From the NCBI GenBank assembly GCA_016744455.1, contig JADGEI010000004.1:62001-126000 (forward strand): a DNA stretch of 64,000 nucleotides. The letters are read 5' to 3'. The DNA comes from Alcanivoracaceae bacterium. GTDB lineage: Bacteria; Pseudomonadota; Gammaproteobacteria; Xanthomonadales; Marinicellaceae. This document shows, one piece after another, positions 1 to 64,000 of this stretch (its first letter is position 1; every line of letters starts with the position of its first letter). The notes under the pieces are model-generated. The model did no database searches and had not been told where the DNA came from. It worked only from the letters and a program-made list of their open reading frames with translations. A program made the position numbers and the translations under genes.

Positions 1-2
1 AC

Positions 3-1046
3 TTAGACATCAACACCATACGCTGGTTAGAAGACACTCTAAATTCTCGTAAAGCAACCATGATAATCATCTCTCATGATAGGCACTTTTTAAATTCCGT
101 GTGTACACACATGCTTGATTTAGATTACAATACTTTACGCCAATTCCCTGGCAATTATGATGAGTATATGACTGCAGCTACACAATACCGTGAAAAATTG
201 CAATCGGAAAATGCCAAGAAAAAAGCACAAATTGCAGAATTGAAACACTTTGTTAGCCGTTTCTCTGCCAATGCTTCGAAAGCAAAACAAGCAACCTCTA
301 GACAAAAACAATTAGACAAAATTGAACTGCATCACATCAAACCATCTTCACGAGTCAACCCTTATATCGTCTTTGAACAAGCCAAAAAACTATTCAGAAA
401 CGCTATTACAATCAAAGACATGAGTAAAGGATTTGATGGCCACAACTTATTTAAAGAATTAAGTTTTAATTTAGAAGTAGGTGAAAAATTAGCCATAATT
501 GGTGCCAACGGCATTGGTAAAACGACCCTACTCAATTGTATGACAGAAACTATTGAGTGTGACACAGGCTCAGTTAAATGGTCAGAAAATGCCGATGTTG
601 CTTACTTTAAGCAAGATAACATGGCAGAGTTTAAGGAAAATATTACTGCATTTGATTGGATGATGCAATTCAAACACAAAGATGATGATGAGCAAGCCGT
701 AAGGAGTGTCATGGGACGATTATTGTTTTCAAAAGAAGACTCCAGAAAGAAATTAAATGTGTTATCAGGTGGTGAGAAAGGCCGCATGATGTTTGGTAAA
801 ATTATGTTACAAAAACCTAACATTCTCTTTATGGATGAACCGACCAATCACTTAGACATGGAATCAATTGAATCATTAAATCTTGCACTTGAAAATTACG
901 ATGGAACATTAATTTTTGTATCACATGACAGGCAATTTGTTTCATCCATTGCTACCAGAATCATTGAAATTGGAGAAGGCAAAATTAACGATCATCGTGG
1001 AACTTATCGTGAATTACTAGTTAAACAAGGTGTAGTACACTCTTAA
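3..1046 (+). CDS. ybiT: ABC-F family ATP-binding protein, YbiT-like (5' end lies outside the window)
   Basis: Frame is open from base 3 ([34 protein letters not shown]...); second ABC domain has GANGIGKTT Walker A, LSGGEKGR signature and [17 protein letters not shown]. Confidence 0.85.
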
Positions 1047-1625
1047 GAAACAAATAGAATTATAAAAGCAGGCCAACTGTTTTAATTGTAATGTAACGAA
1101 TATATGGAATGCTGTCAGGCATCAAATCGTGGCAGCATTTACTGAGTATAGTATTTTGTTAGAACACCATTCAATTTATATAAACCCAACCAATTTTTCA
1201 ATTCTCATTTCCCCAAAAATAACCGTAGGGCAACCTAATAATGGGCATGGTTACTTCAAAAGCATCCCTTCCAAATATGTGTGATAGCGCCCAAATAAGT
1301 GTGTCTTACACAGGCGCATCTATAGCAACTGTATCGTCATAGAAATCAAGGTTCTTTTTAGTAAGCATGATGTATTCTCATTAGTTAGATATTAATAGTA
1401 ATTTTCATTCTATATTTAGTGTCATTCAGATAAAAATCCTCTCAACAATCTCAGAAAATTGGTCATATTTAAGAATATTTCTTAACATTATTTCCGCATA
1501 TCTTTAATAAACATTGCTGATCCATTATTTCTCATTTCTATATTAAATAATTCAGTGGCTCGAATTAAATCACTTAATTTTTTGTATCCGTAATTGATTG
1601 ATGAAAAAGACTTTTTGTTATATAT

Positions 1626-2222
1626 TTAATTTGCAACTCTATTTAATATCGCCCAACCATCATCTTCAGACGTCTGCTCTATCGCTCTTCTTAGTAATTT
1701 AACCAATGCAGTATCTTTTCTTAAACTGGCTTTTGATTTCTTTTTTACAGCCGAAGGTTGGGGACTATCTGCTTTTTGTTCTTGTTCGATAACTAGATTT
1801 TCAGTATATATAAAGGGAGAACACGCATCGACAAAAGGTTGAGGAGTTTTCTTTTCTCCAAACCCATAAACAGGTAATCCGCTTTCAAGAATTCTTAAAA
1901 CCAAAGGCGTAAAATCACTGTCACTGGTCATCAAAGCAAAAGCATCAATGTTTTTGGTATATAACAAATCCATCGCATCAATTATCATCGCTGAATCTGT
2001 GGCATTTTTACCTTTCGTGTAGGCAAACTGTTGCATTGGACGAATGGCATGAGCATGTAATCTATCTATCCAACCTGATAAAGTTGGGTTATTCCAATCC
2101 CCATGTGCATGACGCACATTGACCATTCCATATTTTGCCAGTTCTTCGAGAACTCCTTCAATTGAGTTATGGCTGACATTATCGCAATCGATGAGTAATG
2201 CTATTCGTTTTCTTTCTGACAT
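1626..2222 (-). CDS. NYN domain (LabA/PIN-like) protein, apparently truncated inside its C-terminal OST-HTH/LOTUS-like domain
   Basis: Conserved acidic NYN residues (ALLIDCDNV, KNATDSAMIIDAMDLL, MTSDSDFTPLV); after the TAA at 1626-1628 the same frame continues IYNKKSFSSINYGYKKLSDLIRATELFNIEMRNNGSAMFIKDMRK to a stop at 1488. Confidence 0.85.
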   Translation of the reverse strand: MSERKRIALLIDCDNVSHNSIEGVLEELAKYGMVNVRHAHGDWNNPTLSGWIDRLHAHAIRPMQQFAYTKGKNATDSAMIIDAMDLLYTKNIDAFALMTSDSDFTPLVLRILESGLPVYGFGEKKTPQPFVDACSPFIYTENLVIEQEQKADSPQPSAVKKKSKASLRKDTALVKLLRRAIEQTSEDDGWAILNRVAN

Positions 2223-2292
2223 TATGGTTCCGTAGTTTTGAGGTTAATTTTGTTGATACTAATTGTTTAAGCGCTCTAACCCATATAGTTCT

Positions 2293-5200
2293 CTATGTCT
2301 CACTTACTTTAGACTGATATTCACTCACCCAAGATTCAAATTTATTAGTGGTGCTTTTAGTTCGCCTATTCATACTAAACTCATTAAAAATAAAATCAAC
2401 AGGGTCATTGGGTGATTTCTCTAAAGCACTTTTTACCAAGCCATGTCTTTCAGGATACGCAATAGTATTCCACTCTCTAGGAATACCAAACGCATTTGCC
2501 CCACGCCACTGAACAATACTTTCGATATCATCTTTAGATTTCCATACTGTTACTTCACCTGATTGATGTTTCACAATTCCAGCCCACCCGCTTATAATAG
2601 ACTCTATATAATCAAGTTGTTTCTTGGTTGTCCTTGCTAAATTATGTTTCCAACCGATATCAGATACTAACTCATGAAGAGATATTGCACTTTTTTCATC
2701 TAAAATCTCTTTAGCCATTCCATCCAGTGTTTTCTTATAACTGTCTTTAAAGTATTTATTTGCATTAATTACAATTTCATTATTTTGTTCTTCGCCTTCC
2801 TCAAGCTCAAGTTGAGTAAAAGCAACAAACTCTTCTTCCTCATCTTCTTGAGCTAAATCTAAACTCAGCAAGTCATTTAACTGATTGTGTAATTTTTCTA
2901 TAATAGCCTTCTCATCAATAAAGTAATCGGTTGACCAGATTCTCAATAACTTCCAACCTAGATTTTCCAAGATTATATGTCTTACGCGATCTCGATCTCT
3001 TGCTGCAGGGGAACCATGATATGTGGCGCCATCACATTCTATGCCAGCTAAAAACTGGCCAGGCTTATTAGGATGAATAACACCTAGATCAATTCTAAAT
3101 TTACTAACACCAATTTGAGTTTGAACTATCCAGCCTTTCTCTCTTAATGCATATGCAACACTTTCTTCAAAGTAACTATCAAATTGGTCAATACCATAAT
3201 TTGCCTCTGCAGTTTCAGGCAATGCAATTGGGCCTTTTTCTGCATATTCCAAGAAGTATTTAAGATGTTTTACTGCAAGAGCGCTAGTGCGACTTAAATC
3301 AATCATTGTATAATCAAAGCTTGAAAACACATGAATTTCAGTAGTTGCCCTAGTGATTGCGACATTTAGACGCCGTTCACCACCTTGTTTATTAAGTGGA
3401 CCAAAATTCATACTCATAGTCTTGGCTAAAGGCTCTACAGGCCCATATCCTAAACTTATAATAATAATATCTCGTTCATCACCTTGAACTGACTCAAGAT
3501 TTTTAACAAAAATTGGATCGTAGTTTTTATTACCTTGGAAAAATGGTTCTAGATCAGGATACTTGCGCCGGCGATCATCTAAGCAATCTTCTATGCATCT
3601 TTGCTGTTCCGAGTTTAATGTAACAACACCAATAGTGTATTTCTTACGTTTGTCAGATAACCTCTCAACAATATAATCTGCAACAGCATTAGCTTCTTTA
3701 ATATTATTTCTGTTTTTGCCTTTAGAATATAAACCGTCTATTTTGTGCAAGCTTACAGCACTTTCTTTAGTTTCAGCACAAGGGAATGTTACTAATGAGT
3801 TTTCATAATAGTGACTATTTGAAAAGGCAATTAAACTTTCATGGCGGCTTCTATAATGGCCAGTTAATCGATGGTGAGTTAATCGAGCTGATAAAGCCTG
3901 ATCTAAAATACTTTCTAAATCAGCTTCATCAGTTAAATCGTCAGAACTGCTTTTTGAAAAGAAATTTGTTGGAGGCATCTGTTTAGGATCACCAACAATT
4001 ATAACATTTTTACCTCTGGCAATCGTACCAACAGCATCCCAAACAGTAATCTGTGAGGCTTCATCAAAGACCACTAAATCAAAAGCATTAAAATGAGCAG
4101 GTAAAAATTGGGAAACAGAAAGCGGTGACATCATAAAACATGGCGTAAGGTGAAGTAGCTTTTCACCCATTTCAGTTATCAGTTTTCTGATAGGTTTATG
4201 ATTGCTTTTTTTATGAAATTCTTTAGAAAGAACACCATACTCAGCAGGAGATTGAGGCGAATTTGGATCAGGAGTACCAGCCGCAACTATCGACGAGATA
4301 TACTCCGCAGTTGTTGTCGCGACTAATACATCTAGATCTCTAAATTCTTCAATCAAATTTTCATGTTGTGATGTTCTGAAAGTTCTTAAAGCATCTGAGC
4401 GGTCAATCAGTATAGGTGCTAACCAAGCACATAAAGCATTTGTTGTTTGGTGTACCGCATCTTCAGCTTTAATTTCTCGACCTTCTAAACATGTAATAAC
4501 ACTATGGAGGCCTTTACTGCTGGCGACCTTCTTAGCTTCAAGCCAATTACACCAAACATTGATTTTCGGCTCTAATGAAATTACTTCATCACAAGAGTGA
4601 ATAAATTCAGGTATTGTACTGTCTACTGCAGCAGTCCCTCCAAGAGCTTTGAAAGCATCAATATCCTTCTTAAATTCAGAATAACTTTCTGAGTAATTAT
4701 CACTGACTGTTGCTAAAGCAGATGACTGATAGAATTCGAAGTTATCTACAACTTTTTCCTTTAAATTACTGATTAGTGCCGATGGGTTAGATAGTCTTCC
4801 CGCAACTTTTCTTGTGATATTAAACAATCCTATAGATTCCTTATACTTAGAACTTAAATGTTCACCAGAAGTATCCCACCCTTGCCATATTTTATCTTGT
4901 TCAAAGTCACTAATGTACTTAGTCACTTTTTGTGCAGTACTATTTATCTCATTTAACAATGATAATTCTTCAAATGTTATTTCACCATGTACACCAGCTA
5001 TATTTAATGCTTTTATGATTTTTCTTTTTGCAAACCATTTCAACGGCCAAATTTTTTGTTGTGCTATTTGAAATGATGTAAGCCAGTCTGATGTAGAATG
5101 GCTAGATATTTTATCAAGTGCAAATTTTAGTTTAGAATTACTGAATAGCTCATCAGTTATTGTCTTATATTTGGTTAATAACTTTAGTTTTCCAATTTCA

Positions 5201-8064
5201 TCTCTAGCACTTTGTTTATAAACAAAACTTAATTGAGATGTTTTTTGTTCAATTAAAGAAGAAACTAATACATATAATTCCGAGTAGTTTTCATTGTATT
5301 CATCTATATCTGTCAACTGTAATAAATCAACTACTTCGGCAAAGTGTTTTCTTAATATTTGAGTTGAATTTTTAACTTTCTTGATTGCTAAAATCAACTT
5401 TGATTGCCAAGCATGTGACCAGTTATCATTTTGAATAATGGATAAATCAGAAAGGTTTAAATTTTCTATATCAGAAAATGCTAAACCTAACTTTTTAGCC
5501 GTATCATATAAATCATCTAAGTCTTCCTTTGAGCCAACGTGAGAGTTTTCATAAGAGTCTCCCCACCCAAGGTTTACTTTTGTAATATCTTTATATCTAA
5601 CATACCTAGATATTGCTTGTCTTGGTGTTATACCTAGAGACGATTCTTTATGAAGTTCATTAACATAAGCATTTAAACTTTTACGCATGTTAAACAACTT
5701 ATCTGCATTCTCACTCCAATCTTTACTAGAAGCAGTCTCGCGTGTAGACCATGACTTTTTGAGTTGTTCTAAGATTGCTCTTTTATTGGCTTTTTTACTA
5801 TGAAGCTCTAAGCATAAGTGATCTAAACCAATTTTATGAAGACGACTATAAACAACGTTCAATGCAGCCATTTTCTCTGCAACAAATAAAACTTTTTTAC
5901 CTTTAGCTAAGTTATGACAAATGATATTTGCTATTGTTTCTGACTTACCAGTACCAGGAGGGCCTTCTAAAACAAAATCCTGAGTTTTTGTTGACGCATC
6001 TATAGCGACTAATTGAGAACTATCAGCATTTAATGGGGCAAAAACATCAGTAGGCTTTAGTAAATTATCTACGTCATTTTGGTCTATAAATTGAACATCT
6101 TGCTCATAAGTCTTTTGAGGGTTATCGACTAAATGCTTAACAAACATGTTAGATTTTAAATCGTTAACTCTATCTTTTAAATCCTTCCACATTAAGTACT
6201 TTGCAAATGAAAAGGTACTTAAAACAAGCTCTTCTACAACTTCAAAACCTTTAATGTCTTTAATTTTATCCCTGACGAACGTCCAAATTACATCTACATC
6301 AATTCCACTTTCATCTTTAGGTAATTCTTCATTTAATCGAGATAAGTCAACTTCGTAATCGTTTTGTAAGAATTCTATCAAGGTAGCATTGAAAATAGGG
6401 TCTTCTCCATCTCTTTGTTTAATTTTGATTTTTGATCGAGCACTTTTTCTTATTAACTCCGCAGGCAAAAGGATTAGAGGTGCCTGAAACGTTCTGTCGC
6501 TTTCAGGTGTTTCCTTCCATTTAAGCATACCAACAGCAAGGAAAAGAGTATTGGAACCTCCTTCTTCAATATCATTTTTTGATTTTCGGTATAAAGAAAG
6601 TAAGTTTTTTTCTAATTTTTTAGAAGAGTTATTCGCGATTAATATATTGCTTTTTAATTGTTCTTTTGCAAATTCTGTTTGTAAATCATTGCCCACTTTA
6701 AATTTAAAAAGTTCTTTATCTCGTGCTTCATTGGCATAAGGAGTATCACCAGCCGTAATAAAATCAAAACTTTGATTTGAAGCCAACTCATCCTCTAACG
6801 AAGCGATATCAGGACAAAATAATTTAACTGCAACAGCTGACTTAGATAAGTTTAAGAGCCTATTTCTTTTTGTGAGATCAAGTAGTTTCCTTTGCCACTG
6901 TTCTACTCGCCCATCTGGCGTATCTATATCAGGAAGTTCCTCCTTTCTAACTGGAGGTAGTGGCGGAGCAACGGGTAAAATTTGAACCTTGGTATTGGCC
7001 TCGTTCAATTCTGCTGAAATAGAGTTATCCCCTATTGTAGGAATTGGTTTTATTTGCCTTTTTCTTGCTTGCGTTAAATCAATTGCATAGACAAACTTAT
7101 CTTCAGAGTCCTCTAAAATTATTTGATCAGCATGTTCAATCGCTTGACCAAAAGTAATAGGCGAATCAGAAGTAGCCAATGTCGTTTCAAATAGCACTAA
7201 GTCTTTTGATGCCACACGTTTTCGAATATCCATTGAATCGTCATTAGTGAGTAAAGAAAAGCATTCATCAATTAGCCAAACGCCACAACACGCATGATTA
7301 TCAGTAATAGCGATAATTGAATTTAATCCAATATGCTCTAGACAAGCTGAAAATAATAATGACAAATCTAAGCAAGCCGCAGTTTTATGATTTTTTATTT
7401 CATTAGGCAACCTAATTCTTTGACCAGAATAAGCAAAGCTAGCAGGCGGATTAACATAAGCTATCGACTCATTTGAAATCACATTCCACAATGCAGCAGC
7501 CATTAGATAAGGTCGTTCCCTCGTTTCTGATTGATACCCATCTAATCTAGATTCATGCCCTGCGGACTTCATTATATCGGATGATTTTTTTACCAGTTCC
7601 GATATGTAATTTGCATTGGGGCAAGAAAAAGCCGCAAGTAATTCAGCCATTCTTTCCTCACCACCCCAGTAATTTTTAGGCAGTAAATTTGTTTGGTAAG
7701 TTTGTTTTGCAATTACCACATCAGAGCTATAGAGAGTGAAATTCAAATTAATTTCAATTTGCTCAGTTAATGCATCTAAATATTCGTTTGATATTTTAAG
7801 CAGTCGTTTTTGTAATAAGAGTGTATGACCAGCCTCAAGTGAGTCCACATGCCATTCTTCAGGGGAGAAAACTTTTGGATCAGAAGTTAATACGAGTTTT
7901 AAATCTGTATAAGTTTTGTGGGAAATATCAGGATCAATTGTTTTTGAACAATTCAATTCAAGAGATGTAATTAGTGGGTAGTGATTTTGCTGAAATGCAA
8001 AAGAGTACACTTTAGCTATTTCTGCATTAATGTTTAATTTTTCCATTGTTTTCTCTTGGCTCAT
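2293..8064 (-). CDS. Giant DUF4011 / SF1 helicase / Vsr-like (DUF559/MTES_1575-type) endonuclease / DUF3320 protein, predicted defence
   Basis: GPPGTGKSETIANI Walker A, VVFDEASQ Walker B, VGDPKQMPPTNFF, VQGDERDIIIISLGYGP, LNVAITRA; REase-like FRIDLGVIHP...AGIECDGATYHGSPAARDRDRVRHIILENLGWKLLRIWSTDYF; N-terminal RQRKLLDLTKRNRLLNL-type DUF4011 motif. Confidence 0.88.
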   Translation of the reverse strand: MSQEKTMEKLNINAEIAKVYSFAFQQNHYPLITSLELNCSKTIDPDISHKTYTDLKLVLTSDPKVFSPEEWHVDSLEAGHTLLLQKRLLKISNEYLDALTEQIEINLNFTLYSSDVVIAKQTYQTNLLPKNYWGGEERMAELLAAFSCPNANYISELVKKSSDIMKSAGHESRLDGYQSETRERPYLMAAALWNVISNESIAYVNPPASFAYSGQRIRLPNEIKNHKTAACLDLSLLFSACLEHIGLNSIIAITDNHACCGVWLIDECFSLLTNDDSMDIRKRVASKDLVLFETTLATSDSPITFGQAIEHADQIILEDSEDKFVYAIDLTQARKRQIKPIPTIGDNSISAELNEANTKVQILPVAPPLPPVRKEELPDIDTPDGRVEQWQRKLLDLTKRNRLLNLSKSAVAVKLFCPDIASLEDELASNQSFDFITAGDTPYANEARDKELFKFKVGNDLQTEFAKEQLKSNILIANNSSKKLEKNLLSLYRKSKNDIEEGGSNTLFLAVGMLKWKETPESDRTFQAPLILLPAELIRKSARSKIKIKQRDGEDPIFNATLIEFLQNDYEVDLSRLNEELPKDESGIDVDVIWTFVRDKIKDIKGFEVVEELVLSTFSFAKYLMWKDLKDRVNDLKSNMFVKHLVDNPQKTYEQDVQFIDQNDVDNLLKPTDVFAPLNADSSQLVAIDASTKTQDFVLEGPPGTGKSETIANIICHNLAKGKKVLFVAEKMAALNVVYSRLHKIGLDHLCLELHSKKANKRAILEQLKKSWSTRETASSKDWSENADKLFNMRKSLNAYVNELHKESSLGITPRQAISRYVRYKDITKVNLGWGDSYENSHVGSKEDLDDLYDTAKKLGLAFSDIENLNLSDLSIIQNDNWSHAWQSKLILAIKKVKNSTQILRKHFAEVVDLLQLTDIDEYNENYSELYVLVSSLIEQKTSQLSFVYKQSARDEIGKLKLLTKYKTITDELFSNSKLKFALDKISSHSTSDWLTSFQIAQQKIWPLKWFAKRKIIKALNIAGVHGEITFEELSLLNEINSTAQKVTKYISDFEQDKIWQGWDTSGEHLSSKYKESIGLFNITRKVAGRLSNPSALISNLKEKVVDNFEFYQSSALATVSDNYSESYSEFKKDIDAFKALGGTAAVDSTIPEFIHSCDEVISLEPKINVWCNWLEAKKVASSKGLHSVITCLEGREIKAEDAVHQTTNALCAWLAPILIDRSDALRTFRTSQHENLIEEFRDLDVLVATTTAEYISSIVAAGTPDPNSPQSPAEYGVLSKEFHKKSNHKPIRKLITEMGEKLLHLTPCFMMSPLSVSQFLPAHFNAFDLVVFDEASQITVWDAVGTIARGKNVIIVGDPKQMPPTNFFSKSSSDDLTDEADLESILDQALSARLTHHRLTGHYRSRHESLIAFSNSHYYENSLVTFPCAETKESAVSLHKIDGLYSKGKNRNNIKEANAVADYIVERLSDKRKKYTIGVVTLNSEQQRCIEDCLDDRRRKYPDLEPFFQGNKNYDPIFVKNLESVQGDERDIIIISLGYGPVEPLAKTMSMNFGPLNKQGGERRLNVAITRATTEIHVFSSFDYTMIDLSRTSALAVKHLKYFLEYAEKGPIALPETAEANYGIDQFDSYFEESVAYALREKGWIVQTQIGVSKFRIDLGVIHPNKPGQFLAGIECDGATYHGSPAARDRDRVRHIILENLGWKLLRIWSTDYFIDEKAIIEKLHNQLNDLLSLDLAQEDEEEEFVAFTQLELEEGEEQNNEIVINANKYFKDSYKKTLDGMAKEILDEKSAISLHELVSDIGWKHNLARTTKKQLDYIESIISGWAGIVKHQSGEVTVWKSKDDIESIVQWRGANAFGIPREWNTIAYPERHGLVKSALEKSPNDPVDFIFNEFSMNRRTKSTTNKFESWVSEYQSKVSET

Positions 8065-8362
8065 TTCTCTTCCCAGATATTTTTTTTATAATTTTTTTAT
8101 AATATTATTAAAATACTTATCTCATATAATAGTCTAACTCAATCGTATATTCTCTAGAAAGAATACTACCACTTTAAGTACTTACATATTATTCGTTAAA
8201 TACTCATATCCACATCCTACTAATAAATATATCGTCATAATGTGTTACTTTTCAAATTAATCTCTCAGTTGTATTGAGTACTAATGACTTTGTCTCCGTT
8301 GATTGGTTATATTAATAGACTTTTCTACTTTTAAACACTATTGCTTCTCAAGGGTATTACAG

Positions 8363-10702
8363 CTAATTTAGAGCTAGGTTTTGCATATGAATAGACTTGG
8401 ATTTTAATCCTGCTCGCATATGTCTATAACGTAAATAATCAGCGACTTCTTGCTCATGTGTTGAGATAATCACCTGCCTATCTTTTAATTCAACTCTTAA
8501 AAGGTCACTCAATGAAGCAATATTAATTTCATCCATAGACTGTGTAGGATCATCAATAAGAACAAACGATGTGTTAGCATATTTACGATTTAACGATAAG
8601 AAAAAAGCCAATGTAAGTGCAGCCACTTGCCCACTACTTATGGATAATACAGCATCATATGATGTCCCATCAGCTGTAAAGAAACTCAAGCTCTTATTTT
8701 TATTCCCAACTTTCTTCTCCGCAGTATCTATAAACATACCTAGGCCACTCTGATAGTTCTGTATCAACCTTCCACTGTATATATGAAATAGAGATTCAAT
8801 TTGACCCAAGGTTTCACTTGAATATTCGTTCTTGGTTTTTGTGGCTATTCCTGATATTTTATCCAGATCAGCTACTAGTTCATCAACCACAAACTTTTCA
8901 TCTTTGCATTTATGTTGTTTTTTAAGAGTTGATTCAAGTTCGTTATTTATAAATTGGTAATAGTGAAATTGTATGTAGCTTTTTTTAGCTAAAACATCTG
9001 ATATTAATACTTTCTCTACCCCCTCTACATTGTTGAAATTATTAACAAAGAGAGTAATAGCTCCATCCAACAAAACATCACTTTCATTTTTCCTCAGGGA
9101 AAGCACTTTCATTTTGATGTTATCAAAACGAGCCTGCTGTGTGGCATTATCTTCGGCATAGTCATCTTCAAAATTAATATTATGATACTTGAGCCTATCT
9201 ACGATACTCTGAATAGCTTCTATCTTGTTTTTGTTTTCTTCCAGATCCTTAAAAAGGGCGAGATTAAAACTTGACTCAGTCGTTTTCTGTTTTGATAATA
9301 TCGAAGCCATACATGACTTTTTTAATTCTCCAAGTTGTTTTATACAGATTCTAAATTCTGAATTTTTTTGGTCAATAAATAATCTAATACTTTCAGACCT
9401 CAATTCAATAGCTTCGAGTAATAACACATTTTGATTATAGTCAAAACCACATAATGGGCATTCGTGACTTTGTTCTTTTAACTCGGAGAGCTTTTCCATG
9501 AGTGATTTTCTTATTAAATCTATCTCCGTTATTTTCTTTACGGATCCATCGATTCCTTTCACAAGCGAATCTCGTTTAACAATTTTTTCGCGAAGCTCTT
9601 CTATTTTATCACTTTCTAAATCCTGCAAGAAAGTCAAATGTTCCAACCTGATATCTAGCTCTCCCAAAGCTAGAGTTTCACGTTGTTTTTCAAAAGCCTT
9701 AATAGCTGTATTCTTCTCCACCAAATCATTATGACGGTCAAGGTATGGACCAATTCTTATAGCATCAACGAAATGGATTTTTTTAACAAAATTTGATATC
9801 AACTCATTCTTTAAACGCAAGTCAACTTCTCTAATATTAATTACTATGTTTTCAAGTAGAGCTAATTTGTTCATGAGTGAATTGAAATCAGCATACGACG
9901 CACTGACAATTGGCTTTTTTTTGTCCCACTGTTCGATAAGCTTTGTTAATCCAAGCCTCTTATATTGGGTTGATGGTAATTCCTCACCGATCCTTTGTTT
10001 CAGGATGTCAATGTCTTTCTGGTATCCACTATAAATTGTGCTAAGCTCTTTTGACTTAGCCTTAGTACTAGTAAGTAACTCCTTATTTCTAAAAATTTTC
10101 TCTTCGATTTCATCTAGTTTGATCAAGTGAGATATTTGTTCAAAACGCGACTTATTGTCAATACTTTCATCAGGAACAATAATTGGATTATTTTCCTGGG
10201 ACATATAATTTAAGATTGAATAATTATTTAGAAAATATTCACCAAAAACACTTTTAAGGTAACTATCTTCATCAACAATGAACTCACCTTCATCAACACT
10301 CGTATTGAAAGACTCTAATAAAAATAGCTTAAAGATACTAAACTCTCTTGGTTTATGATTTTTCTTATTATCAAGTTCAATTTTAGAAGCTCTTCGCATT
10401 AATATTATTACTTCATCACCTCTTTTAAACTCTGCTTTTATAGCAACGTCTCCACTTGATTTGTTATGTCGATAAAGATTCTTTTCATACTGCCTATTAG
10501 ACGCTATATTAATAGCTTTGGCTAATGCCTTGATTCTTGGAATTGCACCACAAAATAGTAATTGTAAAGCATCAAAAATAGTAGTCTTCCCGAATCCATT
10601 TGGACCATCAAATACGACAAGATCGAATTCAAAATTTTCGTCAAACTTCTCAAAAATCTTGAAGTTATTAATACTTAACCTACTTAGTTTCCATTTTTCC
10701 AC
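8363..10702 (-). CDS. SMC/Rad50-like ABC ATPase of a Lamassu/ABC-3C-type system (LmuB/DdmC-like)
   Basis: Walker A GPNGFGKTTIFDALQLLF, coiled coils, zinc hook CPLCGFDYN, SSGQ signature, Walker B FVLIDDPTQSMD. Start moved from the TTG at 10720 to a GTG at 10702 because AAGGAG lies 7 nt upstream of that GTG. Confidence 0.85.
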   Translation of the reverse strand: MEKWKLSRLSINNFKIFEKFDENFEFDLVVFDGPNGFGKTTIFDALQLLFCGAIPRIKALAKAINIASNRQYEKNLYRHNKSSGDVAIKAEFKRGDEVIILMRRASKIELDNKKNHKPREFSIFKLFLLESFNTSVDEGEFIVDEDSYLKSVFGEYFLNNYSILNYMSQENNPIIVPDESIDNKSRFEQISHLIKLDEIEEKIFRNKELLTSTKAKSKELSTIYSGYQKDIDILKQRIGEELPSTQYKRLGLTKLIEQWDKKKPIVSASYADFNSLMNKLALLENIVINIREVDLRLKNELISNFVKKIHFVDAIRIGPYLDRHNDLVEKNTAIKAFEKQRETLALGELDIRLEHLTFLQDLESDKIEELREKIVKRDSLVKGIDGSVKKITEIDLIRKSLMEKLSELKEQSHECPLCGFDYNQNVLLLEAIELRSESIRLFIDQKNSEFRICIKQLGELKKSCMASILSKQKTTESSFNLALFKDLEENKNKIEAIQSIVDRLKYHNINFEDDYAEDNATQQARFDNIKMKVLSLRKNESDVLLDGAITLFVNNFNNVEGVEKVLISDVLAKKSYIQFHYYQFINNELESTLKKQHKCKDEKFVVDELVADLDKISGIATKTKNEYSSETLGQIESLFHIYSGRLIQNYQSGLGMFIDTAEKKVGNKNKSLSFFTADGTSYDAVLSISSGQVAALTLAFFLSLNRKYANTSFVLIDDPTQSMDEINIASLSDLLRVELKDRQVIISTHEQEVADYLRYRHMRAGLKSKSIHMQNLALN

Positions 10703-11354
10703 GTATATACTCCTTAACAACTAAATCATAATCATTCAGATTTTCCTTCACCAATCCATCTATTTTTTCTTCAAAATTTAACATGCCCTCATTATTGATA
10801 GAATCCATATAAATTTCATGGACATCCTTAAGAGACTCTTCACTTACAGGTACCTCTAAAAAAGGTATCTTAATAAAAAAACGAGCGACAATACTATATT
10901 CAGTTGGTAGTTTTGGATTACGTTTATACAAATTAAATGAATTTTTATCTGAAATAATTCTATTGAAATCATCAAAATTAAATCCATTTATCACTTCAAT
11001 TTCCTCTTGGGAATAATATAATACGTATTTTTTAAAATAATATGGGTTCTCTTCAATAGAAAATATTTTTTGTTCATACAGATCAAAAGAACACAACTCA
11101 TTAATATTCAAGAGTATTACTAAATCAGTGTTTTTTTCGAATGCTGGATCTTTTTTTATACTTTCAGGTAAACACTCTTCAATGTCGAAATTATACTCCT
11201 CCGGCTTAAGTAGTTTATCAGCTTCATGAACGACTAAAAACCTTTTATCTTCTCCATTTAGCTTTTTAAAGAACTCATATTGACCTGAACTTTCAACGGT
11301 TTCAAAACCATATAATGAACTGGTCGCAGCTTGTTTTAGTATTTTTTTAATCAC
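10680..11354 (-). CDS. Small middle component of a Lamassu/ABC-3C-type system (LmuC/DdmB-like by position)
   Basis: 224 aa; GTG start with GGAG 6 nt upstream; overlaps the preceding effector gene and the following ATPase gene; no recognisable enzymatic motif. Assignment rests on gene order and size. Confidence 0.6.
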   Translation of the reverse strand: MIKKILKQAATSSLYGFETVESSGQYEFFKKLNGEDKRFLVVHEADKLLKPEEYNFDIEECLPESIKKDPAFEKNTDLVILLNINELCSFDLYEQKIFSIEENPYYFKKYVLYYSQEEIEVINGFNFDDFNRIISDKNSFNLYKRNPKLPTEYSIVARFFIKIPFLEVPVSEESLKDVHEIYMDSINNEGMLNFEEKIDGLVKENLNDYDLVVKEYIRGKMETK

Positions 11355-12636
11355 TTAGATCTCCACATGCCTTATCCACAGATACAAATTTAATGCGCTT
11401 AGCCTTAACAACCTTATTCTCAATTGATTCTTGTCTCTCTAAACTAATAGTGTCACTTATATTGCTATTGTGAGTAAACTTTCCATTATCTCGAAACATA
11501 TTCTTTAAATCCAACTCATCTTCCCTCATAGAAACAATGAAATTATCAAATTCATACAACACATTTAACAATGAACAATTATCTCGAATGGCATCAATGT
11601 TACTTACAATCTTTTTAAATACTCTTTTCCTTGTTATTCCACTCAATTCTAACGGAGAAGGAAGGTATTTTTCTTGTTGAATTGAATTGTAATGAGGTAT
11701 GTTATTATTAGAGATAAAACTAGGTAAACAGCAAATGATATTTATATAACGGTCAACATCATTTTGACTGTAATTCGCAAATACTTTCGTTTGTTTTGGA
11801 TCCATGGAAAAGAACAGTTTCTCTAACAATAAATATTCAAGACTTGCTATGATTGTTTTGCATCTAGCTATTTCAACTACTATTTCATCATCAGCCGAAC
11901 CGTTTTCTATAAAGTCATCTATAACCAAGAGAAAGTTAGTTCTAAAAAGCTCTAATATATAAGTTTTATCTTCAGCATTCGTTACTACAGAATCTAAACA
12001 ACCCTTAATCTCAGAAAATAAGATTGGATTAGTATCAGCTGCTTTGTATTGACTTTTCTCTCTACGTTGGTTTATTGCATGAATAAAATTAACCTTCGAA
12101 TTAATCAACGAATCCAATTTGTTAAACTTATAATTAATTAACTCTTTTGAGTCATGTGAACCACAAATTTTCAAATATTTTTTTATGTTAAACTCTATAT
12201 ATGAATCTATTTCATCAGGAGAAATATGACTTGTCCCATCATGATATTTATAAAAGAGAACAGTATTTAATCCTTCTGTATAGGATGAAAAATCATCTAT
12301 TTTTACAGAAACATGGAAATATCTTTTGGTCTCGTCGTTACAATGTTTACTATGGATTTTAGCGGCATCAGATAAAGCTTTTATATATTTAGATCTGTAA
12401 GTACTTTGAGTGGCTTTTACCTGATGTACAGATATAGCTTTACCTTCAGCATCAAAAATCACGAAGTCATCAAGGTGCTCGAGTTTCAAATAAAAATTTA
12501 CGATAGTTTGATTTTCGCAAAGCATCTTTATAGCTTGATATAACGCCACTTTACCTTGGTAAACAAATCCACTCCAAGATGCAATAGCACTCGTATTTTC
12601 TATATCGTTTGAAACTTCGATCACAGTCAAAACCAT
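11347..12636 (-). CDS. Cap4/DUF4297-like nuclease effector with C-terminal assembly domain (LmuA/DdmA-like)
   Basis: N-terminal ASWSGFVYQGKVALYQAIKML...LKLEHLDDFVIF...SVHQVKATQS matches the G-x-x-YQ / E-x-x-DD / QVK motif pattern of Cap4-type REase domains; remainder mostly helical. Confidence 0.7.
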   Translation of the reverse strand: MVLTVIEVSNDIENTSAIASWSGFVYQGKVALYQAIKMLCENQTIVNFYLKLEHLDDFVIFDAEGKAISVHQVKATQSTYRSKYIKALSDAAKIHSKHCNDETKRYFHVSVKIDDFSSYTEGLNTVLFYKYHDGTSHISPDEIDSYIEFNIKKYLKICGSHDSKELINYKFNKLDSLINSKVNFIHAINQRREKSQYKAADTNPILFSEIKGCLDSVVTNAEDKTYILELFRTNFLLVIDDFIENGSADDEIVVEIARCKTIIASLEYLLLEKLFFSMDPKQTKVFANYSQNDVDRYINIICCLPSFISNNNIPHYNSIQQEKYLPSPLELSGITRKRVFKKIVSNIDAIRDNCSLLNVLYEFDNFIVSMREDELDLKNMFRDNGKFTHNSNISDTISLERQESIENKVVKAKRIKFVSVDKACGDLSD

Positions 12637-12639
12637 TTC

Positions 12640-15600
12640 CTATTTAACTTCATAACTTTTATCTAGCCTGCTAACCCCAAGTCCACTCATCTTCTTAATT
12701 TCAATCTGAACAGGTATCCTTTCTTTCAGCGCATCAACATGACTGATCACGCCAATCATCTTGCCGGTGGCATTGAGGTTATCCAGTGCATCCAATGCAA
12801 TATCTAAAGTCTCTCTATCCAAGGTTCCAAAACCTTCATCCAAAAACAAGCTATCAATACGTGTTTTATGACTGACTAAATCAGACAAGGCTAAGGCCAA
12901 AGCCAAACTGACCAAAAAACTCTCACCACCAGACAAAGTTTTAGTATCACGTACGGCATCTGCTTGCCAGGTATCTATGACTTCTAAATCCAATGCATCG
13001 CCTTGACCATTTTGAGTGTTGTTACGTTGTAGCTGATAACGGATATGCAATTGATCTAATTGACTATTGGCTAAATGAATCAGATAATCCAGGGTTAGGC
13101 CTTGGGCAAAAACTCTGAATTTTTTACCATCGGCTGATCCTATTAAACCCCTTAACGTATCCCAGTCATCATAATGTTGTTCTTGCTTTTCTATTTCTGC
13201 AATTAAAGATTTTTGCTGCTCTCGTTTTTCAAAATCTGTTTTGAGTTGTTGTTCAATTTCGCCTAATTGCCTATTAGAGGTAGTAATGAGGGCATTTACC
13301 TCTTCAATACGCTCTAATAATTTTTCGGTATTTGTATCACCTTCTTTCAACACATTCACGGATTGTTTTTCTCGTGACTGCAAGATTAGCTGATCAAACT
13401 TATTCTTAGCGGCTTGCCATGTTTCATCAGCTTGTTGTTGTAAGGTAGTACATTTTACTAACTCTTCATCTAGACTTTGTTTAAGCTCAGATAGTTTCTC
13501 TTGTTCTTCATCATCTAGTAAGGCTTTTTTAAAAGCTTCCTCATTCTCAAAAATGCTTTTCTCTAAAGCTTGTAGCCATTGTTTGTGTGCCGAATCGTAT
13601 TTGCTTTGTAGCGTTTTCTGTGCTTGTTTATTATCATCAAATTGTACTTGTAAGGTATGCAGTGCCTTGTTCACAATAGCTAATTTATCATCCAATGCCT
13701 GTAATATGATTTGGTTGTCACTTAATTCTAATGCTAAACGTTGTCGTTCTTTTATTGTGTCTTTATCAGCAAATAAGGTATTGCGATTAGCATTGAGCTT
13801 ATATAGCTTTTGTTCTAACTTATTTAACTTGATTTGCGTTTTTTCACTGGCTTGTTTTCTATCGTCAAGTTTTTGATGAAGGGCTTCTTGCTGGTTTTCT
13901 TGTTTTAATAATTCCTTCTGAAATTGTTCAAACCTTTTAATGTAGTCTTGGTAAGTTACACTTTGCTTTTGAAGAACTTTTATCCACTGCACTTGCTCGT
14001 TCAATTCTGGCAATTGCATTTGATCATCATTTTCTAATTGATCTTTTAATTGCTGACTTATCTTTTTATTTAAGTCAAACTCTAAATCAGATAGATCATT
14101 CTCAGCATCTGTGAGTTGATCTAACAAGGCATTGACTTGCTCTTGGTTATGAGATTCCTTTCCTAATAATAATTTTGCATCATTAGCTAAATTTTGCAGT
14201 TTATTTTCTTGTTGATTCAATTCTTTAGTAGCCGTTTTCCATTGTTTCTCGAGTAATTCAATAGTTTGTAGGCGAGATTCAGCTTGCTGTTTATCACTAC
14301 GTGCCTGTTTGATTAATACAGGAATATCATCTTGTGCTTCTGGATCTGAAAGCTTCACGTTCCATCCTAGAATTTTCGCTGGAGTCGTCCACAAATCGGT
14401 CTGCTCATTGATATTCAATTTACATTCCTCTAGGGATTCCTCAATATTTTTGAATTGCGTTTGATGAGTCACCAATTCTGCTCTGGCTTCTGTGCCTTTC
14501 TCATGCATTTTATCTTTGGCTTGTTTTTCTTTAATTAATCGTTCTTCATTTTCCGAAATGTTAGTTTCTTGATAGCTTTCTATTGCTGGGTGTTCTTTTG
14601 AGCCACACAATGGGCATGCATCCTCAGGTTTTAATTTATCCCTATAGCTTTGTAGACTAGCAATTTCCTTTTCAAGGTTCAGGTTGATCTCAATTTCTGA
14701 AACCAGCTTTTCCTGTTGCTTATACTCTTTTATAAGTTGTTCAACCAACTTTTCAGCTTGGTCTTGATCTTGTTTTTTCAATTGCAACTGCTTTTCTTTT
14801 GCTTCAAGATTTATATTTTGTTGCTGATAATTATCAAAAATCTGGCTACAACTTGATAAAGATTCTTGATTCTCAATATGTTGCTGATAGTTGGCTTTTA
14901 TAGATTCAATTGATTCTCCATTCAGCTGGACAATCAATTGTTTCTGATATTCTGATTCCTGGTTTTTTAATTCTTTAAATGTTGACTCTTCATTTAGAAT
15001 GTTTTGTTTCAGAAGATTTTGTTCTGATTCAACATCTATAGCTTCATCTTTAACTTTCGTTACTGCTATTTTTAAATTCACTACTTTTAAATGCAGTTTT
15101 TCTCTATCTGTAAATTTTGCTTGCCAGAGCGGCAAATTGGTTTGTAAATTTTGGTGTTTGGCATTTTGTTTGAGATAATTCTCGATCTTTGTTTTGTCAT
15201 TCTGCGTTTGAGTGATTCCAAGAGCTATATCTTCAACTTGCTGCTGGAACTCTTTAAGCTGTTTATTCAAGGTTTGTTTTTCTTGAGTTAAATCTAGTTG
15301 CTGAATAGTATGTTGTTTGATCTCCTCATCTAACGGGATAATTTTGTCAGTAATTAATTGGTTGGTTTCTATATTTTTAGCACTTAGTTTTTCTACAAGC
15401 TGCTTTTGTAAAGCTTGTTTCGGGACTATGGCTTGTTGCTCTTTTTCAGTTTGTTGTAATTGTTCATTGAGTATTTTAGCCGTTGATTTTATCTTAATTA
15501 AATCATCTTCTGTTTGATTAACACTGTTAAATATAGGGCGCAATTTATTAGCAGGAATACTTTGCTCTAATCGAGTTAACTCTTGTTGATGTTCTTCTAT

Positions 15601-16437
15601 CCCTTGCTTGGCTGTTTCTGTATTAGTTTTGCTTTCTTGTTTTTGTTTTTCTGCATTTGTTAAATTCTCAAGAGTATCTACTGTTCTTTGATGTTCATCA
15701 CGCTCTTGTTGCGATTTTTTAACAGCTTCTTCTAATTGTTGCTGTCTGCCTAATAGTTCTGTCATTGATTCATCGTCGAGTATGTCTACGTTTTTGTTTT
15801 TTTCACGTAGGCTTGCCAACTTTCTGTCTTCTTCTTTAAAACGATTAAACACTTTTTCAGATATTTTTCCGTATATTTCTGTACCAGTTAATTCTTCTAA
15901 TAAATCAGCTCTTTCTCCAGCATTGGCGTTAAGAAAAGCAGCAAAACCACCTTGTGCTAATAACATCGATTTTGTAAATCGCCCAAAATCTAAGCCTGTT
16001 ATGTTTGCTATAAGTGCTTCTTTAAGCCTAACTTGCTCAGCAATGATCTTATCTCCACTTTCATCATTGTTTATACTTGCATTCAATTCAGCCAACTCGA
16101 CCTTAGCTGGTTGTAATTTACCTTCAGCATTACCTCTGGCTCTGCGTACTTCCCAAAATGCGCGAAACCGTTTATCTTTAACCTCAAATTCAACTTCTGC
16201 TAAACATTCACCTGTATGACGTGTCATCACTTTATCTGCTGGAGACGGTTCATCCAAACGTGGTGTACGATGATACAACGCCAGACATATAGCATCTAGA
16301 ATTGTTGTTTTACCAGCACCCGTTGGTCCAGTAATAGCAAATAACCCACTACTGGCGAACGGTTCTTGGGAAAAGTCTATTTTCCACTCACCTTTGAGGG
16401 AATTAATGTTTTTAAAACGCAGGCTGATTATTTTCAC
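12640..16437 (-). CDS. sbcC: Exonuclease subunit SbcC (Rad50-like)
   Basis: FAITGPTGAGKTTILDAICLALYHRTPR, zinc hook CPLCGSKEHPAI, TLSGGESFLVSLALALALSDLV, SLFLDEGFGTLD. Confidence 0.95.
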   Translation of the reverse strand: MKIISLRFKNINSLKGEWKIDFSQEPFASSGLFAITGPTGAGKTTILDAICLALYHRTPRLDEPSPADKVMTRHTGECLAEVEFEVKDKRFRAFWEVRRARGNAEGKLQPAKVELAELNASINNDESGDKIIAEQVRLKEALIANITGLDFGRFTKSMLLAQGGFAAFLNANAGERADLLEELTGTEIYGKISEKVFNRFKEEDRKLASLREKNKNVDILDDESMTELLGRQQQLEEAVKKSQQERDEHQRTVDTLENLTNAEKQKQESKTNTETAKQGIEEHQQELTRLEQSIPANKLRPIFNSVNQTEDDLIKIKSTAKILNEQLQQTEKEQQAIVPKQALQKQLVEKLSAKNIETNQLITDKIIPLDEEIKQHTIQQLDLTQEKQTLNKQLKEFQQQVEDIALGITQTQNDKTKIENYLKQNAKHQNLQTNLPLWQAKFTDREKLHLKVVNLKIAVTKVKDEAIDVESEQNLLKQNILNEESTFKELKNQESEYQKQLIVQLNGESIESIKANYQQHIENQESLSSCSQIFDNYQQQNINLEAKEKQLQLKKQDQDQAEKLVEQLIKEYKQQEKLVSEIEINLNLEKEIASLQSYRDKLKPEDACPLCGSKEHPAIESYQETNISENEERLIKEKQAKDKMHEKGTEARAELVTHQTQFKNIEESLEECKLNINEQTDLWTTPAKILGWNVKLSDPEAQDDIPVLIKQARSDKQQAESRLQTIELLEKQWKTATKELNQQENKLQNLANDAKLLLGKESHNQEQVNALLDQLTDAENDLSDLEFDLNKKISQQLKDQLENDDQMQLPELNEQVQWIKVLQKQSVTYQDYIKRFEQFQKELLKQENQQEALHQKLDDRKQASEKTQIKLNKLEQKLYKLNANRNTLFADKDTIKERQRLALELSDNQIILQALDDKLAIVNKALHTLQVQFDDNKQAQKTLQSKYDSAHKQWLQALEKSIFENEEAFKKALLDDEEQEKLSELKQSLDEELVKCTTLQQQADETWQAAKNKFDQLILQSREKQSVNVLKEGDTNTEKLLERIEEVNALITTSNRQLGEIEQQLKTDFEKREQQKSLIAEIEKQEQHYDDWDTLRGLIGSADGKKFRVFAQGLTLDYLIHLANSQLDQLHIRYQLQRNNTQNGQGDALDLEVIDTWQADAVRDTKTLSGGESFLVSLALALALSDLVSHKTRIDSLFLDEGFGTLDRETLDIALDALDNLNATGKMIGVISHVDALKERIPVQIEIKKMSGLGVSRLDKSYEVK

Positions 16438-17681
16438 GCATCAGCCTCAGTCATTAAATCATTCACTATTTGGTCAAAAGATTTTGAAATGCGTATTTTT
16501 CTATCTTGCAGTTCATCTCCATCCCAATTTTCAGAGGCCAAGCGCCTTTCAAAAACATCTTTAGGTGTTAATTCTTGTAAGGTTTCTTTGGTTACTGAAT
16601 CGATACTTTGTAAACGTTGCTTTCTCTCTTTGCGTAGCAGAAGAACTTCAAGAGGAAAGCCCTCTATCATTGATTGAATACGCTGTTGTAGATCGTTGAG
16701 ATAATCTTGTGTGCTGACTTCGATATCTAGCCATGCTGGTTGTGATTTATTATATAGCTTGGCTAGTTTATTAATTTCATTCTCAATTGTCTTCAGATCA
16801 CCTTTAATCAAGTGCATCGGTTGAAATCGCGGTATTTCCTTGGGAATTGCAGCAATGAATTTATCTTCATCAAACTTTGCTATTACAATTGTTTTATCAT
16901 TATTTAATTCATCAAAACTCAATGGGATCGGTGAACCGCAATAGCGGATATGCTCTTTTCCTCCAACTTTTTGCGCAAGGTGAATGTGACCTAATGCAAT
17001 ATAATCAGCTGGTGGAAAGGCAGACGAAGGAAATGCATCCAAAGAACCGATATAAATTTCTCGGACAGACTCAGAACTCTTTGCATCGACTGTGGTGAGA
17101 TGTCCTGTGGCAATAATTGGCACCTTTTGATTGGTCTCGTTATATATCTTCTTTTTCCTCTCCTTAGCTAGTGAATAAATACTCTGATAATGATCGCTGA
17201 TGGCTTGTTGTAAATTCTGCTTTTTATCTGAACCGCTTTGCCCTGCTAAACTCAACATGATATCCCTTGGCCTAAGATAAGGAATAGCACATATAATCAG
17301 CAGTGGAAGACCATTTGGATCATGTAATGTGATTACTTGTTCACTGATATCCGATAATGCACCAGGAATGACATGGGTGTTAAAATAGCCAAGCAATTCT
17401 TTAGACTCACTCAAAGTTGCCACTGAGTCGTGATTGCCTCCTAAAATAATGATATGTATACCTGTAGATCTGAGGTTTACGATAAACTGATTATAAAGCT
17501 CACGAGCATAACTAGGCGGTGAACCCGTATCAAAAATATCACCCGCAACAATAATGGCATCAACCTTTTGATCAATAGCTGTATCAATTAGCCATGATAA
17601 AAAATATTTATGTTCCGATTGTCGGCTTTTGCCCATAAAGTGTTGGCCTAAGTGCCAATCTGATGTGTGGATTATTTTCAT
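16434..17681 (-). CDS. sbcD: Exonuclease subunit SbcD (Mre11-like)
   Basis: MKIIHTSDWHLGQHFMGKSR, AGDIFDTGSPP, LGGNHDS, ATGHLTT, ALGHIHLAQ; 4-bp overlap with sbcC. Confidence 0.95.
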   Translation of the reverse strand: MKIIHTSDWHLGQHFMGKSRQSEHKYFLSWLIDTAIDQKVDAIIVAGDIFDTGSPPSYARELYNQFIVNLRSTGIHIIILGGNHDSVATLSESKELLGYFNTHVIPGALSDISEQVITLHDPNGLPLLIICAIPYLRPRDIMLSLAGQSGSDKKQNLQQAISDHYQSIYSLAKERKKKIYNETNQKVPIIATGHLTTVDAKSSESVREIYIGSLDAFPSSAFPPADYIALGHIHLAQKVGGKEHIRYCGSPIPLSFDELNNDKTIVIAKFDEDKFIAAIPKEIPRFQPMHLIKGDLKTIENEINKLAKLYNKSQPAWLDIEVSTQDYLNDLQQRIQSMIEGFPLEVLLLRKERKQRLQSIDSVTKETLQELTPKDVFERRLASENWDGDELQDRKIRISKSFDQIVNDLMTEADA

Positions 17682-18130
17682 TTTTGTATTTCACATATCA
17701 ATGGAAGCAACGGCATATAAGATATTGACTCTTTTTAAAAAAGTTGTGATGTGCCATAACTGGCTTTCGAGATTTTTATTTTGACTTTTAACCATTGAAA
17801 GTGGGCTCACTAATTAATAGAACTTATATTACTCCTGTTTTCAAAAATGTCAATTGACTAAAATCAAGATATTACAATTAGTGATTGTTGATCTACTATA
17901 TACGATTAACGATAATAGTCAAAAAAACAAACAAGTTTAGTAACTCATTTTATAATTGTGGGTATCTTTTTGGTTGAAATTAGCTGGGTGTTTATATAGG
18001 TAATCAAATTTAAAATTTATGAGATTCCTGCTCTCGCCTAGGCTCGGCTGGAATGACGATTTTTTGATTTATTTTTATAGTTTTGGAGCAAAGATAGAGG
18101 ACTAGAGCTACCAAAAATAATTATGCTGTT

Positions 18131-18225
18131 ATCGTGCTTTAGATTTACTTTTATATTGCTCTGAAAAAAGATGAGTTTATATACCCATAAATGATTTTTT
18201 TGAAGAGTGATTTAAAAGTAAAGAT
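18131..18225. repeat. Copy 1 of a ~95-bp near-identical direct repeat (period 129 bp) with imperfect inverted-repeat arms
   Basis: atcgtgctttagatttacttttatattgctctg...gaagagtgatttaaaagtaaagat; arms AGATTTACTTTTATATTGCTCT / AGAGTGATTTAAAAGTAAAGAT. Confidence 0.95.
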
Positions 18226-18259
18226 AACGGGCTGAACTATAAAATTTAATTTTGCGGCT

Positions 18260-18355
18260 ATCGTGCTTTAGATTTACTTTTATATTGCTCTGAAAAAAGA
18301 TGAGTTTATATACCCATAAATGATTTTTTTTGAAGAGTGATTTAAAAGTAAAGAT
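18260..18355. repeat. Copy 2 of the same direct repeat (one extra T in the T-run)
   Basis: Read directly: identical to copy 1 apart from one T insertion. Confidence 0.95.
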
Positions 18356-18376
18356 GATGTGCGAGAGCCGTAAAAT

Positions 18377-18452
18377 TGGCGTCCCCTAGGGGGTTCGAAC
18401 CCCTGTTGCCGCCGTGAAAGGGCGGAGTCCTAGGCCACTAGACGAAGGGGAC
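18377..18452 (-). tRNA. tRNA-Glu (anticodon TTC), CCA encoded
   Basis: Reverse complement GTCCCCTTCGTCTAGTGGCCTAGGACTCCGCCCTTTCACGGCGG...AACAGGGGTTCGAACCCCCTAGGGGACGCCA. Confidence 0.96.
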
Positions 18453-18497
18453 GCAACAGTTTCTCTCGAGTTTAGCGCATTTATATTGCCGGGAAGG

Positions 18498-18573
18498 TGG
18501 TGGAGCTAAGCGGGATCGAACCGCTGACCTCAACACTGCCAGTGTTGCGCTCTCCCAGCTGAGCTATAGCCCC
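18498..18573 (-). tRNA. tRNA-Ala (anticodon GGC), CCA encoded
   Basis: Reverse complement GGGGCTATAGCTCAGCTGGGAGAGCGCAACACTGGCAGTGTTGAGGTCAGCGGTTCGATCCCGCTTAGCTCCACCA. Confidence 0.96.
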
Positions 18574-18649
18574 TCGAAAGAATGTGCATTATGCTTATTT
18601 GCACCCTACTCGTCAACTGTTTTTTTTAAATAAATTAAATATAATTAAT

Positions 18650-20116
18650 TTAGTTTAAAAATGTCATTCTATTTTCATTTGACACTAAAATTTTGGCGAT
18701 AATTCTTTCACTCGACCAAATAGATATCGACTTTCTTGCTCTACTTATTGCAGTGTATAATAGTGAAGTTGTTAGAATTTCCAACTCAATATCGTCAGGT
18801 AAAGTTATTAACACATGATCGTATTCTGACCCTTGAGATTTATGTATGGTGATAGCATGAGCGACCTGCCAACCTTTAATTGCTTCAAGTTTGACATCCT
18901 TTTGTATGCCTTCAACAATAAAGCTCACATACCATTGTTGGTTTTTAAGAATTAAATGACCAATATCTCCATTAAAGACGCCTAGGGTATAATCATTTTG
19001 GTTCACCATAATGGGCATACCTTGATTTCGTTTGCTATTTTTATACAAAATATTTATGGCTAACTCATTTAATTCATCTACTGAGTTGTTACCATATTTT
19101 ATTGGTGACAAAATGATAGCTGAATCTTTATCAACCATGTCATACCAATCGCTTAGAGTTTTTCGTTTATCTTCTTTACTTTGTGGATTGTGGTATTGGT
19201 GAATTTGATTGAACTGGAATAAATTTTGATTGATAACGCAATTGCACAATTTTGAAATAAGTGAATCATTAGTGAAACGGAAATTTTCTACCAATTCTTT
19301 GTAGTTAGATTGTACAATTTTGCATAAATCCGCAAAAACATTCCCTGCTTCAACAGATGGTAACTGGTTTTTATCACCAACAAGGAGTAACTGGGCATTA
19401 GGCTTCAACGCTTGAATAATTCGATAGGCTATTGTTACATCTAACATCGATGCTTCATCTATGATAATTAAATCATAGGGCAATGGGTTCTTAGAATTAT
19501 AATTAACGGTGTTGTTTTTTTGATTAAAACCAAGTAAACGATGCAGTGTCTGTGCAGTTTGATGCAATTCTTTAGGCAACAACTCATTGATACTTTGCAT
19601 CATACGATTTGCAGCTTTTCCTGTTGGTGCAGCTAATGCTATTTGCGCCTTTGGGTAGAGGTAAGTAAATAATAACAACATGCGAGTAACTGTAGTGGTT
19701 TTTCCTGTTCCTGGCCCACCACTGAGTATGTAACGGCTATGTTGTAAAAACTCTAAACTCGCTTGCCATTGTTTATCACTACTTTCTACTGTAGGTAATT
19801 TCAAAGCCCCACACACTTGCTCAACAGCTTTTTCTAGTTGATTGGAACTAACTTCTATGGCGAGAGACTCTCTGAAATCCACAGCAATAGCCTTTTCCTG
19901 ATTATAAAAACGTCTAAATCCTGCTAAACCATCTTTTAAGACTATATAGCCATAATTACCATCCAAGCTAATTAAATTATCCTTAATGGCTTCTTTAGCC
20001 TCTATTGCTGTATGGCCTTTTTCCAGCTGTTGTTGCAACATAAGCGCAAGTTCAACGGCTTTTGGATTGTCAGTTAATTCTTGGAAGAAACTTTTAATGG
20101 AATCAACTAGCATCAA
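18650..20116 (-). CDS. recD: Exodeoxyribonuclease V subunit alpha, RecD
   Basis: LSGGPGTGKTTTVTRMLLLF, IIDEASMLD, LLVGDKNQLPSVEAGNVFADL, AITIHKSQGSEYDHV, LLYTAISRARKSISIW. Confidence 0.93.
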   Translation of the reverse strand: MMLVDSIKSFFQELTDNPKAVELALMLQQQLEKGHTAIEAKEAIKDNLISLDGNYGYIVLKDGLAGFRRFYNQEKAIAVDFRESLAIEVSSNQLEKAVEQVCGALKLPTVESSDKQWQASLEFLQHSRYILSGGPGTGKTTTVTRMLLLFTYLYPKAQIALAAPTGKAANRMMQSINELLPKELHQTAQTLHRLLGFNQKNNTVNYNSKNPLPYDLIIIDEASMLDVTIAYRIIQALKPNAQLLLVGDKNQLPSVEAGNVFADLCKIVQSNYKELVENFRFTNDSLISKLCNCVINQNLFQFNQIHQYHNPQSKEDKRKTLSDWYDMVDKDSAIILSPIKYGNNSVDELNELAINILYKNSKRNQGMPIMVNQNDYTLGVFNGDIGHLILKNQQWYVSFIVEGIQKDVKLEAIKGWQVAHAITIHKSQGSEYDHVLITLPDDIELEILTTSLLYTAISRARKSISIWSSERIIAKILVSNENRMTFLN

Positions 20117-23100
20117 ACTTCTCTAGCATCTTTTCGATTAAGCCCTTTTTAGGCTTGTTACGATAAACACCCTGTCCTGAATCTCCGTTTATACCTCGAG
20201 TAAAGATATAAGCAATTCCACCAAAATGTTTCTCATAGTCATAATTTTTAACTTTATTTTTCAAGTATTTCACCAAGGCAATACTATAGAGTAGATACTG
20301 TAGGTCATAATAGTGATGTTCAATCGCATTTTTTAAATCCTGTTGTCTATAATTACTTATGTTCCCACCTAAGTAATTACTCTTATAATCAACGACATAA
20401 TACTTGTTTTTATATTCAAACACCAAGTCAACAAAACCAGTTAGAAAGCCTTGCAAGTCATCTTGAATAAATACTGTTTCGGTACCTCTATGCTGTGTCA
20501 ACCAGTGAGAAATTGTAGCATTATTGATTGAACCAATCGGTAACATAAATTCCATTTCATCAACATGGTTTTGCACTTCAGATAACTTTGCTCCATTATC
20601 CCATAGCTGAGTATTGAGAATTTTTTCGATTTGTTTGCTTAAACAATTTTGCCATTGTTTATCATAATTATTGCGCCGCAGTTGTGTAACAACTTCTGCA
20701 CTAATCTCTGGTGTTCCAGCATCAAAATTTAAATTTTCTAATATTTCATGTTGCATTGTGCCACTTTTAGCACCTTTCGGGAATTGGAAATAATTGCTGA
20801 AATTAATTTTAACCTCACTATCTCTAATGTTTTCAAATGAAATATTTTGTTTTTTACTTAAAGCAGAAAAACTATATATTGATTGGGGCTTCCCTAAATT
20901 TCTTTTAAAAGAAGAAGGTTTTGTTAACATCACTTTAGGCTTTCTAAAGAGCTGATCAGATATTTCACAGCTCTGGATCAATGAACACGGTATTTGTTTT
21001 TCAACAAGTTTATTGATTAACGCAGAAATAGGTAATTTGGCATAAGCTTTTTCATTCGTACTATCTATACCTAAATATATACGATGCTTCGCCCGTGTAA
21101 TAGCAACATAGATATTTCGCATTTTTTCAGCACGGCGTTCACGCTCATAGTTTTCCTTGGCATTTTTACTATGCCTCCAATAAATTTTTGCTTTTTTTTC
21201 ATTATCATGTGTTGCTACACAAGCGCGCAAATCTACATTTTCTCTAGGCACATTATTGGTTATTTTATCGGCATAAGGGATAAATACATGATCAAATTCT
21301 AAACCTTTGGATTTATGAATAGTCATGATGGAAATTTTTTTGCCATCACTTTCGATACGACGTTTACGTTGATCATCTTCCTCTAAAAAATCAACTTGTT
21401 GAATCTGTAACGCTAACCAATTTTCCAATTGATTACTAGTGTTTCCCAAATCAACTTGTCGCTGCAACAATTCTATTAGTTGTTGTATGTCAGTATAATG
21501 TCTTTCGCCATCCAAACGTTGCAATAATTGACTATAGACCTTTTCTTCATGAAAGATATATTCAACAACATCAACAATATTGGAATTTTTACTTTGTAAT
21601 TGATAATTCACAAACTGCGTAATGTAGCCTTCGCTATCAAGTTTTTGAAGTTGATTAAGACTGACTGTAAAAAACAAACCATGTAATGTGGTGAAGATAT
21701 TACTCTTACTTGGATAATTTATCGCACGTATTAAATAGTATAACTGTTTTGCGCTTTCTGTTGAAAAAACTCCTGACTCACTCCATAAACTAACAGGAAT
21801 CTCTTGTGTCAACAAAAATTCATATAATTCTATCGCATCACTATTACTGTTGACCAATATGGCGCAGTTCTCTGCTTCTATACTTTTATTTTCAACTTTA
21901 GCCCCAGTTAAAAAGCGTTTTATTTCTAAAGCCAGTTTAACTTTACGTTGCTGTTGATCACAATCTATTAAAGCAACAGATGAATAAATGTCATCAAGTT
22001 GTATTTTTTGATCATTTTTTGCTTGTGAAGGAGTGAAGTTCAACCATGGGAACACAAAAGAATTTTCATAGTCAAACATAGCATTACTTGCTGCCAACAT
22101 CTTATCACTACTGCGCCAATTGGTTGCTAAATTAAATTGTTGGTGAGTCTGTTCTTTTGCATGATTATAAACAAAAACATCAGCACCACGGAAATCATAA
22201 ATGGCTTGCTTAGGATCACCTACATAAATAAGATCATGCTTTCCATCATTAAAGCATTTATCAAATACTTCCAACTGCATACTATCGGTGTCCTGAAACT
22301 CATCAATCATTACACATTGCCATTGATTTGCAATTTTATTTACTAGTTCTGAATTATTTTGTATACCACTATGCACCACCCTAATTTGATCAGAATAATC
22401 ATACTTGCCTTGTTCAATCAGTAATTCTGCTAGTTTTTTTTGCACAAAGTTAAAGCACTCATACATATAACTGACGGCAAGATTGTTACCAGTTTTTCCT
22501 TTATCATAGCTGTAAAATATTTTGTTATAAAACTCTTCAAATGCCTCAAAAAAAGTTGGCATTGGTTTCAATGTTTTGTTCTTGCCTAGTTTACTTTCTA
22601 TATTACTAGCACGAAATTTTAATACATTACCTCCAAATCCATTAAAAAATCGTTCCATCTCATCGTTATAAACTCCTCTATTAACATACTTATATACACC
22701 AGCATGAAAGTCACCAGAAAGTATATAATCTAAAAGTTTTTCATGTTGCAATTTCCATTTTTTTTTCAAATTCGAATATTCTTTATATAAATTTTCTGTC
22801 TCAAACCAATCTAATTCAGGTTTAACCTGATGGTAATGGCTCTTATTCAACAAGCTACTTATTTTTGTAATGGTTTTATCAATTGCTGGAACACAAGAAA
22901 GAAACTCAATTGGTATATTCTTCTGCTGAATACGCCAAAACTCATAAACATATTTTGCTACGTATTGTTTGGAATCAATTAATTCATGGAAAACTGGCGA
23001 ACCACAGTCACTGTTGTAGTCATCAATAACCTTTTGACAAAAACCATTAATGGTGAAAATCGATGCTTGATCAAAACAAATCAATGCCAATTCAATGTAT

Positions 23101-23408
23101 TTTAAAGCAGGCTCTTGAGATTTATACCCTTCATACAAATCAAAAAGCTGTTTACTATCTTTACTAACTGATTTAATCTCCAGTAAATGATTTTTACACT
23201 CGATCAACTGGGCCCGTAATCGGGTTTTCAGCTCCGCTGTTGCAGCCTTGGTAAATGTCAATACAAGAATATTTTCTGGTAATAATTTTTTCTCGACAAT
23301 ATAACGAATATACAAACCTGATAATGTAAAAGTTTTACCTGTCCCTGCGCTGGCTTCAATTAATTTTGTACCATTTAGGTTTGCGTTGTATAGATCGAAT
23401 ATTTTCAT
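20103..23408 (-). CDS. recB: Exodeoxyribonuclease V subunit beta, RecB
   Basis: IEASAGTGKTFTLSGLYIRYI, MIDEFQDTDSMQLEVF, VGDPKQAIYDFRGADVF, MTIHKSKGLEFDHVFIPY; intact nuclease motif GFVDLVFEYKNKYYVVDYKSNYLG. Confidence 0.95.
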   Translation of the reverse strand: MKIFDLYNANLNGTKLIEASAGTGKTFTLSGLYIRYIVEKKLLPENILVLTFTKAATAELKTRLRAQLIECKNHLLEIKSVSKDSKQLFDLYEGYKSQEPALKYIELALICFDQASIFTINGFCQKVIDDYNSDCGSPVFHELIDSKQYVAKYVYEFWRIQQKNIPIEFLSCVPAIDKTITKISSLLNKSHYHQVKPELDWFETENLYKEYSNLKKKWKLQHEKLLDYILSGDFHAGVYKYVNRGVYNDEMERFFNGFGGNVLKFRASNIESKLGKNKTLKPMPTFFEAFEEFYNKIFYSYDKGKTGNNLAVSYMYECFNFVQKKLAELLIEQGKYDYSDQIRVVHSGIQNNSELVNKIANQWQCVMIDEFQDTDSMQLEVFDKCFNDGKHDLIYVGDPKQAIYDFRGADVFVYNHAKEQTHQQFNLATNWRSSDKMLAASNAMFDYENSFVFPWLNFTPSQAKNDQKIQLDDIYSSVALIDCDQQQRKVKLALEIKRFLTGAKVENKSIEAENCAILVNSNSDAIELYEFLLTQEIPVSLWSESGVFSTESAKQLYYLIRAINYPSKSNIFTTLHGLFFTVSLNQLQKLDSEGYITQFVNYQLQSKNSNIVDVVEYIFHEEKVYSQLLQRLDGERHYTDIQQLIELLQRQVDLGNTSNQLENWLALQIQQVDFLEEDDQRKRRIESDGKKISIMTIHKSKGLEFDHVFIPYADKITNNVPRENVDLRACVATHDNEKKAKIYWRHSKNAKENYERERRAEKMRNIYVAITRAKHRIYLGIDSTNEKAYAKLPISALINKLVEKQIPCSLIQSCEISDQLFRKPKVMLTKPSSFKRNLGKPQSIYSFSALSKKQNISFENIRDSEVKINFSNYFQFPKGAKSGTMQHEILENLNFDAGTPEISAEVVTQLRRNNYDKQWQNCLSKQIEKILNTQLWDNGAKLSEVQNHVDEMEFMLPIGSINNATISHWLTQHRGTETVFIQDDLQGFLTGFVDLVFEYKNKYYVVDYKSNYLGGNISNYRQQDLKNAIEHHYYDLQYLLYSIALVKYLKNKVKNYDYEKHFGGIAYIFTRGINGDSGQGVYRNKPKKGLIEKMLEKFDAS

Positions 23409-23510
23409 TGATTGGATTATATCAGAGTTGACTCTTTTTTTAAGTTAAAAACAAGTCGCTTAGAACAATTTGAATTTAGAAAAAATTGACATAGAGTAGT
23501 TGAAATATGA

Positions 23511-23642
23511 ACCCTGCGGCATAATACCGTAATTCAGGACTGTAAGAAATTCTCATATCAAAGAATATTATTGCAGGGTTGGTTACTCTATCTCAAAACA
23601 ATATGATGCTGAGATAGGGGTTTCTTGCAGTCCCAACAGGGT
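23511..23642. repeat. Nested/competing inverted repeats, candidate structured RNA or MITE-like element
   Basis: ACCCTG 23511-23516 / CAGGGT 23637-23642; GGACTGTAAGAAA 23537-23549 / TTTCTTGCAGTCC 23621-23633; CTATCTCA 23588-23595 / TGAGATAG 23610-23617; competing GCAGGGT 23573-23579. Confidence 0.7.
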
Positions 23643-23773
23643 AAAATCATAAACATATCATTTAAGCTATGAATTCACCTCATTGATTTTGTTATGAATG
23701 GTCTCAACCTATTCGTGTAAACTCGATTGGCATTAGATGTCCAAGTTATAAAATGCACTCTTTAAAAAAAAAT

Positions 23774-24796
23774 TCAACCCAAGACTTTATCAATTTTTTC
23801 TTTGACCATGTTATAACTTATTAACGACATGACACCATCTACTCGGACTTGTTTTCCCCATTTGATTTGAACTGCAGGTTTGTTAAGGTATTTTTCTGCC
23901 GCTTGCGAAAAGCAATCGACTGCCAAATCTTGATATAAATAGGCCCCACTCCGTTTTGCAGTTGTTGCAGCGTGTAAACCGATAACTGGTGTTCTAGCTG
24001 CATTAGCTATATGCATTGGACCAGAATCTGGCGAAATAACTAAATCTACTCGTTTAAGCAACTCATACAATTGTTTTAAGGTATCTTTGCCAGTGATATT
24101 ATTGACTGAATGCTGACACAAACTTTCAATTTCATTCGCTGTATTTATTTCATATTCACTAGGCCCACCACACAATAGAACTTTAACAGCGTACTGATTA
24201 ATCATATAGTCAATAATTTTGGCATAGTTCACATTCGACCAATTTCTAATTTTATGGCTAGAACAAGGACTAAGAACTACATATTTTTCCTTGCTATCGA
24301 TAAGGTTTGCAGCAAATTCTTTATCTAATTTCGAGGTTGGTATATGCCATTTATAAATAAAATCATTTACGCCTAATACTTTCGCAAATTCCATGAAACC
24401 ATCCAGCACATGCTGATTTTCTACAGCCGCGATTCTATGGCTCAACTTATATCCATGAAGTTCTCTTGAGCGTTTTTTGTCAAAACCAACACGATATTTA
24501 GCCTTTAATTTCCAAGCAATACGGTTAGCTCGAAGAGAGTACTGCATTTGTAATAACACATCAAAACTTTGCCCTTTAAGTTTTTTCTTAATAGACTTAA
24601 CCCCTGCCTTCTTATCATAAATAATAAAATTTACACCTTCTATTCCTTGCATGAGTTTGTATTCTAACTTTCCTATTATCCATGTTATTTGAGCTTCTTT
24701 AAATGCGTTTTTTAGTGTTGCCAAGACAGGTAATACGTGCGTCACATCACCAATCGCAGAGATCCGCAATATACAAATAGAATTAATCTTTGTCAT
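23774..24796 (-). CDS. Lipopolysaccharide heptosyltransferase-like GT9 family protein
   Basis: ICILRISAIGDVTHVLPVLATLK, YVVLSPCSSHKIRNWSNVNYAKII, DLVISPDSGPMHIANAARTPVIGLHAAT. Start likely MTKINSI at 24796 rather than the ORF-track start at 24823. Confidence 0.85.
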   Translation of the reverse strand: MTKINSICILRISAIGDVTHVLPVLATLKNAFKEAQITWIIGKLEYKLMQGIEGVNFIIYDKKAGVKSIKKKLKGQSFDVLLQMQYSLRANRIAWKLKAKYRVGFDKKRSRELHGYKLSHRIAAVENQHVLDGFMEFAKVLGVNDFIYKWHIPTSKLDKEFAANLIDSKEKYVVLSPCSSHKIRNWSNVNYAKIIDYMINQYAVKVLLCGGPSEYEINTANEIESLCQHSVNNITGKDTLKQLYELLKRVDLVISPDSGPMHIANAARTPVIGLHAATTAKRSGAYLYQDLAVDCFSQAAEKYLNKPAVQIKWGKQVRVDGVMSLISYNMVKEKIDKVLG

Positions 24797-24914
24797 TGGT
24801 GCTGTCAGCCTTCTTTGAATCACTTTTTTTAATTTTTAAGTATAAATGTACTGCTATCAACTTAATGACAATAATACCTACAACTACAGCAACGATTATT
24901 GGAGTTTGATTCAT
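24783..24914 (-). CDS. Putative 43-aa single-TM small protein (MNQTPIIVAVVVGIIVIKLIAVHLYLKIKKSDSKKADSTNDKD)
   Basis: Read manually, absent from the ORF track; hydrophobic segment followed by a charged tail; overlaps the probable heptosyltransferase start (AATGACAAAGATTAA). Confidence 0.5.
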   Translation of the reverse strand: MNQTPIIVAVVVGIIVIKLIAVHLYLKIKKSDSKKADSTNDKD

Positions 24915-24938
24915 ATAACTTACCTCATTTTTATTTTT

Positions 24939-25895
24939 TTATTCAAAAGCCGTATCAGACCATTGTTTAACCACTGATTGGCTAGCCCGACGATAAATTA
25001 ATGCATATTTTTGAAAATTACTGTCTTGCATTTGAATATTTACGAGTGCCTGAAACCAGTTACTTTGGGTAGATAGGTGTTTTTGTAAATCAAGTTGTCT
25101 ATCGCCTAAGTTATAGTAATTTATAACTGGTTGACGAAAAAAATCTGCTAATGTTTTGTTACTTGAAAATCCATTACTATACAAATTTATAGCATCTTTA
25201 GTGGTTATTTGTCTGTTAATGGATTTTAATAATAGAATTGACGCAGTATTTACGTTTAATTTTGTGGGTATTTTTCCAATGATTGGTAAAACTGTCACAT
25301 AGGCTTTTAACCGCTCATAACTGTATTGATCCACTCCCTCAATCAAGGTTAACTCACTGATGTGAAACATCGATTGACCTGAAGTACGGTAAGAAGGAGA
25401 TTTACTTAAATAACTGTTATCTTCGGCACCTTGAGGCATTGGAATCTGATCACTATCTATCCAATCCACTAGTTTATCTGCTAATGATTGCTCTAGTTCC
25501 AAATTAATTAAAACCCTTTTAAAATATTCATAACTGTGGGCATTTATTTCTCCATTAATCACAAGGTTATTTAGGTTAAATTTACTATCTAAATCAGTTA
25601 GTTTACCAGATAACATAGCATCTTCTAATGGTATACCAGTTAATGGTTGATTCCAAACATCATTACGATTATCAAAACCTGGATCCTGTTCAAAATCTTC
25701 CTGTAATATACCTCTAACCCACAAAAACATACCCTTAGCATAGTGTTTTGCCTGATAAGAGGATCGGTTATTCATTTGCCGAGAAAGATCTAAACTATTA
25801 TTAAACCAAATTTCAGTGGCTAATAAAGTTGCAATGGTTACAACTAATAAAGTGACAAACAAGGCCACGCCATCTTGTTTTCTATGTGTTTTCAA
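24939..25895 (-). CDS. gspK: Type II secretion system minor pseudopilin GspK
   Basis: GVALFVTLLVVTIATLLATEIW N-terminus, TKLNVNTASILLLKSI; gene order H-I-J-K. Confidence 0.85.
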   Translation of the reverse strand: MKTHRKQDGVALFVTLLVVTIATLLATEIWFNNSLDLSRQMNNRSSYQAKHYAKGMFLWVRGILQEDFEQDPGFDNRNDVWNQPLTGIPLEDAMLSGKLTDLDSKFNLNNLVINGEINAHSYEYFKRVLINLELEQSLADKLVDWIDSDQIPMPQGAEDNSYLSKSPSYRTSGQSMFHISELTLIEGVDQYSYERLKAYVTVLPIIGKIPTKLNVNTASILLLKSINRQITTKDAINLYSNGFSSNKTLADFFRQPVINYYNLGDRQLDLQKHLSTQSNWFQALVNIQMQDSNFQKYALIYRRASQSVVKQWSDTAFE

Positions 25896-26482
25896 TAGAG
25901 CACACTCATAAGGTATTTGAGACTGGTTTGATTGTTAAATTCTATTTTAAATTCAATGGATTGTAGTGGGAAACTACTGTTATCTATAGGCCATGTTCTT
26001 GATTCTTGTCCAACCGAGTTAATAAAGTTCATATTTAACTCAGAAACGTTATCAAGATACTGCCTTACCTGCCATTTTGGAAAACTACCTGCATCAATAA
26101 AGTCTGTTGTACGCCTGTAAAGCTTCTCATCACGAACATACCAATGAACACGTTGCAATTCAGCTCGAAATTGTTTTAATGGATTGCCATGGCCATTACG
26201 ACTGAATTCAACTGATGAAAAATCGCCAATAATATCGGGTTTACTTAAACCAAATTGGTCTTTAACTGATCTTTTAATTATAGAATCTATATCATTCGTT
26301 AATTGTTGAGAGACTAGTAATTCTTTACGAAGATTTTTTGCAACTTCGTCAGTATGTTGTTTGGCATCAATTAAACCATTTAAACTCGCAAATGATATAG
26401 CCGAAATAATAACCATCAATGTCAAGGCTACCAAAACTTCTAATAAGGTCATACCCAATGATTTATAATATTTTAATGCCAT
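25892..26482 (-). CDS. gspJ: Type II secretion system minor pseudopilin GspJ
   Basis: GMTLLEVLVALTLMVIISAISFASL prepilin N-terminus and position. Confidence 0.85.
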   Translation of the reverse strand: MALKYYKSLGMTLLEVLVALTLMVIISAISFASLNGLIDAKQHTDEVAKNLRKELLVSQQLTNDIDSIIKRSVKDQFGLSKPDIIGDFSSVEFSRNGHGNPLKQFRAELQRVHWYVRDEKLYRRTTDFIDAGSFPKWQVRQYLDNVSELNMNFINSVGQESRTWPIDNSSFPLQSIEFKIEFNNQTSLKYLMSVLY

Positions 26483-26841
26483 TTAAACCCAACTAACTGT
26501 GCAACAGCATAATCAAAACTTGAATCCACACTCACTTTAATGTCCATTCGATAAATATGTTTATTATTTGTTGGAGTAACCTCTAATTGCCAACTCCAAT
26601 CATTATTGCCATTTTCTTGTTTACCGTCAAAAACACCTGGAATGATATCTCTTTTATGATAATAGTGTTCTAATACATTATTAGCAACCATCAATGCTCT
26701 ATTCTGTTGGCGTAATTCAATTAATGTTTCAGCTCGATTCGAACCGACCGTAATAATTGCTGTTAAAGCAACAGTCAAAATAACCAAGCTAACAATTACT
26801 TCCAACAATGTAAAACCCGTATTTCTAGTTTTTCGTTTCAT
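26473..26841 (-). CDS. gspI: Type II secretion system minor pseudopilin GspI
   Basis: GFTLLEVIVSLVILTVALTAII; size and order. Confidence 0.85.
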   Translation of the reverse strand: MKRKTRNTGFTLLEVIVSLVILTVALTAIITVGSNRAETLIELRQQNRALMVANNVLEHYYHKRDIIPGVFDGKQENGNNDWSWQLEVTPTNNKHIYRMDIKVSVDSSFDYAVAQLVGFKWH

Positions 26842-27337
26842 CTAACCACTGACCTTGCATTCGCCAAAAATCGATTGACTTTAATTGGTAATGATGTTGT
26901 TTGGTTGCATCAGATATTCTTACTATAAATGGTGTCAATTGACCACTGGAATCACACATTAACTGAGGAACTTCATCAACTTCTTCGGGTAAAACTACGC
27001 TATAACCATCAATTTCTAATGACAGTAAACTACCATCAGCAAATTGGTTATTACTAATGATTTCAGAAGTTACCTCAATCCACTGTTGATTAGTATATTG
27101 ACTAAATTGATAACCCGTTTGATAAAATCTTAATCCATATGATCGATTTTGAAGAATTGCTTGATCACAAGAGTATTCAATAGAAGCTTGTAGAATTCGT
27201 CCATGTTGCTGCAAATTACGTTCAACAGAACCTGAGCTTATCATTTGTACACCCATAACAGACACTATCGAAACTATAACCACCACTACCAAAATTTCAA
27301 TTAAGGTAAAACCTTTGGTGGTGCTATAGTACATCAC
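26825..27337 (-). CDS. gspH: Type II secretion system minor pseudopilin GspH
   Basis: GFTLIEILVVVVIVSIVSVMGV; size and order. Confidence 0.82.
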   Translation of the reverse strand: MMYYSTTKGFTLIEILVVVVIVSIVSVMGVQMISSGSVERNLQQHGRILQASIEYSCDQAILQNRSYGLRFYQTGYQFSQYTNQQWIEVTSEIISNNQFADGSLLSLEIDGYSVVLPEEVDEVPQLMCDSSGQLTPFIVRISDATKQHHYQLKSIDFWRMQGQWLDETKN

Positions 27338-27340
27338 AAA

Positions 27341-27754
27341 TTACCAGTTTCCGACATCCTTGTTATCACCTTCACCACCAGGTTGACCATCTTGACCTAA
27401 AGAATAAATATCAATACTACTATGATTGCCTGGGTTTAAGTATTGATAATCATTTCCCCAAGGATCCTTAATCATATTTTCTATGTAACCACCAGGTTTC
27501 CAATTTTTGGCTTGTGGATCGCCACTTGGCTTTGAAGTCAAAGCTTGTAATCCTTGGGATGTAGAGGGATAACTAAAATTATCCAGTTTATACATACTAA
27601 GGGCTTGTTTTAGACTTTGTATATCTGATTGTGCTCTTGCTACACGAGCTTTAGCAGGTTGATCTAAGAATTGTGGTACTACAGTAATTGCTAAAATACT
27701 TAGTATCACCACAACAATTAATATTTCGATTAAGGTAAAACCTAGATTTTTCAT
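27341..27754 (-). CDS. gspG: Type II secretion system major pseudopilin GspG
   Basis: GFTLIEILIVVVILSILAITVVPQFLDQPAKARVARAQSDIQSLKQALSMYKLDNFSYPSTSQGLQAL, DPWGNDYQYLNPG. Confidence 0.95.
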   Translation of the reverse strand: MKNLGFTLIEILIVVVILSILAITVVPQFLDQPAKARVARAQSDIQSLKQALSMYKLDNFSYPSTSQGLQALTSKPSGDPQAKNWKPGGYIENMIKDPWGNDYQYLNPGNHSSIDIYSLGQDGQPGGEGDNKDVGNW

Positions 27755-27776
27755 GCGTTTAATAATTAACTAAAAG

Positions 27777-28565
27777 CTAATTATAACTCATATTTGGGAT
27801 GCCATTAAAAAACTTTTGTTGATTCTTGTGATTAATTAAGTTGATTCTATTTGACCAAAGTACATCTCCACTACCAACATGTAGAAAATAACCCCAAGTA
27901 ACAGGTCGCGGCCTGTTATTGTTATACCTAATAAAATCATCATGTCCAAAAGTGCCTGTTGAAAAACCAATATCGATAGATGAAAATAATGAGGCACGTG
28001 GATGAAAGCTCTGAATAACAAGAACAGCAGTGTCATTTGGTAATTTCAGTTGTTCAGTTTGTTTAATGAAATTGTTAATGATATAACTACGTAGTTCAGA
28101 CATATTAAGACTAATAGGAGCATTAAGTTCAGCCAAAAGAGACTCGTAGGCAACTATTTCGTCATCCAACAAGTCGATACTCCGTATTATATATGGAGCA
28201 AGTATCGGGCTACCCTGTTCAACGCCATCGACAAAATGATCTACCCTAAACTCTCTGTCCATTATTAAACCACTAGTTAACAATTGTTTAGCGGAAATAG
28301 AATAACCCTTTGCTAATAATTCTTCTCTTGTGCTTTCAAGTAATTCCTCTTGCTTTAACATATTTATATTTTCATCAAAGTTTTGGTAACCATGCAAATC
28401 TTTATATAAATTTAGGTACTCAACCATAATAACTACCCGAGAAATATTAATTACACTTTTTTCCAAATTAGGTTTGACGTAAACATAACTCGTTGATGTA
28501 CAAGCCTGTAATATCGTTATAAGCAATAGAATAAGTATTTGTTTTGGTATTTTCATAGTAAACAA
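27777..28565 (-). CDS. Putative lipoprotein of unknown function
   Basis: N-terminal ILILLLITILQACTSTS lipobox; no family recognised. Confidence 0.7.
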   Translation of the reverse strand: MFTMKIPKQILILLLITILQACTSTSYVYVKPNLEKSVINISRVVIMVEYLNLYKDLHGYQNFDENINMLKQEELLESTREELLAKGYSISAKQLLTSGLIMDREFRVDHFVDGVEQGSPILAPYIIRSIDLLDDEIVAYESLLAELNAPISLNMSELRSYIINNFIKQTEQLKLPNDTAVLVIQSFHPRASLFSSIDIGFSTGTFGHDDFIRYNNNRPRPVTWGYFLHVGSGDVLWSNRINLINHKNQQKFFNGIPNMSYN

Positions 28566-28579
28566 TTATAATCATACAA

Positions 28580-29308
28580 ATGAGATTACATAGAATATTT
28601 TATCACTTTAATGAAACATTAGGTGACATAGTTAGCATAGAAAATGACAAGGCGCATTATTTGCGCAATGTTTTACGTTTAAAAATATCTGCAAAACTAA
28701 AAATATTTAACAACAGTAACCAAGAATTCATGGCTGAAATCATCCAAATAAATAAAAAGGCCATAGATGTTAAACTAATTGAGACAATAAAGCCTCTACC
28801 ACCTTCAAAACTTAATATCACATTAGTTCAAAGCCTATCTAAAGGTGAACGAATGGATTACAGTATACAAAAAGCAACCGAACTTGGGGTTTCAACTGTC
28901 CTACCAATCTACAGTGAATATTGTGAAGTTAAATTAAAAGCTAATCGTCTAGATAAAAAAATGAATCATTGGAGAAATATTGCAACAAGTGCAAGTGAAC
29001 AAAGTTTTCGGGCAGATATTCCTACCATTTTAACACCGATATCCATCGAAGAATATTCACAAGAAAAACGCACAGGTATGTTGTTGGAACCAGAAGAAAA
29101 TAAAACAATTCAATATCTTGCACACAATAATTGGAGTAAATTCGACATAGCTATCGGACCTGAAGGGGGCTGGTCAGAAAAAGATTTATGCTATTTAAAT
29201 TCCAGTGGTTTAACTGGCATCCAATTTGGTAAAAGAATCCTTAGAACTGAAACCATGGCACCTGCAATTTTGGCAGCTATTCATAGTCTTTGGGGTGATT
29301 TTGTGTGA
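28580..29308 (+). CDS. rsmE: 16S rRNA (uracil1498-N3)-methyltransferase RsmE
   Basis: HYLRNVLRLK, QSLSKGERMDYSIQKATELGV, AIGPEGGWSEKD, LRTETMAPAILAAI. Confidence 0.93.
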   Translation: MRLHRIFYHFNETLGDIVSIENDKAHYLRNVLRLKISAKLKIFNNSNQEFMAEIIQINKKAIDVKLIETIKPLPPSKLNITLVQSLSKGERMDYSIQKATELGVSTVLPIYSEYCEVKLKANRLDKKMNHWRNIATSASEQSFRADIPTILTPISIEEYSQEKRTGMLLEPEENKTIQYLAHNNWSKFDIAIGPEGGWSEKDLCYLNSSGLTGIQFGKRILRTETMAPAILAAIHSLWGDFV

Positions 29309-29392
29309 ATTTAATTATAAATTTAACAAATAAGATATCTAATTGTCATTCAAAACTTCATTTTAAATAACCCTATTAATCAAGGCGACAGT

Positions 29393-29427
29393 GGTAAGCT
29401 AATACCAAATACTAGCTCACCTTTTTT
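29393..29427 (+). terminator. Rho-independent terminator after rsmE
   Basis: GGTAAGCTA...TAGCTCACC stem (8/9) followed by TTTTTT. Confidence 0.65.
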
Positions 29428-29461
29428 ACCTGTTTGAAATTTATTGTGAATTATTAAGGCT

Positions 29462-30916
29462 TTACAAGGTTTCTATCGCCTTAATGCAATAACTTAAGAT
29501 AGAAGGTATGAACAACAATAAACCTAACTGCAATAATGCATTAAAACTTAAAATGGATTTAACATCAAATCCAGCGGTAATTTCTTGATCGCTTTCAGAT
29601 TCATCAAAATACATTACTTTTATGATCTTCAAGTAATAGAATGATCCAATAACAGCAAACACCACAGCAATACCTGCCATAACATAGTAGCCTTGATCAA
29701 CTATGGCCTTAAGCACAACTAACTTAGAGAAAAACCCAATTAATGGCGGAAAACCAGCCATTGAAGCAACAATTAATAACATCATAAAAGCAAACCAAGC
29801 ATTACGTTGATTAAGTCCTTTGAAATCAGATATTTTTTCTGCTTCAAAACCTTTACAAGATAAAATGATAATCATACCAAAACCAGCTACACTCATTAAG
29901 GCATAAGTAATAATATAAAACATTGAAGCAGCATATCCATCGATTCCACCCACAAAACCTAACAACATAAAACCGATATGAGATATAGTTGAGTAAGCAA
30001 ACAGGCGTTTAATATTGTCTTGTTGTAATGCAAATAAATTACCAATAATAATTGAAAGCATCGCAATCACAGAAATAATGTGCTGCCAGTTATCGAATAA
30101 ACCTTCTAACGATTGTGCCAGTAGACGAATAGCGAAGGCAAATGCAGCTATTTTGGGAGCAGATGATATAAATAAGGTTGTTGCAGTAGGTGCTCCTTGA
30201 TAAACATCAGGAACCCACATATGAAATGGTGCAGCTCCTAATTTAAATGCAACACCTACCATAATAAAGACTAATCCAAAACTAAGTAGCATGGTATTGT
30301 TTGTATTAGACACTTGCAAGGCAACATGATCTATTTGTAATGTCCCCACTGCTCCATATATCATCGACATACCGTATAACAACATACCAGAAGCGATGGC
30401 ACCTAAGATAAAGTATTTCATCGCTGATTCATTGGATTGCATATTATCTCGATCGTAAGCAACTAAGGCATACGAACTCAGTGCAAGCAATTCTAGACCT
30501 AAGTATAAGGTAATGTAGTTATAACCAGATATCATAATCATGATACCTAACATTCCAAAAAGCATTAAGGCAAAAAATTCACCTTTGAATATATTTTTGT
30601 CACGTAAGTATTGTTTTGAATAAATGAATACGAACAACATAACAGCATATACTGCTATTTTAAGAATATCACCCATGTAATCCCTAACAAAGTTACCATT
30701 AAATAACACTTGACGTGTTAATTCATGATCGCCCATGTGAAATTTTGCCGTTGTTATTGCCGCAAATACTACGCCAACAATAGAGGTTAGTACAAGCAAT
30801 CCACCCTTCTCAGAGCTAGTAAAAAGGCCTAATACCAATACGATACAGGCTGTTGCCAAAATAATTAATTCTGGTAAAATTGGAGTTAATTCAGACCACC
30901 CTAATATAGAATTCAT
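29462..30916 (-). CDS. nuoN: NADH-quinone oxidoreductase subunit N
   Basis: LGLELLALSSYALVAYDRDN, proton-antiporter family motifs, operon position. Confidence 0.95.
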   Translation of the reverse strand: MNSILGWSELTPILPELIILATACIVLVLGLFTSSEKGGLLVLTSIVGVVFAAITTAKFHMGDHELTRQVLFNGNFVRDYMGDILKIAVYAVMLFVFIYSKQYLRDKNIFKGEFFALMLFGMLGIMIMISGYNYITLYLGLELLALSSYALVAYDRDNMQSNESAMKYFILGAIASGMLLYGMSMIYGAVGTLQIDHVALQVSNTNNTMLLSFGLVFIMVGVAFKLGAAPFHMWVPDVYQGAPTATTLFISSAPKIAAFAFAIRLLAQSLEGLFDNWQHIISVIAMLSIIIGNLFALQQDNIKRLFAYSTISHIGFMLLGFVGGIDGYAASMFYIITYALMSVAGFGMIIILSCKGFEAEKISDFKGLNQRNAWFAFMMLLIVASMAGFPPLIGFFSKLVVLKAIVDQGYYVMAGIAVVFAVIGSFYYLKIIKVMYFDESESDQEITAGFDVKSILSFNALLQLGLLLFIPSILSYCIKAIETL

Positions 30917-30919
30917 AAC

Positions 30920-32422
30920 TTATACCTTCGACACTGAGATTTGTTCAATAAGATGTTCAACCGAAACACGCATAACATCGATTAATGGTTCAGGATAAAT
31001 TCCTAAAAATAATACAGCAATGGCTAATACTGCTAGCACAAATGATTCACGTTTACTTATATCTGTCAATTGAGAAACAGCTTCACTTTTAACTTCTCCA
31101 AAAACTACTCGCTTAACCATCCATAGTGAGTAAGCTGCGCCAAATATTAAAGTCAAAGCAGCTAAAAATGCAAACCAAAAATTAGCTTGAAAACTCGATA
31201 AGATTACCATAAATTCACCTACAAACCCTGAAGTACCAGGAAGACCCGCATTACTCATGGCAAAGAAAACGAAGAAAGCAGCAAACAATGGCATAGTATT
31301 TACAACACCGCCATAATCTCTAATCAAACGCGTATGCATACGATCATACAAAACACCTACACATAAAAACAAAGCTGCTGATATAAAACCATGAGAAACC
31401 ATTTGCACCATAGCACCTTCTAATGCCATGCTGGTATCGCCACCTTTTAGTATCAAAGCGAATGCAATAAAAATGCCTAAGGTTACAAAGCCCATATGTG
31501 AAATTGATGAATAAGCGATTAGCTTTTTCATGTCTTTTTGTACCATCGCAATTAAGCCAATGTATACCACGGCAATTAATGATAACGCAATAACAAAACC
31601 AGCCAACTCACTTGAGGCATCAGGAGTAATGGGTAAAGAAAATCTTAAGAAACCATAGCCACCAATTTTCAACATTATTGCTGCTAATACTACTGAACCA
31701 GCAGTAGGAGCCTCAACGTGTGCATCAGGTAACCATGTGTGTACTGGAAACATAGGTATCTTCACTGCAAAAGCTAAGAAGAATGCAAAAAATATCCAAG
31801 TTTGTTCTTTTAATGTTAATGGAATTTCAGCTATTTCAGCAATATTAAATGTACCACCCTGCATATAGAGATAGATTAAGGCTATCAACATAAATACAGA
31901 CCCAAAAAAAGTATAAATAAAGAACTTAATTGTAGCGTAGACCCTATTAGGCCCACCCCATATACCAATAATCAAAAACATTGGGATCAACATTGCTTCG
32001 AAGAAAACATAAAATAACATCGCATCTTGAGCACAAAATACACCAATCATCATCGACTCTAACATTAAAAAAGCCGCCATAAATTGATGCACATTTTTCT
32101 TAATCACTTTCCAAGCGGATAATACCGTCAAAACTGAAATAAAGGTAGTCAATACAACTAATGGCATAGCAATTCCATCAATACCTAGATGATAATTAAT
32201 ATTTAACGCCGATATCCAACTCACTTTCTCTTCAAATTGCATTGCTGCAGTTGATGCATCAAAATGCATCCATAAAGGGACACTAATAATCAACGTAATT
32301 ACAGAAGCCAGCATTGCAAACAATCTTGCTAACCCTTCACGCTGAGGGCCCAGTGCTAAGATACCGAAAGCAGCTATTACTGGCAGCCAAATTAAAAGAC
32401 TTAAATAATTCATATCGCTCAT
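30920..32422 (-). CDS. nuoM: NADH-quinone oxidoreductase subunit M
   Basis: YHLGIDGIAMPLVVLTTFI, VKIPMFPVHTWLPDAHVEAPTAGSVVLAAIMLKIGGYG. Confidence 0.96.
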   Translation of the reverse strand: MSDMNYLSLLIWLPVIAAFGILALGPQREGLARLFAMLASVITLIISVPLWMHFDASTAAMQFEEKVSWISALNINYHLGIDGIAMPLVVLTTFISVLTVLSAWKVIKKNVHQFMAAFLMLESMMIGVFCAQDAMLFYVFFEAMLIPMFLIIGIWGGPNRVYATIKFFIYTFFGSVFMLIALIYLYMQGGTFNIAEIAEIPLTLKEQTWIFFAFFLAFAVKIPMFPVHTWLPDAHVEAPTAGSVVLAAIMLKIGGYGFLRFSLPITPDASSELAGFVIALSLIAVVYIGLIAMVQKDMKKLIAYSSISHMGFVTLGIFIAFALILKGGDTSMALEGAMVQMVSHGFISAALFLCVGVLYDRMHTRLIRDYGGVVNTMPLFAAFFVFFAMSNAGLPGTSGFVGEFMVILSSFQANFWFAFLAALTLIFGAAYSLWMVKRVVFGEVKSEAVSQLTDISKRESFVLAVLAIAVLFLGIYPEPLIDVMRVSVEHLIEQISVSKV

Positions 32423-34374
32423 ATGACATGCACTCCTATAAACAATATTACCGCAACAGCCATAACTAGTGCGTAATGATAAATATAACCGGATTGAAAT
32501 CCTCTGAACACTTTAGATATTTTATTAACAAGTTTTGCAGAACCATTAACAATTAAACCATCAATTAACTTACTATCTGACCATTTCCATAACAGATTAC
32601 CGAGTGAAACTAAACCACCAGCAATGTATTTTTGATTAAAATCATCAAAGCCATATTTGTTTTGTAATAAGTCATAAATTGGTCTAAAAGTTTTCTTGGC
32701 ATTGTCTGCTATTGAAATTTTCTTCAAATAAATATAACTCGCCAATGCAAAACCTGCGAGTGCTAAGAAAAATGGAAGTTGTGTCAATCCATGTAGTACA
32801 AAACTACCCGCCCCATGAAAATGCTCTTGTCCAATTTCTTTAACCACATCGTTTTGTGGTAATACATGTATTGCATCACTAAGAAAACCACCAAATAATA
32901 TCGGTTCAATTGTCATCCAACCAATTGCTATAGATGGAATAGCTAACAATACCAATGGTAAAGTCACCACCCATGGCGATTCTTTTAAATGTTCTTTTGT
33001 GTGATTATCCATTTTTTCTTTACCATGGAATGTCAAATACAGTAACCTGAAACTATACAAAGCGGTAATAAAAACTCCAAACAATACTGCTATGTATGCA
33101 ACAGAAGAACCCCATCGATCAGATAAATGTGTTGCTTCAATAATGATATCTTTTGAGAAAAACCCAGAGAAACCTGGGAAACCAGTTAAAGCAAGAGTGC
33201 CTATCCACATGGTAATAAAAGTGATAAACATGTATTTCTTTAAGCCACCCATTTCAGACATGTCTTGCTTATGATGCATAGCAATAATTACAGAACCAGC
33301 GCCCAAGAATAATAAAGCTTTAAAGAATGCATGTGTCATTAAGTGAAAAATTGCAGCTGAATAAGCTGAAACACCCAATGCAACAGTCATATAGCCGAGT
33401 TGAGATAATGTTGAATAAGCAACAACTCGTTTAATGTCATTTTGAACAATACCTATTAGCCCCATAAAAAATGCAGTAAAAGCACCTATCAGCATGACAA
33501 AACTTAATGCAGTATCAGACATTTCAAATATTGGTGACATTCTTGATACCATAAAGATACCAGCGGTAACCATAGTCGCCGCATGAATTAAAGCAGAAAT
33601 AGGTGTTGGCCCTTCCATTGAATCAGGTAACCACACATGCAAAGGTGCTTGTGCTGATTTACCCATGGCGCCAATAAATAAAGCAATGGCTATAAATGTC
33701 ATCAACGACCATTCTACACCTGGAAAAATAGAAATTGTTTTATCAGCGAATTGAGGTAACTGAGCAAACACTTCAGAATAATCTAACGTACCAAATGCCA
33801 TCATGACAGCTGCAATTCCTATTAAGAAACCAAAATCTCCGACTCTATTTACCAAAAATGCTTTCATATTGGCAAATATTGCCGTTTCCTTCTTGAACCA
33901 GAAACCAATTAATAGGTATGAAACCAAACCAACAGCTTCCCAACCAAAAAATAGCTGTAAGAAATTATTAGACATAACTAACATTAACATAGCAAAAGTA
34001 AATAAACTGATGTAAGAGAAGAAACGCTGATAGCCCGGATCATCATGCATATAACCTATGGTATAGATATGCACCATTAAAGACACAAATGTCACCACAG
34101 ACATCATTAAGGCTGTCAATGAATCAACCAAAAATCCAACATTCAAACTAACATCGCCAGTAACCATCCAACTATAGACGTTTTGATTAAAGACAGTAAA
34201 TTCGCCGTTAACTAAACCCATCAACACTTGAATTGAAAGGATACAAGAAACGGCAACAGAAGCAATAGTTACAAGATGTGAACCTATCTTGCCAATTTTA
34301 CGTCCAAAAAATCCTGCAATAATGGCTCCAACTAGCGGAGATAATGCAATGATTAATAAAATATTCATACTCAT
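32419..34374 (-). CDS. nuoL: NADH-quinone oxidoreductase subunit L
   Basis: LFFGWEAVGLVSYLLIGFW, SAQAPLHVWLPDSMEGPTPISALIHAATMVTAGIFM. Confidence 0.96.
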   Translation of the reverse strand: MSMNILLIIALSPLVGAIIAGFFGRKIGKIGSHLVTIASVAVSCILSIQVLMGLVNGEFTVFNQNVYSWMVTGDVSLNVGFLVDSLTALMMSVVTFVSLMVHIYTIGYMHDDPGYQRFFSYISLFTFAMLMLVMSNNFLQLFFGWEAVGLVSYLLIGFWFKKETAIFANMKAFLVNRVGDFGFLIGIAAVMMAFGTLDYSEVFAQLPQFADKTISIFPGVEWSLMTFIAIALFIGAMGKSAQAPLHVWLPDSMEGPTPISALIHAATMVTAGIFMVSRMSPIFEMSDTALSFVMLIGAFTAFFMGLIGIVQNDIKRVVAYSTLSQLGYMTVALGVSAYSAAIFHLMTHAFFKALLFLGAGSVIIAMHHKQDMSEMGGLKKYMFITFITMWIGTLALTGFPGFSGFFSKDIIIEATHLSDRWGSSVAYIAVLFGVFITALYSFRLLYLTFHGKEKMDNHTKEHLKESPWVVTLPLVLLAIPSIAIGWMTIEPILFGGFLSDAIHVLPQNDVVKEIGQEHFHGAGSFVLHGLTQLPFFLALAGFALASYIYLKKISIADNAKKTFRPIYDLLQNKYGFDDFNQKYIAGGLVSLGNLLWKWSDSKLIDGLIVNGSAKLVNKISKVFRGFQSGYIYHYALVMAVAVILFIGVHVI

Positions 34375-34379
34375 GCTAT

Positions 34380-34682
34380 CTACCCCTTTAACTCACTTAA
34401 TTTATCAATTTCAAGCGATTTACGCTTACGGAAAATAACCACTAGTATTGCTAACCCAATTGCGGCTTCAGCAGCAGCAACAGTAAGAATAAAAAACACA
34501 AAAACCTGCCCTTGTACATCATTTAGATAACTAGAAAAAGCAATAAAATTAATATTTACGGCTAATAACATCAACTCAATTGACATCAATAAAATTAAAA
34601 CATTTCTGCGGTTGATGAAAATACCCGCAATTGAAATAACAAATAAAATACCTGCTAAAATAAGGTAATGAACTAAACTCAT
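34380..34682 (-). CDS. nuoK: NADH-quinone oxidoreductase subunit K
   Basis: [37 protein letters not shown]. Confidence 0.95.
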
Positions 34683-35326
34683 GAGTCACCCCCAATATCG
34701 TTGCCTTTCTCGGCTTCCATTTTAACTACCCTCATTCTGTTGTTAGTTGCTTTGACATGAACCTGAGATTCTGGTTTTACATGGTTGTAATCTTTACGTT
34801 TCCTTAGCGTAAGTAGTATTGCTGCAACAATTGCTACCAATAATATTACTGAAGCAAGTTCAAATGGTAATACATATTGAGTGTAAAGGCTTTCGGCAAC
34901 TTCTTTAACATTACTATGCCCTTTTATATGTTTAACCAAATCATCTTGTGGCAAAGCAGGTATAAGTTTTTTACCGAGTAACATCATCATTTCAACTAAC
35001 ATTAATAGGGCAACAAATAGACCTACTTTTGTATAAGAACTCATCCCTTTATTGGGTTTAACTTTTATATCTAACATCATGATAACAAACAAGAAAAGAA
35101 CCATAACAGCTCCGACATATACCAGTACTAACGTTAAAGCCAAAAATTCAGCTTCCAATAACAACCATAAAGCGGCAGCACTAAAAAAAGAAAGGATGAG
35201 AAACAATGCTGAGTAAATAGAATTTCGCATTGTCACAACTGCCATAGCAGCACCTAACAATATAAATGAATACACGTAAAACAACATAATCTGATAAAAC
35301 TCGGCTGATACTAAATATTCTAACAT
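34679..35326 (-). CDS. nuoJ: NADH-quinone oxidoreductase subunit J
   Basis: [24 protein letters not shown]; operon position. Confidence 0.93.
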
Positions 35327-35832
35327 TATCTATACTCCGAATCATTTTGACGGCATTCGGCAACTTCTTTTTCTCGCAAATCACCAATAGCCAATAACTG
35401 TTGTTTATCCAAAACATTTCTTCCTTCTGTTTCGAAATGAAATTCATGTATGTCAGTTAATACAATCGAATCTACTGGACAAGATTCTTCACAAAAACCA
35501 CAATAAATACATTTGAATAAGTCAATTTCGTATTTTGTTGTACGTCTAGTTCCATCTTCACGTTGTTCTGAGTCAATACTGATTGCTAATGCTGGGCAAA
35601 CTGCTTCACATAATTTACAAGCAATACATCGTTCTTCACCATTTTCATACCGACGTAACGCATGCAAGCCTCTGAAACGATCAGACTTTGGTGTTTTTTC
35701 TTCTGGGTAACGAATAGTAAATTTTCGTTTGAAAAAATACTTCCCTGTTACTGTCATGCCCTTGAGTAATTCTTTTAAGGTTAAACTTTTTAAATATTTA
35801 AACATTTTCATATTAATTATCCACCTATCCAT
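35326..35832 (-). CDS. nuoI: NADH-quinone oxidoreductase subunit I
   Basis: Two 4Fe-4S motifs [12 protein letters not shown] and [12 protein letters not shown]. Confidence 0.95.
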
Positions 35833-36845
35833 TCAGGCTTATAAACTTTTATTACTGCAACTACCATTATCCAAACAATTGTAATTGGAATAAATATTTT
35901 CCAACCTAATCGCATAATTTGATCGTATCGATAACGTGGAAATGTAGCTCTAAACCACAAATAAAGTAGTAGGAAGAAACCTGTTTTCATAAAAAACCAT
36001 AAGATACTTGGCTGAGCAATTAATGAATCTCCTGTAAATGGTGATAGCCATCCTCCCATGAACATGATAGCGGTTAACGCTGATATCATTATCATGTTGG
36101 CATATTCACCTAAGAAAAATAAGGCAAAAGCAGCGCCAGAATATTCAACATGGAAACCAGCAACAATCTCAGATTCGCCCTCTGCCACATCAAATGGTGC
36201 TCGATTAGTTTCAGCAACACCTGATATAAAATAGATTATAAACAAAGGGAACAAAGGAATAAAAAACCAACTACCTATACCACCTGATTGAGAATTGACA
36301 ATTTCAGATAAATTTAATGAACCTGATGCAATCAAAACACCTACCAAAGCAAATCCCATAGCTATTTCATAAGACACAATTTGAGCTGCACTTCGTAAAG
36401 CCCCCAACAATGCATATTTCGAATTTGATGCCCAACCAGCAATAATTACCCCATAAACACCAAGTGATGTCATTGCCAATATATAAACTAAACCTGCGTT
36501 AATGTCAGCTAAGACCAAGCCATCACTAAAAGGAACGACAGCCCAAGCTGCAAAGGCTGTTGCCAATGTAATTACTGGAGCCATTAAAAATAAAAACTTA
36601 TTCGCATTAGCTGGAAAGATAATCTCTTTAAGTAATAATTTAACGGTATCCGCAAATGGCTGTGCCAGACCCCATAGTTTAAAACCAAATAACCCTACAC
36701 GATTTGGCCCCATACGGCCTTGCATAAATCCAATTACTCGCCGTTCTGCATAAGTTAAATAAGCTACAACTATGATAAGAGGCAATACAATTGCAACTAT
36801 TTTTATTAAAGTCCAAAATAATAACCAAACTTGATCACCTATCAT
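35817..36845 (-). CDS. nuoH: NADH-quinone oxidoreductase subunit H
   Basis: [49 protein letters not shown]. Confidence 0.96.
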
Positions 36846-39169
36846 GAGCTTTCTCCTCTAACTTCTACTTCTAGCACATCAGACCTTAATCCAACACATT
36901 TATTAGCGAATACTGAACCTGTAGGAATACTTTCATCAATATTGATAAATAATTCTACACTGTAATCTCCTTGTATCAAAGTTACTGGCATTGCATTTTC
37001 AAGTTTTAACTTTTCCGCTTCTGATGAATTTAGTGATAAGCAATCATTACTTGCATGTATTGTTTCTTGTAATGCGTTTGAACGTCTGCTTAGCATATCA
37101 ACATCATATATAGCCGTTTCTGTATGAAGTACTAAACCATCTACATTTAAATGAGTGACCTCTATAGGTTGAAATGATGCCTTTCTTTTTGTACTCAAAG
37201 CATCAACTTCTGCCATTACTTCACTGATATCATCGTAATCAAAACCATCAACATTAAGCATATTGCCTAATACCCGTAAGACACGCCAACCAGGCTTTGC
37301 TTCTTTCGGTAAATTTGCAGCTGGTTTGAATTTTTGGTTTTCTAAAAAATTATTAAAAAATGAACCCGCAACTTCGCTGGCTAAACCAATCGGTAGAATA
37401 ACATCAGCAACCTCTTTCATGTTTTTATCAGCAAAACTTGAAAAAACGACAACCGAATCAGCTTTATCAAATGTTTCATGTGCTAATTGCATTCTATTAA
37501 AATCATCATTTTCTGCTTGGTAAATTACAAAAGACTTTGATTTTGAATTTATCAAATCTGCCGCATTAGTATTGCTAGTAACACCACATATTTCTGCACC
37601 TACTGAATTTGCACCACATGCCATTTCATAAACTTTGCCATCTGTATTATCAGCCAGCCATTCTACAATTGCTTTAATTAAACCAGCCTGAGGGTGATTG
37701 TTGGCGACTTGCCCTATAACAAACAATGCGTTGTTGTCTTTATTTATCAATTGCTTAGCTAAATGATTAAGGTTTTCATCTGTAGCTTGATTATCTATCC
37801 ACTCGCCTACTTCACCTGTCAACTTTACTTTGGTTAAATCAGCCACACAATGTGCTAATGAGCCAAGGCCCTTAACCCATTCAATTTGATTGGCTATGTA
37901 GTTATGGAAAATATTAAAACGAAAGCCATAATCCTTGGCATTAAAAACAGATACTTGCGCATCATTCTTCAACCAAGCTTGTCTAATTCGGTGAGCTAAA
38001 ATTGGTTGCTCATGATTAACATTGGAACCTATAATCACAATTTGTTGATTATCCTTAACACCATTCAAATCCAGATCAACTCGAGGAATATTATGTGGTT
38101 GGGAAAAATCAGATTGATTTAATCGGTAATCTAAATTATCACAGTTCATGGCCTTAAATAGCTTTGAGAGTAAAAAATATTCCTCATTAGTAGATTGTGA
38201 ACCTGTTAATACAGTCGTATCTTTACCACTTGTCGACTGTAATTTTTTCACTGCAAAGTCCATTGCTTTTGGCCAATCAACTTCTGACCAAACACCTGCT
38301 TGTTTGATCATCGGTTTTAAAATACGATCATCTCCATTTTGGCCTAATACACCAAATCTATCTCTGTCCGATATCCATGCTTCATTAAGTGACTCATTGT
38401 CTCTAGGGACCGTTCTTAAAATTTCACCTTTACGTGTGTGATAAAATAAATTTGAACCTATGGCATCGTGCATTGATATCCCATTCGCCGACATCATTTC
38501 CCAAGAACGCGCTTTAAACCTAAACGGTTTGTTAGTTAGAGCACCTACTGGGCATAAATCAATGACATTACCTGACATTACTGAATCTACAGAACGACCT
38601 ACCATGGTACCGATTTGAGTACGGTCTCCACGCCCAATCCCACCAAGTTCATCCGTTCCAGAAATTTCTTCCAAGAATCTAACGCAACGAGTACAGGTAA
38701 TGCAACGTGTCATTTCTGTTGAAATCAAAGAACCTATATCTTCGTCAATTGCTACACGTTTTTCATCTTGATAGCGTGAAACTCCTCTTCCATAACCCAT
38801 TGAAATATCTTGTAATTCACATTCTCCACCTTGATCACAAACTGGGCAATCAAGCGGGTGATTAATCAATAAGAATTCCATGACATTGCGTTGTGCATCA
38901 ATGGCTCTTTTTGATTTGGTATAAACCTTCATATCAGGCATTACTGGTGTTGCACATGCTGGCAGAGGTTTTGGAACTTTTTCTACATCAACCATACACA
39001 TACGGCAATTAGCAGCAATTGATAATTTCTTGTGATAGCAAAAACGAGGAATGCTTATACCATTGTTATCAGCAGCTTCAATAACCATCGAGCCTCTTGG
39101 TACAATCATCTCTTTATCATCTATTTCGATACGAACCATGTTATCTGGTATTGTTTTTTGTTCGCTCAT
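36842..39169 (-). CDS. nuoG: NADH-quinone oxidoreductase subunit G
   Basis: [39 protein letters not shown]. Confidence 0.95.
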
Positions 39170-40440
39170 TATGAGTTTACCTCCACCATAGATTTGCCAT
39201 GTTCAACATAATATTCAAACTCATCCCAAAATTTATCTAATAAACCTTGTACAGGCCAAGCAGCTGCTTCACCAAAGGCACAAATTGTATGTCCTTCAAT
39301 TTGCCCTGCTGCTGTTTTTAACATTTCTACATCTTTAATCGTCGCATTACCATCTAAAATACGAGTCAATACACGATACATCCAACCCGTGCCTTCACGG
39401 CAAGGAGTACATTGTCCACAAGATTCCATGTAGTAAAATCGTGATAATCGTTGGCAAACCTTAACCATACAGGTTGTATCATCCATAACAATCACAGCAC
39501 CTGAACCCAATCCTGACCCGGCTTGACCAATGGCATCATAGTCCATCGTTAATCCCATCATTGTGTCAGCTGGCAATACTTTCATTGATGAACCACCTGG
39601 GATTACTGCTTTAAGTGTACGTCCTGGCTTCATACCACCTGCCATTTTCAGTAAATCTTTAAAAGGAGTTCCTAGTGGAATTTCGAAATTACCTGGTTTG
39701 GCTACATGACCTGAAACTGAAAAACACTTCACTCCGCCATTATTTGGTTTACCTAATTCCAAAAACCAATCAGCACCTTTTGTCATAATTGAAGGGACTG
39801 AAGCAAATGATTCCGTATTATTTATGGTAGTTGGTTTCCCATAAATACCAAAATTTGCAGGAAAAGGTGGTTTATAACGGGGTTGCCCTTTTTTACCTTC
39901 TAAAGATTCCATTAAGGCCGTTTCTTCACCACAAATATAAGCACCAGCTCCTATAACGGCGTAGCAATCAAAATCTACACCCGTATCATTAATGTTTTTT
40001 CCTAAAAGACCTGCTTCATAAGCATCTTTTAACGCTTGTTCGAAGGCTTCAAATGGTTCATGGTGAAACTCGCCACGCAAATAATTATATCCTACTGTTG
40101 CTCCCATGGCATAAGCGCCAATAGCCATACCTTCAACCACTGCATGTGGGTTGTGGCGTAAAATATCCCTATCATGGCAAGTGCCAGGTTCTGATTCATC
40201 AGAGTTACACAAAACATATTTTTGCCCTGGAGCATTTTTAGGCATAAAAGACCATTTTAAACCTGTTGGAAAACCAGCTCCACCACGCCCACGTAATACG
40301 GATGCTTTAACAATATTAATTATTTCATCTTGATCTGTTTTTTCGGCGAGAATTTTTTTCCAGGCTTGATAACCACCGCGTTCAATATAGTTTTTTAAAC
40401 TGGGGTCTTTACTAGGATTTAAGCTAACATTCACTGACAT
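39169..40440 (-). CDS. nuoF: NADH-quinone oxidoreductase subunit F
   Basis: [60 protein letters not shown]. Confidence 0.96.
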
Positions 40441-40973
40441 TATTTTTCGCCTCCTAGTTTTTTGAAAATCTTATCTAGTTCTTCAGGTGTAACGTTTTCA
40501 TGGTAATGTTCATCCACCAAAATTGCTGGAGCACCAACACAAGCTGCTATACATTCTTCTTCTTTGACTAGCGTAATTTGACCATCTTCTGTTGTTTCAC
40601 CTAGCTTAATACCTAGAGATTTTTCTGCATGATCAACAATTTTCTCAGCCCCGTTCAACATACAGGATATGTTCGTACAAATTGATACTTTGTGCTTACC
40701 ACACGCTTTGGTGAAAAACATACTGTAAAATGAAGCTGCTTCATATACCCAAATAGCAGGAATTTCTAGGTATTGTGCGACAGCTTGCATAATTTCTTTA
40801 CTTAACCAACCGCCATTTTGCTCTTGTGCGGCATGAAGTGAACCAATAACTGCGGAACGTCTTTGATCGCTAGGATATTTTGCCAACCATGACTCAATTG
40901 TTTCTTTTGTTTCTTGAGTTAACAGTTCATTTGCTAAAGTTTTATCATTGTTTTGTGGATTTACTTGATACAT
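40440..40973 (-). CDS. nuoE: NADH-quinone oxidoreductase subunit E
   Basis: Thioredoxin-like 2Fe-2S protein: [43 protein letters not shown]. Confidence 0.95.
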
Positions 40974-42226
40974 TATCTATCAATCTCCCCGAATACTATG
41001 TCCATTGTACCAATAACTGATACAACATCTGCCAACATCGAACCTTTGACCATTTCATTCATTGCTGAAATATGGGCAAAACCCGGTGCTCTAATTTTCA
41101 TTCTAAATGGTTTATTTGAATCATCAGCTACTAAATACACACCAAACTCTCCTTTTGGAGCCTCAACAGCTGCATAGGCTTCACCTTTTGGAACGGTATA
41201 TCCTTCGGTAAATAGCTTGAAGTGATGAATCATTGATTCCATATCATTTTTCATGGCTTCACGATTAGGCGGAGCCACTTTATAATCATCTAACATGACT
41301 GGTCCAGGGTTATCTTTAAGCCATTTAACACATTGTTTAATAATTTTATTAGATTGAACCATTTCTTCCATACGGACTAAATAACGATCATAACTATCGC
41401 CATTAACTCCGACTGGAATATCAAAATCTAATTTATCATAAGCGGCATAAGTTTGTTTTTTTCGTAAATCCCATTCGATACCAGAACCACGTAACATTGG
41501 ACCAGTAAAACCAAGCTGTAGTGCTCGTTCTGGGCTAACTATACCAATATTCACAGTACGTTGTTTCCAGATACGATTATCGGTTAATAAGGTGTTATAT
41601 TCAGCTATTTTTTCTGGGAAATAATCAGTAAAATGTTCAAGAAAATCCAATAAAGATCCTTCTCTCCAAGAATTAACTTGCTTCAAAGCTTTACCTTTAG
41701 TCCATTTTGATTCTGCATGTTTCGGCATATAGTCAGGAAGATCTCTATAGACACCACCTGGGCGGTAGTAGGCTGCGTGCATACGTGCCCCAGATACCGC
41801 TTCATAACAATCCATTAAATATTCTCGTTCACGAAAGGCATATAAAAATAAGGTCATTGCACCTAAATCTAATCCATGAGTACCAATCCACATCAAATGA
41901 TTGAGAATACGAGTAACTTCATCAAACATGGTACGTATGTATTGAGCCCTTATAGGAGCCTCAATATTAAGAAGTTTTTCTATAGATTTAACGTAGCCAT
42001 GTTCATTACACATCATTGATACATAATCTAATCTATCCATATAACCAATACTATGATTAAAAGGTTTTGATTCAGCTAATTTCTCAGTACCACGATGTAA
42101 CAATCCAACGTGCGGATCAGCATGAACAATAACTTCTCCATCCATTTCTAGTATTAATCTGAGTACACCATGGGCGGCAGGATGTTGAGGACCGAAGTTA
42201 ATCGTATAGTTTTTAATATCTGACAT
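40973..42226 (-). CDS. nuoD: NADH-quinone oxidoreductase subunit D
   Basis: [53 protein letters not shown]. Confidence 0.96.
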
Positions 42227-42933
42227 TAACTATCCTCCTCTAGTTGTTCTTGATTTTCTGCATAACGTGCATCTTTTCTGACAGTTTTTGGGATAGTAAC
42301 ACGAGGTTCAATGCTAACAGGCTCATAGACCACTCGCCCTTTTTCTTCATCATAACGAACTTCGACATTACCTATAAGTGGAAAATCTTTTCTAAATGGG
42401 TGGCCTACAAAGCCATAATCGGTAAGAATTCTACGTAAATCTGGATGACCAACAAAAATTATCCCGAACAAATCAAAAGCTTCACGTTCAAACCAGTCTG
42501 CAACTGACCACACATCGATTAACGATGGAACTGCCAAAACACCTGTATCTGGAGTAAAGCATTTTAAACGAAGGCGCATATTGTGCTTTATTGAAAGTAA
42601 ATGAACAACAACAGCAAAACGTTTATCCATTAACTCTGTTTCACGATCTTCCCAAGAAAAACGACCGGGGCCATTTTTATTAATTGCTCTAGAAAACCCT
42701 GTGCTTGTTGACCCTTCAGTTTGCCACTCTGATTCACCAAATGTTAAGTAATCAATTCCACAAAGGTCAATTAATTGTTCAAATGAGAATTGTGCATCAT
42801 CACGTAATGTTTGGCATACTTGTTGCCAATTTTCAGGAGCTACTTCACAAGTTAGTTCCCCATGCTGAGTCACAAATGATGTTATCAAATCACCAAAATG
42901 TGATTTTAATTTTTTTTCTAAACTATCATTCAT
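42226..42933 (-). CDS. nuoC: NADH-quinone oxidoreductase subunit C
   Basis: [42 protein letters not shown]. Confidence 0.95.
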
Positions 42934-42937
42934 ATTT

Positions 42938-43507
42938 TTATCTAGCTATAGTGTTAGTTCGCTTAATTTTTTTCTGTAGTTGTAACAACCCATAGATTAA
43001 AGCTTCAGCAGTAGGAGGGCAACCAGGCACATAAACATCTACTGGTACAACGCGATCACATCCACGAACAACTGCATAAGAATAATGGTAATAACCACCA
43101 CCATTGGCACAACTCCCCATTGATACCACGTATTTGGGGTCAGCCATTTGATCATAGACCTTGCGTAAGGCTGGAGCCATTTTATTAACTAATGTACCGG
43201 CAACAATCATCACATCTGATTGACGTGGGGAAGGCCTAAAGATAATTCCAAATCTATCTAAATCGTAACGGGCTCCGCCAGCTTGCATCATTTCAACAGC
43301 ACAACAAGCCAATCCAAAGGTCATCGGCCACATAGATCCAGTGCGAGCCCAACCTATCACATCATCTAATCTTGCTGTAAAAAAACCTTTATTGTCAAAA
43401 CCGCCTTCACCAATAGGGTGAGTGATTTTATCAACAATACCAAGTTCTAATTTGGAATAATCTTGATTAATTTGATCTACTCCCATTCTAACGCACCTTT
43501 TTTCCAT
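42938..43507 (-). CDS. nuoB: NADH-quinone oxidoreductase subunit B
   Basis: [58 protein letters not shown]. Confidence 0.96.
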
Positions 43508-43833
43508 TCATATACAAAGCCAATAACCAAAATAAACAAGAACAAAAACATTGACACCAAACCAAAAGCTCCTAATTTATCCAAGATAACAGCCCAAGGA
43601 AACATGAACGCAATTTCTAAATCGAAAATTATGAATAAGATTGCTACCAAATAAAAGCGCACATCAAATTTCATATGTGCATCATCAAATGCTTCAAAAC
43701 CACATTCATAAGCAGATGCTTTTTCTTCATTGGTATTTCTTGGGCCTAGAATAAAACCCACTGATAATAAAACTAAGGCAAGCCCTACAGCTACACCTAA
43801 AAACATTAATACTGGAAAGTACTCGGCCAGCAT
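43477..43833 (-). CDS. nuoA: NADH-quinone oxidoreductase subunit A
   Basis: [41 protein letters not shown]. Confidence 0.96.
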
Positions 43834-43981
43834 AAACCACCCCTTTTAACTTAGTAAGTTAATACTAATCTTACATTTTATATAAATTGATTAATATATA
43901 AGTTACAAATTTCATAACAAAAGACCGAGGTAATACACGGTCATACTTCTTCTTACATTTCTTTCTTTCTATTTAAAACAT

Positions 43982-44066
43982 TGGTGCCGACGGCCGGAGT
44001 CGAACCGGCACAGCCTAAGCCACCACCCCCTCAAGGTGGCGTGTCTACCAGTTTCACCACGTCGGC
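43982..44066 (-). tRNA. tRNA-Leu (anticodon GAG), CCA encoded
   Basis: Reverse complement GCCGACGTGGTGAAACTGGTAGACACGCCACCTTGAGGGGGTGGTGGCTTAGGCTGTGCCGGTTCGACTCCGGCCGTCGGCACCA; classic secG-tRNA-Leu context. Confidence 0.96.
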
Positions 44067-44293
44067 ATTTTTTATGTTATACTTACCTTAGAAACTTATC
44101 ATTACCAAGGATACCAAAACCATAAAATTCTAACTGTTTGTCACTTTTCTTACTCATTATATTAATTTTAACTTAGGTAATTAATATAAATTTCATTTCA
44201 ACAAAAGATAAAAAACATTCACATAAAATTAAATTGCGATAATATCATTTTGCTGATTATAAAAATTGACCTTAGTCAATTTTCAATTAATAC

Positions 44294-44803
44294 TTATCCA
44301 TCAATTGAATCTTTAATTTCTTGTTTTTTTTCTTCCAAAGTATCAACAGCGGCTTCAGCCTTTTCAACTACAGTGCCTTTTACTTCTTCTGTTTTTTCTA
44401 CGATGCTATCTTTAACTTCACTTGCCTGATTAATAATTTCATCTTGCAAAGCTGGAACATCGCTTGATTCAGTAGTTTCTACTGGACCAATTTCAGGTAC
44501 ATCAGACGTTGATGTGTCAAGTGTACCAATAACACCTAAATCAACTTCACCCGTTTCAGCTGTTGAAAATTGCTTACTAGCATTGACTGCCATCAGCATA
44601 CTGATAGCAAAGAATAAAAACGCTAAAATCATAGTTGTTTTGGTAAGAAAGTTACCAGAACCTTTTGCTCCAAATACCGTTGATGATGCTCCTGACCCAA
44701 AAGCAGAACCTGCAGTTGCTCCTGTACCTTTTTGTACTAGAATAAAGGCAATCATAGCCACAACGATTAAAACAAAAATTATTAACAATAAATTAACTGA
44801 CAT
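44294..44803 (-). CDS. secG: Preprotein translocase subunit SecG with an extended C-terminus
   Basis: IALVQKGTGATAGSAFGSGASSTVFGAKGSGNFLTKTT-type motif; tpiA-secG-tRNA-Leu synteny. Confidence 0.92.
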   Translation of the reverse strand: MSVNLLLIIFVLIVVAMIAFILVQKGTGATAGSAFGSGASSTVFGAKGSGNFLTKTTMILAFLFFAISMLMAVNASKQFSTAETGEVDLGVIGTLDTSTSDVPEIGPVETTESSDVPALQDEIINQASEVKDSIVEKTEEVKGTVVEKAEAAVDTLEEKKQEIKDSIDG

Positions 44804-44832
44804 ATTTTTTAAAACTCACTTTTTACAGATGT

Positions 44833-45597
44833 TTATTGACTTAACGCATCTGCTTGTTGACATATCGCAAGAAAGTCATTTGCAGTTAAACTGGCTCCAC
44901 CAATTAAACCACCATCAACATCTTGCATGGAAAATATTTCTTTGGCATTACTGCCTTTTACACTGCCACCATATAGTATAGGTAACCGGGCAGCTATTGT
45001 AGCATCTTTTTCTGCGATCAGGGCTCGAATAAATGCATGTACTTCTTGTGCTTGTTCCGAGGTGGCAACTTTTCCTGTACCAATTGCCCAAATAGGTTCA
45101 TATGCTATGACTGCATTAGAAAAAGCCTCAATACCAACCAACGAAATAACAGTATTAACCTGATTAGCCACAACTTCTTCGGTTACTCCGTTTTCGCGTT
45201 GCTCCAAGGTCTCTCCACAACACAAAATTGGAGAAAGCCCTTGCTTTATAGCTGCTTCAAATTTGTGTGCAACATCAGTATCATTCTCAGCAAAGTATTC
45301 GCGTCTTTCTGAATGTCCAACCAAGACCATTTGACACCCTATATCTTTGAGCATTGTACCCGAAATTTCACCTGTATAAGCACCACTATCGAATACACTT
45401 AATGTCTGCCCTCCAACTAACAGCTCTTTATCTGCCGCCATTACTGCTTGCGACAAATAAACAAAAGGAGGAAAAACAGCTACGTTGTATTTTTTATTGG
45501 CTGACAAACCATTAGTAATCGACGAAATAAGGTCAATTGTCATGTTTATTGAACCATGCAACTTCCAATTTCCTGCAACCAATAATGTTCTTGTCAT
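44833..45597 (-). CDS. tpiA: Triosephosphate isomerase
   Basis: VAGNWKLHGS, VGHSERREYFAE, AYEPIWAIGTGKVAT, LYGGSVKGSNA; start probably MTRTLLV (45597) rather than 45627. Confidence 0.96.
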   Translation of the reverse strand: MTRTLLVAGNWKLHGSINMTIDLISSITNGLSANKKYNVAVFPPFVYLSQAVMAADKELLVGGQTLSVFDSGAYTGEISGTMLKDIGCQMVLVGHSERREYFAENDTDVAHKFEAAIKQGLSPILCCGETLEQRENGVTEEVVANQVNTVISLVGIEAFSNAVIAYEPIWAIGTGKVATSEQAQEVHAFIRALIAEKDATIAARLPILYGGSVKGSNAKEIFSMQDVDGGLIGGASLTANDFLAICQQADALSQ

Positions 45598-45698
45598 CAA
45601 TACGGACCTACTTTTAAGCGTGCGCATTATAATACAAACTTCCTACTTATACGATAAACAATACAAGTTTTTCTTTATTTATATCTTTTTAATCAAGA

Positions 45699-48287
45699 TC
45701 ACTTAGTAGCACAGGTATATGGAATAGTTAGAGGCGTAGTCAACCTAACTACCTCATAACTCCCCTCACCAAACTCTACAAAACTAGACTGATATGATAC
45801 TGTTCCTATTCCTTCACACGTTAGCTGTAGTCGAAAACTACCCCAATTTGATAAAACGACATCATCTGGATTAAAATCCTCACCAAAGATTCCGCCTTCT
45901 GCAATTTTCACGCTGTTAAAACTTAAACTAAATGAACCATCCTCCTCTTCAGTTAGTGAGCCTCCAGAGCCAAGCAACCACATATGATTACCTTCCAAGT
46001 CATAGGTGAAAACCACTAAAATAACTAAATTGTCTTCCAGAACTTCAATTATATACCCTTCACCATCACGCTGTGGATCAAACCATAATCCAGTTAACAA
46101 ACCCACTGGGTCATCTATAGGCAACAATGTATCAAATGGCTCCGCATGATTAACCGCCCCCTTGACTCTGGTCAATTGAATAAAGTCGGTTCTTAATTTA
46201 TTTCCATTTACATCCTTAAAAAGAGCTTTTGCATCTCGAACAATATCGTGAAAACCTACTGATGACTCTAATGGCCTGCCACCGGAAAACAATATTTCCA
46301 ATGAGCCAAACACATCCTTGGTAATACTATCAGAATCAAAATCCAACCCAAAAACACCGCCAGACGTCTGTTTCAACTGATCAACAACTATGCTATTGGC
46401 CGAAAAAGACCCTACACCTGTATACCAACGTTGCCTGCCCATATCATCATAAGTATACCACTGCACTAATACCAAGTTATCCTCTAACAACTCATAATTA
46501 AAACCCTCTCCATTTCTACTAGGATCAAAAAACAGTGCTGTAGGTTGTACAGCAGGTATAAATTCATTTTTTAGGCCATGACTGATTGGGGCTGTATAAT
46601 TTTGGTCTACACCACCGACAATTGAGTCATCTCCACTAGTATCCTCATAACCTTGCCAGCTACCTCCTATCCAAGTCGCTACTGTTGCCGGATTTGAATC
46701 CAAATTTTGCCCAATCATGTCAGCCACATTAATTGAAAAAGTTAATCTTGCGTCCTCATTTAAAACTACTTCACTATCAATTGTGAATTCAGTTACAAAA
46801 GTGTCGTCCTTATAGTATTTATATGCGTACTGTCCACCATCTTTATCATCTAACCAACGAGGATTATTAAATTCAACTGATGAGCCAATTGATGTGCTTA
46901 TAACAGGGTTTAATATTGATTCATTTTGACCTTGAAGCTTTATTATTTGACCATTTTCATCACGATGCCGCATTGGCTTATCGAAGCTAACAAATAAATC
47001 ATAATCACTTCCAGGTACTAAATTCTCGATTTCATTGACAAACAACTCTCTTAATCCATCACTTTTTATATCCCAACTTGCGTCATAAACCACAATTCCA
47101 GTATCTTTTTCAATGGCTCGTATTTGGGTAATAGAAGGTGGGCCAGCTTGTCCATACCAGGCGACCATGAAAGACTGCGCCAATTGCTCCCTAACTCTTG
47201 TAATTTCGGATTCTGGAAGAATAAAACCATCGTGCCCATTGCGCCCAAAACCACCATATTCTACAGCCCCGTTACTACCAGGTTCAACCTCTAAGGTCCA
47301 TGAAGGAACCTGATAAGTCTCGGCAAAATATTCATCTGTAGAACCAATTCCACTTGCTGGACCACTTGGTCGATCTAAATAAAACACTCCTTTTGGGAAC
47401 CTTAGGTGATGTAAACTAAAATCTAACAACAGGTTTTGCATTAGGATTCTAGTATCTTGGTTTCTTGTTCTATGAGAAAAATGCACTTTCGAAAACGAAT
47501 GAACATCTGTATACACGCGTAACTTAACACCATCCAATAATTCAACAGCACTGATACGAGCTTGTGTTTCAGGCTCTGAGTTTGCCATTTGACCATGGTA
47601 GACTATCGACTCATCATCAAAAGAAGACCTCAATGAAGTTGCCCAATAGGGATCATTATTCCTATTTAAATCAACACCTAATTTATGATCACTTTCAGTA
47701 GACAATATTTCATCAACTTCAAGCATGTTTTTTCTTCGCATCCGGCCATCTCTTGGACTACCATTTAATGAGTTATACCAATTATCTTTGGGATAACGTT
47801 GCGTTTGCAAAAAACCATCAACATTATTAACTGGAATAGCAATTATTTTTGTGTTTTCAAGTAAATACTGGTGCAAAGAATTATCTTGAGAATTTGCACT
47901 CAATAACTCCATAATACCAGTAAGCACTTCTGGTGTTTGCCATTCTCTAGCATGAATAGCTCCATTTATCATCATACCACCCTCTTTAACTCCATATTTG
48001 GTCAAATCATTGCCGTCACTTAAGACATAAGCCCAAATATCCCTATTATTACGCGTGTGCCCTACGACATGACCTGTTATATAGTCATTATTTAAAGCCA
48101 GTGATTGATGTTTTGTAAATAATCCATTGTATGTTCGAAAGCCATCAAAGGCCTCAGTTGTTTCTACCGGGACTGGAACAGGATAACCCAATCCTAATGT
48201 CCCATTTTGCTCAGTCCATGATATAAGACTTTGTGAATACACTAAAGGCGACAAAAAAAAGAGAAGTAAAAGTATTAGGTTTTTCAT
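45699..48287 (-). CDS. Secreted M14-family zinc carboxypeptidase with two tandem FDPxRxGEG C-terminal repeats
   Basis: Signal peptide; GAIHAREWQTPE (HxxE), LGVDLNRNNDPYW, DVHSFSKVHF, SWTLEVEPGS; C-terminal ALFFDPSRNGEGFNYELLEDNLVLVQWYTYDDMGRQRWYTGVG and GLWFDPQRDGEGYIIEVLEDNLVILVVFTYDLEGNHMWLLGSG. Confidence 0.85.
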   Translation of the reverse strand: MKNLILLLLFFLSPLVYSQSLISWTEQNGTLGLGYPVPVPVETTEAFDGFRTYNGLFTKHQSLALNNDYITGHVVGHTRNNRDIWAYVLSDGNDLTKYGVKEGGMMINGAIHAREWQTPEVLTGIMELLSANSQDNSLHQYLLENTKIIAIPVNNVDGFLQTQRYPKDNWYNSLNGSPRDGRMRRKNMLEVDEILSTESDHKLGVDLNRNNDPYWATSLRSSFDDESIVYHGQMANSEPETQARISAVELLDGVKLRVYTDVHSFSKVHFSHRTRNQDTRILMQNLLLDFSLHHLRFPKGVFYLDRPSGPASGIGSTDEYFAETYQVPSWTLEVEPGSNGAVEYGGFGRNGHDGFILPESEITRVREQLAQSFMVAWYGQAGPPSITQIRAIEKDTGIVVYDASWDIKSDGLRELFVNEIENLVPGSDYDLFVSFDKPMRHRDENGQIIKLQGQNESILNPVISTSIGSSVEFNNPRWLDDKDGGQYAYKYYKDDTFVTEFTIDSEVVLNEDARLTFSINVADMIGQNLDSNPATVATWIGGSWQGYEDTSGDDSIVGGVDQNYTAPISHGLKNEFIPAVQPTALFFDPSRNGEGFNYELLEDNLVLVQWYTYDDMGRQRWYTGVGSFSANSIVVDQLKQTSGGVFGLDFDSDSITKDVFGSLEILFSGGRPLESSVGFHDIVRDAKALFKDVNGNKLRTDFIQLTRVKGAVNHAEPFDTLLPIDDPVGLLTGLWFDPQRDGEGYIIEVLEDNLVILVVFTYDLEGNHMWLLGSGGSLTEEEDGSFSLSFNSVKIAEGGIFGEDFNPDDVVLSNWGSFRLQLTCEGIGTVSYQSSFVEFGEGSYEVVRLTTPLTIPYTCATK

Positions 48288-49351
48288 TTAACCTCTTCTA
48301 TTAAATTGTTATAGAAATGTTGAGCTTCATTGCTTTTATTGATTTTCAATGAAAATCTAATTTGTTTTTTTAAATAATCAGATTGAGAAGATTGGTAGAT
48401 ACCACTGAGTTTTTTCAGTGTATTTCTATTCGAAGATTTTGATAAGACAAATGCGATGCTGCTAGAAAGGTGTTTGTTTGGTAAATTATTAATTAAAAAG
48501 GCAGTAACCTCTTTGTTTGAATCCACATATGGAGCCATCATTGTTATAGCAAAAACTTGGCTTATTTTCATTATTACAGCACTCTTTAATTGTTGAGCAA
48601 CAAATTCTTCAGAAAAATAAGTAGACATGTGCCTTAGAACAAACTCACTATTACTCCTATCAAGGTATTGGAGTGTAGTTTTAATTAACTTTTGATTTGC
48701 CGTCAACAAAGCATAATGGCTAACAAATTTGTCTAAACCGATAGAATTCCTTGGCGATTTTAAAATGTAATCAACAATTTGCAAATGACTTGCAGCACTC
48801 ATTTTACTTATGCTATTTTTTAATCCTAGCCACTTTGGGGCTTCCATGAAATTAACATCACCCATTAAGTTTTTCAAGGTCTCAATTGGGTTGTTTTCAA
48901 AGGAATGACTATAAAAATTAAATGAGTCAGTTGCCAACCAAATGTTTTCAATTCCTTTTGCACGAGCTGTAATATTATAAATAGGAATTTGCATATTACC
49001 TTCTTCATGATATTTAAAAGACTGAGGTTTGTAGTCTTTCATTTGAAATACAAACTCTTTCAAATATGGCTGTATTGTCATCCGTGAAATATTATCAAGT
49101 AATGTATATAGTTGATATTCCATAACTAATTTGTTTGTCATGGAATTTTTATAGTGAAGAATAAACTTTTGAGGATTATTTGATGTGAAGTATTTTCGAA
49201 TAAACTCCGTTGTAGAATGTTGTACACCTGCTTGATTTACTCGATCTACAATTTCCTGCTCTTTATAAATCATTGCAGAAATTTCACAACTAAAAAATAG
49301 TATTAATAAAAATATAAATCTCATTATTACCTCTGTCGCTAAAATTAACAA
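48284..49351 (-). CDS. Putative exported protein of unknown function, co-transcribed with the M14 peptidase
   Basis: Signal-peptide-like N-terminus MRFIFLLILFFSCEISA; 4-bp overlap with the downstream peptidase gene. Confidence 0.7.
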   Translation of the reverse strand: MLILATEVIMRFIFLLILFFSCEISAMIYKEQEIVDRVNQAGVQHSTTEFIRKYFTSNNPQKFILHYKNSMTNKLVMEYQLYTLLDNISRMTIQPYLKEFVFQMKDYKPQSFKYHEEGNMQIPIYNITARAKGIENIWLATDSFNFYSHSFENNPIETLKNLMGDVNFMEAPKWLGLKNSISKMSAASHLQIVDYILKSPRNSIGLDKFVSHYALLTANQKLIKTTLQYLDRSNSEFVLRHMSTYFSEEFVAQQLKSAVIMKISQVFAITMMAPYVDSNKEVTAFLINNLPNKHLSSSIAFVLSKSSNRNTLKKLSGIYQSSQSDYLKKQIRFSLKINKSNEAQHFYNNLIEEVK

Positions 49352-49983
49352 TCTTAAACTAATTACTTCGTATATTCAACAAGTTATATATTACACATAT
49401 CTATTTTTTAGAGAAGAAACAATAATATCATTTGTTTTTTTCTTGAATTAGTTATAGTATTGAAAGGAGTAAATGGATTGCACAATTTAACTATTAGATT
49501 TTAAACTTTGAATAGAATAAGGACGTTCAATTCATTTACTATAATAATAGTTTTTATTATTGCTGAATTCGATTCATAAGTGCAACTCCGTTGATTTATT
49601 CAGGCTAATTACCTCTGTGACTTGCAGATATTATTTAATTTACAGGGAATTCGCTTTATACTATTGTTTTTTGTGCATAGAGTTCAAATAAATATTAGCG
49701 ACTACCATTTTAATTGACATTTTGAGAAGTTATTATATTTCTATGCCCTATTTGTTAAGCATTTCCTTACACCTTCTTTTCTATAACATTAAAATACACA
49801 AGTTATTTAATTTAGGAAGACAGTATTCAATTTTATTCTTAGATTATTTGTGGAATAACATAAGATGGATCTTTGCCTTTTTAGGGATGTTGCAATGTAT
49901 TGATTTGATATGTGAGTATACAAGTAAAAGAACTCTATCCACTAACACTCTCACATAGAGTTGTTTTGTTATAATATAACTGC

Positions 49984-51633
49984 ATGAAAAATTACTCCAT
50001 TAAAGCAGTAGATAAAATAAGGCACCAACAAATATTGATGAATTTGTTCATATCCTCTTTTATAGGGTTAGGAATATTTTTACGTGTCGATCAATTATTA
50101 ATTCAAACATTAATTGACGATGAATGGCATGCGGTTCATCAAATTCTTAAAAACAAACCATTTGATATTTTTAGTTCATTTGGTAAATCAGATTACAGTA
50201 TTCCTTTAACATTATTGTATTGGATTGAATCTCAATATTTTGCTTTAACTGAATTCATAATGCGTCTACCAATTGTTATATTTGGATTGATTACACTAGT
50301 ATTGGCTCCCCTATTTATCTCGAAAAAATACAGTAAGTTTGAGGCTGTAATTTTTAGTTTATTCCTATCAATGTCACCAGTACTTATCATTTACAGCCAA
50401 AAAGCACGGCCCTATACAATCACGCTATTTTTAGTTTATTTTTCGATATGGGCGTTTTATAAATGCATAAAATCAGATAAAAAAATTGTTTATGGCTTCA
50501 TGTATGTCATTACTGCAGCACTTGCCGTTTGGCTGCACCTAATAGTGGCTTTTTTTGTAGTTTCTCCATTTATCGTAGAACTCGTAAAAACATTCAATAA
50601 ATCAAGAAAAACTAGGATACAAAAAATAAAACAATTAGTAGCGATTGGTATTCCAACTTTTTTGATTACTGCATTATTAATCTTACCTCCACTTATTCAT
50701 GATCTTAATGCCTTAAGTAGCAAATCTGGTAAAGATGTTCCAAATTTAGACACCCTAATCGGCGCCCTTCATTTGAGTTTTGGAACTCGTTCTGAACTAG
50801 TTGTAATTATCTTTTCCTTTTTATCTTTAATAGGGATTAAAAGAGTTGTTTCGAAATCAGTGATTTTCATCAATATACTTGTTGGATTTGTAATAACTTT
50901 AATGGTTATATTCATAATTCAACCTGCATGGGTTTTTCATTCAATCACATTTTTAAGGTATTCCCTGCCTATAATGCCATTACTGTTCATTGCAACAGCT
51001 AGTGGTGGCTATTACATCCTCAATAGAATTAATCTATATGGAAAACCTATTGTTCAAATTATTTTTATTGCTCTTGTGTGTGTTCTTTATTTAAAGTCAT
51101 CACCAGTCGTTGATTTCATTAAACAACCTAGTTCCACTATTAATCACAAGGTTTTTATCTATGAATTTCGAGATGGAAAAAATGCATTTTATAATCACAT
51201 ATCAAAACGAAAAACTTCTGCTTTTTGGGACACATTAAGTGACACACCTTACAAATATAATATAACAGTAGCTCCATGGTATTTTGAAAGTTATAATTGG
51301 GATGCCCCAATATGGGAAAAAATTAGTCATCAATTTATACTTCCAGGATATTTAACAGGGTTGTGTATAGAGCAACGCCCTGGTGAAGTTCCTAACAATA
51401 AACAGTTCAAATTTAAAAACGTCAGCTATCTTGCCGATAAATCAGATTTAACTCAAAGGGAAATTGATTTTATCGTCTATCAAAAATCATTCAGATTGAA
51501 CTTTAACAACCCTTATAGTAAGTTAGACGACTGTATTAATACTCTAAAAAACAACTATGGCCAACCATTTTTTGAAGATGAGTTGATAGTTGTATATAAA
51601 CTAACTAGACCTGGAGAACAAATTGATAAATAA
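49984..51633 (+). CDS. GT-C type membrane glycosyltransferase (PMT_2/ArnT-like)
   Basis: Multiple TM segments; DDEWHAVHQIL near the N-terminus and YSQKARPYTITLFLVYFSIWAFY loop typical of GT39/83-like enzymes. Confidence 0.7.
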   Translation: MKNYSIKAVDKIRHQQILMNLFISSFIGLGIFLRVDQLLIQTLIDDEWHAVHQILKNKPFDIFSSFGKSDYSIPLTLLYWIESQYFALTEFIMRLPIVIFGLITLVLAPLFISKKYSKFEAVIFSLFLSMSPVLIIYSQKARPYTITLFLVYFSIWAFYKCIKSDKKIVYGFMYVITAALAVWLHLIVAFFVVSPFIVELVKTFNKSRKTRIQKIKQLVAIGIPTFLITALLILPPLIHDLNALSSKSGKDVPNLDTLIGALHLSFGTRSELVVIIFSFLSLIGIKRVVSKSVIFINILVGFVITLMVIFIIQPAWVFHSITFLRYSLPIMPLLFIATASGGYYILNRINLYGKPIVQIIFIALVCVLYLKSSPVVDFIKQPSSTINHKVFIYEFRDGKNAFYNHISKRKTSAFWDTLSDTPYKYNITVAPWYFESYNWDAPIWEKISHQFILPGYLTGLCIEQRPGEVPNNKQFKFKNVSYLADKSDLTQREIDFIVYQKSFRLNFNNPYSKLDDCINTLKNNYGQPFFEDELIVVYKLTRPGEQIDK

Positions 51634-52369
51634 TAAAAAAATTATCGTAGTAATGCCTGCCTACCATGCTGGAAAAACATTAGAGAAAACCTACAATGCC
51701 TTACCACATGACATTGTTGATTCAGTTTTAGTTGTTGATGACAACAGTTCTGACAATACGGTAGAGGTTGCAAAAAATTTAGGCGCAGATGTGATTAAAC
51801 ATGATGATAATTTAGGCTATGGAGCAAATCAAAAAACTTGTTATCACGCAGCATTAAAAGATGATGCAGATATTATAGTAATGGTACACCCAGATTACCA
51901 GTATGAACCAAAGCTTGTAACAGCAATGGCTGCAATGATTGAATCCGGGGTATATGACGTTGTTTTTGGCTCAAGAATATTAGGCGGGAAAGCGATGCAA
52001 AGTGGAATGCCTTTATGGAAATATATCGCCAATCGCTTACTAACTGCGTTTGAGAATATAATGCTTGGCGCTAAATTATCTGAATATCATACGGGATATC
52101 GAGCATATTCCAAAAATTATTTAAAAGAAAAATATTGGAATGGCAATTCTGATGATTTTGTATTTGACAATCAATTTATCGCACAAGCAATTGTGTATGG
52201 CTATCCAGTAGGTGAAATTTCAGTACCAACAAAATATTTTCCCGAAGCTAGCTCTATCAATTTATCACGTTCCATCACTTATGGGTTTGGTGTACTTGGT
52301 ACCTCATTATTAGGGTTTTTAGCTAGAACAGGTATATATACACACCGTTTGTTTCAAAAACATTCTTGA
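51623..52369 (+). CDS. Glycosyltransferase family 2 (dolichol/polyprenyl-phosphate-sugar synthase-like)
   Basis: IVVMPAYHAGKTLEKTYNALP, VVDDNSSDNTVEVA, NLGYGANQKTCY, VHPDYQYEPKLV. Confidence 0.85.
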   Translation: MINNKKIIVVMPAYHAGKTLEKTYNALPHDIVDSVLVVDDNSSDNTVEVAKNLGADVIKHDDNLGYGANQKTCYHAALKDDADIIVMVHPDYQYEPKLVTAMAAMIESGVYDVVFGSRILGGKAMQSGMPLWKYIANRLLTAFENIMLGAKLSEYHTGYRAYSKNYLKEKYWNGNSDDFVFDNQFIAQAIVYGYPVGEISVPTKYFPEASSINLSRSITYGFGVLGTSLLGFLARTGIYTHRLFQKHS

Positions 52370-52536
52370 ATCATATTATGAAAATAACAATCAATTCATC
52401 TACATTCGAGATATCAGCTATCAAAACTAGCAAAACAATTTTAAAAGCTTAGATTAATTTTCTATTATCCACAACTATTAAATTTGGTTTATATCTAAGT
52501 GTATAATACGTATACTGAGCTCGTAAAATTGCACCT

Positions 52537-53703
52537 CTATGATACTTTTGCCTCATTATAGAGTTCTCGCCCAATTAACATTAGTCTAATTTCATTGGTG
52601 CCTGCACCTATATCATATAATTTAGCATCACGCAATAGCCTACCTGTTGGGTATTCGTTAATGTAACCATTGCCACCCAATACCTGTATAGCTTCCAATG
52701 CAACATCTACAGCATTCCTTGATGAAAACGATAAACAAGCGGCTGGGTCTAAACGTGAATTTATATTCCTATCATAATTGGCTGCTATTCCATAAGCAAA
52801 ATATTTACTTGCCTGTAACTTAGTGTACATTTCTCCAATTTTTCCTTGCATCAAACCAAATTGACCTAAATCTTTACCAAATTGTTTTCTTTCTGCAGTA
52901 TATGGAACAGCTATATCAAAAGCAGCTTGCATAATACCAATTGGGCCACCTGATAATACAAGTCTTTCCGTATTTAAACCGCTCATTAAAATCCGCACTC
53001 CAAGGTTTTCATGTCCTAAAACATTTTCAGGGGGTATAATGCAATCTTCGAAGACTAATTCACAAGTATTAGAACCTCGCATACCTAGTTTGTCTAATTT
53101 TTGTGCTGTTTTGAACCCTTGCATGCCTTTCTCAACTATAAATGCAGTCATACACTTCGAACCAGCAGCTTTTTCAGCTGTACGCATATAAACAATTAAT
53201 ACATCCGCATCAGGGCCATTAGTTATCCACATTTTATTACCGTTGGCAATCCAATTTTCACCATCAAATTCCGCTTTACAAGACATAGAACCAACTACAT
53301 CTGAGCCGGCTCCGGGTTCACTCATGGCAAGAGCTCCTATAAACTCACCACTGCATAGTTTATTGATGTATTTATCTTTTTGATTTTGGTTGGCATGTTT
53401 GTATAAATTAGTTAAGCATAAATTTGAATGAGCCCCATAAGATAAACCAACAGAAGCAGAAGCACGTGAAATTTCTTCCATGACTACAAGATGAGCTAAA
53501 TAACCCATATTAGAACCACCATATTCATCAGGAACAGTCATTCCATGCAGGCCTAAATCACCCATTTTTCTCCATAAATCAGTAGGGAAATGGTTATCTT
53601 TATCAATCTGCTCAGCCCTTGGTGCAATCTCTTCACTAGCAAAGGCACGAACAGTATCACGTAACAACTCAATATCTTCTCCTAAACTTACATCTGTATG
53701 CAT
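52537..53703 (-). CDS. Acyl-CoA dehydrogenase, isovaleryl-CoA dehydrogenase-like
   Basis: ALAMSEPGAGSDVVGSMSCKAE, KMWITNGPDADVLIVYMRT, LGGNGYINEYPTGRLLRDAKLYDIGAGTNEIRLMLIGREL. Confidence 0.85.
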   Translation of the reverse strand: MHTDVSLGEDIELLRDTVRAFASEEIAPRAEQIDKDNHFPTDLWRKMGDLGLHGMTVPDEYGGSNMGYLAHLVVMEEISRASASVGLSYGAHSNLCLTNLYKHANQNQKDKYINKLCSGEFIGALAMSEPGAGSDVVGSMSCKAEFDGENWIANGNKMWITNGPDADVLIVYMRTAEKAAGSKCMTAFIVEKGMQGFKTAQKLDKLGMRGSNTCELVFEDCIIPPENVLGHENLGVRILMSGLNTERLVLSGGPIGIMQAAFDIAVPYTAERKQFGKDLGQFGLMQGKIGEMYTKLQASKYFAYGIAANYDRNINSRLDPAACLSFSSRNAVDVALEAIQVLGGNGYINEYPTGRLLRDAKLYDIGAGTNEIRLMLIGRELYNEAKVS

Positions 53704-53722
53704 AATTATTCTCTAATGGTTC

Positions 53723-54826
53723 TTATTTTTTGACTCTACCAGAAAATTTTACCTTTTTCTGATTCATAAATGGCTGTTTTATTTTACCCATCATGGCAAT
53801 ACGCTCTTCTCCCATACGATCAGCCGCTCTCCAAGTTGGAATATTATCACGTTCAGCAATTTTAAAAATATTACTAATATTGTAATAGATATTTCGTGTC
53901 ATACGCATGGCTCGCTCACGATTATACCCTTCCAATTCAATAGAAACATTCATTAATCCACCCGCATTAACAGCATAATCAGGGGCATAAATTATACCTC
54001 GGTTTTCTAATTCATCTCCATGCCGATTTTCTTCCAATTGATTATTAGCGCTGCCACATACTATATCAAACTTAAAGTTTTCTATGGTTTTATCATTGAC
54101 TGTTGCTCCCAATGCACAAGGGCAATAAACATTAGCATCAACTTGATAAATATCATCTAGCCCAACAATCTCACATCCATATTTTTCTTCACAAATAGCT
54201 AAGACATCTTTATTAACATCTGTAACAAACATCTTGCCTCCTTCTGCATGAATAAGCTTAACCAATTCCAACCCAACATGGCCAACTCCTTGTATAGCAT
54301 ATGAATAATCACCAATATTCTGGTTGCCATATTTTAATTCCAAACTAGCACGAATACTTTGCAGTGTACCAAAAGCTGTAAATGGTGACGGATCTCCAGA
54401 GCCACCATGCATTTGATGGACTCCAACTACATTTTCAGTTTCCTGAAAAACATATTCCATATCATTCACATCAATGCCTACATCTTCTGCTGTTATATAG
54501 CGACCACCTAAAGAATCAAGGTATCGACCAAAAGACCTAAATAAAACTTCTGACTTGTCCTTTTTCGGGTCTCCAATTATTATTGATTTACCGCCGCCAA
54601 GATTTAACCCCGATACAGCTGCTTTGTAGGACATCCCACGTGACAACCTCAATACATCGGTTAAAGCTTCCTCTTCAGTTGCATAAGGATACATTCTTAA
54701 CCCGCCTAGTGCAGGGCCTAATACCGTATTATGAATTGCAATAATTGCTTTCAAACCAGCATCTTTATTATGGCAGAAAACAACTTCTTCATGATCTGTT
54801 TTTTCTATTGTTTCAAATAGGTTCAT
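53723..54826 (-). CDS. Leucine/valine/phenylalanine dehydrogenase (Glu/Leu/Phe/Val DH family)
   Basis: GPALGGLRMYPYATEEEALTDVLRLSRGMSYKAAVSGLNLGGGKSIIIGDP; start likely MNLFETIEK at 54826, preceded by a purine-rich AAGAGAGAAGAG. Confidence 0.88.
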   Translation of the reverse strand: MNLFETIEKTDHEEVVFCHNKDAGLKAIIAIHNTVLGPALGGLRMYPYATEEEALTDVLRLSRGMSYKAAVSGLNLGGGKSIIIGDPKKDKSEVLFRSFGRYLDSLGGRYITAEDVGIDVNDMEYVFQETENVVGVHQMHGGSGDPSPFTAFGTLQSIRASLELKYGNQNIGDYSYAIQGVGHVGLELVKLIHAEGGKMFVTDVNKDVLAICEEKYGCEIVGLDDIYQVDANVYCPCALGATVNDKTIENFKFDIVCGSANNQLEENRHGDELENRGIIYAPDYAVNAGGLMNVSIELEGYNRERAMRMTRNIYYNISNIFKIAERDNIPTWRAADRMGEERIAMMGKIKQPFMNQKKVKFSGRVKK

Positions 54827-54984
54827 CTCTTCTCTCTTCTTTAATTTTATTAATTTATTATTCCAGCTAAGCATCAGCAGGAACAAGGGGTTATTAGTTT
54901 TATTTATTTTCTTATTTACCAGTTCCTTTAATGCTCTTTAAGAATATTTACGTGATAATTGAGGCAATTTAATTTGCTATTACA

Positions 54985-56091
54985 CTACATATTCTCTAAT
55001 GGATGACTACCACTCCAAGGTGGTTGAAAAAACTCTTCTACTTTCAAGTCTGAAATGTCACTTATTGAATCTACAGCCCAATTTGGCAATCCATCTTTGT
55101 CAATTAATAAAGCACGAATTCCTTCCTGTAAATCACCATTCATAGCACAGCGTGTAGACATTATTAGCTCCATTTCAAAAACTTGTTTTAAACTCATGTG
55201 CTTGGCGCGCTTAATTTGCTCATAAACCAAACGATAGGTCATAGGACAACCCTTTAGAAATCCTTTTTTAGCAAAGCTCAGCCATTGTGATTTTGGTTCA
55301 ATAGTAGTCAAATTATGAACAATAGCACTTAATCCACCGTGTTCAAAAAGGTATTGAATATCATCATAATTTTGACGGAGGTTACTGACAGGAGCTTCAT
55401 CATAACTAAAGGCATAATGTGCTTGTATTGCATTATGTACATCTACGTGTATATCATCAGACCAATTCAATTGACTTAAATCTTCTATTAGTTCTTCTTT
55501 AAATTCATCTAAGACAAAAAAATCTGCCAATTTTGTAAAAATTGCGTCACTCGCATTAATTCTTGAGCCAGTTAAACCCAAAAACATTCCAATATTTTTT
55601 GGCATTCGATTAAAAAACCAAGAAGAGCCCACATCAGGATAAAGACCTATAGTTACCTCAGGCATGGCATACATTGAATTTTCAGTAACAATTCGATGTG
55701 AACAAGCCGCTGCTAGTCCAATTCCACCGCCCATAACAATCCCATTTCCCCATGATATTATAGGTTTAGGGAATGTATGTAATCTATAATCTAGCTTATA
55801 CTCTTTGGTAAAGAAAGCAGCCGCATTCTCAGGAATATTTCCACTTCCAGTTTCTTTCATGGATCGGTACAAACCAACCACATCACCACCAGCACAAAAA
55901 GCTTTTTCTCCAACTCCTTGTAAAAATAACACCTTAATACCATCATCCTTTTCACATGCATCCATCACTTCATTCAAGGCATCAATCATTTCAAGATTTA
56001 AAGCATTCAAGGCTTTTGGATTATTCAATGTAATAATTGCGATATTTCCATAGCTGCCATGAACAATCTCAACTTGTATCAAATCAGTCAT
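54985..56091 (-). CDS. 3-hydroxyisobutyryl-CoA hydrolase (enoyl-CoA hydratase/isomerase ECH_2 family)
   Basis: ALNLEMIDAL, AFCAGGDVVGLYRS, GNGIVMGGGIGLAAACSHRIVTE, MPEVTIGLYPDVGSSWFFNRMP. Confidence 0.88.
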   Translation of the reverse strand: MTDLIQVEIVHGSYGNIAIITLNNPKALNALNLEMIDALNEVMDACEKDDGIKVLFLQGVGEKAFCAGGDVVGLYRSMKETGSGNIPENAAAFFTKEYKLDYRLHTFPKPIISWGNGIVMGGGIGLAAACSHRIVTENSMYAMPEVTIGLYPDVGSSWFFNRMPKNIGMFLGLTGSRINASDAIFTKLADFFVLDEFKEELIEDLSQLNWSDDIHVDVHNAIQAHYAFSYDEAPVSNLRQNYDDIQYLFEHGGLSAIVHNLTTIEPKSQWLSFAKKGFLKGCPMTYRLVYEQIKRAKHMSLKQVFEMELIMSTRCAMNGDLQEGIRALLIDKDGLPNWAVDSISDISDLKVEEFFQPPWSGSHPLENM

Positions 56092-57251
56092 TATTGAATC
56101 ACCTCAATCGCTCCTTCGACTAATATTTGACGAGAAATAATCAAGCGCATTATCTCATTGGTGCCTTCTAGTATTCGATGCACACGCGAATCACGGACAT
56201 GACGTTCTATTGGGTATTCTTTTATATATCCATAACCGCCATGAAGTTGTAAGGACTCATCACAAATATTGAAACATATATCTGTAGCATAGCGTTTTGC
56301 CATCGCACAATAGGCACTCGCATTTGGGTCATTTTCATCCAATTTAAAGGCAGCCAACCTAACCATTTGACGTGCTGCAATTAATTCAGTTGCCATATCA
56401 GAAATCTTAAATTGCAAGGCTTGAAAAGCAGCCAAAGGTTTTCCAAATTGTTTACGTTCTAGCATGTATTCTTGTGCATGCTTTAGCGAAGCTTGAGCAG
56501 TTCCTAACGAGCATGATGCAATATTTATTCTCCCACCGTTTAATCCCTTCATAGCAAATTTAAAACCATGCCCTTCTTCTCCTATTAAGTATTTCTTAGG
56601 AACTTTAACATTTTCAAAAGTAATCAATCGTGTTGGTTGGGAATTCCATCCCATTTTTTCTTCTTTTTTACCATAGATGATGCCATCTAAATCTGCTGGA
56701 ACAAGGAAACAAGATATTCCCTTAGGGCCGGCTTCACCTGTACGTGCCATTAAGATAAGCACATCCGTAGAACCGGCTCCAGAAATAAATGTTTTACTGC
56801 CATTGATAATATAATTGCCTTTATCAATCACAGCATTTGTTTTCATCGATGCCGCATCTGATCCCGAACCTGGTTCAGTTAAACAATAAGATGCTAGTAA
56901 TTCTCCAGAGGTAAGCTTTTCTCCCCATTCATCGGCGAGTTCTTTTGCTGCAAAACTTGTTACCATCCATGCACACATATTATGTATAGTTAGGTACGCT
57001 GTTGTAGATGTACAATGTTGCGACATCTCTTCAAAAATAATAGAGGAATCAAGGCGAGAAAGGCCTAGGCCACCGTATTGCTCTGATGAATATAGACCTA
57101 GAAAACCTAGCTCTCCTGTCGCTTTAATCACATCAATAGGAAATAATGCCTCACTGTCCCATTTTGCAGCGTTGGGTGCCATCTCTTTTACGGCAAATTC
57201 TTTTGCAGCTTGCTTAAAAGCCAGCTGATCTTCAGTTAAATTAAAATTCAT
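56091..57251 (-). CDS. Acyl-CoA dehydrogenase, isobutyryl-CoA dehydrogenase-like
   Basis: YCLTEPGSGSDAASMKTNAV, FISGAGSTDVLILMART, LHGGYGYIKEYPIERHVRDSRVHRILEGTNEIMRLIISRQIL. Confidence 0.85.
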   Translation of the reverse strand: MNFNLTEDQLAFKQAAKEFAVKEMAPNAAKWDSEALFPIDVIKATGELGFLGLYSSEQYGGLGLSRLDSSIIFEEMSQHCTSTTAYLTIHNMCAWMVTSFAAKELADEWGEKLTSGELLASYCLTEPGSGSDAASMKTNAVIDKGNYIINGSKTFISGAGSTDVLILMARTGEAGPKGISCFLVPADLDGIIYGKKEEKMGWNSQPTRLITFENVKVPKKYLIGEEGHGFKFAMKGLNGGRINIASCSLGTAQASLKHAQEYMLERKQFGKPLAAFQALQFKISDMATELIAARQMVRLAAFKLDENDPNASAYCAMAKRYATDICFNICDESLQLHGGYGYIKEYPIERHVRDSRVHRILEGTNEIMRLIISRQILVEGAIEVIQ

Positions 57252-57396
57252 GTTATCCCCTTACTTAGTTTTTATTCCCACAAAATCAGGAATTTATTAT
57301 TTGTTTTAAGTATCAACCAAATTCGCTATGTTTTTAACTAATAGAGAGTTATACATAACTCTCTATTATTCTTAAACGAACTTTTGAACACTTTAT

Positions 57397-58896
57397 TTAT
57401 CGTAAATTAATTGATAAATTTGGCGAATGACCTTCTGGTATATCACTTTCAAACCAACGTGATGTTACGGTTTTAGTTTCGGTATAAAACTTAACAGCTT
57501 GTTTACCATAGGCATGTTGATCTCCATAGAAAGATTTTCTCCATCCAGTAAATGAAAAGAAAGGTAATGGAACAGGAATTGGAATATTAACACCTACTTG
57601 CCCAACTTTGATCTCATGCTGAAATTTTCGTGCTGCTGCACCAGAATTTGTAAAGATTGAAGTTCCATTTCCATAAGGGTTATCATTTATCATCTTTATC
57701 GCATCTTCCAATGTTTCTGCATGCATTAAGCATAATACTGGTCCAAATATTTCATTTTCATATATCGACATATCTGTTGTTACATCGGTAAACAAAGTAG
57801 GGCCAACAAAGTTGCCATTCTCAAAACCTTCTACATGATAATTACGTCCATCCAATAGTAATGATGCTCCAGACTCCACACCTTCTGTAATTAATCCTTC
57901 TACGCGTGTTTTAGCTTGCTTATTAATTAATGGGCCATAGGCTGAATCTTTATTCTTCCAATAATTGGGTTTTAGCTTTTGCATTGCCAGTTTCAAATCG
58001 TTTTCCCACGATTTAGCTTCACCAACCATGACACAAACCGAAATTCCCATGCATCGCTGTCCCGCTGCGCCGCATGCCGCACCTACTATACCATTAATTG
58101 TTTGGCTTTTATTTGCATCAGGCATAACAACTAAGTGGTTTTTTGCACCCGTAAAAGCTTGCACTCTTTTTAGATTGTCAGTACCTGTTTTATAAATATG
58201 TTCACCTACTCCGACAGAACCAACAAAAGAAATAGCCTGAACATCATCGTGGTTTAATAATTGATTAACTTGATCCTTACCACCATGTACAACTTGGAGA
58301 ACATCACGTGGAAAGCCCGCTTCGTAAAACAAATCAGCAAGTATCATAGGTGTTTTTGGATCTTGTTCAGAAGGTTTTAAAACAAAGGTATTACCACACA
58401 CAACAGCTAATGGAAACATCCATAAAGGAATCATTGCAGGAAAATTGAATGGTGTTATTCCAACACAAACACCCAATGGCTGAATGATTGAGTAGGTATC
58501 AATACCATTGGCAACATTTTCAACGTATTCCCCCATCATCATGGAGGCAATGCCCGCTGCATGTTCTGCGACTTCAATACCTCGCCAAACATCGCCTTTG
58601 GCATCTTCAAATGTTTTCCCTGTTTCTTCAGCCAACACCTCAGCAATTGTGTCATGATTTTCCTTTAATAATTGTTGATACTTCAACACCATCCTAGCTC
58701 TCACTGGCACAGGTACATCTTTCCATGTTTCAAAGGCAGATTTTGCTGAGCTTACAGCCGTTTCAACTTCATTGTGAGTTGCCATAGGTACTTGGTATAA
58801 AACTTCTTGATTAGCAGGATTAGTTACATTCAGCCATTGATTTGACTGACTAACAATAGACTTTCCATCAATAAACATATTGATTTTTTCTAACAT
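57397..58896 (-). CDS. mmsA: CoA-acylating methylmalonate-semialdehyde dehydrogenase
   Basis: [91 protein letters not shown]. Confidence 0.95.
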
Positions 58897-59053
58897 AAGT
58901 GTCCCCTTATATTTGTTGATTTTGGATTGAGGCCAAGAAACTATCGTGACTCTTGGTATCAGCTTGAAAATTTGCGATATATTATACCACTATATGAAAG
59001 ACTTTTCTAAACCAAATAAATCTCATTCAGACTAAATATATTTATCCATGCCA

Positions 59054-59082
59054 TAAAAAAAGGTCATGTGAAAATGACCTTA
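59054..59082 (-). terminator. Rho-independent terminator downstream of the zapG-like gene
   Basis: Minus strand AAGGTCAT TTTCAC ATGACCTT followed by TTTTT. Confidence 0.8.
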
Positions 59083-59116
59083 ATTTTTATTTGTGATTTT
59101 AATTGTTACTTAAAAC

Positions 59117-59692
59117 TCATTCAACATCGTCTTTTTTAGTTTCAATCTCAATTTCTTCAACTAACTCTTTAAACTCTTTTTCATTTGCTTCATTATCAAT
59201 TTTCTTTTTTGTGTTATCTTCTCTTAACTTAACATCTTCTTCATCACTTGTACTTTCTGAAGTAAAATCCTGAGTTTTATTATCAGTTTCGTTAAGGTGA
59301 TCTTCGCTATCTGGATGATTATCAGATGACTTGACTGCATCAAGGTTTTTATTGTTTTCTTTTTTTTCTTCTGTTAAAAAACCTAAGACAACATGGTTAT
59401 CTTTACGCTTGATAATCTGTTCCTCTACTTGCTCTTCTGTAAGTAACTCCCTAGCAGACTTACCTAAATGATCGAAAACTTTTTTGTAACTATTGGTTAA
59501 TTCATCAACCAAGTCAGCTGTCTGTTCAAAATGTTGTACTACATCCTGTTGGTACGAACTTAATTTGTTTTCTACTTCAGAAATACTTTTATTTGATTTT
59601 CTACTCTTAGCAGAAGCAAAGTACATAATTAATGCACCCAACACCAAGCCAAATAAACATGCTGATATTAGATAGAATAATTGATCTGTCAT
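59117..59692 (-). CDS. zapG: DUF1043/YhcB (ZapG)-like envelope/division protein
   Basis: N-terminal TM LFGLVLGALIMYFAS, then SSYQQDVVQHFEQTADLVDELTNSYKKVFDHLGKSARELL; long acidic tail. Confidence 0.85.
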   Translation of the reverse strand: MTDQLFYLISACLFGLVLGALIMYFASAKSRKSNKSISEVENKLSSYQQDVVQHFEQTADLVDELTNSYKKVFDHLGKSARELLTEEQVEEQIIKRKDNHVVLGFLTEEKKENNKNLDAVKSSDNHPDSEDHLNETDNKTQDFTSESTSDEEDVKLREDNTKKKIDNEANEKEFKELVEEIEIETKKDDVE

Positions 59693-59712
59693 AAACTGTT
59701 TCCTAATTAATT

Positions 59713-59749
59713 TTTAACGGTGGCTTATTATAATAGAGCCACCGTTAAA
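59713..59749. repeat. Perfect 13-bp inverted repeat hairpin between the DUF465 and zapG-like genes
   Basis: TTTAACGGTGGCT 59713-59725 / AGCCACCGTTAAA 59737-59749; no strong T-tract on either side. Confidence 0.85.
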
Positions 59750-59764
59750 TTTATGTTTTAAAAT

Positions 59765-60079
59765 CTATTTTTTGTTCGTTTTTTCTTTCTTTTTTAGTCT
59801 TTTCTTTTCTTTCTTGATAAGTTTCTTATTTTCTTTTCTCTTGTATTTTAAAATCATAAAATACATTTCATCCTTATAAAACAACCTTTTTTTCTTAAGC
59901 TGATCCACATAACTATCACGTGGCGTCTCGATACCTTGTTGAATTCTCATCAACTCATCATCCACTTCATCATATTCATCAAAAAATCGTGCAAAGTGAT
60001 TGTTGTTCATTTTTAAAAACCGAATTTCTCGTTCAAACTCCGGAAACTCATGGTGCAAGTCGTGCTTTTCTCCTATCAT
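59765..60079 (-). CDS. DUF465 (YdcH-like) protein with a highly basic C-terminal tail
   Basis: HHEFPEFEREIRFLKMNNNHFARFFDEYDEVDDELMRIQQGIETPRDSYVDQLKKKRLFYKDEMYFMI. Confidence 0.85.
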   Translation of the reverse strand: MIGEKHDLHHEFPEFEREIRFLKMNNNHFARFFDEYDEVDDELMRIQQGIETPRDSYVDQLKKKRLFYKDEMYFMILKYKRKENKKLIKKEKKRLKKKEKTNKK

Positions 60080-60130
60080 AATATATAACCTCGTTTTATT
60101 TGTGACAACTTCATTATAACACTATAGGTT

Positions 60131-60448
60131 TTAACATCGTTGATTTGTGTCAATTTCTTGAACTAATAGCCATGGCACAACAGCAATAGCTAACAATTGT
60201 GTATCTCCTTGACTCCATTTTTTTGCGTAATCATCATAAACACGAATGACCTTGCCTTCTGCCATTAATTGTTGCAATTTGTCAGTAGCATTGTCTTGAA
60301 AAATAAGGGCTACATTAATAATATCTAAACTATCATCAATCAATATCATAGCCCCTTTAGCAAAAAAACGTTCTATTTCTTTATAATAAATAGGTGCACA
60401 TTCTTGCTGCATATCTTGATAAGTTTTTACAATAAATTCTTTGTTCAT
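60131..60448 (-). CDS. DUF2288 family protein
   Basis: ELERFFAKGAMILIDDSLDII...-type pattern; VYDDYAKKWSQGDTQLLAIAVVPWLLVQEI. Confidence 0.7.
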   Translation of the reverse strand: MNKEFIVKTYQDMQQECAPIYYKEIERFFAKGAMILIDDSLDIINVALIFQDNATDKLQQLMAEGKVIRVYDDYAKKWSQGDTQLLAIAVVPWLLVQEIDTNQRC

Positions 60449-62580
60449 ATTGCTTTCAATTTAAAACATACACGCTTAATCTTGCTTTTTACAAAATCTG
60501 GAGAGATGCTTTTCTGGGTAATATCTTGAATTTCAAAATAACCATTCAATTCTTCATCCAGAATAAATTTACGGTAATTGTTTGAAAAAATAATTTCACC
60601 ACTTTCATTTAACAATCTTTTACAGGATAAAAGCAATTGTTTATGATCACGCTGAACATCCCAGTCAGTTTCTCTTGAATGCGAATTTGAATAGGTCGGT
60701 GGATCAATAAATATTAAATCAAATTTATGGCTACATTGACTTATATATTCCAACACATCACTACGAATAAGTTTGTTGTTGAAAACATTCATGCGATTAA
60801 TTTTGAAATTTTCTTTTGCCCAATTTAGGTACGTCTTTGAAGAATCAACACTGATAGTGTTGTTTGAGCCTCCAAGGGCTGCAGCTACTGTGATACTTCC
60901 AGTATAACTAAATAGGTTTAACACAGATTTCCCTTTTGAGTTTTCTTGTATATAGCTTCTTACCCAACGGTGATCCAAAAACAACCCTGTGTCTAAGTAC
61001 TTTTCTAAATTGACTAAATATTTTCGGCCATTTTCATGAATAACTAAATCACTTCCATCGACTTGTTTATTTTCGTATTGAAAATTACTCGCTTGCTTTT
61101 GCCTTGTTTTTATATGGACGTTTGCACTCTTAATGTTTAATGCCACTTGTGCTCCCAAAATAGCGTCTTCTAATCTCTTTTTTGTTTTTTTCTCTGGAAT
61201 TGATTTTGGTGCTTGGTACTCTTGAATATTAATGTGATTATTATATACATCAATTGCTACAGCATATTCAGGAATATCTGCATCATAAATACGATAAGCA
61301 TTTATGCTGTTGTTTTTAATCCATTTTTTTAACTTGACTTGATTCTTTTTTATTCGATTCACCACCATTTGAGAAGTTGCTGGTACCGCATGTTGTTGCC
61401 CTTCAGGTGTATTTAATTTAGTCGTATTTTCAACGTTGAAAGCAATTAACGTTATGGCTAAATTCCCATTGTAAAACTGCCATGTTTTGCTCGCTCGAAA
61501 CCCCAACAAAAACCCTTGATCTTTAGAATAAGTCATTATTGCGGCTTTAGAACCTATTGCCTTTGTAGATAACCAATGGCCTAGTTGTTTCCATGTGGAA
61601 TCAACATTTTTCTTTAACCTAACACCGTACGGTGGATTACAAACAATGAGATTATTCTTGGCAGGAATAGCAAAATTGTCAAATGTTTTTAGTTGGCATT
61701 GAATCACATCCTCGGCATTCAACTGGAAAGCATGTTCCTCAGTAATTTTAACAGAGTTTTTATGATGATCTGCACCGATGATTTGACCCTTAAAAGTTTC
61801 TATGCCTGCAATCATTCGAGTCTTGGCTTCGTACATTAATTCATTCCATTTATCTTGACTAAAATACTGCCAAGTATCAACCGAATAACGTGGATTTGTC
61901 AGTCCTGGTGCAATATCACAAGCCATAAGATAACCTTCGGTTAAAAATGTACCTGACCCACACATAGGATCGATTAAATTATAGCCTTGTTTTGATAGTT
62001 CTGACCAATTAGCTCGAACTAAAATGGCTGCAGCCAAGTTTTCTTTTAATGGTGCTGCTGTTAAAGTTTGTCGATACCCCCTTAAATGCAATGAACGGCC
62101 TGAAATATCTTGGTAAACCAAAATTTGATTATTTTTCAAGACAACACTTACCGACAAATCCGCTTTACTTTTAACTATATCAGGTCTAGTTTCACTTGTT
62201 TCTCTAATTTTGTCGCAGATAGCGTCTTTTACAACTTGTGATGAATATTGTGTGTTTCGAAGCTCCTTATTAGTCCCTTTAAAATTAATCGCAAGAGTCT
62301 GTGGTATTAAATTGACTTGATTTAACCAATCCGTTTGATAGATAGCATTGTAGAGGTCCTCAGAATCATTTATTTTTATTTCATTAACCAGAACCAAAAT
62401 ACGATTGGCTAAACGCGACCACAACAAAGAGCGCATAAACACTTCAGCAGTGGCCTGAAATACAACTCCTGAGAGTTTTTCCGCAACATCTATTGCTCCC
62501 AATGAAATAAGCTCATCTTTTAATAAGAGCTCTAAATGCTTTGGGCAACTGGCATATCCTTGATGTGTAATATTATTCAT
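60445..62580 (-). CDS. rlmL: Bifunctional 23S rRNA methyltransferase RlmKL
   Basis: THUMP region, NLIDPMCGSGTFLTEGYLMACDIAPG, NLIVCNPPYGVRL, GLFLDHRWVRSYI, VLNLFSYTGSITVAAALGGS, FDLIFIDPPTYSNSH. Confidence 0.95.
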   Translation of the reverse strand: MNNITHQGYASCPKHLELLLKDELISLGAIDVAEKLSGVVFQATAEVFMRSLLWSRLANRILVLVNEIKINDSEDLYNAIYQTDWLNQVNLIPQTLAINFKGTNKELRNTQYSSQVVKDAICDKIRETSETRPDIVKSKADLSVSVVLKNNQILVYQDISGRSLHLRGYRQTLTAAPLKENLAAAILVRANWSELSKQGYNLIDPMCGSGTFLTEGYLMACDIAPGLTNPRYSVDTWQYFSQDKWNELMYEAKTRMIAGIETFKGQIIGADHHKNSVKITEEHAFQLNAEDVIQCQLKTFDNFAIPAKNNLIVCNPPYGVRLKKNVDSTWKQLGHWLSTKAIGSKAAIMTYSKDQGFLLGFRASKTWQFYNGNLAITLIAFNVENTTKLNTPEGQQHAVPATSQMVVNRIKKNQVKLKKWIKNNSINAYRIYDADIPEYAVAIDVYNNHINIQEYQAPKSIPEKKTKKRLEDAILGAQVALNIKSANVHIKTRQKQASNFQYENKQVDGSDLVIHENGRKYLVNLEKYLDTGLFLDHRWVRSYIQENSKGKSVLNLFSYTGSITVAAALGGSNNTISVDSSKTYLNWAKENFKINRMNVFNNKLIRSDVLEYISQCSHKFDLIFIDPPTYSNSHSRETDWDVQRDHKQLLLSCKRLLNESGEIIFSNNYRKFILDEELNGYFEIQDITQKSISPDFVKSKIKRVCFKLKAI

Positions 62581-62616
62581 TTACTTGGTATCTAATATCT
62601 AATACATAATTGGGTA

Positions 62617-63075
62617 TTATATAACCGTTCTAATTAAATCACTATCAAAACCCCTTTGATATAAGTAGTTTTGACGTTTGGTTTTTTCTTTGAAGTCTGT
62701 TATGGCAATGCCTTTAAATTTTTTAAAATAAACAGTTTTAATAACATCATCAAAATCCAAATCATCTTGAACCAATGTTTCTTCGGCCATTGTCGCATCT
62801 ATACCTCTATGTTTAAGTTCATGAAAAATTTTTATAGGACCAAATCCTTTACGTGCCCTACTTCGCCAGTAGATTTCAGCAAATCGCCTATCATTAAGGT
62901 AATTGTCTTTTAAGCATTCTTCAACAACTATTTCTATACTGTCGGCCTGATATTCTTTGCGAGTAAGTTTATCAGTAATCTCTTTTATAGAATGTTCTCG
63001 CATACATAAAGAAGCCAAAGCGGATGCTCTGGCTTTTTCAAGGTCGGTGCGTAAGCTAAATTTAGCTTTTTTCAT
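62617..63075 (-). CDS. recX: Regulatory protein RecX
   Basis: [54 protein letters not shown]; directly downstream of recA. Confidence 0.93.
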
Positions 63076-64000
63076 CTTCGTCTATCAATTGAGGCATCAA
63101 TATTTCACGTAATTTCAGATCAATTTCTTGTGCCGTCTCAGGGTGTTCATGCATATACATTTTTGCATTCTCCTTTCCTTGACCAATACGCGTGTCTCCG
63201 TAAGAATACCAAGAACCTGATTTATTAACTATATTATGAGCCACACCAAGGTCTATGATTTCACCTAAACGAGATATGCCTTGCCCATAAATAATTTCAA
63301 ATTGCACTTGTTTAAACGGTGGTGCCATTTTATTTTTAACCACTTTAACTCGTGTTTCATTACCTAAAATTTCATCGCCTTTTTTAATTGCGCCAATTCG
63401 ACGAATATCCAATCGTACCGACGAATAAAATTTTAATGCATTGCCTCCAGTAGTAGTTTCTGGAGAGCCAAACATAACACCAATCTTCATACGGATTTGA
63501 TTAATAAAGATAACCATACAGTTAGTTCGTTTGATGTTACCCGTTAACTTTCTTAGAGCTTGTGACATTAAACGCGCTTGCAAGCCCATATGAGAGTCTC
63601 CCATGTCGCCTTCAATCTCAGCACGAGGAGTTAAAGCTGCGACTGAATCAATAACCACTAAATCCACAGCTCCTGAACGTACTAACATATCGGTAATTTC
63701 TAAAGCCTGTTCCCCTGTATCTGGTTGTGATATCAATAATTCATTGATATCTACACCTAGTTTTTCGGCATATTGTGGGTCTAACGCATGTTCTGCGTCA
63801 ACAAAAGCAGCTGTACCACCAGCTTTTTGACATTCTGCAATTGCATGCAGCGTTAATGTGGTTTTACCACTTGACTCAGGGCCATATATTTCTATCACCC
63901 TGCCTTTTGGCAACCCACCAATACCTAGCGCCGAGTCCAAACCAATTGATCCAGTTGAGTATACCTCACCTACTAAAGTGGTTTGATCACCTAATCGCAT
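63062..64000 (-). CDS. recA: Recombinase RecA (N-terminus continues beyond the window edge)
   Basis: [125 protein letters not shown]. Confidence 0.97.

Follow-up and report, generated by a model that had tools for sequence, protein, structure and literature searches.

In the window, i.e., the whole 64,000-nucleotide stretch of DNA analysed here, a mobile and dispensable NYN-OST-HTH nuclease gene has probably lost its RNA-binding domain to a recent nonsense mutation. It has the appearance of a commonplace gene copy, broken or shortened, and does not reveal a new system. The features of the gene and of its neighbourhood are collected in Table 1.

The NYN ORF, as read from the sequence, covers positions 1626-2222 on the minus strand, encodes 198 aa and terminates at the TAA at 1628-1626. 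Beyond this codon the frame stays open for 45 codons, reading IYNKKSFSSINYGYKKLSDLIRATELFNIEMRNNGSAMFIKDMRK, up to a TAA at 1490-1488, which is probably the ancestral terminator. An earlier, sequence-only reading of this DNA had placed the same two stops and described an NYN nuclease in which one in-frame TAA interrupts the OST-HTH/LOTUS tail. Its exact peptide was recovered when we re-read the frame, and the description stands, as OST-HTH is matched by Pfam on readthrough. The genome carries a single copy of the NYN gene, with one TAA inside it.

Table 1. Positions and strands of the interrupted NYN gene, its parts and the adjoining genes in the window.
Feature	Position	Strand	Description	Basis
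198-aa product	1629..2222	-	complete NYN (PIN-like nuclease) domain (residues 6-140), linker, start of OST-HTH (from residue 170)	Pfam, alignment, AlphaFold2 model
Premature in-frame TAA	1626..1628	-	codon 199 of 244; next base A (TAAA); TAC/TAT (Tyr) in 30/30 close homologues	
45 untranslated codons	1491..1625	-	rest of the winged helix (OST-HTH/LOTUS): last part of helix 193-203, then the recognition helix (216-223) and two wing strands (226-231, 236-241)	Pfam OST-HTH and AlphaFold2
Second TAA	1488..1490	-	near the usual end of close homologues (mostly 240-250 aa)	
ProA-like neighbour	2293..8064	-	1923-aa helicase/nuclease-like protein; same strand, followed by the NYN gene after a 70-bp gap	NCBIfam anti-phage protein ProA NF058533, 1866 bits vs cut-off 1500; PADLOC PDC-S37
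Lamassu-like operon	8363..12636	-	LmuB-like ATPase (8363-10720), 224-aa unmatched middle protein (10680-11354), LmuA-like effector (11347-12636)	

Pfam NYN (PF01936) matches residues 6-140 with an E-value of 1.4e-37, scoring 130 bits where the cut-off is 24. For the 198-aa product alone, Pfam gives this domain and nothing else of note, with no OST-HTH match. OST-HTH becomes visible, at residues 170-235, only when the stop is bridged, with E-values of 1.7e-11 (X placed at the stop) and 4.6e-12 (stop read as a residue). Because the match appears on readthrough, the 45-codon continuation is taken as a genuine interrupted domain and not a chance open frame. Both domains are present in all 32 aligned sequences when the window gene is counted as read through, and D12, D14, D76, D82, D85, D101 and D103, which are invariant across this alignment (window gene included) and are candidate acidic residues of the NYN/PIN-like active site, are kept in the 198-aa product. 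By its sequence the protein is a LabA/DUF88-type NYN-OST-HTH RNase, its activity being predicted; the translated product has the N-terminal NYN domain of the family and lacks the C-terminal OST-HTH/LOTUS winged helix.

The read-through protein was modelled by AlphaFold2 from the 32-row alignment (pLDDT 78, pTM 0.71). Block-mean pLDDT is 81-93 across the 45-codon tail, and residue 199 sits within helix 193-203 of the winged helix. With the stop inside this helix, the 198-aa product loses all that follows, recognition helix and wing strands alike, and is predicted to be unable to complete the OST-HTH fold. Judged from the sequence it retains the nuclease domain, and judged from the model it is without the recognition helix and wing of the winged helix. 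Folding of the 198-aa product without an alignment was uninformative (pLDDT 38).

The homologues with 60-84% overall identity are spread over varied proteobacterial genomes (among them Cocleimonas flava and several MAGs), class-wide genomes and prophage-like contigs of IMG/VR. The sequence-only reading had proposed a comparison of relatives at the stop codon, and in the 30 close homologues the column is uninterrupted throughout, occupied by Tyr in every case (TAC in 17, TAT in 13). Homologues that are open across the site, with TAY in 30/30, are what is expected of a nonsense pseudogene, and they favour the recent nonsense mutation that this reading had put first among its options. The route that it had given, a single C-to-T change from CAA to TAA at a Gln position, is rejected, because every close homologue carries TAC or TAT; by inspection of the fetched homologues, Gln occurs at this column only in the more distant 'VGSQIGNQASFD'-type copies. 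The replaced residue is most likely tyrosine. With TAC or TAT in every close homologue, a third-position change to A (TAY to TAA) is the likely, parsimonious step.

It had also been reasoned that homologues ending naturally at the same residue, with no conservation of the codons downstream, would speak against an interrupted gene. No such homologue was retrieved, and none of the ~110 fetched sequences ends at or near residue 198. One candidate for a naturally short homologue, a 199-aa open frame (G738), was rejected, as its contig ends there. Across 399 genomes of the order and 369 of the class, interruptions were only isolated among the matches listed. Interruption in the NYN-OST-HTH family is uncommon but not unique. 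A prophage-borne copy (IMG/VR UViG_2880206526, L114, 4952-5763) has a frameshift after residue 106 that leaves two ORFs overlapping by 4 bases, and the homologue is intact in its sister prophages (L111-L113). A copy from another genus of the order (L133, G367:C5:72800-75000) is interrupted near residue 52 by an in-frame TAA, a position other than that of the stop in the window. Within the genus the gene is present in 2 of 11 species (genomes), some of those genomes being incomplete, and no near-identical plasmid DNA was found. The gene is accessory, mobile and dispensable.

Synonymous sites (dS) are saturated in nearly every comparison, so dating by dN/dS was dropped and a retention simulation was used instead (simple Jukes-Cantor, neutral drift, with the present sequence as starting point). 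Of the residues invariant in the nine closest relatives, the tail retains 15 of 15, the head 92/92 and the stretch ahead of the stop 12/12. Under neutrality, the simulated probability that all 15 are kept is ~0.16 after 0.05 substitutions per site and falls to 0.02 after 0.1. A fully kept tail despite saturated dS suggests that the stop arose late compared with the divergence, or that the tail is still selected, or that the stop is not real. The youth of the stop hinges on tail conservation, and readthrough use or an assembly error would yield the same pattern. Within the first 12 residues beyond the stop, three near-invariant columns out of nine are changed (S206Y, N209K and S210K, alignment numbering), and no other sequence has more than two such changes; this small excess is too little to be called decay. 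Positions 1600-1640 of the window (minus strand) hold five departures from the consensus of the close homologues within about nine codons around the stop, namely G202A, Tyr to stop, S206Y, N209K and S210K (alignment numbering).

The nonsense mutation would have acted as follows. A conserved Tyr codon of the OST-HTH domain would recently have become TAA, translation would halt after residue 198, and the product would be a nuclease domain without recognition helix and wing. Targeting to RNA should then be lost, and the leftover stump of OST-HTH may destabilise the protein. Function would then likely be lost or reduced, the lineage being able to do without the gene. As the catalytic domain is untouched by the truncation, partial function is possible.

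The main alternative, which we regard as unlikely, is a single-base consensus error in the assembly, in which case the real codon is sense and the gene intact. One wrong base is enough for this, and the tail is preserved as well as if it were translated. Substitution errors are rare, however, in the consensus of a near-complete genome, and this genome is 99.96% complete in 47 contigs. The site is also not a homopolymer indel, and the changes at S206Y, N209K and S210K make the region seem genuinely different. Leaky or programmed readthrough, giving two isoforms with and without OST-HTH, would likewise account for the conserved downstream frame and for a downstream terminator at the normal place, but we consider it very improbable. 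Such readthrough is marked by a stop shared among homologues, lying in a leaky context or accompanied by a suppressor tRNA, whereas the stop here is unique to the window genome, with no other relative having one at this position, and it is a TAA followed by A. In E. coli, TAA is read through less than any other stop, with a mean reporter signal of 0.01-0.05% (PMC11126739). No UAA-suppressor tRNA was found: among 38 tRNA-like hits in the genome, one of them degenerate, none of those that ARAGORN resolved has anticodon TTA. The readthrough option of the sequence-only reading thus has little in its favour, given the TAA stop and the lack of a tRNA with anticodon UUA among these hits. Two weak adjacent tRNA-like hits lie at G000:C40:147395-147532 (minus strand), one of which is read by ARAGORN as a tRNA with an ambiguous two-base anticodon and is probably degenerate. 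Soon after the stop there is no ATG, GTG or TTG for reinitiation (context AAT-TAA-ATA).

That same reading had also raised selection for a truncated RNase. In this case a nuclease without the RNA-binding domain would be favoured, perhaps as a deregulated defence nuclease acting with the ProA and Lamassu-like genes. The conserved nuclease domain, with all of its invariant acidic residues, and the location of the gene in a defence cluster are consistent with this. But comparative support is lacking, as no retrieved homologue ends there or is without the tail, and 32/32 aligned sequences have both domains. Moreover, the tail shows no decay except for the few changes beside the stop, the stop lies inside a helix and not at a domain boundary, and ProA is absent from the available flanks of 114 other loci, so that the partnership is not conserved. 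We judge functional truncation to be slightly less probable than an assembly error. A more specific version, in which selection removed the RNA-binding domain of a defence-island NYN nuclease that now acts as a short untargeted RNase with the adjacent ProA/Lamassu-like genes, or in which the TAA is an on/off allele, seems more doubtful still. A recent nonsense mutation in a dispensable gene remains the preferred explanation.

The neighbourhood suggests a defence cluster, although location alone is no proof of a defence role for the NYN gene. The ProA and Lamassu-like cluster spans 2293-12636 (minus strand), and the Lamassu-like operon adjoins SbcCD, lying downstream of it on the same strand. 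The ProA helicase was rejected as a partner, since no ProA-like gene is found at the 114 other NYN loci within the available flanks. This absence agrees with the statement that bacterial NYN-OST-HTH genes are not linked in any conserved way to known RNA-processing systems (2010, PMC2848206). Among the closest 20 loci no neighbours are conserved, save prophage genes common to four IMG/VR copies. Nine ABC-F flanks of genomes from the same family were used as an empty-site test; none has NYN, ProA, Lamassu-like or SbcCD genes, and no clean empty site was recognised by synteny. Our literature search found no description of anti-phage ProA.

The gene offers a clean example of how one codon removes a domain from a mobile gene of an RNase family, and a warning that a protein annotated as 'NYN-only' can be a truncated NYN-OST-HTH protein. 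Its closest known counterparts are the LabA-like bacterial proteins that combine DUF88/LK-nuclease (NYN) and OST-HTH (Anantharaman, Zhang and Aravind 2010, PMC2848206), whose ribonuclease activity is a prediction of that work. The layout, an N-terminal NYN and a single C-terminal OST-HTH, is shared with them, as is the widespread but sporadic, laterally spread distribution as a stand-alone gene without conserved neighbours; unlike in those proteins, the in-frame TAA, at residue 199 out of 244, here severs the second domain. Relatives of known structure are detectable by sequence for both halves, namely the DUF88 nuclease domain of VPA0982 of Vibrio parahaemolyticus (PDB 2qip) for the nuclease, and the OST-HTH domains of NE0665 (PDB 2kpm) and 2kzv for the half disrupted by the stop. 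In its single interruption, its preserved remaining frame and its dispensability in sister species, the gene is like the ordinary nonsense pseudogenes of accessory genes, from which it differs only in the gene concerned.
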